The position numbers and the translations under genes were made by a program. This document shows positions 1 through 64,000 of a stretch of 64,000 nucleotides of DNA, one piece after another. Source of the DNA: a bacterium BMS3Abin14 (GTDB lineage Bacteria; BMS3Abin14); assembly GCA_002897695.1 (NCBI GenBank), contig BDTG01000010.1, forward strand, positions 1 to 64,000, given 5' to 3'. How positions within the stretch are numbered: position 1 is the first letter of the stretch; each line of letters begins with the position of its first letter. Under the pieces are notes generated by a model. That model was not told the origin of the DNA. It did no database searches and saw only the letters and a list, made by a program, of their open reading frames with translations.

Positions 1-1
1 C

Positions 2-139
2 ATCTCCGTACTCAAACGCTCCTATGGCCTTTACCGCTGCAACTGGACAGGCTGGGCAGGTTTCCAGCAGTACGTTTGGAGCTCGGTGATTTCGTACAAT
101 CTGCTGGTGATGGCCAGACTTGATCTGGCCTCGGCTTAG
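2..139 (+). pseudogene. C-terminal end of an IS transposase, cut by the window edge
   Basis: The frame is open from the window edge to a TAG stop and encodes the last 45 residues of a DDE transposase. The residues ISVLKRSYGLYRCNWTGW followed by a GFQQYVWSSVISYNLL segment resemble the C-terminal conserved block (K/R-rich, then YGLxR) of IS5/IS1182/ISNCY-type transposases. The N-terminal part lies outside the window, so whether the element is intact cannot be judged. No convincing terminal inverted repeat was found in the 300 bases downstream. Family assignment is tentative; identity as a transposase tail is more likely than not. Confidence 0.6.
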
Positions 140-491
140 CAGGACATCGGAGGACTTGAAAAAACCGGCATGAAGGGGCGAGTGCGTCCCGATGAGACAG
201 GTTCCTTCATTTAATAGCGGTTTTGGTACCAATTTCAGCGTCCCCTTAATAACGACTTTGCGCTACCGTCGTTATGTGGTGAATTGTCACTTGGCCGCGG
301 ATGAAATCCAGGCTTTTCGGATGGGCACTAGACTAGACACTACTAATTATCTAAAATGGTACACGTTAGTACACATTTGGCCACAAATTGATTATATTGG
401 CAGATATTCAGGTTTAGGCCTAAGGGGCTAAGGGTGTTCAGAACACATTTTTTCTTACGCCACAATCCTCGGTCTGAACATCCCCATGATT
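140..491. other. Non-coding stretch beside the IS tail
   Basis: No supported gene. A 79-codon frame starting at 192 has no recognisable domain, no ribosome binding site and poor codon character. A short palindrome GTGTTCAGAACAC (434-446) followed by a T run could be a weak plus-strand terminator, but its loop would be only about three bases. Probably IS-flanking debris. Confidence 0.4.
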
Positions 492-893
492 TCAGTTGAC
501 ATCCCTCTCCGTCCTTATCTCCGATTCGTGCCTGACGTAGCGCACGGTGCGTTCCCGCGGTTCGGTCATCTCCCCGAGGAAGAACATCACGATGGACAGA
601 GCCAGAGAGAAAAGGAGGGCCCACCAGAACCCGTTCACGTGAAAGCCCGGAACGACGGTCGAGGCCAACAGGACCATGAGGGCGTTGAGGATGAAGGTGA
701 AAAGGCCGAGGGTCAGGACCGTCAGGGGGAGGGTCAAGATGAACAGGACCGGTCGCAAAAACCCGTTTGCAAAGCCCAGGATCACCGCCGTGACCAGGGC
801 GGCGAAAATGCCGTCCAGCCGGACTCCGGGCAGGATGTAAGCGGTCATGCCGATGGCCAGGGCGTAAATGAACCAGTTGACGAGAAAACGCAT
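492..893 (-). CDS. Phage-holin-family / YvlD-like inner membrane protein (PF04020)
   Basis: Encodes 133 residues with four predicted membrane helices: roughly residues 4-24, 28-48, 55-78 and 88-110, followed by a charged, arginine-rich cytoplasmic tail. The pattern (NWFIYALAIGMTAYILPGV, then ALVTAVILGFANGFLRPVL and LTLPLTVLTLGLFTFILNAL) is typical of the small PF04020 membrane family named for holins but found widely as chromosomal envelope proteins such as YvlD. The start is set by an AGGAGGT ribosome site just upstream of ATG 893. The open frame continues further upstream but that extension lacks an RBS and is not homologous. Function in the family is not established, and a role in envelope stress is only suggested elsewhere. 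It stands alone, divergent from the regulator at 1540. Confidence 0.82.
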   Translation of the reverse strand: MRFLVNWFIYALAIGMTAYILPGVRLDGIFAALVTAVILGFANGFLRPVLFILTLPLTVLTLGLFTFILNALMVLLASTVVPGFHVNGFWWALLFSLALSIVMFFLGEMTEPRERTVRYVRHESEIRTERDVN

Positions 894-990
894 GATAAAC
901 CTCCTGACGGAAGACGATGGCAACACGATAATTTGATATGATAACAAAAATTTGGGGCGGGTGCCCAAATCATTGCTGTATCTTTGAAAT

Positions 991-1245
991 TCAGGGCATG
1001 GGGTGGTACCGTAAATCCTGGAATTCAGGGAAAATGGTATTATCGCTTTCAGCGGAGTAAAAAATTGTAGCCGCCCGATCAAGAGAGCGGGGAAACAGAG
1101 GAAGATGAGCATGAGGCCGCCTGATATCACTAGAGTCTGCAAAGGTGCACAGATGGAGTTGGAGGTGGAGATCGTTTTCGCCAAAGAGGGAAACCAGTCG
1201 CCCGGGGAAGAGCATGGGTACGATGAGAACATCGTCGTCACGCAT
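991..1245 (-). CDS. Doubtful small hypothetical protein, possibly frameshifted
   Basis: An 84-codon frame begins at ATG 1245 behind a GAGGGAG ribosome-site-like sequence (MRDDDVLIVPMLFPGRL at the N-terminus). No family is recognised. The adjacent minus frame over about 1000-1130 would encode a strongly hydrophobic stretch (GLMLIFLCFPALLIGRL), which suggests that a small membrane protein may once have been read here with one frameshift. It could equally be non-coding. It overlaps no other gene and lies upstream of the YvlD-like gene in the same direction. Confidence 0.25.
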   Translation of the reverse strand: MRDDDVLIVPMLFPGRLVSLFGENDLHLQLHLCTFADSSDIRRPHAHLPLFPRSLDRAATIFYSAESDNTIFPEFQDLRYHPMP

Positions 1246-1322
1246 GGTGTGATCTCCCTCAGACAATTTAATGCGAAGCTTTTTCCCCGATGAATTGTAT
1301 AAACATTTCACAGTTTTTTTCC

Positions 1323-1351
1323 TTGATTTCCAACGTTTTCACTCCTAAATT
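1323..1351 (+). promoter_or_regulatory. Sigma-70-type promoter of FadR-family copy 1
   Basis: TTGATT (1323-1328), a 17-base spacer and TAAATT (1346-1351). The same hexamer geometry and the flanking CTTGATTTCC occur upstream of regulator copy 2 (13303-13331), which supports a conserved functional promoter. The implied 5' untranslated region is about 180 bases, long enough to hold an operator. Confidence 0.6.
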
Positions 1352-1539
1352 ACCAATCAGGGCTTTTGGAGGTTTTCGAAGTCTTCCGGGGGAAAGCTTT
1401 CCAGCGACCTTATTGTGTATTGCAGCTCATCAATGGTCGCTTTGTCCTCCAGGTGCGAGCCAATTCCGGAAATGGGTTCCGGCTTTGTTTTTTCTCCCGA
1501 ACCTGGTGCTCCTGGAACCGTGGGAAGGGGCAGTCTCAG

Positions 1540-2241
1540 ATGTTCAAGCCGATCAAGAAGACGAAAGTTTATGAAGAGATTGTCGCCAAGATGACCGAGA
1601 TGATCGGCGGCGGCATTCTCAAGGAGGGCGATCAGCTTCCGGGGGAGCGGGAGTTGGCGGAGACGTTCAGCGTGAGCAGGTCCTCTCTCCGGGAGGCTCT
1701 TAGGACGCTCGAGAGCCAGGGTTTTCTGGAAAGCAGACAGGGAAACGGGACGTACGTGGCCAGTCAGCCGGTGGAGCTGCTGGTGAAGCCCTTTGCTGCC
1801 TTTATCCTATCTGAAAAGCATGCGCAGCGTGAACTGTTCGAGGTGCGCCGGTTGATAGAACCTCAGGTCGCCTATCTGGCTGCCGAGCGGGCCACGCCTG
1901 AGGAGATTAAGCAGATGGAAAAGATCCTCGGCGATCAGGAAACACAGGTTGCAGAGGGAGGAACGGGCACGGAAGTTGACAAGGCGTTCCATAAGGCGCT
2001 GGCGGAGGCGGCAAAAAACCGGATTCTTCTTCGAATGATGGACGCTGCCATGGAGTTTTTCAGCGAGAGTCGTGATAACTACCTGCAGATCAAGGGTAGG
2101 CCGAAACAGTCCCTTGTTCGCCACAAAGAGATGCTCAGCGCCATTAAAGCGGGGGATAAGAAGCTCACGGCCGGCATAATGCGCAAGCACCTCGAGGACA
2201 TCGAGAGCAGTCTGTTTGAGGTAGGAAACAGGGAAATTTAG
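1540..2241 (+). CDS. FadR/GntR-family transcriptional regulator, paralogue 1 of 3
   Basis: Encodes 233 residues. Residues 1-75 form a GntR winged helix: VYEEIVAKMTEMI, then LKEGDQLPGERELAETFSVS, then SRSSLREALRTLESQGFLES and GNGTYVA. Residues about 95-225 form an all-helical FCD ligand domain (RRLIEPQVAYLAAERAT, later AFHKALAEAAKNRILLRMM and HKEMLSAIKAGDKK). The FCD metal/ligand pattern D/E..H...H is visible. Proteins of this FadR subfamily usually repress transport and oxidation of organic acids and release DNA on binding the acid. The start is the ATG beginning MFKPIKKT, shared with the copies at 13417 and 50713. It is about 96 percent identical to copy 3 by eye. A TIR-like gene follows after 50 bases and may be co-transcribed. 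Its ligand is unknown. Confidence 0.9.
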   Translation: MFKPIKKTKVYEEIVAKMTEMIGGGILKEGDQLPGERELAETFSVSRSSLREALRTLESQGFLESRQGNGTYVASQPVELLVKPFAAFILSEKHAQRELFEVRRLIEPQVAYLAAERATPEEIKQMEKILGDQETQVAEGGTGTEVDKAFHKALAEAAKNRILLRMMDAAMEFFSESRDNYLQIKGRPKQSLVRHKEMLSAIKAGDKKLTAGIMRKHLEDIESSLFEVGNREI

Positions 2242-2291
2242 GAAAACCCCGCCGGAAAAGATACCTGAGATAATTTCCAACGGGACCAGGG

Positions 2292-3269
2292 GTGGCTGTT
2301 TTTATTAACGTGGAGATTCCAGTGGACGATAAAATGGTTTCAAACGCGGGTAAATCCATTAATTCCTGGCTTGAATGGCTAAGGGGGATAAACCCGAAAG
2401 CCGTCAAATTCAATGATCCGGAGGTGGAAACCCTGGAAAATGGGGTCTCGGAAGCAGCCCTCGATCTGTTCGGCCGGGATTCCATGGAGTTCGATAAGTT
2501 CCACGAGTTCAGGGTCTGTCACGGGAACTGGTCGCTCATGGATCCGTCCTCTGAAAAGCAGATCAAGTTCGAAAGAGGAGTCCCCAATGCAATCACAGAC
2601 CTGGAGGAGTTGCTCACCCTGATCGATTCACTGCATCCGTCACCCGGGGAAGATTCCATCGAGGCAACCCTGCTGGAGGCGGAGATAGTCCCCCGCCGAA
2701 AAACCGTCGAAAAACCGACGATGGAGAAAAAGACCACGCCGCCGTCTACTCCCCGAAAACCTGTCAAGGAAAAGGCAACAGCTCCGGCTAAAGCCCCTGA
2801 CAAACCGACCGTAAAAGGAAAGGTCCTTCTCCTGCACAGCGGGGAAAATGAGATGACTCTGAATATCATCGACCTCCTCGACAGGTTGAATATCGACACC
2901 GTCATGCCGGACGACAATGGGGAGGACTCGATCTCCGGTCTGGCGAGGATCGCAGAAAGGCAGGACACCAGGTTCGCCCTGTTCCTTCTGAGCGCCGACG
3001 AGAAAAGCCTGTTTGGCAGCCTGCCAGGCAAGATTGTCAAAGGAAAGTCCCGGCCGGCTGACATCTTCGAACTGGGATTCCTGGCGGGCAACCTGGGCCC
3101 GGGCTATGTGGGGCTTGTTTTTCAAAAGGATAGGGGGCTCGATATTCCTGCAGATCTCTTCGGGATCAACTATGTCCCCTTCGAGGCCGGCGGTGGGTGG
3201 AAGATCAACCTGGTGAAGCTTCTCAAGTTGGCGGGGTTCAACGTGGACGCCAACGTCCTTTTCGAATAA
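2292..3269 (+). CDS. TIR-like predicted nucleotide-binding protein (CAP12/Pycsar TIR type) with novel N-terminus
   Basis: Encodes 325 residues. Residues 1-135 match no family I know and are rich in charged residues. Residues about 137-180 are a Lys/Pro/Thr-rich linker (KKTTPPSTPRKPVKEKATAP). Residues about 182-325 have the PF10137 TIR-like fold: a first strand KVLLLHS, a central RFALFLLSADEK strand, then the signature IFELGFLAGNLG with candidate catalytic Glu260, GLDIPADLFGINYVPFE, and a closing WKINLVKLLKLAGFNVD. Family members are NAD-cleaving or nucleotide-binding effectors in anti-phage signalling. Here no cyclase or other sensor gene is adjacent; the only neighbour is the FadR-like regulator. 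GTG 2292 is the best start, with a weak GACCAGGG ribosome site. The defence role is inferred, the domain call is firm. Confidence 0.75.
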   Translation: MAVFINVEIPVDDKMVSNAGKSINSWLEWLRGINPKAVKFNDPEVETLENGVSEAALDLFGRDSMEFDKFHEFRVCHGNWSLMDPSSEKQIKFERGVPNAITDLEELLTLIDSLHPSPGEDSIEATLLEAEIVPRRKTVEKPTMEKKTTPPSTPRKPVKEKATAPAKAPDKPTVKGKVLLLHSGENEMTLNIIDLLDRLNIDTVMPDDNGEDSISGLARIAERQDTRFALFLLSADEKSLFGSLPGKIVKGKSRPADIFELGFLAGNLGPGYVGLVFQKDRGLDIPADLFGINYVPFEAGGGWKINLVKLLKLAGFNVDANVLFE

Positions 3270-3716
3270 CCTTTCTCTCGCCCGTTCGCTTAGGCTCGCT
3301 CAAGCACCGCCCTTAACTCTCCTCCAACTTCATGCTTCCTTCATGATGGTGATTTATATTGATGACAAACGGCATGAGTAAGCCGTTGGGCGTCACACCG
3401 AAAATGGTGTCGGAACCATCCGGATAAAGAATCAAGTAGCGGCGGACTTCCCGTCTTTGGCTCAGGACCTGAACAAAGAGGGTAACGAGGGTCGCTGATC
3501 GTCAGTTTTTCTGTGCTGATCATGGTTTTTCTATGCAGATCATTGGGATGATTGTATTCAATCAGACAAGGCAACATCGCAAAAAAGAGTCTGGCAGGCT
3601 GTTGAAAAACTCGTAAGGATAGCCGCAGCGCTTTGGAGTGTGGTGGTTTATTTTGAAATGTGGCAGTTTATGAAGTGCCGCAATCGGAGGCAGGATAACT
3701 TTTATCAGGAGCCAAT
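3270..3716. other. Intergenic region with possible IS-end remnant
   Basis: No supported gene. The sequence AGGCTGTTGAAAAACTC near 3597 resembles terminal repeats of some IS1182/IS5-type elements, but no partner repeat or transposase was found within the region. Open frames here are short and lack ribosome sites. Confidence 0.35.
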
Positions 3717-4136
3717 ATGCAGTTGAGCGGCCAAAGTATGAGCAGACATTTTAACCAGATCGCCGGTTTGACCGCTTCTTTCCATCGTTTGTTTCTCACT
3801 ATTACACAGGCGTTTCAGGATTCCCGTTTTGTGCTTCACACCATCGGCAAGTTAAGGCGTGTTTGGGTGGTTCATTTCCGAAAAGAATATGTTCAGCGCC
3901 AGCTTCTTGTCCGCATCGGCGATTGCCGCCAATGCGGCACCTGCTGTAACCTGCTCTTTACCTGTCCGATGCTGACAAAACAAGGGAGATGTTTTGTCTA
4001 CGGTTCCTGCCGTCCGCAGGCCTGCAAGGTTTTCCCGATTGATCAGCGGGATATAGATGAAGTAAAACTTTGCGCCGGTCAATGCGGATACCGTTTTGAC
4101 AACGGATATTCCGAAAATACGGTAAGTCTTCCCTGA
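3717..4136 (+). CDS. YkgJ-family cysteine-cluster protein
   Basis: Encodes up to 139 residues; ATG 3738 is an alternative start. The second half carries the cysteine-rich core of the YkgJ/CxxCxxCC family: GDCRQCGTCCNLLFTCP at about 67-83, followed by CFVYGSCRPQACKVFPI and a final C..QCGY. The eight or more cysteines are expected to bind zinc or an Fe-S cluster. No activity has been proven for most members. The N-terminal 60 residues are basic and partly hydrophobic, possibly associating with the membrane. It lies upstream of, and in the same direction as, the PAP2/LssY lipid operon, where similar proteins are sometimes found, but the 140-base gap leaves co-transcription uncertain. Confidence 0.72.
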   Translation: MQLSGQSMSRHFNQIAGLTASFHRLFLTITQAFQDSRFVLHTIGKLRRVWVVHFRKEYVQRQLLVRIGDCRQCGTCCNLLFTCPMLTKQGRCFVYGSCRPQACKVFPIDQRDIDEVKLCAGQCGYRFDNGYSENTVSLP

Positions 4137-4282
4137 AAAATGGTGCCACCTGAAAGTGGGGTTTTCCTTCATACTATTGAGTATGAAGGGGGGGTGATCG
4201 GGTGCGGTATTCTGGTGACCCTCTACTGGCGTAGATGGAAGGACGGTTTACTCCAGGCACGACAATGGGAGAAATGATGGCG

Positions 4283-4882
4283 ATGAATCTGAATGTTCAA
4301 ATTTTTCAGTGGATTCATGCCGGCGCCGGAACTCGTCCGGTTGTGGATGGGTTTGCCGTCTTTTTTGCCGAAGGCGGCCCCTATCTGCTGGCGGTCCTGT
4401 TTGTCGTTCTCTGGTTTTTTGTGGACAACAATAAAAAAACCGCTCTGCTGGAAGCAACCGAGGCCGCCATCGCCGGCCTGACCATTAACCAGTTGATAGG
4501 CCTGTTCTACTTTCACCCGCGTCCTTACATGATTGGACTTTGCACACCGCTCTTCCCGCATGGTCCGGAAACCTCTTTCCCCAGTGATCATGCCACGTTG
4601 ATGTTTGCCTCTGCATTCTATCTGTTAATGGCCCGGCGTTGGACCGCTTGCGGTATTGTGCTTCTGGTTGTCGCTACACTGACCGCCTGGGGACGGGTAT
4701 ACAGCGGTATCCATTTTCCCTTTGACATGGCCGGTAGCCTGGTTGTCGGGCTGGTGAGCACCGGATTGATCCACTGGCTTGCAGGACGCCTTAACCCTTT
4801 AAACATGAAACTGATCCGGGTCAGCCACCAATTGATGGCCCGTGTCATCCCGTCGCGAAGCCATGGAACAAGGAGACGGTAA
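4283..4882 (+). CDS. PAP2-family undecaprenyl-diphosphate phosphatase, BcrC-like
   Basis: About 199 residues, an inner membrane phosphatase with five or six helices. All three PAP2 catalytic motifs are visible: the FHPRPYM version of KxxxxxxRP near residue 75, PSDHAT near 98, and GRVYSGIHFPFDM (SRxxxxxHxxxD type) near 140. BcrC-type enzymes dephosphorylate undecaprenyl diphosphate on the outer face of the membrane, recycling the carrier for peptidoglycan and O-antigen. The preferred start is MNLNVQIF; ATGs at 4274 and 4235 are in frame. It opens a tightly packed operon and ends five bases before the DedA-PAP2-LssY gene, so a role in remodelling lipid phosphates at the envelope fits. The substrate is inferred. 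Confidence 0.85.
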   Translation: MNLNVQIFQWIHAGAGTRPVVDGFAVFFAEGGPYLLAVLFVVLWFFVDNNKKTALLEATEAAIAGLTINQLIGLFYFHPRPYMIGLCTPLFPHGPETSFPSDHATLMFASAFYLLMARRWTACGIVLLVVATLTAWGRVYSGIHFPFDMAGSLVVGLVSTGLIHWLAGRLNPLNMKLIRVSHQLMARVIPSRSHGTRRR

Positions 4883-4887
4883 CCCCT

Positions 4888-6942
4888 GTGCTTTATATAA
4901 AAGCATTACTGGTTTTTATAACCCATCACCCCGCCCTCGCCTACGGGGGAATTTTCCTGATCTCCCTTTCTGAATCCCTGGCGTTGATCGGTTTGATTGT
5001 TCCCGGTACGGTTATCATGTTCGGCGTGGGCGCGATTGTGGCCACGGGCAGCCTCGGGCTGAAGCCCGTCCTGTTGCTGGCCGCCGCCGGAGCCATTGCC
5101 GGGGACGGCATCAGCTACTGGCTGGGTCACCACTACCATGAAAAGCTGCGGCGGATCTGGCCTTTTTCCCGCTATCACGGCATGCTGCAAAATGGAGAGG
5201 CCTTTTTTCATCGGCATGGCGGCAAAAGCGTCCTGTTTGGTCGTTTTGTCGGCCCGGTACGTCCGGTAATCCCGATTGTGGCCGGAATGCTGGGCATGAG
5301 TCCGCTGCATTTTGGCGTCGTCAACGTGTTGTCGGCCATCGGCTGGGCCTTCGTCTATATTCTGCCGGGAGTCTTTTTCGGAACCTCGCTGGCAGTGGCC
5401 GGCGCGGTCAGCACTCGACTGGCCATGCTCATTTTCATTCTCCTCGCTGCCATGTGGGGTTTCATCTGGCTTAGCCGTAAGCTGGTTTTACTGGTCGGAC
5501 GTCGAGGGCCGATCTGGCTTGCCGCGCTGAAAGGCTGGGCCGCCGCGGACACACCTGTCCATGGGGTAGTGCTTCCCGTAAAACGGCTCCTCCTTTATTT
5601 ATTCCTTCGTCAGCAGGGAGATGAGTTATTTCTCGGATTTTTGGTCCTGATGCTTTTTGTCGCAGGATGGGGATTTCTCGGCATTTTGCAGGATGTCCTG
5701 GCCAAAGATCCGCTGGTGATTGCGGATCAGGCGGTTTATCATTTTTTTCAATCTCTGCGAACTCCATGGGCGGATCATATACTGGTAACCGTCACGGAAC
5801 TCGGCGATTCTTTTGTAAATATTTGCATATTCGGCGCGGTTTTGCTCGTTCTCCTTCTCAAACACCGCTACCGCACCGCTGGATATTGGGTGTTGGCCAT
5901 ACTCGGTGGTTTGTCGGGTGTTCAATCGCTGAAATGGTTGGTCCATCTGCCACGGCCCGTGGCCCTCTACCATGGGACCTCGGCCTATGGATTTCCCAGC
6001 GGCCATACAACCATGAGCGTTATCCTTTTTGGTTTTCTCGCTATCTTAATTGCCAGGGGCCTTTCCAGCACACTGCGCTGGGGATTATTTGTCAGCGTCT
6101 TTTTGATCTCCTTTATTGTCGCGATCTCCCGCCTTTACCTGGGCGCCCACTGGCTTTCCGGTGTCCTGGGCGGATTTTTCATCGGCGCAAGCTGGGTCGC
6201 CCTGCTTGGAATCGCCTACCTGAAAAAACCGGATGAAGGCATGCCTCGGCGTTTGCTGGGGCTTGTGACCGTACTCGTTATCGTGATTGCCGGTGGCTGG
6301 CATGTGACCCAACGCCACGAAAGAGATCTTGTATTTTACGCTCCCCGATACAATGTGCAATCCTTGTCGCTCGCGAAATGGTTGGGCGATGGTTGGCGCG
6401 AACTTCCCGCTTGGCGGATTGACATGGAGGGCGAATGGGAACAACCTCTCACCATTCAGTGGGCCGGATCACCAGATGAATTGGCTCAATATCTGTTAAC
6501 CGGGGGATGGCAGCGCCCGCCGGCGTTGAACCTGAAAAATTTCCTGGGGATGTTTTCTCCGGACACGCCCATTGAAAAGTTGCCTGTTCTGCCGCATCTT
6601 CACAATGGCCGGGTTGACCGCCTGCGCCTTGTTCACCGGGGAAAGGATAAGCGCTGGGTGCTGCGTCTCTGGCCTGCGGATGCGAGGATCGCCGGAAACA
6701 ATGCCCCCCTTTTCGTGGGAACGATAGAGACGCAGCATCGCCGTCACCTGACCGGATTGATCACCGCGGCACAGGACGCGGGTGAGTATGACCGCTCCCT
6801 GATCGCGCTGGAAAAGGAGCTCCATGATCGATTCGCCATGAAGCGGGTCAATCGGAGAAACAGTGGATATCACGTCAGCCGGGAACATATCCGGGTGCGC
6901 TGGCAGGGCGGGGTGTTGCTGCTATGGGGAAATGCAGTTTGA
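4888..6942 (+). CDS. Three-domain membrane protein: DedA - PAP2 phosphatase - LssY C-terminal domain
   Basis: 684 residues. Residues 1-200 are a DedA/SNARE-associated domain (SESLALIGLIVPGTVIMF, then FGRFVGPVRPVIPIVAG), a family now linked to lipid-carrier flipping. Residues about 245-430 are a PAP2 phosphatase with KWLVHLPRP, FPSGHTT and SRLYLGAHWLSG. Residues about 450-684 are the soluble LssY-like C-terminal domain first named from a Legionella secretion locus. The start is GTG 4888 behind AGGAG. The combination in one chain suggests coupled transport and dephosphorylation of an isoprenoid or phospholipid phosphate, which is inference. It overlaps the downstream acyltransferase by 19 bases, showing translational coupling. 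Confidence 0.88.
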   Translation: MLYIKALLVFITHHPALAYGGIFLISLSESLALIGLIVPGTVIMFGVGAIVATGSLGLKPVLLLAAAGAIAGDGISYWLGHHYHEKLRRIWPFSRYHGMLQNGEAFFHRHGGKSVLFGRFVGPVRPVIPIVAGMLGMSPLHFGVVNVLSAIGWAFVYILPGVFFGTSLAVAGAVSTRLAMLIFILLAAMWGFIWLSRKLVLLVGRRGPIWLAALKGWAAADTPVHGVVLPVKRLLLYLFLRQQGDELFLGFLVLMLFVAGWGFLGILQDVLAKDPLVIADQAVYHFFQSLRTPWADHILVTVTELGDSFVNICIFGAVLLVLLLKHRYRTAGYWVLAILGGLSGVQSLKWLVHLPRPVALYHGTSAYGFPSGHTTMSVILFGFLAILIARGLSSTLRWGLFVSVFLISFIVAISRLYLGAHWLSGVLGGFFIGASWVALLGIAYLKKPDEGMPRRLLGLVTVLVIVIAGGWHVTQRHERDLVFYAPRYNVQSLSLAKWLGDGWRELPAWRIDMEGEWEQPLTIQWAGSPDELAQYLLTGGWQRPPALNLKNFLGMFSPDTPIEKLPVLPHLHNGRVDRLRLVHRGKDKRWVLRLWPADARIAGNNAPLFVGTIETQHRRHLTGLITAAQDAGEYDRSLIALEKELHDRFAMKRVNRRNSGYHVSREHIRVRWQGGVLLLWGNAV

Positions 6943-7619
6943 GTATTAAATTCAAAGGCTGGATCTTATCCTGGATTTTGCGTTTACAACGCATGACCTG
7001 GCGGGTTCATATTGAAGGACGTGCGCACCTGGACGGGTTGTACGCTGACGAAAAGCGTTTTCTCCTTTGTTTCTGGCACGGAAAATACGTGCCGATATTT
7101 CCCCTGCTGGAAGGCTGCAAGGCGTGCGTTGTCAGCAGCCGGTCAGTGCGGGGAAGCGTTATCGCTGAAATCGGCAGAAAATTCGGTTATCAGAGTGCCC
7201 AGATGCCGGACCGCCCAAGGCGTGATGCCCTCAGGCTTATGGGGGAAGTTCTGCCCGATGCCCGTGCATGGGGAATCGCAGTGGATGGTCCACTGGGTCC
7301 ACGTGGCCGGGTAAAGAGCGGCGTGATACGGATGGCGTCGACGCTTGGATTTGACCTTTTGCCGGTTTCTTTGGATAGCCGTCGGAAAATGGTGTTTAAC
7401 AAACGATGGGACCGGATGGAGCTCCCTTTGCCCTTCACAACGGTATGCCTGGTTTTTGGTGAGCCCATCAAGGTGCCGCCCGAACTTCATTCCGGACAGG
7501 TTAAAAATCTGGCGGACAAACTTGCTGAAGCCATCTCGCAGCTGGATACAAAGGCCGGGAATATGGTCCACAGAAACGTGCCGCCCAAGGAATGTCCAAA
7601 GTATTTTCATCGACGATGA
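6924..7619 (+). CDS. DUF374 / LPLAT-superfamily acyltransferase
   Basis: 231 residues. The PF04028 pattern is clear: a short N-terminal amphipathic segment, CFWHGKYVPIFPLL in place of the usual HxxxxD acyltransferase motif, SSRSVRGSVIAEIGRKFGY, then AVDGPLGPRGRVKSGVIRMAS and a closing FGEPIKVPP. Related proteins transfer acyl chains to lipid A or other envelope lipids. The start ATG lies inside the end of the preceding lssY-type gene, and its own end overlaps the flippase-like gene by 28 bases, so all are one transcript. The acceptor is unknown. It is likely anchored at the cytoplasmic face of the inner membrane. Confidence 0.85.
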   Translation: MGKCSLSIKFKGWILSWILRLQRMTWRVHIEGRAHLDGLYADEKRFLLCFWHGKYVPIFPLLEGCKACVVSSRSVRGSVIAEIGRKFGYQSAQMPDRPRRDALRLMGEVLPDARAWGIAVDGPLGPRGRVKSGVIRMASTLGFDLLPVSLDSRRKMVFNKRWDRMELPLPFTTVCLVFGEPIKVPPELHSGQVKNLADKLAEAISQLDTKAGNMVHRNVPPKECPKYFHRR

Positions 7620-8689
7620 AAATGTTTCGTCCAATATCACACCATGTACCCGTGCATGTCTCCAGGCGTGTCCTGGCTTATTTCGGGCTGGCCGGGCTGT
7701 TTTTCCTGCTGTCCTTCACCTCCATCTATTTTGTTCATCGAATCTTTTCAGGGGGGCAGTTAAGCATAGCCCCCAACCTGCTTTCGGTTCGTGTCATCAG
7801 TGTCTTGGCAGTATTATTGGTCCTGTATTTCCTGGCCGACGGTCTGCGGCTCTATTGCGTCATCCGGGCGATGGGGTTCCGTATCCCGTTTGCGTATATC
7901 ATCAAACTTGTCTTCGTAAACATATTCGTTTCAAACGTCACGCCCCTTGCCACCGGCGGCGGTGTGGTCCAGGTCTATTTTATGAAGCAAAAAGGAATGC
8001 CCGTTGGAGAGGCGACGGCGGCCACATCGATCAGAACCATACTGGCCGCCCTGATACTTTTCACGCTCACACCCGTCATCATTTGGGCCGAACCGAATTT
8101 GTTCGGTATGTTTTTACATAGAAGTCTGCTTTATGGCATCGCCGGGTTTTCATGTCTTTACCTCGCGGTTTTCTGGGTCATCCTTTTCCGAATCGGGGTA
8201 ATCAAGCGCTGGATGTTCAGGGTATTGATGTTGCTCAATATCCTCAAAATTGTATCACGGCGGAGGTCCAGGTCCCTTTTTATGAAAATTTCTCGTGAAT
8301 TGAACCTGTTTTCAAATGCGTTCAAACGGTATTTCAGGTACAGCCCGGGCTGGGCCGCACTGTCCTGTGCGTGCACGGCTCTTTTTTTGCTTCTGCTGTT
8401 TTCTTTTTCCGTCGTCCTGATCAGGGCGTTAGGGTATCAGGTGCCGTTGTTGACAGTGCTGTCCTTCCAGGTGGTGGTGACCTTTTTCATGTACTTTGCC
8501 CCGACCCCGGGGGCCGCAGGGGTCGCCGAAGGCGGGTACGGGCTTTTGTTCGTCCAACTGGTGCAAAAACAGGACATTACGCTGTTGACCCTGTCCTGGC
8601 GATTTCTGACCATCTATGTCGGGGTGCTGATCGGTATTTTTGTTATCTACAAAGAAATTTTTAACCGTGGAAAGGCAGCCCGGCAATGA
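7592..8689 (+). CDS. Lysylphosphatidylglycerol-synthase-type flippase domain protein (UPF0104)
   Basis: 365 residues with about eight membrane helices. The UPF0104/AglD-like signatures are present: VNIFVSNVTPLATGGGVVQ near residue 110 and FAPTPGAAGVAEGGY near 304. This is the flippase half of MprF alone; the aminoacyl-transferase half is absent, so it does not by itself modify lipids with amino acids. Stand-alone members are thought to move lipids or lipid-linked sugars across the inner membrane. Coupling is tight: it overlaps the upstream acyltransferase by 28 bases and the downstream glycosyltransferase fusion by four (ATGA). Context suggests translocation of the lipid product of this operon. 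Confidence 0.85.
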   Translation: MSKVFSSTMKMFRPISHHVPVHVSRRVLAYFGLAGLFFLLSFTSIYFVHRIFSGGQLSIAPNLLSVRVISVLAVLLVLYFLADGLRLYCVIRAMGFRIPFAYIIKLVFVNIFVSNVTPLATGGGVVQVYFMKQKGMPVGEATAATSIRTILAALILFTLTPVIIWAEPNLFGMFLHRSLLYGIAGFSCLYLAVFWVILFRIGVIKRWMFRVLMLLNILKIVSRRRSRSLFMKISRELNLFSNAFKRYFRYSPGWAALSCACTALFLLLLFSFSVVLIRALGYQVPLLTVLSFQVVVTFFMYFAPTPGAAGVAEGGYGLLFVQLVQKQDITLLTLSWRFLTIYVGVLIGIFVIYKEIFNRGKAARQ

Positions 8690-10899
8690 ACCACAAAAAG
8701 AAACTTAAACTGCTCCTGGCCTGTATTCTGGTATTAATGGCCACTCTTGTTGGATACAAGGTTTATCTCTTTATTTATGAAACGGATTACGAAGCGCTCA
8801 ACGCCGACCATATTGACCAGATCGAGGCCCGCCTCAAGGGTAAAGACACCTTCAAATTCGCCGTTGTCGGCAATATCAGGAATTCCATACGGATCTTCGA
8901 TGAGCGCATCATGCCCATGATCAGGGATAAGGGAGTGGATTTTATTATCTCGGCCGGAAACGCCGTGTACGACGGTGCGGAAGATAAATACCGGTTGCTG
9001 TACCGCGGATTGCAGAAACTGGGCATCCCGTACGTGCTGGCCGCCGGGCACAATGAGGTCGAAGATTTCGGAGCGAGCAAATTTTATCGACATTTCGGGC
9101 CGTATTTCTTTTCTTTCCATCTTGAAAACGCCTATTTCATCTTCCTTGATTCAACCGGTCAAACGTCGTGGAAATGGCAGATACGATGGTTGCAGCAGGA
9201 ATTGATGATGGCCGGAAAATATCCGTACCGGTTTGTGGTTCTGGGCCGTTCCCTGTTTCCTTTGCCGGGTTTTGATCCAGATGAAACCAGATATGTTCTG
9301 GAAAAAAACCTCAGCCGGAACCTGCAGAGCCTGTTCTCCCGGTACCGGGTAACGGCGGTTTTTTCGGCCGGCTATCCCACTTACCGTGAGACCGTTGCAC
9401 AAGGGGTCCGGTATTTCGTATCGGGTGGCGGCGGCGGGCTGCTTCTCGGGCAGGGAAAAGACCGTTACCAGTTTGTAAATGTGGAAGTGGGTCCGGACAA
9501 CGTAACCTGTGAAAACGTGGCCGCCCCCCACCGGCCAGGTACGTTGGGCTACCAGTTGGAGACCCTGGGGCTTTTCCTGCACTCCTTATTTTACATCAGC
9601 CTGTTTAACTTTCTGGCGGCCCTTGGTGTCATCAGCCTCATCGCCCTGAAGGTATACTCGCTGATTATCCGCCAGGAGCACCTGTACCGTGATTTCAGTA
9701 TTGATGAAGATGCACTCTCAAAATCACCGCTTCGCGTGGCCATGTTCACCAACAATTACCTTCCGTTTATCGGCGGAGTGCCCCTCTCCATTGACCGGCT
9801 TCATCGAGGGCTCGTTCAGCTGGATGCGGCGGCGGTGAAGGTTTTCGCGCCAACCTATCCGCAAGAATGGCCGGACCCCGGGGATGGCAGTGTCTTCCGG
9901 TGTCCCGCACTTTTTTATGCCCATTTGAACAACTCTCCAGTTGCCAATATCTTTTCCCGAAAAATTGACATGGTTTTTAAAACCTTTGACTGCGACCTGG
10001 TTCATGTCCACCATCCTTTCTGGCTTGGCCGGAAAGGAATGCGGCTTGCCAGGAAATACGGGATACCGGTGGTTTTCACCTATCACACCCGGCTGGAACG
10101 CTATATGAATTATATCCCTCTACCGGGTACGGTTCTAAAAAGCCTTGCCGCCCATTTCCTGATCAAGCACTTTGCCAACAGGTGCGATGCTATTATCACA
10201 CCCACGTCCTCCACGGAGGAATATCTGAGGAACCTTGGCGTCAGCGCCCTGATCGAAACGATTCCCACCGGTATCAACATCGGGGATTATAAGCGCTGGT
10301 CTCCACAACAGGTTCAGGCTTTGCGGAGTAAATATGCCCCCTCAGGCGAACGCCTTTTGATCAGCGTTTCACGAATGGCGAAAGAGAAAAATCTCGATTT
10401 TTTAATCGACGGGCTGGCGAAAGTGAAAAGTCGGACACACACACCGTTTAAATGCCTGCTGGTGGGAGACGGTCCTGAAAAAAGCCGGCTTGAGGAAAAA
10501 GTTGCCAGCCTTGGCATGGATGACCGGGTTGTTTTTGCCGGGAATGTGGAGCCGCATGGGGTTGTCGGCTGTTACCTGGCCGCCGACCTTTTCGTGTTTG
10601 CCTCGACCTCCGAGACGCAGGGAATGGTTTTGCTGGAAGCCATGGCCGGTGGTTGTCCGGTAGTGGCGGTGCGAGCCAGCGGCGTCTACGACGTGGTCAA
10701 AGACGGCTACAATGGATTCAAGGTTGCGGAAAGTACCGAGAGCTGGGCCGAAGCGGTTGCAAATCTTTTAGAGGACGGTCAACAGCTATCGGTCTTGTCC
10801 GGGAACAGCCTGGTATTTGCCGAGGACTATTCCATGGAAAAAATCACGGAAAAGGTCTTAAGACTTTATCGGCGGGTAGTTGTCCTCGCTCAATCATAA
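8686..10899 (+). CDS. Membrane fusion: degenerate calcineurin-like phosphoesterase and GT4 glycosyltransferase
   Basis: 737 residues. A helix at about 8-29 anchors the chain. Residues about 55-265 have the order of a calcineurin-like metallophosphoesterase, but its metal ligands are altered: GNIRNS replaces the first GDxH-like motif, GNAVYDG replaces GDxxxxG, GHNE replaces GNH[DE], and no GHxH is visible. A second helix lies near 300-325. Residues about 348-737 are a GT4 (GT-B) glycosyltransferase: RVAMFTNNYLPFIGGVPLSI, DLVHVHHPF, SRMAKEKNLDFLI, LVGDGPE and the ETQGMVLLEAMAGG donor site. It closes the lipid operon and probably glycosylates a lipid at the membrane. The phosphoesterase half may be a binding domain. 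Donor and acceptor are unknown. Confidence 0.82.
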   Translation: MNHKKKLKLLLACILVLMATLVGYKVYLFIYETDYEALNADHIDQIEARLKGKDTFKFAVVGNIRNSIRIFDERIMPMIRDKGVDFIISAGNAVYDGAEDKYRLLYRGLQKLGIPYVLAAGHNEVEDFGASKFYRHFGPYFFSFHLENAYFIFLDSTGQTSWKWQIRWLQQELMMAGKYPYRFVVLGRSLFPLPGFDPDETRYVLEKNLSRNLQSLFSRYRVTAVFSAGYPTYRETVAQGVRYFVSGGGGGLLLGQGKDRYQFVNVEVGPDNVTCENVAAPHRPGTLGYQLETLGLFLHSLFYISLFNFLAALGVISLIALKVYSLIIRQEHLYRDFSIDEDALSKSPLRVAMFTNNYLPFIGGVPLSIDRLHRGLVQLDAAAVKVFAPTYPQEWPDPGDGSVFRCPALFYAHLNNSPVANIFSRKIDMVFKTFDCDLVHVHHPFWLGRKGMRLARKYGIPVVFTYHTRLERYMNYIPLPGTVLKSLAAHFLIKHFANRCDAIITPTSSTEEYLRNLGVSALIETIPTGINIGDYKRWSPQQVQALRSKYAPSGERLLISVSRMAKEKNLDFLIDGLAKVKSRTHTPFKCLLVGDGPEKSRLEEKVASLGMDDRVVFAGNVEPHGVVGCYLAADLFVFASTSETQGMVLLEAMAGGCPVVAVRASGVYDVVKDGYNGFKVAESTESWAEAVANLLEDGQQLSVLSGNSLVFAEDYSMEKITEKVLRLYRRVVVLAQS

Positions 10900-10996
10900 A
10901 ACAGTTGATATCGCATGTTGACTTTGGAACTGATTGGTTGAATTTTCCTACAAAACATATTTTTATGGCAGGAACAATTTGTCAGATGGTGGTGCA

Positions 10997-11680
10997 ATGA
11001 GAATATTAATCGTCGATGATGAGCAGTCCTTATTGGATCAACTCAAGCGCGCACTTGAAGGTCAGCGCTACGTGGTTGAGACCGCACTGGATGGCGAAGA
11101 GGCTCTGGACAGGTTGTTTGAAACCACGTTCGACTTGATCATTCTGGATATCATGTTGACGAAACGGGACGGGCTGTCTGTCCTGCGGGAAATCCGACAG
11201 GCTGGCATGACCTCGCCCGTTCTCATGCTGACAGCCAGGGGGGAAATCGGCGACAGGATCAAGGGGCTCGATCTGGGCGCTGATGACTATCTGGCCAAAC
11301 CATTTTCGCTGGATGAGTTGCTGGCACGCATCCGCGCCCTGTTCAGGCGGTCCGGCAGCCAGGCTGATTCGGTGCTGCAGGTCCGGGATCTGCAGCTCGA
11401 TACCGTAAGCCGCGAAGTGACCAAAGGAAGCAGATCAGTGGATCTGACCGCCAGGGAGTTCTCCATTCTGGAATTTCTTCTCTACAACAAAAACAGAGCC
11501 GTGTCGCGTTTCAACCTGGCTGAACATGTTTGGGGAGACACCTTTGATCCCTTCAGCATGTCGAATTTTATGGATGTCCATATTAAAAACCTGCGGCGAA
11601 AGATTGGAGATTCCGGTCCCGGCACCATCATCCGGACCATTCGTGGCATAGGGTATATTATCAAGGATGAAGCAGGATGA
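10997..11680 (+). CDS. OmpR/PhoB-family response regulator
   Basis: 227 residues. The receiver domain (1-115) has the acidic pair Asp7-Asp8, phospho-acceptor Asp51 in LIILDIMLTKRDG, the Thr of MLTARGE and Lys in YLAKPF. The C-terminal winged helix (about 128-225) contains LTAREFSILEFLLYNKNRAVSR and the recognition region ending VDVHIKNLRRKIG-like sequence, typical of OmpR/PhoB. ATG 10997 begins the conserved MRILIVDDE; the open frame extends upstream but without homology. It follows the lipid operon by about 100 bases and overlaps the kinase gene by ATGA. The pair probably controls the envelope-lipid genes, which is inference from position. Confidence 0.92.
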   Translation: MRILIVDDEQSLLDQLKRALEGQRYVVETALDGEEALDRLFETTFDLIILDIMLTKRDGLSVLREIRQAGMTSPVLMLTARGEIGDRIKGLDLGADDYLAKPFSLDELLARIRALFRRSGSQADSVLQVRDLQLDTVSREVTKGSRSVDLTAREFSILEFLLYNKNRAVSRFNLAEHVWGDTFDPFSMSNFMDVHIKNLRRKIGDSGPGTIIRTIRGIGYIIKDEAG

Positions 11681-13086
11681 CCGTTCGGCAAAAAATTTCC
11701 ATGTTGATCACAGCGGCCGGTTTTTTATCCAGCTTGGTGTTTTCCTGCATCATATTGTGGGAAACGATTGAACAACCGTTTCGAATTATTGATTCTGAGC
11801 TGGAAACCGTCGCCCAACGGGCTGTAAATATTGTTTTAAAAAGTGAGAAAAATAGCTGGGGAAAGGGGTATTCAATTCTGGATGACCCTTTGATTGTCGG
11901 CGATGATCGCTATTGGCTGAAGATTTATGATCAGAACACCGATCAGCTGGTTTACCAGTCTCATTTGGCTACACTGATAGATGTCCCGGAACCGGTGCCA
12001 GGTTCCAGTGCTACTGTCAGCGTCATCATCCCTCGAAAAAAAATCCATTTAGAGCAGGATCGCCGGAACGAGGTGACCTTCCGGATCAAAGGTTCCGAAA
12101 TTGTACTTGATGGGAGGACATTTCTGGTTTTTGTAGGCCGCCCCATGGAAAAACTTGAAGAAGAAATATGGGGTATCATTATCGGAGTTGTCAGCGGGCT
12201 CGTGTTTTCAGTGCTGCTGCTGATGGCTATCAGCTATTTTGTTGCCGGGTTTATCCTGAAACCTGTCAGGATCATAAACGACCAGGCACGGGATATCACT
12301 GAAAAATACCTGCACCGGCGGATACCGGTAACCGGTGATCGTGACGAATTCAACGCACTGGCGCAAACCCTCAACCAGGTTTTTGACCGGCTGCAGCATG
12401 CCTTTTTACGGCAAAAGAGGCTGCTTGCCGACGCGTCACACGAATTGAAAACCCCACTGACCATGATGCGGCTGGCGCTGGATGAAATACGCTCAGCCCA
12501 CGGCGAAAATCCACCTGACCTGCAAGCGGAAAGCCATGCGCGGCTGACTGAGCAAGTGCTGCGCATGGAGCGGCTCGTGAAAAATCTTCTGGACCTGTCA
12601 TCGCTTGAAATCGAAGGCACCACAACAGAGGACCCGATAGCTGTGGATAAAATGTTGGAGTCGTTGATAGCTGATTATCGTTTTTTGGCTGATACGCGCA
12701 ATATTCAAATAGACATTCGTTTACCTGAGCAACCTGCCGTGAAAGGAAATGCGGAAAAGTTGAACCGGGCGTTTTCGAATATTCTGGACAATGCCATCAA
12801 GTATAACGTGGATGGCGGCCGGGTTGAAGTGGTCGGCGAACATTCCGCCACCGAACTGACGATAAGCGTAACCAACACGGGCCCGGGCATTGCCGAGGCT
12901 GAAATCGACAGGGTCTTTGAACAGTTTTATCGGGTCGAAAAATCCAGGTCGCTTCAGCACGGCGGCTCCGGCCTGGGGCTGGCAATCGTGAAGAGAATTG
13001 TCGAACTTCACGGCGGAAGAGTAAAACTGGAGAGCGAACAAGGGGTCTGGACCCGGGTAACGGTCTCTCTGCCTTCTGTTGGTTAA
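11677..13086 (+). CDS. Sensor histidine kinase, two-membrane-helix type
   Basis: 469 residues. An N-terminal helix (about 8-30), a periplasmic sensor loop of about 135 residues, a second helix (about 167-190), HAMP linker, then a HisKA domain with the phospho-acceptor His255 in ADASHELKTPLTMMR. The HATPase_c domain has the N box NILDNAIKYN, G1 TNTGPGIAE, F box FEQFYRVEKS and G2 GGSGLGLAIVKRI. All catalytic elements look intact. It starts within the ATGA overlap with the response regulator, so the two are made together. The signal is unknown; the periplasmic loop matches no domain I can name. Lipid-envelope stress is a reasonable guess because of the operon upstream. Confidence 0.92.
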   Translation: MTVRQKISMLITAAGFLSSLVFSCIILWETIEQPFRIIDSELETVAQRAVNIVLKSEKNSWGKGYSILDDPLIVGDDRYWLKIYDQNTDQLVYQSHLATLIDVPEPVPGSSATVSVIIPRKKIHLEQDRRNEVTFRIKGSEIVLDGRTFLVFVGRPMEKLEEEIWGIIIGVVSGLVFSVLLLMAISYFVAGFILKPVRIINDQARDITEKYLHRRIPVTGDRDEFNALAQTLNQVFDRLQHAFLRQKRLLADASHELKTPLTMMRLALDEIRSAHGENPPDLQAESHARLTEQVLRMERLVKNLLDLSSLEIEGTTTEDPIAVDKMLESLIADYRFLADTRNIQIDIRLPEQPAVKGNAEKLNRAFSNILDNAIKYNVDGGRVEVVGEHSATELTISVTNTGPGIAEAEIDRVFEQFYRVEKSRSLQHGGSGLGLAIVKRIVELHGGRVKLESEQGVWTRVTVSLPSVG

Positions 13087-13302
13087 CATAGGGGAGCCAG
13101 GCAAGGGTGGGACAGCCTACAAGCGGCTGCACTGTGATGAAATAAGCAGGGTCTGAGATCTGGAGTCTAGCTGTTTTATCACGTTGGACCCTGGATGTTG
13201 GACACCGGGTTAAGGAACGCATTAGCCGGATAATCCCACATTATAATTTTCAGTGCCGGGTTATCAAGCGGAACAAGCATGAATGTTTGTCAATTTTTCT
13301 TC
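13087..13302. repeat. Intergenic region with dispersed repeat motifs
   Basis: Contains a CTGGAG/TTGGAC-type low-complexity tract (about 13156-13205) and one copy of a dispersed 20-base motif (13214-13233, GGAACGCATTAGCCGGATAA) that recurs near 19297, 20947 and, inverted, 26379. No gene is supported. Confidence 0.55.
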
Positions 13303-13331
13303 TTGATTTCCTTCCCATTCGCTACTAAATA
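13303..13331 (+). promoter_or_regulatory. Sigma-70-type promoter of FadR-family copy 2
   Basis: TTGATT (13303-13308), a 17-base spacer and TAAATA (13326-13331). Its sequence context CTTGATTTCC matches the promoter of copy 1 while the spacers differ, so the hexamers appear to be selectively kept. The untranslated leader would be about 80 bases. Confidence 0.6.
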
Positions 13332-13376
13332 ATTATTAAAGGCCTACTGGTGGGGCGCCTTTGGCCATGCCCTGTG

Positions 13377-13400
13377 TCAGCCTTTAAGCGGAAAGCCTGA
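13377..13400 (+). pseudogene. Fossil of the CDC48-gene 3' end upstream of regulator copy 2
   Basis: In frame it reads S-A-F-K-R-K-A-stop. The CDC48-type ATPase gene at 48536-50695 ends S-V-F-K-R-K-A-stop immediately upstream of regulator copy 3. Similarity continues past the stop codon (TGAGGTGGAATAT here, TGAAGGGGAATAT there) into the regulator. This indicates that copies 2 and 3 descend from one segment that already carried this junction. Confidence 0.6.
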
Positions 13401-13416
13401 GGTGGAATATTCCATG

Positions 13417-14181
13417 ATGTTCAAGCCGATCAAAAAGACGAGGGTGTACGAGGAGATCGTCGCAAAAGTGACCGAGATGATTAACAACGGCGTTCTCAAG
13501 GAGGGCGACCAGCTTCCGGGGGAGCGGGAGTTGGCGGAGACGTTCAGCGTAAGCAGATCGTCCCTTCGGGAAGCTCTCCGAACACTTGAGAGCCAGGGGT
13601 TTCTGGAAAGCCGGCAGGGAAACGGGACATACGTGGCCAGCCAGCCCGTTGAGCTGCTGGTGAAACCCTTTGCCTCTGTAATCCTTTCCGAAAAAGATGC
13701 GCAGAGTGAACTGTTCGAGATGCGGCGGTTAATAGAACCTCAGGTCGCCTATCTGGCTGCCGAACGGGCCACATCTGAAGAGATTGACCAGATGGAAAAG
13801 ATCCTTGCCGATCAGGAATCGCAGGTTGCCGGTGGAGGGACAGGCACGGATGTTGATAAGGCGTTCCATTACGCGCTGGCGGAGGCGACAAAAAACAGGA
13901 TTCTTCTGCGTATGATGGACGCCGCCATGGAGTTTTTCAGCGAGAGTCGTGATAACTACCTGCAGATAAAGGGAAGGCCGGAAAAATCCCTTGTTCGTCA
14001 CAAAGAGATGCTCAACGCCATTAAAGCGGGGAATAAGAAGCGCGCGGCCGGTATAATGCGTGAGCACCTCGAAGATATCGAGAGCAGTCTGTTTGAGGTA
14101 AAAGACAGGAAAATCTCGGCGAAGTCCGTCGGTAGAAGCAGCAGCCCCGCAGTTAATAAAGAACGGTCATTCCCATCATAG
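13417..14181 (+). CDS. FadR/GntR-family transcriptional regulator, paralogue 2 of 3
   Basis: 254 residues from the ATG starting MFKPIKKT; GTG 13402 and ATG 13414 are alternative starts. The winged helix (residues 1-75) keeps the recognition segment SVSRSSLREALRTLESQGFLES unchanged from the copies at 1540 and 50713, so all three should read the same operator. The FCD domain (about 95-225) differs at more positions (AQSELFEMRRLIEP, EEIDQMEKILADQESQVAGG), perhaps reflecting another ligand. The C-terminal 26-residue tail is unique, and its last codons lie inside the terminator hairpin. It is monocistronic: its own promoter upstream, terminator downstream, and a convergent lipoprotein gene. No obvious target operon is adjacent, so it may act in trans. 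Confidence 0.9.
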   Translation: MFKPIKKTRVYEEIVAKVTEMINNGVLKEGDQLPGERELAETFSVSRSSLREALRTLESQGFLESRQGNGTYVASQPVELLVKPFASVILSEKDAQSELFEMRRLIEPQVAYLAAERATSEEIDQMEKILADQESQVAGGGTGTDVDKAFHYALAEATKNRILLRMMDAAMEFFSESRDNYLQIKGRPEKSLVRHKEMLNAIKAGNKKRAAGIMREHLEDIESSLFEVKDRKISAKSVGRSSSPAVNKERSFPS

Positions 14182-14217
14182 GGGGAATAACCGTTCTTTC
14201 AAGGGTGCTTTTTTTAC
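14158..14217 (+). terminator. Rho-independent terminator overlapping the regulator stop codon
   Basis: A long stem pairs AAAGAACGGTCATTCCC (14158-14174) with GGGGAATAACCGTTCTTT (14182-14199), followed by TTTTTTT at about 14210. The TAG stop of the regulator lies in the loop and 3' arm, so the coding 3' end forms half of the hairpin. Confidence 0.8.
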
Positions 14218-14238
14218 CTGTCGAAAATCGATCCGGTG

Positions 14239-15234
14239 TTACTGAACGATATAAGGCATTCCCCAGGCAGTGGAGTTGTAGGGCGCTTCAAGCTGGGCGA
14301 AGGTTGCCGAATCGATGACGTCCACGGCCGCGAAATGCCGTCCCCTGCACGGTCCTATCGTGTAGGTCCGGCTGTAGATCCCGTCTCCCGCGGTTATGTC
14401 TCCATTAGTCCCGTCATCGAACATCACGTCTCTTATTCTTTTCCCAAAGAGCCCGGGTCCCGGGCGGTGAAGAAAGACGAACTGCGCCGGGTTGAAACCG
14501 GAGGTGGATGAATTTTCCACCTGGACCTCCACCAACACCTCTTCGCCGGTGGAAAATGTGGGAATTTCCCCCGGGACCTCGAAGAGATTATCGGGGGCGT
14601 CGGTTTCCCACACTGTCTCTCCGTTAACCAATGCGCCGAACCATGTTATCTCGACGGTCTGCTGGTCCATGTTGGTCAGGTTAATATCCACAGGGGAGAT
14701 TTCCGTTAATTTCCAACCTGCGGGCGTCCTGGCGAATTGAGCATGACGCACAGCTGTGTCCTCGAAGGGCTTGCCCCATAGAACCAGGGTGTCGCCGACA
14801 TCATCGGCGATAAAGAAGGTCCCCTCGAGGAAGTGGGTTACCGATACGGAGGCCGTGTCGCCGACGATTGAGATGTCGATATCTTTTTGCACCAGGTTGA
14901 CATCCCCCCTCCACCAGAAACGCGGCAGGCTGGCCGCTGTCCCTTCCTCGGCGGAGAGGGATTGAAGGGATACCACCCCGGTATAAGGGACTGCCTGGGC
15001 CTGGGCTGCGGCCTCCTCATCTTCGCTGGTGTCCGTAAGATCGGTCCCGAAGAGCCCCGATGATTCCATCTCACCGACAATCGCCGCCTGATCGGCCGAC
15101 ATGGGCTGGGTCGATTCGGTCGTGCCGCCGCATCCCGCCGCCAGGAAGCCCAGGAGGCCCAGGAGGGAAATTGACGCCAGTGTCAGAGACACACACGGTC
15201 TTTTGCCATGGAAAACCGCCTTGATACCATCCAT
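14239..15234 (-). CDS. Secreted lipoprotein of unknown function
   Basis: 331 residues from ATG 15234, chosen for the AAAGGAG ribosome site; an upstream in-frame ATG at 15288 has none. The N-terminus is a lipoprotein signal: positive residues, a hydrophobic stretch, then the lipobox LAAGC with the modified Cys near residue 35. After a Thr/Ser/Glu-rich linker, the mature region is largely beta, with WWRGDVNLVQKDIDISIVGDTASVSVTHFLEGTFFI-like segments and a C-terminal part (about 230-331) resembling an Ig-like or calcium-dependent fold: FDDGTNGDITAGDGIYSRTYTIG. The DGTxGDxxxxDGxYSR motif is common in choice-of-anchor and fibronectin-like secreted proteins. No enzyme function is visible. It is likely surface or periplasmic and transcribed alone. 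Confidence 0.75.
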   Translation of the reverse strand: MDGIKAVFHGKRPCVSLTLASISLLGLLGFLAAGCGGTTESTQPMSADQAAIVGEMESSGLFGTDLTDTSEDEEAAAQAQAVPYTGVVSLQSLSAEEGTAASLPRFWWRGDVNLVQKDIDISIVGDTASVSVTHFLEGTFFIADDVGDTLVLWGKPFEDTAVRHAQFARTPAGWKLTEISPVDINLTNMDQQTVEITWFGALVNGETVWETDAPDNLFEVPGEIPTFSTGEEVLVEVQVENSSTSGFNPAQFVFLHRPGPGLFGKRIRDVMFDDGTNGDITAGDGIYSRTYTIGPCRGRHFAAVDVIDSATFAQLEAPYNSTAWGMPYIVQ

Positions 15235-15422
15235 CTTTTTCTCCTTTCCCTTTTTGACAACTTTTTTTTCGCGCAGGGTTCTGAACATGAAGACACGCGT
15301 GAAAGGAAAAGGTTTAAAAGTAAATCCCCATTGGATCGTTTCAGGGGGGTCATGCCCCTTGATAATATGCCATGCGAAAGGATATGTATCTGATTGCGGC
15401 CGGGTTATGGAACCCGTCGTTT

Positions 15423-15980
15423 TCAGCCTGTGGTACGCTCTTCGTAGCGTTCCACCATCTGCCGGTAACGGCTCACGAAATCGGCAGGCACCGACCCTTC
15501 AGCCCGGCGGTAGGCGGTCAGTATCCCCGGCCGCATGTCTTCGGGGAGAATCCGTTCGGAGAGCGGGTAGAGTATGTTGTCCTCCTTGTTGATATGATCA
15601 CGCAACAGGGCTGCGTAGCCTCGGGCATTCTCGAGGATTGCCGTCTCCTGCCCTTTATTTCCAGCCAGCGCCTTTGTGGCTGCCTGTTCCAGACCCCGGA
15701 CGAAGGCGCGTCCCTGGTCATGCTCCATGAGCATGGCAGCCACTGGAGAGTTGTCTTTCGGCATGCCGTTTTTAATCAGAGCGGTGAAAAGGGTGTCTTC
15801 CTCCTTGGCATGGTGAAAACGATCGGCGTAGTGGCGGATGAAGTCCACCGCGTCGAGAAAAAACTGCCAATCGGTAAAACGCCCCTGTCCCACGAGTTCG
15901 GTGTTCCTTTCAACAAGGGCGATCATGCGCAGGATCAGCTGATGTTCTTCCACCAACACCTTTGTCACGTCCGTTTTCAT
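15423..15980 (-). CDS. Hemerythrin-domain protein
   Basis: 185 residues forming the four-helix hemerythrin fold. Candidate di-iron ligands are His13 (EEHQL), the HYADRFHHAKEED segment around 50-60, His in MEHDQGRAF near 86, and HINKEDNILYP near 128. Such proteins bind oxygen, nitric oxide or iron and in anaerobes often protect against oxygen or NO. It is the last gene of a three-gene operon, two bases downstream of an Fe-S protein gene and behind a perfect palindrome at 16737. The context supports a redox or nitrosative stress role. Confidence 0.86.
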   Translation of the reverse strand: MKTDVTKVLVEEHQLILRMIALVERNTELVGQGRFTDWQFFLDAVDFIRHYADRFHHAKEEDTLFTALIKNGMPKDNSPVAAMLMEHDQGRAFVRGLEQAATKALAGNKGQETAILENARGYAALLRDHINKEDNILYPLSERILPEDMRPGILTAYRRAEGSVPADFVSRYRQMVERYEERTTG

Positions 15981-15982
15981 TG

Positions 15983-16438
15983 TCAGTTCCTCAGTCCACC
16001 GTCCACACCAACGACCACGACTTCCAGGGGAACGTCCTTGCCCGAGGCGGAGATCGCTTGCTGGACCACTGCCACCAATCCGCGACAGCAGGGAACTTCC
16101 ATGATCGACACCGTGACCGAGCGGATATCATTCTGCTGAAACATGGCGGTCAGCTTCTCGATGTAGGGTGCACAGTCGTCGAGCTTGGGGCAGGCGTTGA
16201 CCAGCGTCCGTCCTTTCAGGAAGTCGCGATGGAAATCAGCGTAGGCGAAGGGGACGCAGTCGGCGGCGATCAGCAGGTCGGAATCCTGAAGCCATGGCGC
16301 GGTGGGCGGCACCAGGGTTAGCTGGGTCGGCCATTGCCGCAGCTCAGACTGAAGGGCACCGGTTTCCGGCTGTTCGGTTGCGGGACGGTCGATGGTTCGC
16401 ATGCTGGAACCCGGGCATCCACAGGGCAGATCACTCAT
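15983..16438 (-). CDS. Cysteine-rich Fe-S protein (CPKLDD type)
   Basis: 151 residues. Cysteines lie in an N-terminal PCGCPG motif, in AADCVPFAY near residue 60, in NACPKLDDCAPY near 83 and in EVPCCRGL near 117. The order DCVPFAYxxFHxxFLKGR, CPKLDD and MEVPCCxGL is seen in uncharacterised iron-sulfur proteins of strict anaerobes, often annotated only as 4Fe-4S binding. A role in electron transfer or stress detoxification is inferred. The start ATG overlaps the stop of the upstream gene by four bases, so translation is coupled. It is flanked by hemerythrin downstream. Name and function are unproven. Confidence 0.75.
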   Translation of the reverse strand: MSDLPCGCPGSSMRTIDRPATEQPETGALQSELRQWPTQLTLVPPTAPWLQDSDLLIAADCVPFAYADFHRDFLKGRTLVNACPKLDDCAPYIEKLTAMFQQNDIRSVTVSIMEVPCCRGLVAVVQQAISASGKDVPLEVVVVGVDGGLRN

Positions 16439-16695
16439 AATGTACCTCCTGAATGGGTTGATGGTTGCTGTTGCTGTTGGTTTTTGGTGTCCAGATAATC
16501 GTTGATCTGTTTCTCGATCTTCGCTTCGGCTTCCTCGCCGAGGGCGTGGATGGATACCACGTCCTTGAGCAGGCAGATACCGACTCCGCATTCGACACAG
16601 CCGATCTCGTAGCGGTTGAGGATATCCCCTATGTGGGGGTAGTTTTTGACCACGTTCTGGATCTGTTCCTCGCCTAGATTGTTAACAAGTTTCAT
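16435..16695 (-). CDS. Small DUF1858-like cysteine protein
   Basis: 86 residues, mostly helical. The core KNYPHIGDILNRYEIGCVECGVGICLLKDVV resembles DUF1858/ScdA N-terminal domains, which sense or help repair Fe-S clusters in oxidative or nitrosative stress proteins. Three cysteines form CxxCxxxxC at about 33-40, unusual for DUF1858 and suggestive of a metal site. The C-terminus is a Gln-rich tail (QQQQQP). It is the first gene of the hemerythrin operon, 40 bases downstream of the palindromic candidate operator. Confidence 0.68.
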   Translation of the reverse strand: MKLVNNLGEEQIQNVVKNYPHIGDILNRYEIGCVECGVGICLLKDVVSIHALGEEAEAKIEKQINDYLDTKNQQQQQPSTHSGGTL

Positions 16696-16736
16696 TGTTT
16701 ATCTCCCTATCGTTGTCTACAATATAACTATGATTT

Positions 16737-16753
16737 GTCATGGTGAACATGAC
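16737..16753. promoter_or_regulatory. Perfect palindrome, candidate operator of the hemerythrin operon
   Basis: GTCATGGTGAACATGAC: six-base arms GTCATG/CATGAC around a five-base centre. It lies 42 bases upstream of the first gene of the DUF1858-like/Fe-S/hemerythrin operon, a position suited to a dimeric regulator. It matches neither the FNR (TTGAT-N4-ATCAA) nor the HcpR-like consensus exactly, so the regulator is not assigned. Confidence 0.5.
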
Positions 16754-16853
16754 CCAGGTCAAAAATTTGTGGAAAAACTCGGGTTTTTCGGGATGACTGA
16801 TGGCAACGTGTCGGAGAAACTCGACCCGCCGAAAAAAGAGATGAAAAAATGGG

Positions 16854-18032
16854 TTACACGTCCGCGAATGCCCTTGCCAGTCGGTCCAGGGCCTCGTTGA
16901 GCATGGATCGGGGACAGGCAAAATTCAGGCGCATGTGGTTCTCGCCCCCGAGCCCGAAGGTGGGGCCGTGGTTCAGGGCCAGGCGGGCGTCCTGCTGTAC
17001 CCTGCGGACGATCTCGTCCATGGGCAGGCCGGTGCCCGAAAAATCCAGCCAGGACAGGTAAGTGCCCTCAAGGGGCATGGAGGTTACCCCCGGCATACGT
17101 TCTTCCACAACCTCCTTCACCCGGTCCCGATTTCCCCGAAGGTAGATCAGCAGTTCATCTAGCCATGGCTCACCGTGGGTGTAGGCTGCTGTGGCTGCCA
17201 GGAGGCCGAATTTGTTGGGGCCGTGAACCCCGCATCGCGCCATCTGCCGATAAAACCTCCGCCGCAGGCTGTCGTTGGGGATAATCACATGGCCGGTCGA
17301 GGTTCCCGCCAGGTTGAAAGTTTTGGAGGCTGAGGTGCAGGTGATGACGTGTTGGGCCACATCCGGGCCCAGGGAAGCCAGTACTGTGTGGGTGTGTCCC
17401 TCGTAAACCAGATCGTTGTGGATCTCGTCGGAAACGATAAGAATGTCCCTGGAGAGACAGAATTCCAACAGGTTTTCCAGCTCATCCGGTTTCCAAACCC
17501 TGCCGCCCGGATTGTGTGGGCTGCACAGGATGAGCATTCGAGTCCTGCGGTCAACCTGCGCCTCCAGGGCATCGAGATCCATTTCATAACGGCCGTGGAT
17601 CTTGACCAGGGGGTTGTCAAGTATCTCGCAGCCGTTGCCGGTCACTATTTTAAAAAAGGGATAGTAGACCGGTGTCTGAAGAACCACCTTGTCCCCCGGT
17701 CGGCAGAATGTCTGCACCAGCAGGCTTACCGCCATAACGACGCCGTGGCTGGTCAGAATCCATTCGGGGTTGACGTTCCAGCCGTGCCTTCGGGCCATCC
17801 ATTCTACAATAGCCTCATGGTAGGCGCCGAAGTCTCCGGGGTAGCCGTGGATGCCGTGTTCGGCGGAGAGCCTTATGGCATCATTCACCTCGGGCGGCGG
17901 GAGAAACTCCATGTCCGCCACCCACATGGCGATGCCGTCCCGAGGCGAGACCCCGTAGTGCTTCTCCATCCCGTCCCATTTTTCGCAGTGCGTGCCCCGC
18001 CTGTCGATGACCGTGTCGAAATCATAGTGCAT
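16854..18032 (-). CDS. MalY/PatB-type aminotransferase-fold cystathionine beta-lyase
   Basis: 392 residues, fold-type I PLP enzyme. The subfamily features are WVADMEFLPPPEV near residue 38, GVVMAVSLLVQTFCRPGD, the substrate loop CSPHNPGGRVW, SDEIHNDLVYEG and the Schiff-base Lys237 in TSASKTFNLAG. MalY and PatB cleave cystathionine or cysteine conjugates to homocysteine, ammonia and pyruvate in the cytoplasm. Length and motifs match the family fully. It stands alone, divergent from the HAD gene at 18215. Substrate cannot be told from sequence. Confidence 0.88.
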   Translation of the reverse strand: MHYDFDTVIDRRGTHCEKWDGMEKHYGVSPRDGIAMWVADMEFLPPPEVNDAIRLSAEHGIHGYPGDFGAYHEAIVEWMARRHGWNVNPEWILTSHGVVMAVSLLVQTFCRPGDKVVLQTPVYYPFFKIVTGNGCEILDNPLVKIHGRYEMDLDALEAQVDRRTRMLILCSPHNPGGRVWKPDELENLLEFCLSRDILIVSDEIHNDLVYEGHTHTVLASLGPDVAQHVITCTSASKTFNLAGTSTGHVIIPNDSLRRRFYRQMARCGVHGPNKFGLLAATAAYTHGEPWLDELLIYLRGNRDRVKEVVEERMPGVTSMPLEGTYLSWLDFSGTGLPMDEIVRRVQQDARLALNHGPTFGLGGENHMRLNFACPRSMLNEALDRLARAFADV

Positions 18033-18214
18033 AGAGGCCTTCTACTTGACGACCGGCCAAAACGCAATACCTCTTCTTATGTTCAAATGGAAACTGATAT
18101 GATCTTCCGCCAGGTAAATGACCGTCCCGCCCCGGGATGGCTATCTGTTATAATAAACTGGAACAGGCAACAGCAGCGGACAGTCTTTCAACCGGTATTT
18201 ATCAGGGGGACGCC

Positions 18215-18682
18215 ATGATAAAAATCAGGATTCCGGGATGGAAAGAAATTTCCCTTTTTCACCTGGTTCTCGACATGAACGGGACCCTGACCCTGGACGG
18301 CAGATTGATCGAGGGTGTAGAAGGGAACCTGCTGAGTCTTTCCTCCAATATCTCCATCCATATTCTAACCGCCGACACTTTCGGAACCGCCCATGAGGTT
18401 TTTCGGGATCTCCCCGTGTCCCTGGACCTCATTCCCGGTAAGGACCAGATCCGGGCCAAGGAGGCGTTTCTCCAAGGTCTGGAGGGGGACGCCGCTGCCA
18501 TGGGTAATGGAAGGAACGATGCGGGAATGCTTGGGTCGGCGGCCGTGGGCATCGCCATACTCGGCCCGGAAGGGGCCGCGTCGCAGACGGTCCAGGCGTC
18601 CGACGTGGTGGTCAGGGGCGTTAACGACGGGCTTGGCCTGTTGCTGAACCCGGGGAGGCTGGTCGCCACACTGCGGCGCTAG
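18215..18682 (+). CDS. HAD-family protein related to soluble P-type-ATPase domains
   Basis: 155 residues. Motif I is LVLDMNGTLTLDG: Asp followed two places later by Asn instead of the usual acid Asp, as in the soluble P-type-ATPase-like HAD subgroup. Motif II may be HILTADT, and the C-terminal motif is MGNGRNDAGML (GxGxND). The chain lacks a cap domain, consistent with an action on a macromolecular or small unknown substrate. ATG 18215 has an AGGGGG ribosome site; the frame is open further upstream. Function unknown. Confidence 0.76.
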   Translation: MIKIRIPGWKEISLFHLVLDMNGTLTLDGRLIEGVEGNLLSLSSNISIHILTADTFGTAHEVFRDLPVSLDLIPGKDQIRAKEAFLQGLEGDAAAMGNGRNDAGMLGSAAVGIAILGPEGAASQTVQASDVVVRGVNDGLGLLLNPGRLVATLRR

Positions 18683-18758
18683 AGCTTTTGACCCTGTTCC
18701 CGGGGCCTTTCCCCCGTTTATCAAAGCTCCAGAAAGGGATGGTCCGTGTACTATTTTT

Positions 18759-19173
18759 TCAGCCTGTTACCCCAGGTCTTTTCGGTATCCCGATGTATCT
18801 TGGAGCATTCGATCTATATCGGCGGTACTCTTCTCCATACAGATGTTCGAGGTAAGGCTCCGCTAACCGGATGGTATACAGATGAAGAACGACCATGAAC
18901 ACTGTCGTAAGAGCCAGGGCAAATCCCGACCACAAAGACGGGCACACCTGCTGTCAGGGCAACAGCTCTGTTGACCGGTATCAGCCAGATGCCTGTCAAT
19001 GCTGCCAAAAACACCGGAATATGATGAAACGCCCACATGGCGTACCAGAAATTCAGAAGTTTGTTCGTAAAGATTCCTTTTTTATCGTAGGTCTTTTTAA
19101 TCTCTGAAAAGACATATATTCCCAATACTATCCATATCCCTATGGAAACACCCATGCCTACGTACAACCACAT
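18759..19173 (-). pseudogene. Frameshifted isoprenylcysteine-methyltransferase-like (ICMT/PEMT) membrane protein
   Basis: Reading from ATG 19173 (ribosome site GAAGGAAG) gives a membrane protein start, MWLYVGMGVSIGIWIVLGIYV, with about three helices. Near 18930 the frame must shift by one base to continue into a fragment ending RLAEPYLEHLYGEEYRRYRS and APRYIGIPKR. That C-terminal segment is the conserved SAM-binding region of ICMT/PEMT-type membrane methyltransferases (EPYLxxxYGxxYxxYxxxxPRxIP). A sequencing error cannot be excluded; as written the gene is broken. Confidence 0.65.
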
Positions 19174-19204
19174 TGTTATCTTCCTTCTTCTGGTTTGGAT
19201 CACC

Positions 19205-19316
19205 CTGGAAATGGGTACCTGGAACCCAACGTCCAAAGTTGACGTTCAACCCCGTTTCATCACCCGTTCGCGGTGAGCCGCTTCTTAACCCGATAAGGTA
19301 CGCATTACCCGGAGGA
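19205..19316. repeat. Repeat motifs between the methyltransferase relic and the HD-GYP gene
   Basis: Holds CTGGAAATGGGTACCTGGA (19205-19223), which recurs in direct orientation as CTGGAAATGAGTACCTGGA at 20709-20727 on the other side of the HD-GYP gene. It also holds a copy of the 20-base family motif (19297-19316, GGTACGCATTACCCGGAGGA). These bracket the AT-rich HD-GYP gene. Confidence 0.6.
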
Positions 19317-19354
19317 CCTCATGCTTTCAATTGTCAATGATCAGATTCATGCAC

Positions 19355-20623
19355 TCATTTTTGCGACGAGCCAAAAGAAAATTGCTTTTCGTAGAAATTT
19401 CTTGCAGCAGTCTGTTTTTCAGCTACGTAGGAATAAATTTCTTCATAATTATCGAAAAGCAGATTGACGATTCTGGTATCCAGAAGGCGATTATCAGAAA
19501 GCTGTTTAAGAATTTGAACTACACCGTCTTTGGACATACCTTTTCTATATGGTCGATCTTCAGTCAGTGCGGTAAATATATCTGCAACCATCATAATTCG
19601 CGCCCCTGTGCTCAGGTCGGTTGCCGTACAGTGAAAAGGATATCCTGACCCATCAGGTCTTTCATGGTGATAAGCGGCCCATTCGGCAATCTGCTTAAGA
19701 CCTCCGATAGTATTAATTATAGAATAGGTATAGTAGGTATGTGATTTCATGACTGCCATCTCTTCTTTTGTAAGCTTCCCGGGTTTATCCAGAATACTGT
19801 TAGGAATCGCCAGTTTACCTATATCATGCAAATTACCTGCAACCTCCATAAGCTCTATTTCTGTTGCCGTCAGGCCAAAAACTTTTGATAGCATAGAGGC
19901 AGACGCGGCAACACCTGAAGAATGTGTTGAAGTAAAACGAGAACGGAAATCAATGATATTCCGAAAAAGTTCCGATATTAAGGATATATCCGAAAAGTCT
20001 ATTTCTGTTTTTCTGAAAGGCCCTTCGTTAAGGAGAAAAGAATATAACCTGGGCGAAACCAGGTCCAACCAGAATTCTTCGCGATTAGAGATCGCCAGGA
20101 AGAGATCTATAGCCCGAGAATGAAAAAGAGAACCAGATAAAGATTCTATTTCCAGAATAATATTTTCATGCTGATGAAGAATATAGTGATCTCGTTTTAT
20201 TTCACGCTCAAGGTAGTCGGCAAGACATAATAATTGCGAATCAAAAACAAGAGGAGTTTCAATTGATTCTTTCCAATTTTGCCATTCGTTGTGATGACAT
20301 CTAATTATTTTTGACGACTCCTTTAACCACGGTATGTTACTGAACAAAATTTCACCGCGTATGCAATGATCTTCGGTATTTTCGACTTCAGAGTTTCTAA
20401 GAGAGATTTTTTCCTCCAATGAAAGAGCGCCGATATCATGAAGCAATGCAGCTATGAAGATGTTTTCCAATCTTTCATTTGTGAGACCTGCCGCTTTCCC
20501 CATTTCCCACACAACAAATGCTGTCCTTTGTTGATGTTGAATCAATGAAGGATCGGCCAAATCCATGGCATCGGAGAGTGAAAGAATAAGATTGCCTAAA
20601 TTGACTGTAATTTGACGCTGCAT
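19355..20623 (-). CDS. Double-HD protein with C-terminal HD-GYP-type domain (candidate c-di-GMP phosphodiesterase)
   Basis: 422 residues. An N-terminal HD domain has AALLHDIGALSLEEK near residue 60 and a later HHNEW. The C-terminal domain (about 240-400) has GNLHDIGKLAIPNSIL, the MKSHTYYTY helix, YHHERPDGSGYPF and ADIFTALTEDRPYR, all hallmark HD-GYP segments. HD-GYP enzymes hydrolyse cyclic di-GMP. No receiver or membrane segment is present, so it is probably cytoplasmic. Base composition is clearly more AT-rich than neighbouring genes, with many AAA/AAT/ATT codons, and short repeats lie on both sides, suggesting acquisition. No operon partners. Confidence 0.83.
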   Translation of the reverse strand: MQRQITVNLGNLILSLSDAMDLADPSLIQHQQRTAFVVWEMGKAAGLTNERLENIFIAALLHDIGALSLEEKISLRNSEVENTEDHCIRGEILFSNIPWLKESSKIIRCHHNEWQNWKESIETPLVFDSQLLCLADYLEREIKRDHYILHQHENIILEIESLSGSLFHSRAIDLFLAISNREEFWLDLVSPRLYSFLLNEGPFRKTEIDFSDISLISELFRNIIDFRSRFTSTHSSGVAASASMLSKVFGLTATEIELMEVAGNLHDIGKLAIPNSILDKPGKLTKEEMAVMKSHTYYTYSIINTIGGLKQIAEWAAYHHERPDGSGYPFHCTATDLSTGARIMMVADIFTALTEDRPYRKGMSKDGVVQILKQLSDNRLLDTRIVNLLFDNYEEIYSYVAEKQTAARNFYEKQFSFGSSQK

Positions 20624-21232
20624 ATCGTTTCCCCCAAATTATTTCAGCTGACCAGCTACGACTTCGTAAAAAAGATATTCTTCTAACTATTTTAAAATAT
20701 GGTTCATTCTGGAAATGAGTACCTGGATGAGGACCATATCCCGCCATCTGTCATCGCGAATTACATCTGTTTTTTTGTCATCGCGAGCCGTAACCTATGC
20801 GAAGCGATCCCGTGGCGGCCGGAGGGCGCTGTGACGACCTTTTCAGCTCCGCATGAGATTGCCGCGTCACTCTCGTTTGCCTCGATGCTCCTTCCCCCTT
20901 TGCTAAAGCTTCGGTGGACAGGCGCAATGACAGCAAAATAATAAAAGGTACACATTAACCGGATGAGCCAGTATTTATTACTTTAAAACCCTTCTTTAGG
21001 TTTATTCTACTACCTTGAAGAATAGCAGATGGCACACTGCATGGCAATCTGATCACCATTATTCTGGGTATTCGACCTGGACCGTGGATGGGCTTTCAAA
21101 GGGTCCGAACTGTTTGAAAAGAAGGGCGCAAATAGAAGGCAAATAGAACTTGGCCCCATTGGATTGAAGCGTAAAATTAAAGCGCCGGAGCGTTTTAAGG
21201 ATTTTCAATCGTCTAAAGGCGGGATTTTTTCC
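20624..21232. repeat. Gene-free interval with a long dispersed repeat copy
   Basis: No gene supported. 20709-20727 repeats the 19205 motif. 20853-20968 is a roughly 115-base repeat whose inverted copy is at 26377-26480; shared parts include TGAGATTGCCGCG, AAAGCTTCGG and GCGCAATGACAGCAAAATAA, ending in the GGTACxCATTAACCGGATGA motif. The rest shows no clear feature apart from a possible leader for the gene at 21233. Confidence 0.65.
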
Positions 21233-22285
21233 ATGAGAAGATGCATTTCCATAATGATCTCTTTTCTTATTATCATTATTGGGGGGGCCTTATCTCCCGG
21301 CATCGAGTCAGCGCAGGGGATAAGCCCTACCATGGACTGCCAAGGGACATTGAATAGTTGGGCATTAGACCCCGCATATAGAGAATACGCCAAAAAATGC
21401 CGCTGCGGTCCGGACAATACCGTAGCGCCGGTGTGCGATGGAAGTACGTCCGCCTCCAGCGGGCCGGCCGCGCCATACTTCGGAGCCAACCCCAACGATC
21501 CTTCTTTCACCCTGATGCAGAACTTCGCTCAAGGCTTCTTCTCCAACCTTTTTTCGTCCCCCCCATCCCCCGCTCCAGGGGGTGGCAACAAAATGTCGGC
21601 GGCGATGTATAAACCCAGTCCCCAATACACGGAGGCCTTGCGGAAGCTTCAGAGTATGCGGCTCCCACCGGAAAAGGCGAAATTCATCATGGTGGAGGCG
21701 CTTAGGAGCCAACGGCAGGCTGTTGGTCCCTACCTGCCGGGTGATGTGTCACGGCAGGCTGCCCTGAGCCGCTGTCTTTCCCTTGAAGCGGCGGAAAGGG
21801 CGTCTGGCGGGAGTATGGAGGAGGCTTCATGGCTCCTGAGACAGGGTGCGTTTGCGCTTTCCGGCGACCTGGTGGAGGCCGCCCCCGGCTCCTGTCCACC
21901 TGTGAACGAGCCCCTTTTAAACGCGGGCGACGGCGGGAACCATGTGTCGCCGCCTGCAGAACAATTCAAGGCCGCTGTTCAGCTCCTTGACCGGAAGAGG
22001 GAGACCTGGGAGAAGGCGAAAAAATCCGTCGGCGAGGCGAAGAAAAATCTTGCCGAATGGGAAAAAACCAGGGTTCGTATTTCATCCGAGGTCGACACCG
22101 CCGCGACCGATGAGAAAAAAGAGGAGAAGAAGGCCTCCCTGGAGGAAGTGATGAAAGCTCTCGCCGAGGCAAAGGAAGAGCTCGCGAATGCGAACAACCT
22201 GGAGGAGAACAGCAGGAAAGATTTCATGGAAGCGGACAGGCGGGCTCGAGGCGACGGCAGCGCCATGCTGCGGGAGCAGCGGTGA
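21233..22285 (+). CDS. Secreted protein with C-terminal coiled coil, unknown function
   Basis: 350 residues from ATG 21233; an upstream in-frame ATG at 21164 would only add a non-homologous extension before the signal peptide. Residues 1-28 are a signal peptide (MRRCISIMISFLIIIIGGAL, cleavage near IESAQG). A cysteine-containing stretch follows (MDCQGTLNS, KKCRCGPDN, PVCDG), then a Pro/Gly-rich linker, a helical middle and a long charged coiled coil at about 245-345 (RETWEKAKKSVGEAKKNLAEW and KEEKKASLEEVMKALAEAKEE). No family recognised. It leads a four-gene run of exported proteins and overlaps the TPR gene by four bases. Confidence 0.68.
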   Translation: MRRCISIMISFLIIIIGGALSPGIESAQGISPTMDCQGTLNSWALDPAYREYAKKCRCGPDNTVAPVCDGSTSASSGPAAPYFGANPNDPSFTLMQNFAQGFFSNLFSSPPSPAPGGGNKMSAAMYKPSPQYTEALRKLQSMRLPPEKAKFIMVEALRSQRQAVGPYLPGDVSRQAALSRCLSLEAAERASGGSMEEASWLLRQGAFALSGDLVEAAPGSCPPVNEPLLNAGDGGNHVSPPAEQFKAAVQLLDRKRETWEKAKKSVGEAKKNLAEWEKTRVRISSEVDTAATDEKKEEKKASLEEVMKALAEAKEELANANNLEENSRKDFMEADRRARGDGSAMLREQR

Positions 22286-23295
22286 GAACCCCGAAGAGTC
22301 CGGCTCTTTTCATCCTGGCCGCGTCATTGTCCGTCATCATCCTCCAGACATCCGTTGCCTCAGGCGCAAACAACGGCAGGGCCGCCCCTTTCCTCGGCCT
22401 GTACCGTCCCGCCGGGAAACCCGGAATTCAGGTTGCCGCGTTCAAGTCTTTCGGATCCACTCGGATTCCATATGCCGGCGCAACGGTGTTCGTCGCGTTT
22501 CCTGACGGCGGGGCCTGGTTCGGAAAAGCGGACCTGCTCGGCCGCTGCGAGATCCCGGCGCGGGTGATTCTACCCCACATTGAAACGAAAAGCGGCCCGG
22601 CAACCTTGCGGGTTGCCCTGTCGCTTAACGGGACCGTGGATGAGAAGAGGATTACCGTCTCAAAAAGCGAGCTTGTTCAATATACTGATAGCGCGGCCGA
22701 CGGTAAGGTCGAAGAGGGGAACGCCCTGGCGCGGAAGGGTGGGCTTCGTGAGGCGATCTCCCTTTACAGGGAGGCGCTTGTTTTAGATCCTCTTTCCCCG
22801 CGGGCGGCCTACAACATCGGCCTTGCCTATGAGAAGCTGGGAATGATGCGCATGGCTGTCGCCGCCTACGCGGACTACCTGCTTCAATGCCGGGCAAAGG
22901 CGCAGGACCGGGAGGACGTAAAGAAGAGGGTGATAACCCTTTCCCGGGGCTTGACCCCCCCGCCTCCGGTACCCGCGCGCCTCTTCGGCATGCTCGACAA
23001 GGCGTCCGCGCTCGCCGTCGGGGGAGATTATTTCGGAGCTCTCCGGCTCTACGAGATAGCCCAATCCGCCGCTCCATGGTGGGCGGAACCCTACTACGGC
23101 GCGGGGATCGTATACTACCACATGGCGATCCAGAACTCTTTTTCCTATGCGGACAATGCCGTTCGCTGCCTGAAAAAATTCCTGGCCGCCGTCCCCACGG
23201 GGGACGCGAGGGTTGGCGCCGTACGAAAGAGGATCAAGGATGTATTGTCCATAAAGGAGGGGCTTGATGGGCCGAAAACAGTATCTTCTTACTAG
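22282..23295 (+). CDS. Exported TPR-repeat protein
   Basis: 337 residues, GTG start in the GGTGA overlap with the upstream gene. Residues 1-28 are a signal peptide. Residues about 35-130 form a beta-rich domain (GIQVAAFKSFGSTRIPYAGATVFVAFPDGG). Residues about 140-205 hold TPR motifs: EEGNALARKGGLREAISLYREALVLDPLSPRAAYNIGLAYEKLGM-type spacing, and a second pair at about 235-300 (GGDYFGALRLYEIAQSAAPWWAEPYYGAGIVYYHM). TPRs mediate protein contacts, so it may scaffold the neighbouring PDZ and FecR proteins in the periplasm. Overlap of 29 bases with the next gene indicates co-translation. Specific role unknown. Confidence 0.75.
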   Translation: MRTPKSPALFILAASLSVIILQTSVASGANNGRAAPFLGLYRPAGKPGIQVAAFKSFGSTRIPYAGATVFVAFPDGGAWFGKADLLGRCEIPARVILPHIETKSGPATLRVALSLNGTVDEKRITVSKSELVQYTDSAADGKVEEGNALARKGGLREAISLYREALVLDPLSPRAAYNIGLAYEKLGMMRMAVAAYADYLLQCRAKAQDREDVKKRVITLSRGLTPPPPVPARLFGMLDKASALAVGGDYFGALRLYEIAQSAAPWWAEPYYGAGIVYYHMAIQNSFSYADNAVRCLKKFLAAVPTGDARVGAVRKRIKDVLSIKEGLDGPKTVSSY

Positions 23296-24218
23296 CCTTC
23301 GGGTGAGGACACCGGTTCTTTACGCCGTGGCTCTGGCCATGGCGCTGTTTCTGACCGCATGTGCCGGCGGCCAGATCAGAAAAAAGGAGGCGGGTAACCG
23401 TATCGGCGTGAATATGGCTACCCTCGCTTCCCTGCTGGCGCAGGATCTCGGCCTGTCCAAAGGCCTGAAAGGTGTGGTTATTATGGCGGTGTCTCAGGGT
23501 TCGCCCGCGGCTACGGCGGGGATTCGGTCCGGGGATGTTGTCCTGGGGATAAAAATGCCCGACGGAAATCTGCAGGAAACGCCCGATACCGCTGCCCTTT
23601 TAGGACTGCTCAAGAAGATGTCCGTAGACCAGCCGGTAGTGCTCTCCATCCTGCGGGCCGGGGAAACGATGGATATTTCCAGCACGCAGAGCGTTGCACA
23701 ATTTTCCGGGTACGTTCAGCCCCCGGCCCGGCCCGGGCCGAGGACCATCAAGATGGCGCCGGACGGATCAGGGGACTGCCGCACACTTGACGGCGCCATG
23801 CTCCTCGCCCGTCCGGGCGACACGGTCCTGCTTGCTTCCGGTCTCGGTGGGGTGAACGATCCCGTCCATATTTTCCTGGACAACCTTACCCTTCGTTCAG
23901 AAGACCGGACAAACCGGAAATGGAGACTTTGCGGATTATCTTACCGGGTCGAACTGGAACTTTTCAAAGGGGGCCAGGAAAAAGGTTGAGTCGTCTCCCC
24001 TTATTACACTTTACGCATGGAATCACATTTACTTTGCTCCAAATCCCGTGCCCCTCTCGCGGACCAACCTTTCCCAGGATCCGTTCTTCAACGAACCGAT
24101 GCTTGATGATTACCGGCTGGCCACGGACTCTCCCCTCGTGGGAAGGGGTCGAGGAGGGACTTATATCGGAGCTTTTCCTCCGGCAGAGCAGAATGCGGGG
24201 ACCGGGGAGTTCAAGTAA
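23267..24218 (+). pseudogene. PDZ-domain lipoprotein whose beta-helix C-terminus is truncated by frameshift/deletion
   Basis: ATG 23267 with AAAGGAGG upstream starts a 240-residue frame ending at 23989. A lipoprotein signal ends in LTACAGG. Residues about 45-145 are a PDZ-like domain (GVVIMAVSQGSPAATAGIRSGDVVLGI). From about 160 a pectate-lyase-like beta-helix begins (IKMAPDGSGDCRTLDGAMLLARPGDTVLLASG) but breaks after LTLRSEDRTNRK. The true C-terminal end is readable one frame over from about 24003: YAWNHIYFAPNPVPLSR, then DYRLATDSPLVGRGRGGTYIGAF, ending at TAA 24216-24218, which overlaps the next ATG. Most of the helix is missing, so an internal deletion plus frame change is likely. The PDZ part may still be made. 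Confidence 0.7.
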
Positions 24219-25132
24219 TGACTGGCGGTATGCAAAGGCGGCCGAGGGGAGCGCGGCGAATTGCCGGTTCTGCAGCGCTCACCCTGGCGCTGGCGTTCTT
24301 CCTGTCGGCGCCCTCCTTTGCCGGGGCGCAGGGGGGATGGATCCACGATTATATTGCGCGGCTGGAGAGGATACGGGATGAGGCCAGACTGAAGATCAGG
24401 GACGCGGAACTGACCGTGTCAAAGACGGACCGGCTCCTCCCCCGCGCCAGGGAAGAGAATAATCCCCAGGCTGAAGTGCTGGCCGAAGAGGCCCGATCCA
24501 TTGCTCTCGCCGCTAAACTGAAGTACAGGCGTGTCCTGGACGGGGCTGAAGCAGGCATAAGTATGGCCCGTTCTTATTTGGAGAAGGCCAACGCCGACAG
24601 CGGCTATACTCGGGATACGGGAGTGTTTTTTCGTACGGGTACGGTACATGTACGGCGTGGCGATACACAGGTCTGGAACCCACCCGGAGAAGGCGCGGTG
24701 GCCCTGGCTCCCGGCGACTCCGTGCGTACCGGCTCGGACGGTCGGGCCGAGCTGCGGGTGATGGCCGACGGCTCACGGATAGATGTGGCTCCAAGCACCA
24801 CCTTGAAAGTGATCAAGAACGCTATAAGGCTTGATCTGGGAAAGGTTCTTCTCAGGATCACAAAGGGTATTAACCGAAAATTGATACGCTTCAGGGTGAA
24901 AACCCCGTCGGCGGTGTGCGCCGTACGGGGGACCGAGTTCGCCGTCTTCACGGAGCCTGACGGCAGGACGGTGGTTTCGGTTTTTGAAGGGGATGTGGAG
25001 GTAACCGGCCTGAATGGCGGAGAGCCCGTTATTCTCAAAGCGGGGCAGGAATCGGTCATTTACCCGGACCACTCCCCCCTTCCCCCCCGGAAATTCGACC
25101 CCGCAAAAGTAAGACGCGGTTTCAAAAGGTAA
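24218..25132 (+). CDS. Exported FecR-domain protein
   Basis: 304 residues with a signal peptide (about 1-36, ending FAGAQG). Residues 40-125 are a charged helical region (YIARLERIRDEARLKIRDAEL). Residues about 135-290 hold a FecR/beta-sandwich domain: GTVHVRRGDTQVWNPPGEGAVALAPGDSVRTGSDGRAELRV, then KTPSAVCAVRGTEFAVF, VVSVFEGDVEV and LKAGQESVI. The AVRGTEF and VxEGxVxV motifs are diagnostic. Here there is no partner sigma factor, so it is likely a structural or regulatory envelope protein rather than a classical iron-uptake anti-sigma. The start codon overlaps the stop of the restored upstream reading frame (TAATG). Confidence 0.82.
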   Translation: MTGGMQRRPRGARRIAGSAALTLALAFFLSAPSFAGAQGGWIHDYIARLERIRDEARLKIRDAELTVSKTDRLLPRAREENNPQAEVLAEEARSIALAAKLKYRRVLDGAEAGISMARSYLEKANADSGYTRDTGVFFRTGTVHVRRGDTQVWNPPGEGAVALAPGDSVRTGSDGRAELRVMADGSRIDVAPSTTLKVIKNAIRLDLGKVLLRITKGINRKLIRFRVKTPSAVCAVRGTEFAVFTEPDGRTVVSVFEGDVEVTGLNGGEPVILKAGQESVIYPDHSPLPPRKFDPAKVRRGFKR

Positions 25133-25202
25133 AAATATCCATTATGGCTATTGCGCAACCCCGGATCCTGTTTCACTGTCCAATGCCTGCCATGTCGTCC
25201 TG

Positions 25203-25556
25203 TCAGGCGGCTGCGATTTTCGGGTTTGCCCCATATTGATTATCACCCGGCCTGCTGTCCTGTGCCGTAAATACTACAAGCACAATGACACCGATCAGGG
25301 GAATTAGAGAGATGAGAAGCCACCAACCGCTCCGGTCCGTATCATGCAGCCTTCTGACGGACACCCCGGTACCGGGGATCAGGACAGCCAGGCTGTAAAG
25401 CATACTGAAAATGCCCAGGCTGCCGGCAATCCCCTCGACGAACCCGATCACTAATGTGATGATTGTGTTGAAGAGGAAAAACATCCAGTACTCTCTCCTG
25501 GTTGCCCTTCCGCTGAACACCGCATACTTTTTCAGCACTTCCAGATACCAGTTCAT
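25203..25556 (-). CDS. DUF805 membrane protein
   Basis: 117 residues, three or four helices. All DUF805 marks are present: YAVFSGRATRREYWMFFLFN at the N-terminus, VSVRRLHDTDRSGWWLLISLIPLIG in the middle and GDNQYGANP at the end. Function of the family is unknown; it is often a single-gene unit like here. Its upstream flank carries the short palindromic repeat at 25588. Confidence 0.9.
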   Translation of the reverse strand: MNWYLEVLKKYAVFSGRATRREYWMFFLFNTIITLVIGFVEGIAGSLGIFSMLYSLAVLIPGTGVSVRRLHDTDRSGWWLLISLIPLIGVIVLVVFTAQDSRPGDNQYGANPKIAAA

Positions 25557-25587
25557 GCCTTATCCTTTTCCGCCACCCCTGCAGGTT

Positions 25588-25611
25588 TGATGACTTCGCA
25601 AAAGGTCATCA
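25588..25611. repeat. Short palindromic repeat, copy A
   Basis: TGATGAC TTCGCAAAAG GTCATCA, a seven-base stem with a ten-base loop. A close relative (TGATGTTTTCGCAAAAAGTCATCA) lies at 38831-38854 after polA. Probably a dispersed intergenic element. Confidence 0.6.
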
Positions 25612-25625
25612 ATGCTCCCATTGAG

Positions 25626-26180
25626 TTAAGCACCGATTTGCCCAATAATTTCCTCGGAAGAAATTACACTGGCATAAACCGCACCAAGAGCCGCCATATG
25701 TGATGCGTGAACCCTGGAGCTTGGAACATCAATTCCGCCGTGGGAAAGATCTATTGTCGCACACGCATCGTCCGCGACAATGCAGGTAAATCCTTTATCG
25801 AATGCCGCTCTAACAGTAGCATCTATACACATATGAGACATCATGCCACAGAATGTGATCTTTTTAATGCCATTCTCACGCAACAATTCTTCAAGTTCTG
25901 TGTCACGGAAACTATTCGGGAAATGTTTGGTAATGATTTTCTCTCCGTCTAAAGGCAGTACACTTTCATGTATTTCAACGCCCATTGTCTCTGGCAGGAA
26001 AAAAGCTGTTCCTGCTCTTGTCGATATATGCTGGACGTGAACTATAAGTTTATTTTGCTTTCGAAAGGCGTCCAATAAAGTTTTTGCCATTAAAGCAGCT
26101 TCTTTGGAGTTAACAACCTCCATGCGCCCACCAGGAAAATAATCTTTTTGGACATCAATTATAATTAACGCTTCCGACAT
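25626..26180 (-). CDS. Isochorismatase-like cysteine hydrolase
   Basis: 184 residues from ATG 26180, picked for the GGAGGATAAAG ribosome site. The catalytic triad is visible: Asp9 in IIIDVQKDYF, Lys near 81 in KIITKHFPNSF, and Cys near 116 in MSHMCIDATVRAA. The family includes nicotinamidase, isochorismatase and other amide or ether hydrolases. The acceptor residues do not fix which, and no pathway genes are adjacent. Cytoplasmic. Codon use is slightly more AT-rich than the nearby exported-protein cluster. Confidence 0.86.
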   Translation of the reverse strand: MSEALIIIDVQKDYFPGGRMEVVNSKEAALMAKTLLDAFRKQNKLIVHVQHISTRAGTAFFLPETMGVEIHESVLPLDGEKIITKHFPNSFRDTELEELLRENGIKKITFCGMMSHMCIDATVRAAFDKGFTCIVADDACATIDLSHGGIDVPSSRVHASHMAALGAVYASVISSEEIIGQIGA

Positions 26181-26633
26181 TGACTTTATCCTCCATATTC
26201 TTAACCAGGGAAAACGGGTTGAACGCCAGTTCCAAATTCTGCCGGGCGTAATCCTTTTGCGAAATCCCCATTGATCGGGCACAGATCACGTCACAGCTAA
26301 ATAACGTACTCCCGGCACTTGGGCAATCAGGCGACAATGATAAAGTAGCCTCTAAAATTAGCGCATTTTACTTCTGGTTCATCCGGTTAATGCGTACCTT
26401 TATTATTTTGCTGTCATTGCGCTTGTCCTCCGAAGCTTTACGCGAAGGTGGGAGCAGATAACCATGCGCGGCAATCTCAGCGGCTTGTCACGGGGAAGTC
26501 GAAGAACTTCGCAGCACGTGGGACTTTGGGCATTGGACGTTGGGCCTTGGATCTTACCCTCTGCCTGCCCTGAGACATGTCGAAGGGGACGCTGGACCCT
26601 GGACCCCAGGTTCCGGAGTCCGGAACCTGAAAC
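26181..26633. repeat. Gene-free interval with the inverted repeat partner and TTGGAC tracts
   Basis: 26377-26480 is the inverted copy of the repeat at 20853-20968. 26517-26618 is a low-complexity tract of TTGGAC/CTGGACC units, with a CTGCCTGCCCTGAG segment that also occurs near 44312. Short minus-strand frames at 26155-26337 have no support. Confidence 0.6.
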
Positions 26634-27500
26634 CTAGCCCCCGAAGACCACCGTTTTCCCGTTGTGGATCAGCACCCTGTTCTCCACGTGCATTCCCACC
26701 GCTCTGGCCAGCACCATCTTCTCGATGTCCAGGCCTTTTCTCTGCAAGGAGGTGACGCTGTCGCGGTGGGTAACCGGGATCACGTCCTGAAAGATGATGG
26801 GCCCCTGGTCCAGTTTCTCGGTAACATAGTGGCTGGTGGCGCCGATGATCTTGACTCCCCGCATGAATGCCTGTCTGTAGGGATCGGCCCCGACGAAGGC
26901 GGGGAGAAAGGAGTGGTGGATGTTGATGATGCTGTTGCGGTAGGTGTTGACGAATTTGGATGACAGGATCTGCATGTACCTTGCCAGTACGATGGTGTCG
27001 ATATTCTCTTTCCTTAGAAGCTCCATCACCGCTTTTTCCTGATCCTTCTTGTTGTCCTTCGTAACCGGGAAATAGTGGAATGGAATGTGGTAGTACCCGG
27101 CGATATCCTTCTGGTCCTCGTGGTTGCTGATGATGCATGGAATGTCCACCTGGAGGTGGTCGCTCCGCCATCTGTACAGGAGATCAAGGAGGCAATGGCC
27201 CTGTTTGGAGACCATGATGGCAATCTGTTTTTTCCGGTCGGAGAAGAAAAGCCTGTGGGCCATTCCCAGACGCCAGCATACCTTGCTGAACTCGTCGTCC
27301 AGTTCCTCCCGCGGGATCTCGAAACCATCCATGTCCCACCGGGTCCTCATGAAAAACATATCCTCCACGGGATCGGTGTGCTGGTCGAGGTAGACGATAT
27401 TCCCGCCGTGATCGAAGATCCAGCTGGTAATTGTTGCTATGATCCCCTTGGTATCTTTACCCTGGATCAGTGCGGTTACTATGGGGGCCTTGTCACTCAT
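26634..27500 (-). CDS. purU: Formyltetrahydrofolate deformylase
   Basis: 288 residues. An N-terminal ACT domain (about 5-85: ALIQGKDTKGIIATITSWIFDHGGNIVYLDQ) is followed by the formyl-transferase catalytic domain. Motifs are CLLDLLYRW, IISNHED, FHYFPVTKDNKKDQE, LARYMQILSSKFV and the active-site INIHHSFLPAFVGADPYRQA with the conserved His. The enzyme hydrolyses 10-formyl-THF to formate and THF, supplying formate to purine synthesis and balancing one-carbon units. Length is as expected. A stand-alone gene divergent from gatC; no riboswitch seen. Confidence 0.93.
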   Translation of the reverse strand: MSDKAPIVTALIQGKDTKGIIATITSWIFDHGGNIVYLDQHTDPVEDMFFMRTRWDMDGFEIPREELDDEFSKVCWRLGMAHRLFFSDRKKQIAIMVSKQGHCLLDLLYRWRSDHLQVDIPCIISNHEDQKDIAGYYHIPFHYFPVTKDNKKDQEKAVMELLRKENIDTIVLARYMQILSSKFVNTYRNSIINIHHSFLPAFVGADPYRQAFMRGVKIIGATSHYVTEKLDQGPIIFQDVIPVTHRDSVTSLQRKGLDIEKMVLARAVGMHVENRVLIHNGKTVVFGG

Positions 27501-27704
27501 GCCCGATTATTCCCTCCTGATGCTCGTTGTTTGCATGATTACATTATAACGTGCCGTATTTTAAAGAAAAGATAATAAAGGTCAACATGTATTAGGGTCG
27601 AGGCTTCCCCCCTCTTCATTATTCCTCCCGACTGTGCTAATTTTCCCTTTTCCCGATCAACCCTGTCAATCTGAAACAGACGTCCTGTGCGGAGGAAAAT
27701 TCCC

Positions 27705-27995
27705 ATGAAAATCACCCCCGAACTGGTTGAACACGTTGCCGATCTTGCCCGCCTGAAACTATCCGATGGTGAAAGGAAGAGGATGGAGACCCAATTGGGT
27801 GACATACTCGCCTATATAGGCATCCTGGATGAATTGGACACTTCCGGCGTTTCCCCGACCTCCCACGTCATCGATGTATTCAACGTCTTTCGGGATGACG
27901 AGGTGAAGCCGTCCTTCCCGGTTGAAAAGGGCCTGGCCAACGCTCCCGACAGGTCCGGCACCGCCTTCAAGGTCCCGAGGATCATAGAGGACTAA
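27705..27995 (+). CDS. gatC: Aspartyl/glutamyl-tRNA amidotransferase subunit C
   Basis: 96 residues from ATG 27705 behind GGAGG. The GatC pattern is clear: [41 protein letters not shown] and the closing FKVPRIIED. GatC wraps the GatA-GatB interface of the complex that converts Glu-tRNA(Gln) or Asp-tRNA(Asn) to the amide form. gatA starts 13 bases later. Confidence 0.95.
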
Positions 27996-28008
27996 CAAAA
28001 GGAACCCG

Positions 28009-29466
28009 ATGAATCTTTACAGCAAAACCATACATGAGCTGCACGAGGAGATGAAAGCGGGCCGCCTCACCTCAACGCAGATTACGGAGAGTGTCTTTTC
28101 CCGTATTGCCGAGGTGGACAGCCGGGTTGGGGCCTACCTGACACTCACCGAGGAATCTGCCATGGAAGCGGCCGCGAAGGCTGATGCCCGGTTTGAAAAA
28201 GGCGAATTTCTTGGGCCTCTGGATGGGATACCCGTGGGGTTGAAGGACATTTTTATCACTGAAGGGGTTCGGACTACCTGTGCTTCAAAAATCCTGGAAA
28301 ACTTTGTCCCACCCTATGATGGAACGGTAGTCGCACGGCTCAAACAGGCCGGCGCGGTCATTTCCGGCAAACTCAACATGGACGAGTTTGCCATGGGTTC
28401 ATCCAACGAGAATTCCGGGTTCTTCCCGGTTCACAACCCGTGGAACCTCGGACGTGTTCCTGGAGGGTCATCGGGCGGTGCTGCCGCTTCCGTTGCGGCA
28501 GGAGAGGCCATCGGCGCACTGGGAACGGACACGGGCGGTTCCATCCGGCAGCCGGCGTCGCACTGCGGTGTCGTGGGCATGAAGCCCACCTATGGCAGAG
28601 TGAGTCGCTATGGAGTCATCGCTTTCGCATCGTCCCTGGATCAGGTTGGTCCTCTGGCGAAGGACGTCACCGACTGCGCTGTTCTACTGAAGGCCATCGC
28701 AGGTCATGATCCGGCCGATTCTACCTCCGCGAAGCTCCCGGTCCCCGACTATCCCTCCCTTCTCACGGGAGATGTTGAGGGTATGAAGGTGGGAATCCCG
28801 GACGAATATTTCGGGGCGGGGCTCGACCCGGAGGTGGAGGATCTGGTCAGGAAGGCGGCAGCGGCCCTGGAAAGCAGAGGGATGGAACTTGTTCCCATCA
28901 CGCTTCCCAGCACCCGCTATGCAGTGGCGACCTACTACATCATCGCTCCGGCGGAGGCATCATCCAACCTGGCGCGCTATGACGGGGTCCGTTTCGGTGT
29001 CCGTTTTCCCGATGCCGGCGGTATCATGGAGATGTACAAGGAGACCCGCAGCAGGGGATTCGGGCCGGAGGTGAAACGCCGGATCATGCTCGGCACCTTT
29101 GCCCTGTCGTCAGGGTATTACGATGCCTACTACGGGAAGGCCCAGAGGGCGCGCACCATGATTCGCAGGGAGATGGACGAGGCGTTTTCAAAGGTGGACG
29201 TGCTCCTCTCTCCCACCGCCCCCACACCGGCGTTTCCCCTCGGGGATAAGGTGGACGACCCCCTGAAAATGTACCTTTCGGACATTTTTACGATTCCTGT
29301 GAACATTGCCGGGGTTGCCTCTTTGTCACTGCCCTGCGGCCTGTCCGGGGAAGGCCTGCCCGTGGGTGTGCAGCTCATCTCACCCGCCTTCAGGGAGGAA
29401 GTCCTGCTCAATGTGGCCTTCGCCTACGAAAAGGAGAGAGGGAAGTTCCCGGAGTGCCCATTGTAA
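28009..29466 (+). CDS. gatA: Glutamyl-tRNA(Gln) amidotransferase subunit A
   Basis: 485 residues, an amidase-signature protein. The Ser-cisSer-Lys triad is formed by Lys in [12 protein letters not shown] (near 77), the cis-Ser in [16 protein letters not shown] (near 152) and the nucleophile Ser in [13 protein letters not shown] (near 176). GatA frees ammonia from glutamine for tRNA-bound glutamate or aspartate amidation. Full length. It is followed by a 113-base spacer filled with TGGACTC-type repeats before gatB, an unusual insertion inside this operon. Confidence 0.96.
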
Positions 29467-29470
29467 ATAC

Positions 29471-29545
29471 GTTCCACGTTGGACGTTGGACATTGGACCT
29501 GTTTTCCCTCTGGACTCTGGACTCTGGACTCTGGACTGAATCCTG
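29471..29545. repeat. Tandem TTGGAC / CTCTGGA heptamer tract between gatA and gatB
   Basis: Starts with GTTGGACGTTGGACATTGGAC, then CTCTGGACTCTGGACTCTGGA-type heptamers. Related tracts are at about 13156-13205 and 26517-26618. It lies inside an otherwise tight operon, so it may be a recent slippage or insertion product. Confidence 0.75.
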
Positions 29546-29579
29546 GAACCTTGAACGGAATTTTTTCGGAGAAAGAATT

Positions 29580-31013
29580 ATGGAATACGAAGCGGTTATA
29601 GGGCTCGAGGTTCACGCCCAGCTTAAAACGAATACCAAGATTTTCTGCGGCTGCAGCACCAGATTCGGCGAGGAACCCAACGCAAACACCTGCCCGGTGT
29701 GCCTTGGGATGCCCGGCGTCCTGCCGGTCCTCAACCGAAAGGTGGTAAAGTACGCCATCATGATGGGGCTGGCTACCCACTGCCGTATCGCCCGGGAGAG
29801 CGTATTCGCCCGGAAGAACTACTTTTATCCGGATCTGCCCAAGGGGTACCAGATCAGCCAGTTCGAACACCCTCTATGTGAGAAGGGCTGGGTCGACATC
29901 AGCACCAACGGGGAAGCAAGGCGCATAGGGATTACCCGGATTCACATGGAGGAGGACGCCGGCAAACTCGTACACGAGGGAGCCATGGGATCGTCGTCCT
30001 TCAGCCTGGTTGACCTGAACAGGGCCTGTGTTCCCCTCATCGAGATCGTCAGCGAACCGGAGATTCGATCCCCCGAGGAGGCCAAGAGGTACGTGCAGAC
30101 CCTCCGGGACATAGTGATCTATCTGGGTATATGTGACGGGAACATGGAGGAAGGCTCTCTTCGGTGCGACGCCAATATCTCAATCAGGCCCAGGGGGTCG
30201 GATACCCTTGGCACAAGAGCTGAGATCAAGAACATGAACTCCTTCAGGTTTCTCCAGGCAGCCCTTGAATATGAGACCGAGCGGCAGATTGAAGTTGTGG
30301 AGAGCGGCGGCCATGTTGTCCAGGAGACCCGTCTTTTTGACTCCGTCAGGGGGGTGACGTCCTCCATGCGGGGGAAGGAGGAGGCCCACGATTATCGTTA
30401 TTTTCCGGAACCCGACCTGGCCTCCATCAGGATCGATGAGGACTGGATCAGGAGGGTCGAGGGGGCAATGCCCGAATTGAGGGTCGCAAAGATGAACAGG
30501 TTTGTAGAGGAACTGGGGCTTCCGGAATACGATGCGGAGGTTCTCACCTCCGAGCCGGAGGTCGCAGCGTTCTTCGAGTCCGTGGTAAATGCCGGCGCCG
30601 AAGCCAAGGCCGCAAGCAACTGGGTTATGGGCGAGTTCATGCGTCTTGCAAAGGATAGCGGGGTCGGGTCTGCCTGCATCTCCCCGGTTCAGGCCGCCCG
30701 CATTATCGCCCTGGTGGAATCGCAGATTGTTTCGGGGTCCGCAGCGAAGACGGTTTTCGAGGAGGTATTCGCCACGGGCAGCGACCCCGACAGTGTTGTG
30801 GAGGAGCGGGGACTTGCGCAGGTTTCGGATGACGGGGCCATCAGGGCTGAGGTCATGAAAGCCATGGAGGCCCACCCGGCCGAAGTTGAGCAATTCAGGG
30901 CAGGCAAGGATAAGGTCCTCGGCTTTTTCGTGGGACAGGTAATGAGAGCGATGAAGGGCAAGGCAAATCCAAAGGTCGTCAATCAGATTCTTAGAAAACT
31001 TCTTTCTGATTGA
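29580..31013 (+). CDS. gatB: Aspartyl/glutamyl-tRNA amidotransferase subunit B
   Basis: 477 residues from the ATG of [15 protein letters not shown], preceded by GGAGAAAG. N-terminal catalytic part includes [27 protein letters not shown] (a zinc-binding C..C.....C..C set) and [30 protein letters not shown] and [11 protein letters not shown] are typical kinase-like fold motifs. A C-terminal YqeY-like tail domain (about 330-477) binds tRNA. It completes gatCAB. Confidence 0.96.
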
Positions 31014-31106
31014 CGACGAGGGGGGAGCTTGGGTGGACGGGAGCGTGGGAGTAGGGGAAGATCAGACACGGAGACACGGAGACACTCAAGCACGGGAGGG
31101 AACCTT

Positions 31107-32159
31107 GTGCCGGAAATTAGACCGATTCGCTGGGATGCAGAGCGCAAGCTCCTGATGCTCCTGGACCAGACAAAACTTCCCCTCGAAGAGACCTATGTCG
31201 AGTACGCTGACCCCGCTGCCGTCGCCGAGGCCATCAGCTCACTGGTGGTTCGCGGCGCCCCGGCCATAGGCTGTGCGACGGCCTTCGGCCTGGTTATGGC
31301 TGCAAGTGGCTACTCCGGTACGGACCCGGCTGAACTGCAGGCCAGGGTGAGGGCCGCGGCTTCCAAACTGGCGTCCTCCCGCCCAACTGCCGTCAACCTC
31401 TTTTGGGCCATAGAACGCATGGAGCGGGTGATGTCCGAGGCAAAAAACCCGGACTGTTCCCGGGTCAGAGATGCGCTGGAAGCTGAGGCTATGGCGATTT
31501 TCAGGGAGGACCTGACGGCATGCAGACGCATCGGGGACCTGGGAGCACGGCTTGTTCCTGAAAAAGCGAGGATCCTCACCCATTGCAATGCCGGAGCCCT
31601 GGCCACGGCCGGGTACGGGACCGCCCTTGGTATCATACGTTCCGCAGTCCGTGACGGGAAGGTTGCCATGGTCTGGGTGGACGAAACCCGTCCGGTCCTG
31701 CAGGGCGCGCGGCTGACAGCTTGGGAGATGATGGAAGATAAGATCCCCGCCACCCTTATTACCGACAGTATGGCCGGTTCCCTGATGGCCGCGGGCAGGG
31801 TGGATCTCGTGGTCGTGGGCGCTGACCGTATCGCGGCCAACGGGGACGTCGCCAACAAGATAGGGACCTACAGCCTTGCCGTTCTCGCTCACTATCACCG
31901 GATTCCATTCGTGGTGGCGGCCCCGATGTCCACGGTTGATCTTTCAATAATCTCCGGCGGGGCTATCCCCATTGAGGAACGACCCCTGGCCGAGGTTGCC
32001 GGGTATGGGAACCTGTCATGGGCCCCCGACGGGATCGCCGTGTTTAATCCTTCCTTCGATGTGACTCCCGCGAACCTGATTACCGCTATCGTCACTGAGC
32101 GCGGAATAGTAACACCGCCTCTCGACCAGGGCCTGTCAGGGCTTCTGGAGTCCGGGTAG
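31107..32159 (+). CDS. mtnA: S-methyl-5-thioribose-1-phosphate isomerase
   Basis: 350 residues starting at GTG 31107 behind GGGAGGG; the open frame extends upstream through an ACACGGAG repeat and is not coding there. Motifs: VRGAPAIGCATAFGL (near 50), LTHCNAGALATAGYGTALG with the catalytic Cys (near 160), DETRPVLQGARLTAWE, and GADRIAANGDVANKIGTY with the catalytic Asp (near 240). It interconverts methylthioribose-1-P and methylthioribulose-1-P in methionine salvage; in some bacteria the same enzyme also serves deoxyribose or ribose phosphates. No other mtn gene is nearby. Confidence 0.93.
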   Translation: MPEIRPIRWDAERKLLMLLDQTKLPLEETYVEYADPAAVAEAISSLVVRGAPAIGCATAFGLVMAASGYSGTDPAELQARVRAAASKLASSRPTAVNLFWAIERMERVMSEAKNPDCSRVRDALEAEAMAIFREDLTACRRIGDLGARLVPEKARILTHCNAGALATAGYGTALGIIRSAVRDGKVAMVWVDETRPVLQGARLTAWEMMEDKIPATLITDSMAGSLMAAGRVDLVVVGADRIAANGDVANKIGTYSLAVLAHYHRIPFVVAAPMSTVDLSIISGGAIPIEERPLAEVAGYGNLSWAPDGIAVFNPSFDVTPANLITAIVTERGIVTPPLDQGLSGLLESG

Positions 32160-32165
32160 CCGACT

Positions 32166-35100
32166 GTGTCCAGGGGAGACGGCAGGGCCCTCATCTCTCT
32201 CGTAAAACGCAGCGGCAGGATCGCCGACGCCGCTTCTTTGTCCCCGCTTTTCAAGTCCCTGACTGATATGGCCGCATCCAGGGGCCTGTCGGAGGGTTTT
32301 GTCCACCGCGCCGTGAGCAGCGTTCTGGAGACAGCGGACCCATCGGCGGCCCTCAATCGGCTGGCCAGGGTCCTGTCCATGGCCGACGATTCCAGCTTCC
32401 TCTCCCTTATGGAAGATCCCGATGGTCTCAGGTCCCTTCTGTCGATTTTCGGATACAGCAACTTCCTGTCTTCATTGATCATACGTTCTCCTGAGAATTA
32501 TGTCTGGCTCATGCGGGAAGTGGGATTAACCGGGACCAGATACTCCTCGTTCATGCGGGAGGAACTGGAGAGCAAGATCAGTGGTGATGCTTCCATGGAG
32601 GATGCCTCCTTGATACTCCGTGCCAACAAGTACAGGGAGATGCTCAGGATCGGCGCCAGAGACCTGCTTGGGACCGCGACACTGCAGGAGACCGTCCACG
32701 ATATTTCCAACCTCGCCGAGGCGTCAATAGATGTTTGTGTCCAGATTGCCATGACCCATCTGAAGGCGAGGCACGGCGTTCCCCTGCACGTGAGCAGCCT
32801 GAAAACCATCAGGCCCGGGAAATTCTGTGTGCTCGGGATGGGGAAACTTGGCGGGGAGGAGCTCAACTACAGTTCGGACGTTGACCTCTTTTATCTCTAC
32901 TCGTCCCATGAGGGCATGACCACGGGAAGGCCGTCCGCTTCCGGCGGCTACCGCGATGCTATCGACAACCACAGTTTCTACGTCAAGATGGGAGAAGCCG
33001 TCACAAACCTCCTTGGCGAACGAACCGCCGAAGGCATGGTGTTCCGCGTGGACCTGCGTCTCAGGCCGGAAGGGGATTCCGGCGAGATCGCCTATTCCCT
33101 CTCCAGCCTGGAGGTGTACTACCAGTCCTGGGGGAGGACCACCGACAGGCTCGCCCTGCTGAAGGCCAGACCGGTGGGCGGGGACCAGCGGCTCGGGGAG
33201 GAGTTTCTTGACCTGATGACGCCGTTTATTTATCGGAGACACCTGGATTATACGGCTATTGAGGAAATAGGGCTTTTGAAGGAGAAGATCGATCGGCAGG
33301 TTAACAGGGCTCCGTCCGGGGTCAGAGACATCAAACTGGGCCAGGGAGGGATCAGGGAGATAGAGTTTCTTGTCCAGAGCCTCCAGCTTATCCACGGCGG
33401 CCGAAACCCCGCTATCCGCGAGAAGAACACACTGAGGTCCATCGACCGGCTGATGAGAAACGGATTCCTGACAGAGAGAGACGCCGGTACCCTGAGGGAT
33501 GCATACATCTTTCTGCGAACGGTGGAGCACCGGGTTCAACTGGTGGAGGAACGCCAGATTCACACTCTGCCCCGGGATAGGGAAGGGATGGAAAGGCTGG
33601 CCTATGTCATGGGTTATCTGCGGGACGGACGGAGCGATCCTGCGGCGTTTGACGGAGCTCTCGGCAGGGTTACCGGAAGCGTCAGGGTCTGTTATGAACG
33701 TCTGTTCTTCACTGAGCAGGGGCACGGGGCCGCGGCGGGGACGGGTAAATCGAACCTGCTTAGGGAAAACCTGACCAGGGAGGAGGCCGTAGAAGAACTG
33801 AAGACGGCCGGTTTTTCCGATCCTGAGGAGGGGTACCGGAACCTCCTCCTTCTCAGGGACGGCCCCGCCTACGGCCATTTCTCGGATGTCTGTCGGAACC
33901 TCCTGAGACGCATCGCGCCACGTCTTCTGGATGAACTCAAGTCGGTGCCGGATCCGGACGCGGTTCTCGTCAATCTGAACCGGTTTATCGGCAGGGTAGG
34001 GGCGAGGGCCTCCTACTACTCCATGCTGGCCGGCAACCCCGAATCCATACGTTTGCTGGCCGTTCTCTTCGGTTCAAGTCCATTCCTTTCCGGCCTTATC
34101 ATTCGCCAACCGGACCTGCTCGACCTGATGGTTATGGGGACGGATCTTTCCGCCCCCAAGTCAGCTGTGATCATGGAGGAGGAGGTAAGGGAAACGCTGG
34201 TTTCAAGCCCTTCCTTCGAGGACGAGCTGGTCATGCTGAGGAGATATCGCAACGGAGAGATCCTTCGTATCGGTCTGGGCGATCTGCTTGGCTTAAGGGA
34301 CCTGCCCGGCATTAACGGGGAGTTGACCCTCCTTGCCGAGACCCTCCTTCAGGCCTCCTTCGACCTGGCCGCCGGACACGTGTTCGACCCGGGTGAAAAA
34401 CCGTCCGGCTCATTTGGAGTAGTAGCCATGGGAAAAATGGGCGGGAGAGAGATGAACTACAGCTCCGACCTGGACCTCATCTTCCTGATCGAGGGCGCAC
34501 AGAAGGAAAGGGAGGATTACACCCGGATGGCGCAGCGGATGATCACCATACTCACCAGCCCGACAGGGGAGGGTGTTCTGTACCGCATCGATATGAGGCT
34601 CAGGCCCTCCGGCCACTCGGGGCCCCTGGTGACGACCCTTGATGCGTTTTCGCGCTATCACCTTGAGGAGGCAATGGTGTGGGAGCGTCAGGCGCTGACC
34701 AAAGCCCGCTGGGTAGCCGGTGACAGGGAACTGTCCCCTGGAATAGAAAAGATCCTGGACAAGCTGACATATGCCCGTCCTGCCGGCGAACAGGAGGTTT
34801 CCGAGATCATGCGTGTCAGGCAAAGGATGGAACATGAAATTGCTGATGAGGGCAAAGGGGATAACCTGGACATCAAGGCCGGACGTGGAGGGCTCGTGGA
34901 TATCGAATTCGTGGTCCAGGCGCTCCAGCTGGTCTGCGGCAAAAAGTATCCCCGGATCCGTTCCACCTCGACTTTTCATGCCCTGGATTCCATCCGTGCA
35001 ACTGGACTTGTGGATGAAAAACAGTATAATATTCTGCGCCGATCATATCTCTTTTACAGAGAAATCGAGGATCGTTCCCACCTTCACAGTGACCGACCCG

Positions 35101-35279
35101 ACCATCGGGTGCCCCTGGACGAGGAGAAGGTCAAACCTCTTGCCAGGGCGCTGGGGTATACCGGGGACGGCAAGACGGCAGGGGAGTTTCTCCGCGACGT
35201 CCAGGATACGAGAGGACAGGTCAGGAAAGTTTACCAGGACATATTAGGGAGGATTATGCATGGTTGCACCGGTGGCTAA
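32166..35279 (+). CDS. glnE: Bifunctional glutamine-synthetase adenylyltransferase/deadenylase
   Basis: 1037 residues, GTG start. It has two related nucleotidyltransferase domains. The N-terminal one has CVLGMGKLGGEELNYSSDVDLFYL (near 222-245) and the C-terminal one VVAMGKMGGREMNYSSDLDLIFL (near 755-777), each with the paired Asp residues that bind metal. Between and after them lie helical regulatory regions (GGIREIEFLVQSLQLIHGG; GGLVDIEFVVQALQLV). GlnE attaches and removes AMP on glutamine synthetase in response to PII and glutamine. Its 3' end overlaps ilvE by 20 bases. Confidence 0.95.
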   Translation: MSRGDGRALISLVKRSGRIADAASLSPLFKSLTDMAASRGLSEGFVHRAVSSVLETADPSAALNRLARVLSMADDSSFLSLMEDPDGLRSLLSIFGYSNFLSSLIIRSPENYVWLMREVGLTGTRYSSFMREELESKISGDASMEDASLILRANKYREMLRIGARDLLGTATLQETVHDISNLAEASIDVCVQIAMTHLKARHGVPLHVSSLKTIRPGKFCVLGMGKLGGEELNYSSDVDLFYLYSSHEGMTTGRPSASGGYRDAIDNHSFYVKMGEAVTNLLGERTAEGMVFRVDLRLRPEGDSGEIAYSLSSLEVYYQSWGRTTDRLALLKARPVGGDQRLGEEFLDLMTPFIYRRHLDYTAIEEIGLLKEKIDRQVNRAPSGVRDIKLGQGGIREIEFLVQSLQLIHGGRNPAIREKNTLRSIDRLMRNGFLTERDAGTLRDAYIFLRTVEHRVQLVEERQIHTLPRDREGMERLAYVMGYLRDGRSDPAAFDGALGRVTGSVRVCYERLFFTEQGHGAAAGTGKSNLLRENLTREEAVEELKTAGFSDPEEGYRNLLLLRDGPAYGHFSDVCRNLLRRIAPRLLDELKSVPDPDAVLVNLNRFIGRVGARASYYSMLAGNPESIRLLAVLFGSSPFLSGLIIRQPDLLDLMVMGTDLSAPKSAVIMEEEVRETLVSSPSFEDELVMLRRYRNGEILRIGLGDLLGLRDLPGINGELTLLAETLLQASFDLAAGHVFDPGEKPSGSFGVVAMGKMGGREMNYSSDLDLIFLIEGAQKEREDYTRMAQRMITILTSPTGEGVLYRIDMRLRPSGHSGPLVTTLDAFSRYHLEEAMVWERQALTKARWVAGDRELSPGIEKILDKLTYARPAGEQEVSEIMRVRQRMEHEIADEGKGDNLDIKAGRGGLVDIEFVVQALQLVCGKKYPRIRSTSTFHALDSIRATGLVDEKQYNILRRSYLFYREIEDRSHLHSDRPDHRVPLDEEKVKPLARALGYTGDGKTAGEFLRDVQDTRGQVRKVYQDILGRIMHGCTGG

Positions 35280-36177
35280 AATCTGGATGAACGGCGAGAT
35301 GGTCGACTGGGCCGACGCCCAGGTCCATGTGCTGACCCATACCCTGCACTATGGTATGGGGTTTTTTGAGGGTATCCGCTTTTATAAAACGCCGGAGGGC
35401 CCCGGGATATTTCGCCTGAAGGATCATGTGAGGAGGCTCTACGATTCCTGTAAAATATGCAGGATAAAGGTTCCCTATGACTGGGACACGATCTGGAATG
35501 CCCATCTGGATATCGTCCGTGTCAACGGGCTCGATGACGGTTATATCAGACCCGTGGTCTACCTGAAGGACGGTCCCATGGGCCTCATGGTTCAGCAGGA
35601 CCATCCGGTGGGTGTCTTCATCGCCAGCTGGTCCTGGAGGGCCTACCTGGGCGAGGAAGGGCTGAAGAAAGGCATCCGGACCAAGATCTCCTCCTTTGCG
35701 CGCAACCATGTCAACAGCCAGATGACAAAGGGCAAGGTAAACGGGGCCTATGTCAACTCCATCCTGTCCAAGATGGAGGCGCATCAGGCCGGTTACGACG
35801 AGACGATCATGCTCGATACCGATGGGTACGTCAGCGAGGGGAGCAGTGAGAACCTGTTTATCGTCCGGGACGGGGAGATCAGGACAACATCCCTGACCTC
35901 CATTCTCAAGGGGATCACCAGGGATACGGTCTTCACCCTCGCTGAGGAGTTGGGCTACCGGGTTACGGAGGCCAGGTTCACCAGGGATGAGCTGTACGTG
36001 GCGGACGAGGCATTTTTCACCGGTACAGCCGCCGAGATTACCCCCATACGGGAGGTGGATGACAGGACAATCGGAGATGGGAAGCCGGGGCCTGTGACCC
36101 GGGCCATTCAGGACGCCTACTTCAAGGCTGTCCACGGGAAAGACCCGAACCACCGGGTCTGGGTAACGGTTGTCTAG
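35260..36177 (+). CDS. ilvE: Branched-chain amino acid aminotransferase
   Basis: 305 residues, fold-type IV PLP enzyme. TLHYGMGFFEGIRFY and LKDHVRRLYDSCKI mark the N-terminal half. The Schiff-base lysine is Lys159 within TKGKVNGAYVNS, the same number as the E. coli enzyme. GYVSEGSSENLFIVRDG and AEITPIREVDDRTIG-like residues close the site. It transaminates leucine, isoleucine and valine with 2-oxoglutarate. It begins inside glnE and overlaps polA by eight bases; co-transcription is likely though functions differ. Confidence 0.93.
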   Translation: MVAPVAKIWMNGEMVDWADAQVHVLTHTLHYGMGFFEGIRFYKTPEGPGIFRLKDHVRRLYDSCKICRIKVPYDWDTIWNAHLDIVRVNGLDDGYIRPVVYLKDGPMGLMVQQDHPVGVFIASWSWRAYLGEEGLKKGIRTKISSFARNHVNSQMTKGKVNGAYVNSILSKMEAHQAGYDETIMLDTDGYVSEGSSENLFIVRDGEIRTTSLTSILKGITRDTVFTLAEELGYRVTEARFTRDELYVADEAFFTGTAAEITPIREVDDRTIGDGKPGPVTRAIQDAYFKAVHGKDPNHRVWVTVV

Positions 36178-38827
36178 CCTCTACCTCATTGACGGCAGTT
36201 CCTATATCTACCGGGCCTATCACGCCATCCGCGGCCTGTCCACGAGGGATGGCTTTCCCACGAATGCCGTGTTCGGCTTCGCCAATATGCTGCTGAAGAT
36301 CCTGCGGGATCATCAGCCAGCCTACATTGCCATAGTTCTGGATTCCAAAGGGCCCACCTTCCGCCATGAACGATATCCGCAATACAAGGCCAACCGCCCC
36401 CCCATGCCCGAGGATCTCAGGGTTCAGCTGCCGCGTATTGAAGAGCTTATCGACGCGTTCAATATTCCCGCTCTGAGGAAGGAGGGGGTCGAGGCAGACG
36501 ATATCATCGCCACGCTGGTAAAGCGCTGGGCCGGGGAGGTGGACGGTACAGTTGTCGTTTCGTCGGACAAGGATCTAATGCAGCTGGTCTCGGGGCGTGT
36601 GCGCATGCTCGACACCATGAAGGATAGATGGATCGGGGTCCAGGAGGTCCGGGAGCGTTTTGGCGTGGATCCTGGACGGGTCCCGGATGCCCTCGCTCTG
36701 GCGGGAGACACGAGCGACAATGTTCCGGGTCTGCCGGGCGTTGGCCCGAAAACCGCGGGGAAACTCATTTCCACATACGGCACACTTGAGGGCCTTATCG
36801 AGAGGAAGGATGAGGTTGAGGGCAAGGTCGGCCGGAATCTAGCCTCCGGTGTGGATGCTATCCGATTGGCCCTGTCGCTGGTGACCCTTGACCGTGACGT
36901 TGATATTCACGTTACCATGGATGATCTTGCGGCCCGGGGGCCTGACGCGGAGTCCCTGCGGGCGATCTTTCAGGAACTCGGGTTTACCAGTCTCATCAAG
37001 GGGTTGGCATCGCAGACAAGCCTCAGTCGCGAGGGATACAGGATAATCGACAGCGAGGAGGAACTGATAGAGTTGGCCGGGCGTCTCCAGACGGCCGATC
37101 TCCTGGCGGTGGATACAGAAACAACCGACAAGGATCCCATGAAGGCTCGTCTGGTGGGTATCTCCCTCTCATGGGAACCCGGCATGGCTGCCTATATTCC
37201 CCTGACCCACTCCTATCTTGGGGCTCCCCGCCAGATCCCCGAACATCGGGCCATGGAGATTCTCGGCCCCGTTCTGGCTGATCCACACATCCACAAGGTT
37301 GGACAGAACATCAAGTACGACATGAAGGTTCTTGAGCGTTCAGGCTGGTCCCTTGAAGGCGTTCGATGGGATACGATGGTTGCCTCCTACCTGGTAAACC
37401 CTTCCAGACGATCCCACAGCCTTTCGGAGATATCCGCTGAGCGGCTCAGCCACACCATGATCTCCTACGACGATGTCACCGGGAAAGGAAAAAACCGGAT
37501 TTCGTTTTCCGAGGTCCCGGTGGAGGAGGCCGGGATATACTCGTGTGAGGACGCCGACGTAACATTGAGAGCTCTGAAGCCCCTCATGGATGACCTCGAG
37601 AAGATAAAGCTTCTGGATCTTTTCCGGAACGTGGAGATGCCCCTGGTCCACGTCCTCAAGGAGATGGAAATGACCGGGGTTCTGCTGGATGCCCGGCTTC
37701 TTCAGGACCTGTCCTCGGGGCTTTCCGGCAAGCTCAGGGACCTGGAGGAAAAAATCCACATGGAGGCCGGCAGTCCCTTCAACATCGGTTCTCCAAAACA
37801 GCTTGCCCATGTTCTGTTCGAGGTCCTGCAGCTTCCGGTTCTCAAAAAAACCAAAACAGGATACTCAACAAACAGCGACGTCCTGCTGGAACTTTCCTTG
37901 AAACATCACCTGCCGGCCATGGTACTTGAGTACAGGAGCATGGCGAAACTCAAATCCACCTATCTTGATGCTCTTCCTGTGCTCATCCATCCGGAGACCG
38001 GGAGGGTACACACCTCGTTCAACCAGACCGCAACTGCCACGGGCAGGCTTTCAAGCTCCAATCCCAACCTGCAGAATATCCCGATTCGAACCCAGCTGGG
38101 CAGAAGGATACGACATGCCTTCATCGCACCTGAGGGAAGTTTCCTGTTGTCGGCGGACTACTCCCAGATCGAGCTGAGGATCCTCGCCCACCTTTCCGGG
38201 GACGCAGAGCTGTTGGAGGCATTCGGCAAGGGCGAGGACGTCCATGCCAGGACCGCCCGGCAGGTGCTCGGCGCCGGCGAGAGAGTGGAACCCGAGCTGA
38301 GAAGGCGGGCCAAGGTCATAAACTTCGGCATCATTTACGGGATGAGCGCATTCGGGCTGTCAAAGGAGCTTGGGGTCCATCCGAAGGAGGCCGCACAGAT
38401 CATCGATGAATACTTTGGGGTCTATTCAGGGGTAAAAGCCTACATTGACCGGACGCTTGAGGAAGCCAGGACAAACGGGTATGTCGAGACCGCCATGAAC
38501 CGGCGACGCTATATACCGGAGCTCTCGAGCAACAATCCGAACCAGAGGCAGCTCGGTGAACGGATGGCGGTAAACACCCCCATTCAGGGATCGGCGGCGG
38601 ATCTCATCAAGGTGGCCATGATATCGATTCATCGGGAACTGGCGGAACGTACCCCCGAGGCAAGGATGATACTGCAGGTTCACGATGAACTGGTTTTCGA
38701 GGTACCCGAGGATCATCTTGCCCGGGCCTGCGAGATTGTCAGGGCCGGGATGGAAAATGCGGCAGCGCTCCGGGTTCCGCTTGTAGTCGATCTGGGAACA
38801 GGCGCCAACTGGGCGGATGCCCATTGA
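36170..38827 (+). CDS. polA: DNA polymerase I
   Basis: 885 residues from a TTG start that overlaps the ilvE stop. 5' nuclease domain (1-290) contains LIDGSSYIYRAYHAI and EGVEADDIIATL. The 3'-5' exonuclease domain (about 300-490) keeps its acidic residues in LLAVDTETTDKDP, GQNIKYDMKVL and YSCEDADVTLRAL, so proofreading is probably intact. Polymerase motifs A (LLSADYSQIELRILAH), B (RRRAKVINFGIIYGMSAFGLS region, near 720) and C (LQVHDELVFEVPE) are all present. It fills gaps in repair and removes RNA primers. Followed by the palindromic repeat copy B. Confidence 0.96.
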   Translation: MSSLYLIDGSSYIYRAYHAIRGLSTRDGFPTNAVFGFANMLLKILRDHQPAYIAIVLDSKGPTFRHERYPQYKANRPPMPEDLRVQLPRIEELIDAFNIPALRKEGVEADDIIATLVKRWAGEVDGTVVVSSDKDLMQLVSGRVRMLDTMKDRWIGVQEVRERFGVDPGRVPDALALAGDTSDNVPGLPGVGPKTAGKLISTYGTLEGLIERKDEVEGKVGRNLASGVDAIRLALSLVTLDRDVDIHVTMDDLAARGPDAESLRAIFQELGFTSLIKGLASQTSLSREGYRIIDSEEELIELAGRLQTADLLAVDTETTDKDPMKARLVGISLSWEPGMAAYIPLTHSYLGAPRQIPEHRAMEILGPVLADPHIHKVGQNIKYDMKVLERSGWSLEGVRWDTMVASYLVNPSRRSHSLSEISAERLSHTMISYDDVTGKGKNRISFSEVPVEEAGIYSCEDADVTLRALKPLMDDLEKIKLLDLFRNVEMPLVHVLKEMEMTGVLLDARLLQDLSSGLSGKLRDLEEKIHMEAGSPFNIGSPKQLAHVLFEVLQLPVLKKTKTGYSTNSDVLLELSLKHHLPAMVLEYRSMAKLKSTYLDALPVLIHPETGRVHTSFNQTATATGRLSSSNPNLQNIPIRTQLGRRIRHAFIAPEGSFLLSADYSQIELRILAHLSGDAELLEAFGKGEDVHARTARQVLGAGERVEPELRRRAKVINFGIIYGMSAFGLSKELGVHPKEAAQIIDEYFGVYSGVKAYIDRTLEEARTNGYVETAMNRRRYIPELSSNNPNQRQLGERMAVNTPIQGSAADLIKVAMISIHRELAERTPEARMILQVHDELVFEVPEDHLARACEIVRAGMENAAALRVPLVVDLGTGANWADAH

Positions 38828-38830
38828 CAT

Positions 38831-38854
38831 TGATGTTTTCGCAAAAAGTCATCA
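38831..38854. repeat. Short palindromic repeat, copy B
   Basis: TGATGTTTTCGCAAAAAGTCATCA, related to the copy at 25588-25611. It lies immediately after the polA stop and before the ceramide operon; a following AAAGGACTTTTT could act as a weak terminator. Confidence 0.55.
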
Positions 38855-38915
38855 AAGGACTTTTTACCGCTCCATCAACGTTGACCGTTCTTAAGCCAAT
38901 GTGGTACGTTTTCCC

Positions 38916-39908
38916 ATGATTAACCGGGATATCCGTACCTGTTTCGTTACCGGTGGAACAGGATTTATCGGAAGCCACCTGGTGGACCATCTTCTCAAAC
39001 AGGGGGTAGAGGTACGGTGCCTGGTCAGGAGACCGTCCAATCTCAGGTGGCTGGCGGGGCGGCCCGTCCGTATTATAAACGGGGATCTTGCCTCTGAAGA
39101 GGCCTTGGCGGAAGGTGTAGCCGGGGTCGATGCGGTGTTTCACCTTGCTGGACTCGTTGCCGCGAGAAACCGGGAGGAATACTTCAGGGTTAACGCGGAA
39201 GGATGCCGGAGCCTGGCTAAGGCTGTTGGGCAGGCAGGGGAACGCGACACAGTCCTTGTCTACGTTTCAAGCCTGGCTGTTTCCGGGCCAAGCGAGGCGG
39301 AGAAAGCGCTTACAGAGGAGGAGCCACCGGAGCCCATCACTTCTTACGGGATGAGCAAGCTTGAGGGAGAAAGAGCTCTGGGGGCCGCCGGGGGCCGACC
39401 TGTTGTAATTGTCAGGCCCCCCGCAGTGTACGGTCCGAGAGACAGGGAAATTCTCCCCTTTTTCCGCATGGGAAACAGAGGGTTCTTTCCCCTCATTAAC
39501 GCTGGAGCGCGCCTCAGCCTTGTTCATGTGGTGGACTTGGCCAGGGGAATACATCGGGTCGCATGCTCCGGCGGAGCCGGTGAGACCTACTTCATCACCG
39601 GAAAAGAGATCGTCGGGATTTCCGACATGCCTCGGCTGCTTTCGGGGGCTCTTGGAAAAAAAGTGAGAGGGATAAAGGTTCCATCTGGCCTGGTGAGCGC
39701 AGTAGCGGGCCTTTCCGAGGCGTGGGGAAGGGTCAGTGGCCGGATGCCTGTTTTTAACAGGGACAAGGCCAGGGAATTGGCTGCGTCCGGCTGGGTGTGC
39801 AGTCCTGCCAAAGCGCTGAGAGATCTTTCGTTCCAGTCTGAGATCAGCATTGAGAATGGTTTTTCGCAGACAGTTCAATGGTACAGGGAGAACAACTGGA
39901 TCAGTTAA
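38916..39908 (+). CDS. NAD(P)-dependent epimerase/dehydratase-fold reductase, candidate 3-oxo-ceramide reductase (CerR-like)
   Basis: 330 residues from ATG 38916; GTG 38901 is in frame. Extended SDR: the Rossmann motif CFVTGGTGFIGSHLVDHLL at the N-terminus, FHLAGLVAARNREEYFRVNAEG, the active YGMSKLEGE (Tyr and Lys of YxxxK near 150), VRPPAVYGPRD and a C-terminal substrate region. In Caulobacter an enzyme of this class, CerR, reduces oxidised ceramide made by Spt and bCerS. Genes for both those partners follow here directly (21 and then 9 bases apart), which is the main reason for this call. Without that context it would only be a generic sugar-epimerase-like reductase. Confidence 0.75.
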   Translation: MINRDIRTCFVTGGTGFIGSHLVDHLLKQGVEVRCLVRRPSNLRWLAGRPVRIINGDLASEEALAEGVAGVDAVFHLAGLVAARNREEYFRVNAEGCRSLAKAVGQAGERDTVLVYVSSLAVSGPSEAEKALTEEEPPEPITSYGMSKLEGERALGAAGGRPVVIVRPPAVYGPRDREILPFFRMGNRGFFPLINAGARLSLVHVVDLARGIHRVACSGGAGETYFITGKEIVGISDMPRLLSGALGKKVRGIKVPSGLVSAVAGLSEAWGRVSGRMPVFNRDKARELAASGWVCSPAKALRDLSFQSEISIENGFSQTVQWYRENNWIS

Positions 39909-39928
39909 GGCCAACGAGGAGGATAAAA

Positions 39929-41110
39929 GTGGGAATTTTCAACAAATGTTATCAGCTCGAACGGCTCCAGCAGGCGCGAGAGGCTGGTCTGTACCCCTAC
40001 TTCAGGGTTATCGAGTCGCAGCAGGACCCGGAAGTTGTAATAGACGGTAAAAAGGTGATCATGTGCGGTTCCAACAACTACCTGGGTCTTACCTCCCATC
40101 CCAGGGTAAAGGAGGCCGCCATCGCAGCAACCAGGAAATACGGCACCGGATGTGCCGGCTCACGTTTTCTCAACGGGACCCTGGACATCCACGTCGAGCT
40201 GGAGGAAAAACTTGCAACGTTTTTCCGCAAGGAAGCCGCTCTGGTTTTTGCAACCGGTTATCAGACTAACCTCGGAGTTATCTCGGCGCTTGTGGGCAGG
40301 GGCGATGTAGCTGTCAGTGATCGTCAGAATCACGCCTCAATCGTGGATGGATGCAAGTTGAGCTATGGAGAGATAAGAAAGTTTCGCCACAACGACATGG
40401 AGGATCTTGACCGGATTCTGGAGAGTGAACAGGATCGGAACAAACTGATCATCGTTGACGGTGTATTTTCCATGGAGGGTGATATCGCCCCCCTTCCTGA
40501 AATTATCGCAATGAAGAAGAAACACGATTTCGGGATCATGGTGGACGATGCCCACGGTGTGGGTGTCCTGGGTGAGTCCGGAAGAGGAACCAGTGAACAC
40601 TTCGGGCTGGAGGATGAGGTTGACGTCATTATGGGGACCTACAGCAAATCCCTGGCGACCATCGGCGGGTTTGTGGCGGCCTCCAATGACATAGTGGATT
40701 ACCTGAAACACACCAGCCGCTCCATGATCTTTTCCGCCAGTCTGAGCCCGGGCAGTGTCGCAGCGGTAAGCGCGGCTTTGGACATTATTGATGAGGAACC
40801 CGAACGCCGGGAGAGGTTGTGGAATCACACGAACAGGATGATGGAGGGGTTCCGGTCCTGCGGTTTTAACGTGGGCCGCGCTGCCACCCCCATTATCCCG
40901 ATCGTGGTAGGGGATGATCTCCTCGCTTTCAAGATGAGCCTCATGCTTCTTGAGGAAGGTGTATTCACCAACCCGGTGGTCAGCCCCGCCACTCCGCTGG
41001 ACAGGGCCCTCATCCGTACCAGCTATATGGCCACCCACACGGAGGCCCAGCTCGACAGGGTCATCGACGCCTTCGTGAAGGTTGGACGGGCCGTAGGGTT
41101 GATTGAGTAG
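39929..41110 (+). CDS. Serine palmitoyltransferase-type alpha-oxoamine synthase (Spt-like)
   Basis: 393 residues from GTG 39929, chosen for GAGGAGGATAAAA upstream and because family members begin with (M)GIF.KC. PLP fold-type I: NNYLGLTSHPRVKEAA, YGTGCAGSRFLNGTLDIHVELEEKLA, the stacking His in SDRQNHASIVDG, MVDDAHGVGVLGESGRGTSEHF, and Schiff-base Lys240 in GTYSKSLATIGGF. The C-terminal PPATPLDRALIRTSYMATHT-like region (here SPATPLDRALIRTSY) is characteristic of bacterial serine palmitoyltransferase. It condenses serine with palmitoyl-CoA or acyl-ACP to 3-oxosphinganine. KBL or BioF are alternatives, but no biotin or threonine genes are near and the flanking cerR- and bcerS-like genes favour Spt. 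Confidence 0.86.
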   Translation: MGIFNKCYQLERLQQAREAGLYPYFRVIESQQDPEVVIDGKKVIMCGSNNYLGLTSHPRVKEAAIAATRKYGTGCAGSRFLNGTLDIHVELEEKLATFFRKEAALVFATGYQTNLGVISALVGRGDVAVSDRQNHASIVDGCKLSYGEIRKFRHNDMEDLDRILESEQDRNKLIIVDGVFSMEGDIAPLPEIIAMKKKHDFGIMVDDAHGVGVLGESGRGTSEHFGLEDEVDVIMGTYSKSLATIGGFVAASNDIVDYLKHTSRSMIFSASLSPGSVAAVSAALDIIDEEPERRERLWNHTNRMMEGFRSCGFNVGRAATPIIPIVVGDDLLAFKMSLMLLEEGVFTNPVVSPATPLDRALIRTSYMATHTEAQLDRVIDAFVKVGRAVGLIE

Positions 41111-41119
41111 AGATTCGCA

Positions 41120-42238
41120 ATGAGCCTGAATGTAGTCGACGCCGAAAGCGGAAGGGCCCATCGGGATTTCATCGGGCTTCCCTGGGCCGTCAATCGCGAT
41201 GATCCCTACTGGGTTCCGCCCCTGAAAAAAGAGGTCGCAAAACTCCTGTCCCCGAAACACCCTTTCTTTCTGCACGCTGAACGAAAACTTTTCCTTGCAA
41301 TGGACGGCAGTCGGCCCGTCGGCCGCATTGCCGCCATCGTAAATCACAACCACAACAAATTTCACGACGAAAAAGCGGGGTTTTTCGGGTTTTTCGAGGC
41401 GTTTCCCGAACCCCGAATATCCTCCATTCTTTTCGCCGCGGCCGAGGGATGGCTCAGGGGAAAGGGCGCCGAATTCGTCCTTGGGCCCATGAACCCCAGC
41501 ACCAATGAGGAGTGCGGCCTTCTGGTGGACAACTTCATGTCCCCGCCCTTCGTGATGATGACCTATAATCCTCCGTACTACATGGATCTCCTCGCGGACG
41601 CCGGATATGCCAAGGCCAAGGACCTTTACGCCTATTCTTTCAATACCAGCCGCACCATCCCTCCCAGGCTGGAGAAGCTTACCAAAAGGATCGAGAGGAG
41701 AGAGAAGGACCTCGTAACCCGACCGGTGGACATGAAGCATTTTCTCCGGGAGATCGAGGTGGTGAAGACCATCTATAACGATGCATGGGAGAAGAACTGG
41801 GGGTTCGTTCCCATGACCGACGCCGAGATGGATCAGATGGCCAGGGATCTCAAGCCGATCATCGTTCCGGAGCTTACCATCCTCGCGTTCATTGGCGAGG
41901 AGCCGGCGGGTTTTATCATGAGCCTTCCGGACTACAATCAGGTCCTGAAGGTACTCAACGGCCGGATGACTCCATGGGGTATCTTACGGGCCATGAGGGC
42001 GGCGAAGAGGATACGGACGGGCCGGTGCATAACCCTGGGTGTGAGGGAAAAGTTCCGGAAACGTGGACTCGAAGCGCCCCTGTTCGCAGCCACCCTGCGT
42101 GCCGGCATTGAAAAGGGCTATCGTTACGGGGAGTTTTCGTGGATTCTCGAGGACAATACCCTGGTAAACGAGACCATAGCCAAAGTCTTCTCCGCTACCC
42201 ATTACAAGACCTACCGGATCTACCGTAAAAATCTGTAG
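41120..42238 (+). CDS. GNAT-like acyltransferase, candidate bacterial ceramide synthase (bCerS-like)
   Basis: 372 residues, ATG 41120. The sequence order matches the family to which Caulobacter bCerS belongs: FIGLPWAVNRDDPYWVPPL at the N-terminus, LLSPKHPFFLHAERKLFLA, GFFGFFEAFPE, VLGPMNPSTNEECGLLVD, MTYNPPYYMDLLADAG and AKDLYAYSF. A C-terminal GNAT-like half has LGVREKFRKRGLEAPLF and SWILEDN. bCerS N-acylates 3-oxosphinganine from acyl-CoA; it is unrelated to eukaryotic ceramide synthase. The gene lies nine bases after spt. A generic GNAT acetyltransferase is the alternative, but the length and block order fit bCerS much better. Confidence 0.8.
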   Translation: MSLNVVDAESGRAHRDFIGLPWAVNRDDPYWVPPLKKEVAKLLSPKHPFFLHAERKLFLAMDGSRPVGRIAAIVNHNHNKFHDEKAGFFGFFEAFPEPRISSILFAAAEGWLRGKGAEFVLGPMNPSTNEECGLLVDNFMSPPFVMMTYNPPYYMDLLADAGYAKAKDLYAYSFNTSRTIPPRLEKLTKRIERREKDLVTRPVDMKHFLREIEVVKTIYNDAWEKNWGFVPMTDAEMDQMARDLKPIIVPELTILAFIGEEPAGFIMSLPDYNQVLKVLNGRMTPWGILRAMRAAKRIRTGRCITLGVREKFRKRGLEAPLFAATLRAGIEKGYRYGEFSWILEDNTLVNETIAKVFSATHYKTYRIYRKNL

Positions 42239-42247
42239 GCGGATATA

Positions 42248-42850
42248 GTGGCGCTCCACGAATTACGGGCCGAGATTCCCAGGACCATTTTCCATGTGGG
42301 GGGCGGTGTCCTGCTCGCTGTTCTGGGGTACGGGCTGCCTGCCCCGTCCAACCGCGTCATCCTGGGAATAATATTCCTTGCTGCCGCTGCGGTGGAGGCG
42401 GGGCGGAAGATGTCCCCCGTTGTCCATGGACTGACGACAAGGTGGCTCGGGGTCTTCATGCGCTCGTCCGAGCGAAACGGTGTGACCGGGGCGCTTACCT
42501 TCGCAGGCGGTATTTTTCTTACCTATCTCCTTTTTCCAAAAGGGATCGCGCTTCCGGCGGTAATCCCCCTGATCGTTGGTGACAGAGCGGCCATCCTCGT
42601 CGGAAAGTGGATCGGTCGGATCAGGATCGGGAAAAAATCCCTGGAGGGAAGCCTGGCCTGTCTGGCCGTGAGCTTCCTGACTTTACAGTGCGTTGCCGGA
42701 TTTGCTCCCCTGGCCGTTCACTACCCGATGATGATACTGTTTGGCGCCTCGGTCGTGGGAACACTGGCAGAAGCCCTTCCCCGCCCATTCGATGACAACC
42801 TGACCATCCCACTGGCTGTGGCTGTGTTTTTATTCGGAGTCGGTGTATGA
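42248..42850 (+). CDS. SEC59/DGK1-type CTP-dependent lipid kinase (dolichol kinase-like)
   Basis: 200 residues from GTG 42248, about five or six helices. The diagnostic C-terminal block is AVIPLIVGDRAAILVGKWIGRIRIGKKSLEGSLAC, with VGDxxAxxxGxxxGR and KKSxEGS, as in Dgk1 and SEC59. These enzymes use CTP to phosphorylate diacylglycerol or dolichol in the membrane. Fused here as the fourth gene of a ceramide operon (nine bases after bcerS), it could phosphorylate ceramide, sphinganine or a lipid made from them. That is inference from operon position. Undecaprenol or diacylglycerol are the other candidate substrates. Confidence 0.78.
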   Translation: MALHELRAEIPRTIFHVGGGVLLAVLGYGLPAPSNRVILGIIFLAAAAVEAGRKMSPVVHGLTTRWLGVFMRSSERNGVTGALTFAGGIFLTYLLFPKGIALPAVIPLIVGDRAAILVGKWIGRIRIGKKSLEGSLACLAVSFLTLQCVAGFAPLAVHYPMMILFGASVVGTLAEALPRPFDDNLTIPLAVAVFLFGVGV

Positions 42851-42879
42851 CTTTCTGCGTCTCCGGGGGAGGGGATAAC

Positions 42880-43023
42880 ATGCCCCGGCCTTTTTTTCGA
42901 AAGGCTCTGGGTGATGCCACGCCAATTATTCTCGGGTATATTCCAATGGGAGCTGCCTACGCGAGCTGGGGTATGGGCGCCGGCGGCACGGTGATGTTTC
43001 TCGGACAGGTTATGGTGGGTTGA
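42880..43023 (+). pseudogene. Relic of an AzlC-family branched-chain amino acid exporter
   Basis: A 47-residue frame begins behind GGGGGAGGGG. Its first part, KALGDATPIILGYIPMGAAY, is the conserved start of AzlC-type exporters (PF03591). After about 28 residues the similarity is lost and a TGA follows. An intact AzlC has about 230 residues, and no azlD is present. It is a truncated remnant and probably non-functional. Confidence 0.65.
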
Positions 43024-43026
43024 AGG

Positions 43027-43461
43027 ATGGTGAACCGGCGGGCCGTCCCCATACTGGTTCTCCTGATCGGATGCGCTCTTTTCATGTCGATCCCGGCCCA
43101 TGGGGAAAATGAAGCCTCTCTGGATACTCCAGAGGGAACTATTTCCCGATACATTGAGGCTCTGCGGCAGGGCAGTCTGGAGGGGGTAAAAGCCGTTTCC
43201 CAATCCCCCGACGACGCTTTCTATCTCCCGAGACCGGTGAATATCCTCCGGTACGCGATCAGGGGAAAGAAGATCCTGCGCAAAGGGGACCTGGAGGGAC
43301 TTGATCTTCGGATGCAGCCGAGAGTGGGGGATGTCCAGTTGGACGTGCTGCAAGTCCGTGAGGCGGAGGGGCAGACTACATACCATATGTTCTCTTACTG
43401 GATGAGGCCTATGGACGGCGAGTGGAAGATATATGACCGATCCGTCTGGGGAGGACCTTGA
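43027..43461 (+). CDS. Small exported protein of unknown function
   Basis: 144 residues. Signal peptide about 1-26 (AVPILVLLIGCALFMSIPAHG). The mature part, TPEGTISRYIEALRQGSLEGVKAVSQSP through HMFSYWMRPMDGEWKIYDRSVWG, has the helix-then-sheet pattern of SnoaL/DUF4878-type (NTF2-like) domains, a common fold for small periplasmic lipoprotein-like proteins. No catalytic residue is evident. It lies just downstream of the azlC relic and convergent to ubiE. Confidence 0.65.
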   Translation: MVNRRAVPILVLLIGCALFMSIPAHGENEASLDTPEGTISRYIEALRQGSLEGVKAVSQSPDDAFYLPRPVNILRYAIRGKKILRKGDLEGLDLRMQPRVGDVQLDVLQVREAEGQTTYHMFSYWMRPMDGEWKIYDRSVWGGP

Positions 43462-43473
43462 ATGCCGCGCCTG

Positions 43474-44202
43474 TCAATCCGGCTTTTCCCCGACATGAAG
43501 GAAGGCGATGCCGAGGGTGAGGGAGCGGAACCGCACCTGCCCGAAACCGGCTCCGGACATCTCTTCGCCCAAGGCTTTTGGGCTTGGAAAGGAGTCCACC
43601 GAGTTTGGAAGATAGCGGTATGCCCTTGCCCGGCCGGAAATGACGCCTCCGAGAACGGGGAGTATGTGGTGGAAGTAGAAATGAAAGAGTGGGCCCAAGA
43701 GCCCATGGTCTATTGGGGATAATTCCAGGACGATGACGCGGCCACCCGGCCTGAGAACCCGGAACATTTCATCGAGCCCACCCAGCCGGTCGGGCAGGTT
43801 GCGCAGGCCGAAGGCGATGGTGACAGCGCCGAAGGTGTCGTCCGGAAACGGCAGGGCCATGGCATCGCCCGCAGTGAGGGCGATCCTCCCTTTGCCCCTC
43901 GCCCCCACCTTTACCGAAGCCTGATCGAGCATGGGAACAGTGAAATCAGCCCCCACGACTTTCACCTCCTCCGTTAGTTCCTGGACCAGGGTCAAAGCCA
44001 CGTCGCCGGTCCCGGTCGCGAGGTCCAGGATGGGGGACCTCGCTGGCCCGGGCACCTCTTTGGCCAGCTCCTTTCGCCAGCGGATATCTACCCCCAGGCT
44101 CAGGATGTGGTTAAGCAGATCATAACGTCCGGCTATGGACGAGAACATCCTTCTAATGGATTGGGAACCCTGTTTGTGTTCCTTGGTCACGTTCGCCTCC
44201 AT
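43474..44202 (-). CDS. ubiE: Demethylmenaquinone methyltransferase (UbiE/MenG)
   Basis: 242 residues. SAM-dependent methyltransferase with the UbiE signatures RRMFSSIAGRYDLLNHILSLGVDIRWRK at the N-terminus, LDLATGTGDVAL (motif I), GDAMALPFPDDTFGAVTIAFGLRNLPD, MFRVLRPGGRVIVLELS and the YRYLPNSVDSFPSP tail. It methylates demethylmenaquinone to menaquinone (or the ubiquinone precursor). No ubiquinone gene is nearby and the anaerobic context favours menaquinone. Only 12 bases separate it from the convergent small-protein gene. Confidence 0.93.
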   Translation of the reverse strand: MEANVTKEHKQGSQSIRRMFSSIAGRYDLLNHILSLGVDIRWRKELAKEVPGPARSPILDLATGTGDVALTLVQELTEEVKVVGADFTVPMLDQASVKVGARGKGRIALTAGDAMALPFPDDTFGAVTIAFGLRNLPDRLGGLDEMFRVLRPGGRVIVLELSPIDHGLLGPLFHFYFHHILPVLGGVISGRARAYRYLPNSVDSFPSPKALGEEMSGAGFGQVRFRSLTLGIAFLHVGEKPD

Positions 44203-44475
44203 GTTCGGATAATTTTATTGTGGCCCGGGTGGTGCCGGATCGGGTAAAAAGAAAATCTAACACAGAGTACTCTGGGTTTCACTAGTCTTCTCCATCCGCC
44301 TTCGCCGCTCTCCTGCCTGCCCTGAGCCTGTAGCCTGGTTGTTTCTTACCCCGTGTCTTTCCCTATTGCCTATTGCCTGTTCCGGGCAAGCCGGTACTTC
44401 TATTAGTGAAAGTTATCTTTTGTCATGTGTTATTCCCCCGCAACAAAGGATTGTGTAAATAATCACAAAAAAAGC
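44203..44475. other. Intergenic region upstream of the small-protein operon
   Basis: Non-coding. Contains a CTGCCTGCCCTGAG segment also seen at about 26567. No gene is supported before the promoter at 44476. Confidence 0.5.
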
Positions 44476-44504
44476 TTGACATGGCAGGGTCCGCTTGTTA
44501 AATT
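44476..44504 (+). promoter_or_regulatory. Strong sigma-70-type promoter of the tandem small-protein operon
   Basis: TTGACA (44476-44481), 17-base spacer, TAAATT (44499-44504) followed by ATACAC. A perfect -35 box; the transcript would start about 40 bases before the first ribosome site. Confidence 0.75.
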
Positions 44505-44549
44505 ATACACAAGATCAAACGTAGTCTTAACCCAGAGGAGGTGTTTGAA

Positions 44550-44687
44550 ATGTTGGAGTTCCTGATGATGCTGGTAATGATGACCCTGGTTTTTGGCGCC
44601 GTTTCCGTCCTGGTGGCCCTCGTGATAGGCGGAATTTTCAAACTTGGCCGTTCCATGTCCAAAAAAGCCGCCTCTGAGGCCCTTTAG
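44550..44687 (+). CDS. Tiny single-helix membrane protein, tandem copy 1
   Basis: 45 residues behind a near-perfect AGAGGAGGTG ribosome site. MLEFLMMLVMMTLVFGAVSVLVALVIGGIFKLG is one hydrophobic helix with a basic C-terminus (RSMSKKA). It is clearly paralogous to the next gene: both begin MLEF and keep LVF-A-V-ALI spacing. No family known. The strong promoter, two strong ribosome sites and a terminator argue that it is expressed. Confidence 0.72.
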   Translation: MLEFLMMLVMMTLVFGAVSVLVALVIGGIFKLGRSMSKKAASEAL

Positions 44688-44722
44688 GACCCTGTTGATT
44701 TAAAAAAAAGGAGGGATTTGAA

Positions 44723-44866
44723 ATGTTGGAATTTATCACTACAATGGCAGTAATCGCCTTGGTATTTTGTGCTGCCACCGTTTTTATCGCCCTGATAGCC
44801 AGCAGTTTGCTGAAAATCAGGAATCATTTTATCAAGAGGGTTCCGGCTGAATCCAAAGGAGAGTAA
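44723..44866 (+). CDS. Tiny single-helix membrane protein, tandem copy 2
   Basis: 47 residues, ribosome site AAGGAGGGA. MLEFITTMAVIALVFCAATVFIALIASSLLK forms one helix, then a basic tail (KIRNHFIKRVPAESKGE). Duplicate of the preceding gene, 35 bases apart. Candidates for role include small accessory subunits of a membrane complex or regulatory membrane peptides; the sequence does not decide. Confidence 0.72.
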   Translation: MLEFITTMAVIALVFCAATVFIALIASSLLKIRNHFIKRVPAESKGE

Positions 44867-44894
44867 CATGGGAATGAAAGGCCCGGCTGGGACA

Positions 44895-44922
44895 GGGGGG
44901 AGCATCTGCTCCTCCCTTTTTT
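44895..44922 (+). terminator. Rho-independent terminator after the small-protein operon
   Basis: GGGGGGAGC (44895-44903), ATCT loop, GCTCCTCCC (44908-44916), then TTTTTT. Confidence 0.85.
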
Positions 44923-46033
44923 AATGGGAAAGCAAGGGGGCCAGGGGGATTAGGGTCCTGTAATCTGCCGGAGTGAGGGTCGTCTGCCAATGCCCCGTCG
45001 CCATCCCCCATCCTACCCCCAGGGCGAAAAGGAACAGGACAAAGGAGGGGAAGGCCCAGGCCGGCAGGGGGTTTTCCCAGAACGGCAGGGACATGGCCAG
45101 TGCTTCATCCCCGGGACAATTGCTGACACAGGTGAGGCACCCGGTGCATTCAACCGAGCGGATCACTTTTTTCCGGTTAACGGGGAGGTGGGACGGGCAC
45201 GCCCGGGCGCATGACCCGCATTCGGTGCAGTTTTCATGGTTTCGGCGTATTTTCCACGGGCTTGCCAGAGAAAGCAGCCCTACAAGGGCGCCGTAGGGGC
45301 ACAGATACCGGCACCAGAAATTCTTCATGGGGAGGGACAGGGCAGCGAGGATCAGAATAACTCCGGCAGCAAGCGAAGATATGTGTACGAAAAAATCGAG
45401 CATCTTGACGTCGGCCACCGCCCAATACGGGCCGTTTAGAAATGGAAGGATACCGGCAACGGGCATTTTGAAAAGAATGATAATAAAAAAATAAAGAAGA
45501 AGGTATTTTGCTGATCTCAGGGGGATGTCGACCCAAGCCGGAAGATGCCAGGTGCGGCCGAACAGTTTTTCTCCCCCCTTCCAGAGCTGCTCGGACAAGG
45601 TGCCCACAGGGCAGATGAAGGAACAGAAGGATTTCTTTGCGGCAAGGCTCATCCCGAAAAAGGTCACGAGAAGGACAACACCTGCGGGATGAACGGGGTG
45701 GATAACTCCGGTTATAAAAAGATTCTTGAGGCCGACAAGTGACCCGATGGGGAGAAAAGCTTCCACCGATGGAGGTCTGGAGAAGCCAGGGGTGCTTCCA
45801 ATGCGGTACAGGTGGACGAAAATTCCGAAGCGAATCCCGATGTAAACACACCAGAAAAGAAAGCCCCACTGGCTTACCTTCCTGTAAAAATTCCCCCTGG
45901 AGGCTGAAGTTTTGAGATGTTGAAACTTGGGCACCGGGCCGATTGTTACACCCCTTTCCATCAGCGGCAATGAGCCACAAAAGAGGGTCGCCGTGTTGTT
46001 CCCCTCTTTTTGGAACCGGAAGATATTTCTCAT
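44921..46033 (-). CDS. NapH/CcoG-like membrane protein with two 4Fe-4S clusters
   Basis: 370 residues from ATG 46033 (46105 is another in-frame ATG). Several helices hold two CxxxCP motifs in the loops, SFICPVGTLSEQLW and RYLCPYGALVGLL, as in NapH/NosR/CcoG proteins. The C-terminal domain has ferredoxin motifs ENCTECGSCARACP and VECTGCLTCVSNCPG. Such proteins pass electrons from quinol across the membrane to periplasmic reductases or reduce metals. No partner reductase gene is adjacent, so its electron acceptor is unknown. Length fits the family. Confidence 0.83.
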   Translation of the reverse strand: MRNIFRFQKEGNNTATLFCGSLPLMERGVTIGPVPKFQHLKTSASRGNFYRKVSQWGFLFWCVYIGIRFGIFVHLYRIGSTPGFSRPPSVEAFLPIGSLVGLKNLFITGVIHPVHPAGVVLLVTFFGMSLAAKKSFCSFICPVGTLSEQLWKGGEKLFGRTWHLPAWVDIPLRSAKYLLLYFFIIILFKMPVAGILPFLNGPYWAVADVKMLDFFVHISSLAAGVILILAALSLPMKNFWCRYLCPYGALVGLLSLASPWKIRRNHENCTECGSCARACPSHLPVNRKKVIRSVECTGCLTCVSNCPGDEALAMSLPFWENPLPAWAFPSFVLFLFALGVGWGMATGHWQTTLTPADYRTLIPLAPLLSH

Positions 46034-46348
46034 ATTATTGCCTTTGAGGGAAGCGATAAAACAGGTCTGACATATCCGTGAGAGGCGCAAATCGTCCAGA
46101 AACAATCATGTAATGGAAAGAGTCCAGAGATCGATTCTCCACATAATTTTCAAACTCATCCTTTAATATTCGTTACAACTGTGTTACCTTCCCGACTTTC
46201 TGATAAACTGGTAAGCACAGATAGGGGCTGTGTTTTGAGGAAGACGTGGTCAGATTATACGCTAAGTATTTGAAATTACATTAAAAAACAGCCCTTATTG
46301 CAAATCCTTGCGATTTGGCTGCGTCTCCCGGGAATTGGAGAGTAATCG
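46034..46348. other. Intergenic region upstream of thiC; hairpin but no THI box
   Basis: No gene. A nested hairpin lies at 46289-46321 (CAGCC...GGCTG outside, AAATC-cttgc-GATTT inside), just before the thiC ribosome site. The CTGAGA and CUGG/AUGCC-like blocks of a TPP riboswitch are not present. Confidence 0.5.
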
Positions 46349-47617
46349 ATGAGCACCCAGAGAATTGCCGCCCTTGAAGGGCGCACCACGGAAGTAATGA
46401 GACAGGTTGCCAAGGACGAGGGAGTCTCCACGGGCCTGGTGATCGAGGCCCTTGCCGCCGGGACGGCCGCCATCCCGGCCAACCCTGCCCATACCTCCCT
46501 GAAGCCGAAAGGGGTTGGGGGACCGTTTACCGTCAAGGTGAATGCCAACTTCGGAACCAGCCTGGCATGCAACGACCCGGATCAGGAACTCCTTAAGCTG
46601 GAAGCGGCTATCGATGCCGGCGCCGACGCAATCATGGATCTTTCCACGGGCGGTGACATGGAGGGATTGCGGAAGGAGATCATCAGGCGTTCCACCGTTC
46701 CGGTTGGGACCGTTCCAATCTATGACGCGGCAGTGCGCGCCTACGAGAGGGATGGGGACCCGTCCTTTATAACTCCAGACGATGTGTTCGACGCTGTAAG
46801 GAGACACGCGGAAGCCGGGGTTGATTTCGTGACCCTGCACTGCGGCGTCACCAGGTCTGCGGTGGCGAAGGTTCGCAGTTCAGACCGGGTGACCCGCATA
46901 GTCAGCCGTGGTGGATCGCTTCTCGCCGCGTGGATGGAGAGGGAAGAGAAGGAGAATCCGCTATACACTCATTACGACGACCTGCTGGCGATCCTGCGGG
47001 AACACGACGTAACGATCAGCCTCGGTGACGGGCTTCGCCCCGGAAGCCTTTCCGACGCCACCGATCCGGCCCAGATAGAGGAACTCGTCACCCTGGGGGA
47101 ACTGACCACCAGGGCCTGGGATGCCGGTGTCCAGGTGATGGTTGAGGGGCCCGGTCACATCCCCCTGCACCAGATTGAGGCAAACGTCGTGCTCCAGAAG
47201 GCGTTGTGCCATGGGGCCCCCTTCTACGTCCTCGGACCGCTGGTGACCGACATTGGAGCCGGGTACGATCATATTACCGGGGCCATCGGCGGCGCCATAG
47301 CAGGTATGGCCGGGGCCGACTTTCTCTGCTACGTAACTCCCGCCGAGCACATCGGCCTGCCCAATCTGGACGACGTACGGCGCGGGGTCGTGGCCACGCG
47401 TATAGCCGCCCATGCCGTGGACATTGCCAGGGGCAACCAACGAGCCATTGACCGGGACGCTGCCATGTCGCGATGCCGGGTAACGCTTGATTGGCAGGGA
47501 CAGATGGACCAGGCGCTTGATCCGGTGGAGTTCAAACGGAGGTTCGCCGATCACCCGGATATGGAGGACGTCTGTTCCATGTGCGGGAAGCTCTGCGCCA
47601 TGAAAGTTTTCAGCTGA
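46349..47617 (+). CDS. thiC: Phosphomethylpyrimidine synthase (ThiC family)
   Basis: 422 residues, radical SAM-like non-canonical CX2CX4C at the C-terminus (CSMCGKLC near 411-418). Core motifs: VKVNANFGTS, DAIMDLSTGGDMEGLRKEII, VPVGTVPIYDA, VTLHCGVTRSAV, SLGDGLRPGS, QVMVEGPGHIP and YVTPAEHIGLP. ThiC converts aminoimidazole ribotide to HMP-phosphate for thiamine. The paralogue BzaF makes 5-hydroxybenzimidazole and cannot be excluded by eye, especially since no TPP riboswitch precedes this gene. ThiC is the default call. Confidence 0.87.
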   Translation: MSTQRIAALEGRTTEVMRQVAKDEGVSTGLVIEALAAGTAAIPANPAHTSLKPKGVGGPFTVKVNANFGTSLACNDPDQELLKLEAAIDAGADAIMDLSTGGDMEGLRKEIIRRSTVPVGTVPIYDAAVRAYERDGDPSFITPDDVFDAVRRHAEAGVDFVTLHCGVTRSAVAKVRSSDRVTRIVSRGGSLLAAWMEREEKENPLYTHYDDLLAILREHDVTISLGDGLRPGSLSDATDPAQIEELVTLGELTTRAWDAGVQVMVEGPGHIPLHQIEANVVLQKALCHGAPFYVLGPLVTDIGAGYDHITGAIGGAIAGMAGADFLCYVTPAEHIGLPNLDDVRRGVVATRIAAHAVDIARGNQRAIDRDAAMSRCRVTLDWQGQMDQALDPVEFKRRFADHPDMEDVCSMCGKLCAMKVFS

Positions 47618-47689
47618 TGGTTTTATTGGGTGAGCGCCAATAGCCGAGAGTCTTTTTGAGGATGTAAAACCACTGGAAAAGGAGGTCGC

Positions 47690-48175
47690 ATGTACAAGAA
47701 TATCCTGATACCGACGGATGGATCCGAGTTTTGTGGCGTGGCGGCAGCGGAGGGTATACAGCTTGCCAAAACCCTTGGCGCCACAGTCACGGCGGTTCAC
47801 GTTACCCTGAAACTTTCCGTCTTTGAAATCCTCGACGTATACAAACCGGAAATCCTGTGGAGCTCCCATGATGCCGAAAAGACCCAGAACGCCATGGCTC
47901 ACGTCGAGGAAGGGACCAAGGTTCTGGCTGATAAGTTCCTGTCCCAGGTCGAAAAGATGGCCAACGCCGCCGGCGTCCCCTGTGAGAAGGTTTATATGCC
48001 CAGGGAATCGCCCGCTGAGGGGATCATCAAGGTGGCGGACCGTCATGGCTGTGACCTCATTTTTATGGCATCACACGGCAGGACGGGCCTTGCAGGTGAG
48101 CTTCTGGGGTCCGTAACGAAAAAGGTCCTCGCTTATTCCAAAATCCCTGTCCTGGTTCGAACCAGCCGAAAGTAA
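47690..48175 (+). CDS. Universal stress protein
   Basis: 161 residues, single UspA domain. MYKNILIPTDGSEFCGVAA at the start, and the ATP-binding pattern GxxGxxxxxxxxxGSVxxxV in ASHGRTGLAGELLGSVTKKVLAYSKIPVLV. The ATP-binding type. Strong ribosome site AAAGGAGG. Monocistronic, closed by a clear terminator. Role in stress response, details unknown. Confidence 0.9.
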   Translation: MYKNILIPTDGSEFCGVAAAEGIQLAKTLGATVTAVHVTLKLSVFEILDVYKPEILWSSHDAEKTQNAMAHVEEGTKVLADKFLSQVEKMANAAGVPCEKVYMPRESPAEGIIKVADRHGCDLIFMASHGRTGLAGELLGSVTKKVLAYSKIPVLVRTSRK

Positions 48176-48212
48176 CCGCATAGATTACGTTTCGTCCAAC
48201 CAGAAATTTTCC

Positions 48213-48236
48213 AAGCCCCCCACCGGGGGCTTTTTT
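48213..48236 (+). terminator. Rho-independent terminator of the universal stress gene
   Basis: AAGCCCCC (48213-48220), CACC loop, GGGGGCTT (48225-48232), continuing TTTTTT. Confidence 0.9.
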
Positions 48237-48380
48237 CGTGGTGCGCCCGGCAGGGTGAGGAATGATCCCCTGTGGGAAAAAATTACAGATTGTTGCGAAG
48301 CCAACCCGAGAGAGGTACAATTTTGCTGTACGCAAAACTATAGATAAATTTACGATAAGGAGGGCGGTTTGTTTTTTTGT

Positions 48381-48409
48381 TTGACAAATAGAGCGCCTTA
48401 CTTTAAGTA
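48381..48409 (+). promoter_or_regulatory. Probable promoter of the CDC48-like gene
   Basis: TTGACA (48381-48386), 17-base spacer, TAAGTA (48404-48409). The -10 box is weak. Leader of about 120 bases includes three tandem TACCACCG units (48431-48454). Confidence 0.45.
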
Positions 48410-48430
48410 TTAGCTTGGCAGCATTGGTCA

Positions 48431-48454
48431 TACCACCGTACCACCGTACCACCG
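48431..48454. repeat. Three tandem TACCACCG octamers
   Basis: Direct octamer repeats in the leader of the CDC48-like gene. A GGTGTGGTAG sequence about 20 bases downstream (48471-48480) could pair with a unit. Not a CRISPR. Confidence 0.6.
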
Positions 48455-48535
48455 TACTGCAATGGCGGCATGGTGTGGTAGTCGCCCAAGGGGGGGTAAT
48501 AGCGGAAATTGAAAGCTGAAGCCAGAACCAGACCC

Positions 48536-50695
48536 ATGCCGAAAAAAGAACTCTCTCTTCGGGTAGCCGAGGCGTTCGTTGAGGATGTGGGCAAGGGATT
48601 TGCCCGTGTGGATACCGAGGAACTGAAGAGTATAAGGGCTGTGCCCGGCGATCTTCTCATGATTACCGGCCGTGGATCTACAGTGGCCCGAACAGCCCAG
48701 GCCACTGCTGAGTATTCCGGGCAAAGCCTGATTCAGATGGACGGCGTTACGAGGGAAAATGCCGACGTTTCTGTCGACGAATGGTGTACTGTTCGGAAGG
48801 CCTCCTTCAAACCTGCTGAGAGCATCCTGCTCTCACCCATGGCAACCGCAAGCATCATCCCGAAAAGTTCCGAGATACCCCACATACTTCAGATGCTTTC
48901 GGGAAGGTACATTGTGCCTGGCGATAAGATCCAGATCGCCCTGTTCGGTACGCGGCCGCAATTCTTTATTGTCGATGGCGCCAGCCCGCGAGGGGCTCTC
49001 CTGATAACCCCCGGCACCTCCATCTCCTTTAAAACCCCGGATTTCCTGCACGAAAAGGCCGCCAGAATCTCCTACGAGGACATTGGAGGGCTGGAAAAGG
49101 AATTAAGCAGTGTCAAGGAGATGATAGAACTTCCCCTTAAATTTCCGGAACTTTTCAGTGAGCTTGGTATTGATCCCCCCAAGGGTGTTCTTCTCTCAGG
49201 GCCTCCGGGGACTGGAAAAACCCTTGTCGCCCGCACCATCTCCAATGAGGTCAGAGCCCACTTTATCCACGTAAATGGTCCTGAGATCATTCATAAGTAC
49301 TACGGAGAAAGTGAGGCCAAGCTGAGGGAGGTTTTTGAGGAGGCGCGAAGGAACGCTCCAAGTATTATTTTCCTCGACGAGATCGACGCTCTTGCCCCAA
49401 GGAGGGCCAAGGTTATCGGGGACGTGGAAAAACGTGTGGTTGCTCAACTTCTTGCCCTGATGGACGGACTGGTGTCCAGAGGGGACGTGGTGATTATCGG
49501 CGCCACCAACCTTCCTGAGCTGGTCGATCCGGCCCTACGGCGCCCTGGACGTTTCGATCGTGAGATCACCATCGGTGTTCCCAATCGATCGGGCCGGCTC
49601 CAGATTCTGAAGATCCATTCCCGGAAGATGCCGCTTGCCGCCGATGTGAATCTGGACCGTCTTGCAGAAATTACCCATGGATACGTGGGGGCTGATATTG
49701 CAGCTCTCTGCAAGGAGGCAGGCATGGCGACCCTGCGTCGGATCATGCCGGAGATCAAATTCGATGTAGGTAAAAGGCCTGTAATGAAAAAGGGGACGAC
49801 CCTCGAGGTCACAGCGGAGGATTTCCTGACGGCCTTCAAGGGAGTCGAACCGACCTCCACCAGGGAGTTCATGGTCGAGCGGCCGCGTCTTTCCTTTTCC
49901 GACATCGGGGGGTTGAAGGAGATCAAGCGGGAGCTTCGCTCGATCGTAGAGCTCCCCCTTCAGGGATTGTCCCTTTTTGCCGATTCCCGCCTGGGTCCGC
50001 CCAAGGGGGTTCTCTTCTCCGGCCCGTCCGGGACAGGAAAGACACTGATGGCCAGATCCCTTGCGGGCGAGATGGGCATGACACTGATTGTCGTTGATCC
50101 TCCAACTCTTTTGTCAAAGTGGGTTGGAGAGTCGGAAAAAGGGCTACGGGAGGTCTTCAAGCGGGCAAAACAGGCGTCGCCCTGCATCCTGTTTTTTGAC
50201 GAGATCGAAACTATCGCCTCCGCGCGATCCGCTGATGACGCGGGAAATGTCTCCCAGAGGATGGTGAGTCAGCTTTTCAGGGAACTGGATGGGCTTCACG
50301 GTTCTCTCGGAGTTGTCGTCATCGGCGCTACGAATCGGATAGATCTGATGGAACCGGCCCTTCTCAGGGCCGGACGTTTCGATTATTTGATCGAATTTCC
50401 TCTCCCGGATCGTGAGGAAAGGCAGGAGATTCTGGAGACCTATTTGCAGTCCCTGCCGTTGGATGCCGATGTCGATGTGGACCTCCTTGCGGATGTGAGT
50501 GAAGGATGGACCGGAGCCGACATAGAGGCCTCATGTAAGAGGGCCATCATGCTTGGGCTGGAAGATTGTTCGAAAAGCGATGGAGTATCGGATTTTTCGC
50601 GGTGCGTCTTGACATCCGATCATTTCACCGAGGCGGCCCGGCAGCATGCCGTTTTGTCGAGTATATCGGCCTCAGTCTTCAAGCGGAAGGCCTGA
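48536..50695 (+). CDS. CDC48/VCP-type double AAA+ ATPase
   Basis: 719 residues from ATG 48536 (TTG 48509 also in frame). N-terminal CDC48 N-domain (about 5-185: LRVAEAFVEDVGKGFARVD). D1 ring at about 190-425: Walker A GPPGTGKT, Walker B IIFLDEID, sensor IGATNLPELVDPALRRPGRFD. D2 at about 460-700: GPSGTGKT, ILFFDEIE, IGATNRIDLMEPALLRAGRFD. These proteins unfold or extract substrates from complexes and membranes in archaea and eukaryotes; bacterial versions such as this are sporadic. In D2 Walker B ends DEIE rather than DEID. Its 3' end is only 17 bases before regulator copy 3, and the last seven codons have a fossil match before copy 2. Confidence 0.87.
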   Translation: MPKKELSLRVAEAFVEDVGKGFARVDTEELKSIRAVPGDLLMITGRGSTVARTAQATAEYSGQSLIQMDGVTRENADVSVDEWCTVRKASFKPAESILLSPMATASIIPKSSEIPHILQMLSGRYIVPGDKIQIALFGTRPQFFIVDGASPRGALLITPGTSISFKTPDFLHEKAARISYEDIGGLEKELSSVKEMIELPLKFPELFSELGIDPPKGVLLSGPPGTGKTLVARTISNEVRAHFIHVNGPEIIHKYYGESEAKLREVFEEARRNAPSIIFLDEIDALAPRRAKVIGDVEKRVVAQLLALMDGLVSRGDVVIIGATNLPELVDPALRRPGRFDREITIGVPNRSGRLQILKIHSRKMPLAADVNLDRLAEITHGYVGADIAALCKEAGMATLRRIMPEIKFDVGKRPVMKKGTTLEVTAEDFLTAFKGVEPTSTREFMVERPRLSFSDIGGLKEIKRELRSIVELPLQGLSLFADSRLGPPKGVLFSGPSGTGKTLMARSLAGEMGMTLIVVDPPTLLSKWVGESEKGLREVFKRAKQASPCILFFDEIETIASARSADDAGNVSQRMVSQLFRELDGLHGSLGVVVIGATNRIDLMEPALLRAGRFDYLIEFPLPDREERQEILETYLQSLPLDADVDVDLLADVSEGWTGADIEASCKRAIMLGLEDCSKSDGVSDFSRCVLTSDHFTEAARQHAVLSSISASVFKRKA

Positions 50696-50712
50696 AGGGG
50701 AATATCTCTAAA

Positions 50713-51489
50713 ATGTTCAAGCCGATCAAGAAGACGAAAGTTTATGAAGAGATTGTCGCCAAGATGACCGAGATGATCGGCAGCGGAGTTCTCAAGGAGG
50801 GCGATCAGCTTCCGGGGGAGCGGGAGTTGGCGGAGACGTTCAGCGTAAGCAGGTCCTCTCTCCGGGAGGCTCTTAGAACACTCGAGAGCCAGGGTTTTCT
50901 GGAAAGCAGGCGGGGAAACGGGACATACGTGGCCAGTCAGCCGGTGGAGCTGCTGGTGAAGCCCTTTGCTGCTTTTATCCTATCTGAAAAGCATGCGCAG
51001 CGTGAACTGTTCGAGGTGCGCCGGTTGATAGAGCCTCAGGTCGCCTATCTGGCTGCGGAACGGGCCACGCCTGAGGAGATTGAGCAGATGGAAAAGATCC
51101 TCGGCGATCAGGAAACACAGGTCGCAGAGGGCGGGACGGGCACGGAAGTCGACAAGGCATTTCATAAGGCGCTGGCGGAGGCGGCAAAAAACCGGATTCT
51201 TCTTCGAATGATGGACGCAGCCATGGAGTTTTTCAGCGAGAGTCGTGATAACTACCTGCAGATCAAGGGTAGGCCGAAACAATCCCTTATTCGTCACAAA
51301 GAGATGGTCAGTGCTATTAAAGCGGGCAATAAGAAGCTCACGGCCGGCATAATGCGTGAGCACCTGGAAGATATTGAAAACAGCCTGTTCTCGGTCAACA
51401 GAAAGGAGGAACTGAAAAAAACCGCACAGAAAGGGGGGGATATAGTGAAACCACCCTGTTTAGGGTCCCCAAAGCGGATGGACTTGTAA
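50713..51489 (+). CDS. FadR/GntR-family transcriptional regulator, paralogue 3 of 3
   Basis: 258 residues. Nearly identical to copy 1 through residue about 225, with I/V, Q/R and K/E exchanges; the HTH region SVSRSSLREALRTLESQGFLES is unchanged. The C-terminal tail (KEELKKTAQKGGDIVKPPCLG) is its own. No separate promoter was seen; it follows the CDC48-type gene by 17 bases and may use that transcript. It sits directly upstream of the 2-oxoacid:ferredoxin oxidoreductase and tricarboxylate transporter genes, the classical place for a FadR-like repressor of organic-acid use. The ligand is probably the transported acid or its oxo derivative; this is inferred. Confidence 0.9.
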   Translation: MFKPIKKTKVYEEIVAKMTEMIGSGVLKEGDQLPGERELAETFSVSRSSLREALRTLESQGFLESRRGNGTYVASQPVELLVKPFAAFILSEKHAQRELFEVRRLIEPQVAYLAAERATPEEIEQMEKILGDQETQVAEGGTGTEVDKAFHKALAEAAKNRILLRMMDAAMEFFSESRDNYLQIKGRPKQSLIRHKEMVSAIKAGNKKLTAGIMREHLEDIENSLFSVNRKEELKKTAQKGGDIVKPPCLGSPKRMDL

Positions 51490-51502
51490 GAAGTCCGTCA
51501 AC

Positions 51503-51587
51503 GCACCCCGAGTGGGGTGCCCAAATCAATGGCTCGCAATGTAAGTCATTGATTTGTGAGGAAAGCGAAAACGATGCTTTTCGCTTT
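51503..51587 (+). other. Three consecutive hairpins in the leader of the oxoacid oxidoreductase operon
   Basis: Hairpin 1: GCACCCC / GGGGTGC (51503-51520). Hairpin 2: CAAATCAATG / CATTGATTTG (51522-51556), 15-base loop. Hairpin 3: AAAGCGAAAA / TTTTCGCTTT (51562-51587). They lie between the regulator stop and the first operon gene, whose ribosome site is AGGAGGTAA at about 51650. They could be a structured leader, transcription pause or repeat unit. Confidence 0.6.
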
Positions 51588-51665
51588 TCGTGGAGCAAAA
51601 AGTCCCGGAGTGGGTTTTTTGCGGCCATGTTAAGGTTTTTCACTGATTATAGGAGGTAATACATT

Positions 51666-52271
51666 ATGGGCGAAGTATATGAAGTTACTATTTGGGCGCG
51701 CGGGGTGACGCAGGACATGGAAGGGCGCCATCTGTCACTCCTGATTGCCAACTCGGCGGATAAGGATGGTAAATTTGTCCAGGCGTGGGACGACTACGCG
51801 GATCTGCCCGACAGGGTTCAGGTTCCTTTGCGGAAGTACGCTCGTATCAGCGATGAAGACATCGAAATGCGCTACGACTACGAGAACGATCATCCCAACA
51901 TGTCGGTTATTATGGATGACACCATCGTCAAGGGGATTGACGTGCTCAGGGGCATGCCCAAGGGCGGAGTCCTTGTGGTCAATACCAAGAGATCGCCTGA
52001 AGAAATCCTCAAGTTTATTCCCAATAAGGATCTGCTCAGCGCCATTGTGTGTGTTGACGCCAATTCCCTCGCAGGTGATGTTGACCTGGATTTCATGGGA
52101 TCTGAAGGTGGCGTGGAAACGGTGTCCGTTGGAGCCGGCATCTCCGCTCCGATAGTCGGGGCAGCCGCGAAGGCCACGGATAAGCTGACCCTTGAGAGCC
52201 TTGTTTCGGTAGCCGCAAACAAGGATGGCGTTAAAAAGGGCTACGAGGCAGCACAGGTAAAATCCCTTTAA
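51666..52271 (+). CDS. 2-oxoacid:ferredoxin oxidoreductase, gamma subunit
   Basis: 201 residues. Starts with YEVTIWARGVTQDMEGRHLSLLIANSA, where pyruvate-type enzymes have I.GRGGQGA. It then has the nucleotide-binding-like core PNMSVIMDDTIVKGIDVLRGMPKGGVLVVNTKRSPEEI and a C-terminal VETVSVGAGISAPIVGAAAKAT. The gamma subunit bears no cluster and helps assemble the active site. It is the first gene of a gamma-delta-alpha-beta operon. The unusual N-terminal motif (WARGVTQD) suggests a specialised substrate rather than ordinary pyruvate. Confidence 0.82.
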   Translation: MGEVYEVTIWARGVTQDMEGRHLSLLIANSADKDGKFVQAWDDYADLPDRVQVPLRKYARISDEDIEMRYDYENDHPNMSVIMDDTIVKGIDVLRGMPKGGVLVVNTKRSPEEILKFIPNKDLLSAIVCVDANSLAGDVDLDFMGSEGGVETVSVGAGISAPIVGAAAKATDKLTLESLVSVAANKDGVKKGYEAAQVKSL

Positions 52272-52285
52272 AAAAGGAGAAGATC

Positions 52286-52618
52286 ATGTCCGATTTTAGA
52301 TTTCCGGAAGGAAAAGAGGTCCCGAGGGGTGCGGTTCTCCCTGCCCCGGTAAAGGAAAACAGGATGATGATTACGGGCAACTGGCGAACCGACCGCCCGG
52401 TCATCGACCACGAAAAGTGCACCCTTTGTCTGAACTGCTTCATTTTCTGCCCCGATGCATGCTGGCATCTGGACGAAGAAGAGGAAAAAATGGTCTGGAA
52501 CGCGGATTTTTGCAAGGGCTGCTTCATCTGTGCAGTAGAGTGTCCTGCATTTGCCCTCACCGCGGTTAACGAACTGGAATTTGAGGATGGTGTCGTCCGT
52601 TTGGAGAAACCATTCTAG
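52286..52618 (+). CDS. 2-oxoacid:ferredoxin oxidoreductase, delta (ferredoxin) subunit
   Basis: 110 residues. Two 4Fe-4S motifs: CTLCLNCFIFCPDACW near 48 and CKGCFICAVECPAFAL near 76. Carries electrons from the thiamine-bound radical in the catalytic subunits to external ferredoxin. Ribosome site AAAAGGAGAA. Between gamma and alpha genes; all spacings are 6-15 bases. Confidence 0.9.
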   Translation: MSDFRFPEGKEVPRGAVLPAPVKENRMMITGNWRTDRPVIDHEKCTLCLNCFIFCPDACWHLDEEEEKMVWNADFCKGCFICAVECPAFALTAVNELEFEDGVVRLEKPF

Positions 52619-52633
52619 GAGGAGGTGTTTAAA

Positions 52634-54839
<2,206 letters not shown>

Positions 54840-54867
54840 TTTTGTTCTAGTCCGAGATTTTCTATCA

Positions 54868-54924
54868 GGGGTCTGGGGGGCGCCTTTTAACGGTTGCGTT
54901 ATCAGGTTCTCCGGACCCCTTTTT
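54868..54924 (+). terminator. Probable terminator between the oxidoreductase and transporter operons
   Basis: GGGGTCTGG (54868-54876) pairs with CCGGACCCC (54911-54919), followed by TTTTT. The 34-base loop makes it moderate quality. Confidence 0.55.
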
Positions 54925-55057
54925 AGAAAAAATATCGGATAGACCTTTAACCCTGAATGTAGGAAAGGAGGTGAGAAAAAAGCAGAGACCTTTGATGTTG
55001 GTGTTTAGAATATGAAGCTAGCGGGGGGAACTTGAGTTTTTTCAGGAGGGAAAAATT

Positions 55058-56038
55058 ATGCGAAGCATGAAGAAACGCTATACATTTCTGCTTGTCGCTG
55101 TCGTTGCCATTGCCTCCATCGCGCTTTTTGGTGGGGTGGCAAAGGCCGCATGGCCCACGCGACCGATTAGTTTCGTTATCCCGGCGGGCGCTGGTGGTGG
55201 GGCGGACAAATACGTCCGATTCCTGGTGGGCCTTAACGTAAAAGGCCATTATGTCGACGAGGCGATAATCCCAATAAACAAGGCGGGTGGAGCAGGGGCT
55301 GTTGCCATGAATTATGTCCTCAACCAGAAGGGTGACGACTACACCATGATGATCACCCTGAACTCCTTTATTACCACTCCGCTGTTCCAGAATCTTCCTT
55401 TTACCTTCCGTAATTTCACGCCGATCTACCTGTTGGCACTGGACAACTTCCCCCTCTGGGTTCCAAATGACAGCCCGTTCAAGACCTTCGAGGATTTCCT
55501 GACGGAGGCGCGCAAGCGGAGCATCACGGTTGGAGGAACGGGCTCCAAGCAGGAGGACGAGATTGTCTTCAGGGCTATCCAGACCATCGGCAAAACCAAG
55601 CCTTTCAGGTATGTGCCTTTCAAGGGAGGCGGTTCCGTTGCCAAGGCCCTGGTGGGCAAGCACATCGAGGCGTCGGTGAACCAGGTAAGCGAAGCCGGCC
55701 CCTTCTTCCCTGAATTCGTCAGGCCGCTGGTTGTATTCCAGGATAACCGGCTGACCGTAAAGGGCCTTGAGAATGTTCCCACAGCCAAGGAGCTGGGCTT
55801 TGATTTCAGCTACAACATGATGCGGGCGGTATTCGCCCCTCCGGGGATATCAAAAGAGGCACAGGACGGGATGATAGAGCTTTTCAGTAAGATTTCCGAA
55901 AACCCGGACTGGGTGGCCTTCGCGGCCAAGTTCGGTCTGCAGCGGACAACAATATCCGGTGACGCCCTTGAGAAGTTCTGCGAGAACTATGAGAAATTGC
56001 ACATAAAAATCATGAAGGCCCAGGGCTGGATTAAATAG
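55058..56038 (+). CDS. tctC: Tripartite tricarboxylate transporter substrate-binding protein (TctC/Bug family)
   Basis: 326 residues with a signal peptide (about 1-31, cleavage at AKAA). Mature start WPTRPISFVIPAGAGGGADKYVRF is the Bug-family signature for binding carboxylates. A later KTFEDFLTEARKRSITVGGTGSKQEDEI and PFKGGGSVAKALVGKHIEASVNQVSE complete the fold. Periplasmic receptor that delivers a di- or tricarboxylate to TctAB. The ribosome site is CAGGAGGG. First of three transporter genes. Substrate not deducible; it may feed the upstream oxidoreductase. Confidence 0.9.
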   Translation: MRSMKKRYTFLLVAVVAIASIALFGGVAKAAWPTRPISFVIPAGAGGGADKYVRFLVGLNVKGHYVDEAIIPINKAGGAGAVAMNYVLNQKGDDYTMMITLNSFITTPLFQNLPFTFRNFTPIYLLALDNFPLWVPNDSPFKTFEDFLTEARKRSITVGGTGSKQEDEIVFRAIQTIGKTKPFRYVPFKGGGSVAKALVGKHIEASVNQVSEAGPFFPEFVRPLVVFQDNRLTVKGLENVPTAKELGFDFSYNMMRAVFAPPGISKEAQDGMIELFSKISENPDWVAFAAKFGLQRTTISGDALEKFCENYEKLHIKIMKAQGWIK

Positions 56039-56162
56039 CCTTCCGATGACGAGCATTTCGGTATCGTCAATGGGCAAACTCTGATCAAAGGCGGCGGCGG
56101 GTCCCTTTCCCTTGTATAGGGGCCCGCTCCACCGCTTATCAGGAGATTCAGGGGAGGGTATT

Positions 56163-56639
56163 TTGAAAAAAGGCGAGTTGATTACCGCGCTGGGGTTTAT
56201 AATTGCATCCATCGTAACACTTGGTGAGGCTTTCAGGCTTGGTTTCGGATGGGTAGAGGAGCAGGGGCCTGCGGCTGGTTTTACGCTTTTCTGGCTGGGA
56301 TTGTTGATGCTCCTGTGTTCCATAATGATTTTTGTCGCCGGCCTGAAAAAAAAGAATGATGGTGAGCCCTTTTTCGTCAGCAAGGAAGGGCTGTTGGAGG
56401 CGGTAAAAATCTTTTTTACCGCATCGGTGTTTACCGTGGGTATAGTCTATACCGGGGTTTACTGGGCCATTATCGGCTACTGTCTCCTTTTCACCCGATG
56501 GCTGGGAAAACACCGTTGGTCTACGGTCATCCTGTTCACCGTTATTATGACCGCGGCGGTCTACTTCGGAATGGAGAAAGGGCTGCAGCTTCCCCTGCCG
56601 AAGAGCTTTCTGTACAAGAAAGGGCTTTTCCCGTTCTAA
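56163..56639 (+). CDS. tctB: Tripartite tricarboxylate transporter small membrane subunit (TctB)
   Basis: 158 residues from TTG 56163 behind GGGGAGGG. Four helices: GELITALGFIIASIVTLGEA, FTLFWLGLLMLLCSIMIFVAG, FFTASVFTVGIVYTGVYWAIIGYCL and STVILFTVIMTAAVYFGME. The closing LPLPKSFLYKKGLFPF resembles the LPLPxG end of TctB proteins. TctB pairs with TctA in the inner membrane. 125 bases after tctC. Confidence 0.8.
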   Translation: MKKGELITALGFIIASIVTLGEAFRLGFGWVEEQGPAAGFTLFWLGLLMLLCSIMIFVAGLKKKNDGEPFFVSKEGLLEAVKIFFTASVFTVGIVYTGVYWAIIGYCLLFTRWLGKHRWSTVILFTVIMTAAVYFGMEKGLQLPLPKSFLYKKGLFPF

Positions 56640-56831
56640 CGAAAAATAATGCCCGAGGCACAGTTTAGCCGGGCTGGAAAATATCATGGTTGGATCTTCC
56701 GTGGAATTAAAGCACCTCATCGCTCTACGGGACAAGGTAGCCTCCGGATAACCGCTTGACGGTCTTATGCAGGAACTGCGGGTGTAAAGACCGAACGGTT
56801 TGAAGAAAGGCCTTCAGATCAGGAGGAATAG

Positions 56832-58355
56832 ATGGAAACACTGACTCACCTGATGACCGGATTCGGGGTGGCTCTACAGCCCCTGTCTTTACTTATGATG
56901 ACTCTGGGCCTTCTGCTTGGCCTGGCGGTAGGCGTCCTGCCCGGGCTGGGCGGAACCGCGGGGGTGGCCCTGCTGCTTCCAGTGACTGTCCTGGTACCCC
57001 CAACGGTTGCCATTATTTTTCTGGCCGCCATTTACTGGGGAGCCCTTTACGGAGGGGTGATAACCTCCGTTCTTTTCGCCATCCCCGGGGAGCCATGGTC
57101 CGTGGCCCTTATTTTCGATGGGTATCCGATGGCCAAAAAAGGGCAGGCCGGGCTGGCCCTTGCCGCCGCTTTTCTGGCCTCTTTCGTGGGGATCTTTGTT
57201 GCGGCCATCTTTTTCGTGACTCTGGCCATGCCGCTGGCCCTGTTCGCCCTGAAATTCGGTCCTGCTGAGATGTTCGGGATCATGATGCTCGCTTTCAGCA
57301 CCTTCGTGGGACTCGGCAGAGGATCGGCCACAAAGACCCTTGTCAGCACATGCTTCGGACTGATTCTGACGATGGCCGGATTGGACATAGTTACCGGCCA
57401 TCCGAGGTTGACCTTCGGAACAATGGCCCTTCTCAGCGGTTTTCATTTTGTCCCTATAACCATCGGGCTTTTCGGCCTTGGCGAGATTATGATCGACGGA
57501 GAGGAGCGGTTCTCAACCGAGATCAAGGAAACAATCCATGCCAAACTTGGATGGCAGGACATCAAGGACGGCTTCAAGGCGACCAAGGAGCATTTCGGTC
57601 TGACCTTTTTCAGCGCTGTCCTCGGTTTTTTCGTTGGAATCCTGCCTGGGACCGGGGCCACCCCGGCATCCTTCCTTGGTTACGGCATTGCCAAGCAGTA
57701 CTCCAAGCATCCTGAGAAGTACGGCGAGGGGGCGATCGAAGGGGTGCTGGCGCCCCAGGCCGCGGCCAACGCGGCTGGAACCGGGGCACTTCTACCCATG
57801 ATTTCCCTGGGGATTCCAGGTTCTCCCACTGCGGCTGTTCTTCTCGCAGGCCTTTATATGTGGGGCCTCTGGCCGGGTCCCAGATTGTTTATCGAACAAC
57901 CGGTGTTCGTCTGGGGGCTCATCGCCAGCCTTTTCCTCTCCGGAACGGTCTGCCTGATCATCTGTCTCCTGGGTACCCCGGTATTGGCCTCCATCATGAA
58001 AATTCCCTGGGGCCTCCTTACACCGATCATCGTTGTCGCCTGCTTTATCGGCAGCTACGTGATGCGGAACCTCATGTTTGACGTGTGGTGTACTCTTATC
58101 TTCGGTCTTATCGGGTACGTCATGAAGAAGCTGGATTATCCCCTGGCCCCGCTTGCAGTTGCCCTGGTCCTGGGAGGCATGACCGAGAGATTCCTGCGCC
58201 AGACCCTGATCATAGGCGATGGTTCCCCCATGGCTTTCTTCAGTTCGACCATCTCCACGGTTTTCATGTCAATCGCCTTCTTCCTGTTCCTCATGCCCCT
58301 GGGAAAGCATATCCTGGGAAAAATAAAGGCTAACCGCAAGCCTGCGGAGGCCTGA
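56832..58355 (+). CDS. tctA: Tripartite tricarboxylate transporter large membrane subunit (TctA)
   Basis: 507 residues, about 11-12 helices. Typical TctA motifs: LGLAVGVLPGLGGTAGVALLLP (near 28), YWGALYGGVITSVLFAIPGEPWSVA, GILPGTGATPASFLGYGIAKQYSKHP, and GAIEGVLAPQAAANAAGTGALLPMISLGIPGSPTAAVLLAG. TctA forms the sodium- or proton-driven channel for carboxylate uptake. It ends the operon before a strong terminator. Confidence 0.93.
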   Translation: METLTHLMTGFGVALQPLSLLMMTLGLLLGLAVGVLPGLGGTAGVALLLPVTVLVPPTVAIIFLAAIYWGALYGGVITSVLFAIPGEPWSVALIFDGYPMAKKGQAGLALAAAFLASFVGIFVAAIFFVTLAMPLALFALKFGPAEMFGIMMLAFSTFVGLGRGSATKTLVSTCFGLILTMAGLDIVTGHPRLTFGTMALLSGFHFVPITIGLFGLGEIMIDGEERFSTEIKETIHAKLGWQDIKDGFKATKEHFGLTFFSAVLGFFVGILPGTGATPASFLGYGIAKQYSKHPEKYGEGAIEGVLAPQAAANAAGTGALLPMISLGIPGSPTAAVLLAGLYMWGLWPGPRLFIEQPVFVWGLIASLFLSGTVCLIICLLGTPVLASIMKIPWGLLTPIIVVACFIGSYVMRNLMFDVWCTLIFGLIGYVMKKLDYPLAPLAVALVLGGMTERFLRQTLIIGDGSPMAFFSSTISTVFMSIAFFLFLMPLGKHILGKIKANRKPAEA

Positions 58356-58376
58356 TTTAAAATTTTCTGTTCTTGC

Positions 58377-58410
58377 GGCAGGGGCTTCTTTTGGCCCCTG
58401 CCCCTTTTTT
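58377..58410 (+). terminator. Rho-independent terminator after tctA
   Basis: GGCAGGGGC (58377-58385), eight-base loop, GCCCCTGCC (58394-58402), then TTTTTT (58405-58410). Confidence 0.9.
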
Positions 58411-58433
58411 CTTAAGGGTTGTCATCATTAATT

Positions 58434-58882
58434 ATGCGACATGCTGATACGACAATTCTCATCACCGGCGGCGCCGGGTCGGTGGGAAGATTTATTACCT
58501 CAGAGCTTCTCGAACGCGGTTTCGATGTCAGGGTCCTTGACAGGGATGTGGAACCTCTCAAATTCATTTCCAGCGTCAATCCAACAAGATTTCATGGAAG
58601 CCTTGTGGCCGGACATCTAATCTTTCAACCCTGTACGTGACCTGGGAGGAGGTTGCGGAGATGGTTCGGGAGGTCACCGGATCACCCTCAGCAATCAGGT
58701 GTGTGCCCAAAGAGGGATGGAAAGGCAGCGCCTTTCTGGCTGATCCCTGGAAGTTGTCCTGCGCTTTATCCGGAAAGCTTCTGGGCTATCGCCCCATGGA
58801 TTCCACAAGGGCGAAGGACTCGCTGAAAACCGCCATCACAAATTGTTGGGAAACGATGGGCCGGCCCCGTGAAAATCTGTGA
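58434..58882 (+). pseudogene. Internally deleted NAD-dependent epimerase relic
   Basis: Reading from ATG 58434 gives a Rossmann start, ILITGGAGSVGRFITSELLERGFDVRVLDRD. The frame breaks near 58637, one frame over continuing as TWEEVAEMVREVTGSPSAIRC through DPWKLSCALSGKLLGYRPM, the C-terminal substrate-side end of an epimerase/dehydratase. The middle of the protein (catalytic YxxxK region, about 150 residues) is absent. Hence a deletion plus a frameshift; non-functional. Confidence 0.7.
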
Positions 58883-58970
58883 GGGGACTCCAAAGGGGAT
58901 CGGGGCTTCGGAAGAACGGTAATATTCAGGTTTGATAACTGAAATTAGTCAAGAATCATGGAGGTCTTAA

Positions 58971-59717
58971 ATGCTGGATCTTGGATGGTTTGGGCACATA
59001 TCTTTTAATATGCAATTTTTATCAGCGTTGTTCAGCATAATCATTATCAATATTATTCTATCAGGGGACAATGCTGTAGTGATCGCCATGGCGGTCAGGT
59101 CGCTTCCAAAAAAACAGCGGCTGTGGGGCATGGTCCTTGGGTCCGGGTTGGCGGTCTTTTTGAGGATAATCCTCACTTTTTTCGCCGCGAAGCTGCTGAT
59201 GATAGAATTCCTGAAACTTGGCGGTGGGCTTTTAATCGCCTGGATTGCGGCCAAACTCTTTACGGAGGGTGCGGAGGAAAGTTCAGTCAGCGCGTCAGGG
59301 ACTATCTGGGGTGCGGTCAAGGTTATTACGGTCGCAGACCTGATCATGAGCGTTGATAATGTCTTGGGTGTTGCCGGTGCGTCCCATGGCAATATGTTTC
59401 TTCTGATTTTTGGTCTGGGTTCCAGCGTACCCCTTATTGTAGGGACAAGCGCGATCCTTTCCATGCTGATGGATAGATACCCGATTATCGTCTACATAGG
59501 CTCAGCCATTCTCGGTAAGGTGGCAGGGGAGATGATCATTACAGACCCCTTCGTGGTGCGGGTGTTTCATCCATCACAGATGGTCGAATATGTTGTGATG
59601 GCCATATTTGTAGTTGGCGTCCTGGTAGCTGGAAAGCTCATGTTGAAAAGGAAGATAGCTAAACAGGACAGGATTGTGTTGGAAGATGAACAGTTGCAGA
59701 CGAGTAAGGAGGTGTAG
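58971..59717 (+). CDS. TerC-family membrane protein, paralogue A
   Basis: 248 residues, about seven helices. The signature residues lie in IINIILSGDNAVVIAMAVRSLP and DLIMSVDNVLGVAGASHGN. TerC family (YjbE/Alx-type) proteins are metal-ion exporters (manganese) or are linked to tellurite resistance and to metalation of exported enzymes. About 80 percent identical by eye to paralogue B at 60673. Downstream, three bases later, is the cytidylate-kinase-like gene. Confidence 0.87.
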   Translation: MLDLGWFGHISFNMQFLSALFSIIIINIILSGDNAVVIAMAVRSLPKKQRLWGMVLGSGLAVFLRIILTFFAAKLLMIEFLKLGGGLLIAWIAAKLFTEGAEESSVSASGTIWGAVKVITVADLIMSVDNVLGVAGASHGNMFLLIFGLGSSVPLIVGTSAILSMLMDRYPIIVYIGSAILGKVAGEMIITDPFVVRVFHPSQMVEYVVMAIFVVGVLVAGKLMLKRKIAKQDRIVLEDEQLQTSKEV

Positions 59718-59719
59718 GT

Positions 59720-60526
59720 ATGGCTATTGTGACTATATCAAGAGCGAGTGGACTTGGCGGCGAGGAGATTGCCAGGAGCGTGGCTCGGAAGCTGGGTTAT
59801 GAATTTCTCAATAAGGATCTGATCTTTAAGGAGGTGGAAGGCTTTGGTGAGCAATGGTTGAAATGGGGCGAGGATCTCGACGAGCACTGCCCTACCCTCT
59901 GGGAGCGGTTTGACCAATCCTTTTCCGGTTTTGTGGCGTTAGCCGAAAGCTGTGTTTATGAGTATGCTCTGAAGGACAAGGTTGTAATCTTGGGCCGGGG
60001 GGGGAACTGGCTGCTGAAGGATATCCCCTTTGTTTTGAGCGTGCGGATTACCGCCCCCCTGGTGGCAAGGATCAAGTTGACCAGCGATCGTGAAGGGATC
60101 GATACGAAACATGCCAGGAGATTGATTGCGGCCAGTGAGCATGAGAGATCGTGCTATCTCCAGAGTGTATTTCACAAGGACTGGTCCGATCCCGACGCAT
60201 ATGATGTGGTCTATAATATGGACAGTCTTAGCCTGGATGAGGTGACCGACCTGATCATTGAAGAAATGCCGGCAAAGGACAAGAAGGTTACCCCTGAGGC
60301 GATGAAAGAATTAGGTCAATTGGCGTTGGCCGCCAAAGTTAAGGCCGCAATTTTCACCGATTGCCGGATATTCATTCCGACATTGGAGGTTTTCCACGAT
60401 AGTTCCGGGATAGTTATTCGCGGCATTGTCCATCCACCGGAGGAGATGGTCAAGGTGATGGAGGTCGCACGCCGCGTAGCTGGTTCCGTACCCATCAAGA
60501 GCGAACTTCACTATCGCGGCGCATGA
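59720..60526 (+). CDS. Cytidylate-kinase-like protein with C-terminal BON-like domain
   Basis: 268 residues. AIVTISRASGLGGEEIARSVARKLGYEFLNKDLI is the PF13189 start: a P-loop-like nucleotide kinase with a GLGGEEIA loop, and VILGRGGNWLLKDIPFVLSVRITAPLVARIKL follows. Residues about 200-268 (KVKAAIFTDCRIFIPTLEVFHDSSGIVIRGIVHPPEEMVKVMEVARRV) have the alpha-beta-beta pattern of BON domains that bind lipids or ligands. The kinase part resembles stand-alone kinases of unknown substrate rather than CMP kinase proper. It lies between two TerC genes in one operon and so may regulate or modify TerC transport. Confidence 0.8.
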   Translation: MAIVTISRASGLGGEEIARSVARKLGYEFLNKDLIFKEVEGFGEQWLKWGEDLDEHCPTLWERFDQSFSGFVALAESCVYEYALKDKVVILGRGGNWLLKDIPFVLSVRITAPLVARIKLTSDREGIDTKHARRLIAASEHERSCYLQSVFHKDWSDPDAYDVVYNMDSLSLDEVTDLIIEEMPAKDKKVTPEAMKELGQLALAAKVKAAIFTDCRIFIPTLEVFHDSSGIVIRGIVHPPEEMVKVMEVARRVAGSVPIKSELHYRGA

Positions 60527-60672
60527 GATATGCTGCATGTGGATCAGATCCGGTTTCCGATTTCGAGTTAAATGGGGCTTTTACCATTCCCCTTTTTTTG
60601 ACTGACATTGCCCTTGCTTACTGACCATACAACATGTGAGTCAAAGGTGGCACCGGGCTATGGGAGGGTGTT

Positions 60673-61389
60673 ATGTGGGATCTAGGTTGGTTTGGGCACA
60701 TCGCTTTTAATCTACAGTTTTTCTCCGCGCTGTTGAGCATCATCATTATCAACATTATTCTGTCAGGTGATAACGCTGTTGTTATTGCACTGGCAGTCAG
60801 GTCGCTTCCAAAAAAACAGAGGCTGTGGGGGATTATTCTGGGATCCGGGCTGGCGGTCTTTTTGAGGATAATCCTCACCTTTTTCGCCGCGAAGCTGCTG
60901 ATGATAGAGTTCCTGAAGCTTGGCGGTGGGCTCTTGATTGCATGGATCGCCGTGAAGCTTTTTACGGAGGGCGCTGATGAAAGTGAGGTACAACAATCAG
61001 GGTCCATCGGACAGGCGGTAAGGGTTATCCTGATTGCCGATCTGGTCATGAGCGTTGATAATGTGTTGGGGGTTGCCGGCGCCTCCCAAGGCAACATGTT
61101 TCTTCTGATTTTTGGTCTGGGCTCCAGCATTCCCCTTATTGTAGGGACGAGTACGCTCCTTTCCATGTTGATGGACAGATACCCCATCATTGTCTATATC
61201 GGATCGGCCATCCTGGGAAAGGTTGCCGGAGACATGATTATTACGGACCCCTTCGTGGAGCGGGTGTTTCATCCATCACAGATGGTCGAATATGCTGTAA
61301 TGGCCATATTTATAGTGGGGGTCCTGGTAGTTGGAAGGGCCCTTTTGAAAAGAAAAATTGCCAAACAGGAAGCCCTGATTAACCAGTAA
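60673..61389 (+). CDS. TerC-family membrane protein, paralogue B
   Basis: 238 residues with the same architecture as paralogue A: WDLGWFGHIAFNLQFFSAL, IINIILSGDNAVVIALAVRSLP, LLMIEFLKLGGGLLIAWIAVKL and DLVMSVDNVLGVAGASQGN. Differences cluster in the loop at about 100-115 and at the C-terminus. GGAGGG ribosome site. The duplication around the cytidylate-kinase-like gene suggests either alternative subunits or divided metal specificity. Confidence 0.87.
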   Translation: MWDLGWFGHIAFNLQFFSALLSIIIINIILSGDNAVVIALAVRSLPKKQRLWGIILGSGLAVFLRIILTFFAAKLLMIEFLKLGGGLLIAWIAVKLFTEGADESEVQQSGSIGQAVRVILIADLVMSVDNVLGVAGASQGNMFLLIFGLGSSIPLIVGTSTLLSMLMDRYPIIVYIGSAILGKVAGDMIITDPFVERVFHPSQMVEYAVMAIFIVGVLVVGRALLKRKIAKQEALINQ

Positions 61390-61416
61390 AGCCGGGGGGG
61401 GATAGGGAGGCCGACC

Positions 61417-63207
61417 ATGAGTACTGATAAATCCCAGAACGTGCTCAGAGATCTTGCTCCTTCCCGGCCGGAGGATTTTACAACCCGCCCTGTCATAATG
61501 GGTACCCACGGAATGGTTACCAGCGGGCATTACCTGGCCAGCAGGATAGGAATCCGTATTCTTGAGGACGGCGGAAATGCTATCGATGCCGGGGTGGCGA
61601 TGGGCTTTGCCCTGGCCGTCCTTGAACCCTATATCTACGGAATAGGGGGGGAAGTTCCCATCCTGATATATCTTGCCGAAGAGAAACGGGTCCTGAGCCT
61701 TTGCGGACAGGGGGCGGCCCCCATGAATGCCACCATCGAATGGTTCAGGAAAAACGGTTATGACGCTGTCCCGGGGGACGGACTGCCGGCTGCAGTGGTG
61801 CCTGATGCAGTGTCCACCTGGATATCGGCTCTTGCACTTTTCGGGACGATGCGACTTTCCCAGGTTCTGGAGCCTTCCATCGAACTGGCTGACCGCGGTT
61901 TTCCCATGTATGGGGTCCTCCAGGCAGCCCTCCGGCAGAATCTCCAGCGGTTTAACGATCTGTGGCCTACCTCCGCCGAGAATTTTCTCCCCGATGGCCG
62001 TGTCCCGACAATCGGGGAGGTTTACAGACAGCCTGATATAGCCGGAATGTTCAAAACGCTTATTGAGGCGGAAATACGAGCAGGTAAAAGTGGACGCAGA
62101 GCTGGCCTCCAGGCGGCGCACGACGTGTTTTACAGGGGTGAGATCGCGGAACGGATAGTTAAATTCGTTCAGGAAACCAGGGCTCCCGATTCCCTGGGGA
62201 ACAGGTTTGCCGGTCTTTTAACGAAGGAAGATCTCCTTAGGCACACAATGCGGGTCGAAGAGCCGGTTTCTACCACCTACAGGGAATATGAGGTCTTCAA
62301 GTGCGGTCCATGGACACAGGGACCGGTTTTTTTGCAGCAGCTAAACCTTCTCGAAGGGTATGACCTCTCCTCAATGGGGCAAAATTCGCCCGAATACATT
62401 CATCTCCTGACGGAAGTCGCCAAACTGGCCTTTGCGGACCGGGAAAAATATTACGGGGATCCCGACTTTGTCCACGTACCCCTCAATATCCTTTTAGACA
62501 AAGGATATTCAGCCAAACGCCGCAAATTGATCGACCCGGATCACGCTTCAATGGACCTTCGCCCCGGCAATGCCGCTTCAAGCCGGCCCCGGCAAGAGAA
62601 TGGAAACCCCAACGTATTCAAGGGAGACACCACCCACCTTGATGCCGTGGACCAGTGGGGCAATATGATCGCCGCCACTCCCTCCGGCGGATGGTTTGCC
62701 AGTTCCCCCGTCATAACCGGGCTTGGATTTCCGCTGGGTTCCCGCATGCAGATGTTTTCTCTTGACCCGGACCATGCCAATGCTCTCATGCCAGGCAAGC
62801 GGCCCAGAACAACCCTCACACCATCGCTTGTCCTCCGTCAGGGGAAGCCATTCATGGTTTTCGGGACTCCCGGCGGGGACCAGCAGGATCAATGGACCCT
62901 CCAGTTTTTCCTGAATTGTGTGGATTTTGACATGAACATGCAGGCCGCTGTTGACGCCCCGACCTTCCACTCGAGCCATTTTCCTGCGTCCTTTTATCCC
63001 CACAGTGCAAGTCCCGGCAGCCTGACTGTTGAGGGCCGGGTCCCGGAGACGACCATCAGCGCTCTCCGTGAAAAAGGACACGATGTGCAGGTGGCTGGGG
63101 ACTGGAACCACGGGCGGGTGCTGGGTATAAGGTTCGATTCCGGCAGTGGAGTTATTTCAGGGGTGTCCACCGCCCGACTGGAAACCGGCTACGCCATCGG
63201 GTGGTAG
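61417..63207 (+). CDS. Gamma-glutamyltranspeptidase-family Ntn hydrolase, no signal peptide
   Basis: 596 residues. RPVIMGTHGMVTSGHYLASRIGIRILEDGGNAIDAGVAMGFALAV is the family start, and the small-subunit nucleophile is Thr405 in GDTTHLDAVDQWGN. Later FGSGSMxx is not strictly kept, but PSLVLRQGKPFMVFGTPGGDQQDQWTLQFFLN and DVQVAGDWNHGRVLGI are. Autocleavage before Thr405 is expected to give large and small subunits. No signal peptide, so probably cytoplasmic, as for many GGT-like oxamate amidohydrolase or cephalosporin-acylase-type members. Ends just before a bidirectional terminator. Confidence 0.86.
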   Translation: MSTDKSQNVLRDLAPSRPEDFTTRPVIMGTHGMVTSGHYLASRIGIRILEDGGNAIDAGVAMGFALAVLEPYIYGIGGEVPILIYLAEEKRVLSLCGQGAAPMNATIEWFRKNGYDAVPGDGLPAAVVPDAVSTWISALALFGTMRLSQVLEPSIELADRGFPMYGVLQAALRQNLQRFNDLWPTSAENFLPDGRVPTIGEVYRQPDIAGMFKTLIEAEIRAGKSGRRAGLQAAHDVFYRGEIAERIVKFVQETRAPDSLGNRFAGLLTKEDLLRHTMRVEEPVSTTYREYEVFKCGPWTQGPVFLQQLNLLEGYDLSSMGQNSPEYIHLLTEVAKLAFADREKYYGDPDFVHVPLNILLDKGYSAKRRKLIDPDHASMDLRPGNAASSRPRQENGNPNVFKGDTTHLDAVDQWGNMIAATPSGGWFASSPVITGLGFPLGSRMQMFSLDPDHANALMPGKRPRTTLTPSLVLRQGKPFMVFGTPGGDQQDQWTLQFFLNCVDFDMNMQAAVDAPTFHSSHFPASFYPHSASPGSLTVEGRVPETTISALREKGHDVQVAGDWNHGRVLGIRFDSGSGVISGVSTARLETGYAIGW

Positions 63208-63222
63208 GGTGTAACACCCTAC

Positions 63223-63264
63223 ATAAAAAAAGCTTCCTCCGCAGTCGGGGGAAGCTTTTTTTAT
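63223..63264. terminator. Bidirectional terminator between GGT-family and ppdK genes
   Basis: AAAAAAAGCTTCC / GGAAGCTTTTTTT stem around GCAGTCG, with T runs in both directions. It serves the convergent genes on each side. A further small palindrome AGGGTGTAACACCCT covers the GGT stop codon (63206-63220). Confidence 0.88.
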
Positions 63265-63280
63265 GTTACTTGTTGCTGTT

Positions 63281-64000
63281 TTAAACCGCGGCTTTTGACC
63301 TGCCCTTTTTGATCTTTTTCTTTAATGTCGCCTGGGCCGCCGCAAGGCGGGCTGCAGGCAGCCTGAACGGGGAAGCGCTGACATAGGTGAGTCCTATTTC
63401 GTAGCAGAATTCCACCGAGTCGGGGTCCACCTGCTCCCCGCAGATTCCCATCTTCATACCCTTTTTAATCTTCCTGCTGCTGTCGATGGCCATCCTCATG
63501 AGCAGGCCAACACCCTTGCGGTCGATGGTCATGAACGGATCGGCCTCAAATATTCCGTGCTCAACGTAATAAGGCAGGAAGCTTCCGGCATCGTCCCTCG
63601 ATAGCCCGTAAGTGGTCTGGGTCAGATCATTGGTGCCAAAGGAGTAGAAGTCAGCCTCCGGGGCTATTTCATGGGCAAGCAGGGCTGCTCGAGCGATCTC
63701 GATCATGGTTCCAACGTCGTAGGGAATCTTCACCTTGTAGCGGTTTTCTACTTCTTCGGCCACTCTCACTGTCAGTTCGCGCATCACGGTAAACTCTTTT
63801 ACGTCGGCAATGAGGGGGATCATGATCTCGGGGATTGCCTTGATGTTCTTTTTGGCCACCTGACAGGCAGCTTCCATGATGGCCCTGACCTGCATCTCGG
63901 CAATCTCGGGATAGGTGATGGCAAGCCTGCACCCCCTGTGGCCGAGCATGGGGTTGAATTCGCGCAGCGACTTGTTCCTTGCCCGGAGTTTTTCCAGGGG
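63281..64000 (-). CDS. ppdK: Pyruvate phosphate dikinase, C-terminal part (runs off window)
   Basis: 240 residues, open to the window edge with PLEKLRARNKSLREFNPMLGHRGCRLAITYPEI. The PEP/pyruvate-binding TIM barrel features are NPMLGHRGCRL, EIMIPLIADVKEF, VGTMIEIARAAL, FYSFGTNDLTQTTYGLSRDDA and the catalytic-cysteine loop MKMGICGEQVDPDS. The enzyme interconverts pyruvate, ATP and phosphate with PEP, AMP and pyrophosphate. Basic C-terminal tail KKKIKKGRSKAAV is a small extension. The ATP-grasp and swivelling domains lie outside the window. Confidence 0.94.
   Translation of the reverse strand, partial: PLEKLRARNKSLREFNPMLGHRGCRLAITYPEIAEMQVRAIMEAACQVAKKNIKAIPEIMIPLIADVKEFTVMRELTVRVAEEVENRYKVKIPYDVGTMIEIARAALLAHEIAPEADFYSFGTNDLTQTTYGLSRDDAGSFLPYYVEHGIFEADPFMTIDRKGVGLLMRMAIDSSRKIKKGMKMGICGEQVDPDSVEFCYEIGLTYVSASPFRLPAARLAAAQATLKKKIKKGRSKAAV

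Follow-up and report, generated by a model that had tools for sequence, protein, structure and literature searches.

A ceramide operon with a SEC59/DGK1-like fourth gene, kept across the small phylum of bacterium BMS3Abin14

Locus and Gene Order

The window analyzed here is a stretch of 64,000 nucleotides, part of contig 10 of the 2.28 Mb genome of the bacterium BMS3Abin14, which belongs to a small phylum that we sampled through 12 species genomes of one family. Between positions 38916 and 42850, on the + strand, four co-directional genes follow one another at intervals of 20, 9, and 9 bases, just as a sequence-only reading of this DNA had described them. They encode a CerR-like NAD(P)-dependent epimerase/reductase (P0001, 330 aa, 38916..39908), an Spt-type alpha-oxoamine synthase with Lys240 in the motif GTYSKS (P0002, 393 aa, 39929..41110), a bCerS-like tandem-GNAT acyltransferase (P0003, 372 aa, 41120..42238), and a SEC59/DGK1-like membrane protein presumed to be a lipid kinase (P0004, 200 aa, 42248..42850). 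The start codon of P0002 is GTG, preceded by AGGAGG; no consensus promoter or terminator stood above the shuffled-sequence background at the operon.

A survey of gene neighborhoods found the same four-gene order in 12/12 phylum genomes, as far as their contigs reach: two assemblies (L021 and L022) start inside the cluster, another (L019) is interrupted by stretches of N, and in two (L018 and L020) the first gene aligns only in part. The tightest coupling in the cluster is that of bCerS to the kinase gene, with a gap of −14 to +10 bases in all 12 genomes, as compared with 9 to 259 bases between Spt and bCerS (71–259 in most members besides that of the window). As the P0004 orthologues of the phylum are only 50–80% identical, the recurrence of both the order and the short bCerS–kinase gap tells us that the arrangement is not due to chance. 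The longer Spt–bCerS gaps of the relatives were searched for an acyl carrier protein (ACP) gene, and held repeat-rich sequence with no convincing open frame.

The flanks of the cluster, glnE-ilvE-polA upstream and azlC downstream, are often common to members of the family as well, and synteny by itself is therefore no proof of function.

The Ceramide Triad

By family, P0001–P0003 are the known bacterial ceramide triad, that is, the Spt–bCerS–CerR pathway described from Caulobacter crescentus (PMC11087976, PMC11324152), and each of the three assignments made from the sequence alone holds up. P0001 matches the Epimerase family (PF01370) with an E-value of 2e-35. When the CerR of Roseomonas is compared with the genome, it selects the P0001 locus at 132 bits, with the next paralogue at 51, and the CerR proteins of Rubrobacter, Streptomyces, and Pseudomonas also pick P0001 by a wide margin from among the seven epimerase-like loci of the genome. 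In the phylum genomes, the gene is linked to Spt and bCerS wherever the contig reaches. The best NCBIfam match of P0001 is HpnA, an identity that we rejected because the score of 170 bits falls short of the cut-off of 368 and because CerR proteins select P0001 over six paralogues.

P0002 is the sole alpha-oxoamine synthase of the genome. It scores 569 bits against the NCBIfam serine palmitoyltransferase (SPT) model NF047600 (cut-off 640), as compared with 404 for BioF and 354 for KBL, and its best PDB match is the SPT 3a2b at 447 bits, with KBL at 285. A tree of 68 sequences places it in an SPT clade together with the two crystallized bacterial SPTs, 3a2b and 2w8t, and with triad synthases from many phyla; with support of 100/99, this clade excludes the KBL and BioF of E. 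coli as well as 8s1y. Family score, PDB match, and tree placement thus all reject KBL and BioF as identities for P0002. The motifs NHAS, DDAHG, GTYSK240S, and ALIRTSYMATHT align with 3a2b, and their key positions are invariant in the relatives. As far as sequence can tell, alanine is a possible substrate, which would lead to 1-deoxyceramide.

P0003 has no match to a curated family in Pfam or NCBIfam, and its assignment comes from homology to the CerS of a Caulobacter-type cluster in Roseomonas (36.8% identity over 372 columns, E 6e-69). The latter gene sits between LptF/LptG permeases and a nucleotidyltransferase, which is the place of CC_1154. That cluster (L107), on a plasmid of Roseomonas marmotae, carries genes for an ACP, Spt, a DAGK_cat kinase, a CDP-alcohol transferase, the LptF/LptG pair, CerS, the nucleotidyltransferase, a fatty acyl-AMP ligase, and CerR, with roles given by synteny with PMC11324152. 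The fold of P0003 is a tandem GNAT (Foldseek, E to 2e-12), read from a model of moderate confidence (pLDDT 73). Homologues with 41–53% identity occur in many phyla, and most of them adjoin Spt and an epimerase. The family is wide: it is found in 285/297 genomes of a Bacteroidota-like phylum, in two score classes, and some of its members may make other N-acyl lipids.

All three enzymes are thus shared with Caulobacter, in the same families and in one operon, with relatives in other phyla. The present operon differs in that it has no dedicated ACP or acyl-ACP synthetase, in that CerR comes first, and in that a SEC59-like gene comes last. The sequence-only reading had put the operon forward as a possible new branch of bacterial sphingolipid synthesis. 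For the triad itself this does not stand, since about 40 phyla are already reported to have it (PMC11334938); what is new is a SEC59-like partner that is tied to bCerS throughout the phylum and has an altered active site, which makes this a variant ceramide operon.

The Fourth Gene: Family and Active Site

The earlier label for P0004, a homologue of CTP-dependent lipid kinases, had been read from motifs only. Neither P0004 nor its 11 orthologues gave a Pfam match beyond chance at E up to 10, PF01148 included, and P0004 had none in NCBIfam, so that homology had to be sought with profiles. A profile built from the 12 kinases was run on 46 genomes or records that carry triad genes and found homologues in 28; most of these proteins are about 190–270 aa long, with E-values of 1e-16 to 1e-33. 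At the weak end of the matches are CdsA-like proteins and a fusion of a SEC59-like domain to DUF92, which we take to be the VTE6-like phytyl-phosphate kinase family; two homologues match PF01148, although under the cut-off. The AlphaFold model of P0004 is helical (pLDDT 90), and among PDB folds the CDP-DAG synthetase TmCdsA comes out on top (probability 0.96, TM-score 0.39, E 0.1). Run against PDB sequences, the kinase profile returned nothing real, and no P0004 relative was found among plasmid sequences. Profile, fusion protein, and fold, each weak singly, jointly support a place for P0004 in the SEC59/DGK1/CdsA superfamily.

The motifs of P0004 are R12-T13..H16, GDR at 111–113, K130-S-L-E-G-S-L-A137, and D183-N184. 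Across the 12 phylum kinases and 82 homologues from outside, R12, H16, E75, D112, G119, K130, E133, G134, D183, N184, and P188 are conserved. Two positions set the phylum apart. Position 13 is Thr in 12/12 operon-linked kinases and Lys in 72/77 outside homologues, and position 113, directly after the catalytic-type Asp112, is Arg in 12/12 and in no outside homologue; the combined T13/R113 signature occurs in 0/82 of the latter. In a quick tree, the 12 kinases group together as a single clade with a long stem (SH-aLRT 99). Such a signature on a long stem is the pattern expected after a change of substrate, and the loss of a basic residue on one side with the gain of another beside Asp112 looks like a site rebuilt for a new substrate or donor. 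The alternative meaning of the change is that kinase action was lost. In yeast Dgk1, replacement of R76 or D177 by Ala kills activity (PMC3486869). Their most likely counterparts in P0004 are R12 and D112, going by motif and spacing (101 vs. 100) rather than by alignment to the yeast sequence.

P0004 shares with yeast Dgk1, SEC59/dolichol kinase, and VTE5 phytol kinase the elements R..H, GD..A..G..G, K[ST]xEGSxA, and DDN, as well as membrane helices and a length near 200 aa. Its clade differs from them in having Thr for Lys after the Arg (12/12), Arg after the Asp, and linkage to ceramide genes.

Distribution Outside the Phylum

In the flanks of 75 related loci from other phyla, no kinase homologue was found, and the bCerS–kinase pairing was therefore gained in this phylum. 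Elsewhere, the kinase gene has housekeeping neighbors, namely miaA, scpB, rluB, or hemA (gene names that we read off the sequences instead of taking them from a family search). Among 247 genomes of a deltaproteobacterial-type phylum, with E-values limited to 1e-6 for the kinase and 1e-30 for bCerS, 22 have both, 16 the kinase alone, and 42 bCerS alone, an association with an odds ratio of 5.5 (p 8e-6). It is sharper for the bCerS that score best (to an E-value of about 1e-120), with the kinase in 20/26 such genomes versus 18/221 others. Among 297 genomes of the Bacteroidota-like phylum there is no association at the level of the family (kinase in 165/285 genomes with bCerS and 8/12 without), and one with close-type bCerS (162/222 vs. 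11/75 in the rest). The reader should bear in mind that these splits into close and distant bCerS were set after the scores had been seen, and that the counts ignore kinship.

Where examined in these two phyla, the kinase gene does not adjoin the triad; in the deltaproteobacterial-type phylum it lies among housekeeping genes, and 16/38 kinase-bearing genomes there are without bCerS. Given such neighborhoods and such genomes, the family at large is no dedicated sphingolipid enzyme.

Other Lipid Kinases and Tailoring Genes

DgkA (PF01219) is absent from 12/12 phylum genomes, and a clear match to PF00781 (DAGK_cat) is present in only 2/12. A DAGK_cat lipid kinase in the genome of the window was rejected, as the weak match is an NAD kinase, and matches of similar strength in other genomes of the phylum are probably NAD kinases too. 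With one SEC59-like protein found in each of the 12 genomes, P0004 is therefore the sole lipid-kinase candidate in most of them among the families tested. The earlier proposal that it replaces the Caulobacter kinase gains from this, as well as from its position and its presence in the operon in all 12 genomes; what it does not gain is specificity, since most of the same data fit a diacylglycerol (DAG) kinase. Being the only candidate fits a ceramide kinase in place of CpgB, and also a DAG kinase.

In other phyla, the commonest neighbor of the triad is a PAP2_3/PAP2_C protein, found at 21/80 loci, of which 14 were used for building the profile and two of the remainder are weak or partial. Fungal IPC synthase and sphingomyelin synthase belong to the same superfamily. 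The PAP2 genes adjoin or sit in triads of Acidobacteria, deltaproteobacterial lines, and Gemmatimonadota, and in Bryobacterales the gene is inside the operon, in the order CerR-PAP2-bCerS-Spt. This suggests that bacterial ceramide operons combine one core with interchangeable tailoring genes. Compared with these AUR1/IPC- or SM-synthase-like proteins, P0004 would likewise be a membrane-bound lipid-tailoring protein, although of another family and another chemistry.

Proposed Pathway and Rival Readings

We infer the activity of each enzyme, as well as the nucleotide and lipid substrate, as follows. Spt would condense serine (or alanine) with an acyl thioester, bCerS would N-acylate the resulting 3-keto base, and CerR would reduce the product of bCerS to dihydroceramide. 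P0004, a multi-helix membrane protein, would then move a phosphate from CTP, the donor that Dgk1 and dolichol kinase suggest by analogy, onto a hydroxyl of ceramide or of a sphingoid base, to give either an anionic sphingolipid or a precursor for a head group. In Caulobacter, CerR is periplasmic (PMC11087976). If the same applies here, finished ceramide would lie opposite cytosolic CTP, which counts against ceramide as the substrate; by this analogy the kinase may act instead on 3-keto-ceramide or a sphingoid base at the cytosolic face.

P0004 is best read as a kinase directed at ceramide or a sphingoid base, and we put the chances of this at about even. The reading draws on membership in an operon with the triad, the coupling to bCerS in 12/12 genomes, the gap left by other lipid kinases, the T13/R113 clade, and the slot that tailoring-type PAP2 genes occupy elsewhere; against it stand the housekeeping neighborhoods outside the phylum and the kinase in genomes that have no bCerS. 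Much of this evidence bears on another role, that of a DGK1-like kinase returning DAG to phosphatidate without touching ceramide. In yeast, Dgk1 phosphorylates DAG with CTP as the donor (PMC3790011), the phylum has no DgkA, and in two other phyla the kinase co-occurs with close-type bCerS while unlinked to it on the chromosome. Moreover, where phosphosphingolipids are made by PAP2-type transfer of a head group from phospholipid onto ceramide (IPC/SM-synthase chemistry), DAG is set free, and in the absence of DgkA a DGK1-like kinase would take on its recycling, so that the frequent PAP2_3 neighbors of triads elsewhere support this role. In the phylum itself, however, PAP2_3 proteins were found neither in the window nor close to the cluster of any relative, and DAG recycling alone would leave unexplained both the tight bCerS pairing and a T13/R113 signature confined to this phylum. 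We consider a DAG kinase the chief rival, unlikely on balance but with an appreciable chance.

Two further readings carry far less weight. The superfamily includes kinases of dolichol, phytol, and farnesol (PMC9782597), and P0004 might be a polyprenol or isoprenoid-alcohol kinase in the SEC59/VTE5 role that landed in a lipid operon by chance. The homologue fused to DUF92 speaks for such a role, but it belongs to a distant branch of the tree; as neither the co-occurrence with close-type bCerS nor the coupling in 12/12 genomes would be explained, we regard this as improbable. T13 might instead reflect lost activity, the adjoining Arg being essential in yeast Dgk1 (PMC3486869). P0004 would then be a CdsA-like cytidylyltransferase making a CDP-lipid, or a membrane protein that binds or flips lipids. 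The replacement of a near-invariant Lys13 by Thr in 12/12 and the TmCdsA fold match are in keeping with this, whereas P0004 lacks a PF01148 match, and the retention of Arg12, His16, Asp112, Gly119, Lys130 (11/12), Glu133, and the DDN motif argues for retained catalysis. We give little credence to a P0004 without kinase action.

Relation to Known Sphingolipid Kinases

On the ceramide- or sphingoid-kinase reading, the operon likely holds a new way of sphingolipid phosphorylation in this phylum, so far as sequence comparison goes. Our literature search found no paper linking the SEC59/DGK1 kinase family with bacterial sphingolipids, and the SEC59-like protein, whose gene accompanies that of ceramide synthase across a phylum, makes a concrete candidate member of a second class of bacterial sphingolipid kinase. 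Phosphorylated ceramides are anionic outer-membrane lipids, and they let Caulobacter live without lipopolysaccharide (PMC10331486).

A wider scenario, which we advance tentatively and would sooner see as a guide than expect to hold in full, is that a SEC59/DGK1 clade turned into a kinase of ceramide (or of 3-keto-ceramide or a sphingoid base), its site rebuilt by the change of Lys13 to Thr and the gain of Arg113. Bacterial sphingolipid phosphorylation would then have arisen a further time, from a membrane-embedded fold, and the unlinked, Lys-bearing relatives may account for sphingoid-kinase activity among Bacteroidota and in further phyla. In Porphyromonas, a mutant lacking dhSphK1 goes on phosphorylating dihydrosphingosine, through another enzyme (PMC9045371).

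P0004 would serve the same metabolic point, the phosphorylation of ceramide or dihydrosphingosine, as CpgB, the ceramide kinase of Caulobacter (PMC10331486), and dhSphK1 of Porphyromonas gingivalis (PMC9045371). These two are of the LCB5/DAGK_cat type (PF00781), whereas P0004 is polytopic, belongs to another superfamily, and has no DAGK_cat match. A CpgB-like gene is present in the Roseomonas sphingolipid cluster, and its protein matches PF00781.

Ceramide genes in other genomes

The family of P0003, the bCerS-like protein of the operon, occurs in 285 of the 297 genomes surveyed from the Bacteroidota-like phylum of G040 and falls into two clear score classes, which argues that in Bacteroidota homology to bCerS alone would be a poor sign of sphingolipid synthesis. 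Triads of Spt, bCerS, and CerR are also carried on plasmids, in Streptomyces sp. NBC_01001 (L315:4769-8051) and in Rubrobacter radiotolerans (L106:6662-10029).

In Acidobacteria, deltaproteobacterial lines, and Gemmatimonadota, PAP2_3/PAP2_C genes, whose products resemble IPC or SM synthases, lie within or adjoining ceramide triads. Examples are L053:5466-6368, L071:2918-3802, L099:7481-8389, and L055:3508-4410, and there are further such loci; the literature searched yielded no description of these triad-associated genes.

In a Spirochaetaceae MAG, a SEC59-like domain is fused to PlsY, the glycerol-3-phosphate acyltransferase (L131:628-1926). This arrangement hints at a role for the domain in glycerolipid synthesis in that MAG.

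The window genome and the flanks of the operon

The Spt of the operon (P0002) is the sole alpha-oxoamine synthase of the whole window genome, so the search turned up neither BioF nor KBL as a separate enzyme. The organism may obtain its biotin by uptake or by another synthesis route.

Downstream of the operon, a frame of ~48 codons (42880-43023) carries the AzlC start fused to the AzlD end. Both genes are intact in the sister genome, with Pfam matches (L015:9416-10147 and 10144-10476); ~1 kb is missing from azlC-azlD in the window genome, either by deletion or by assembly loss.

Immediately 5' of the operon stands the repeat TTTTCGCAAAAAGTCATCAA (38836-38855). Given a diverged second copy at 25593-25612, against an expected number of 0 in the window, and similar text within the Spt-bCerS gap of a relative (L023), it appears to be a dispersed intergenic element.
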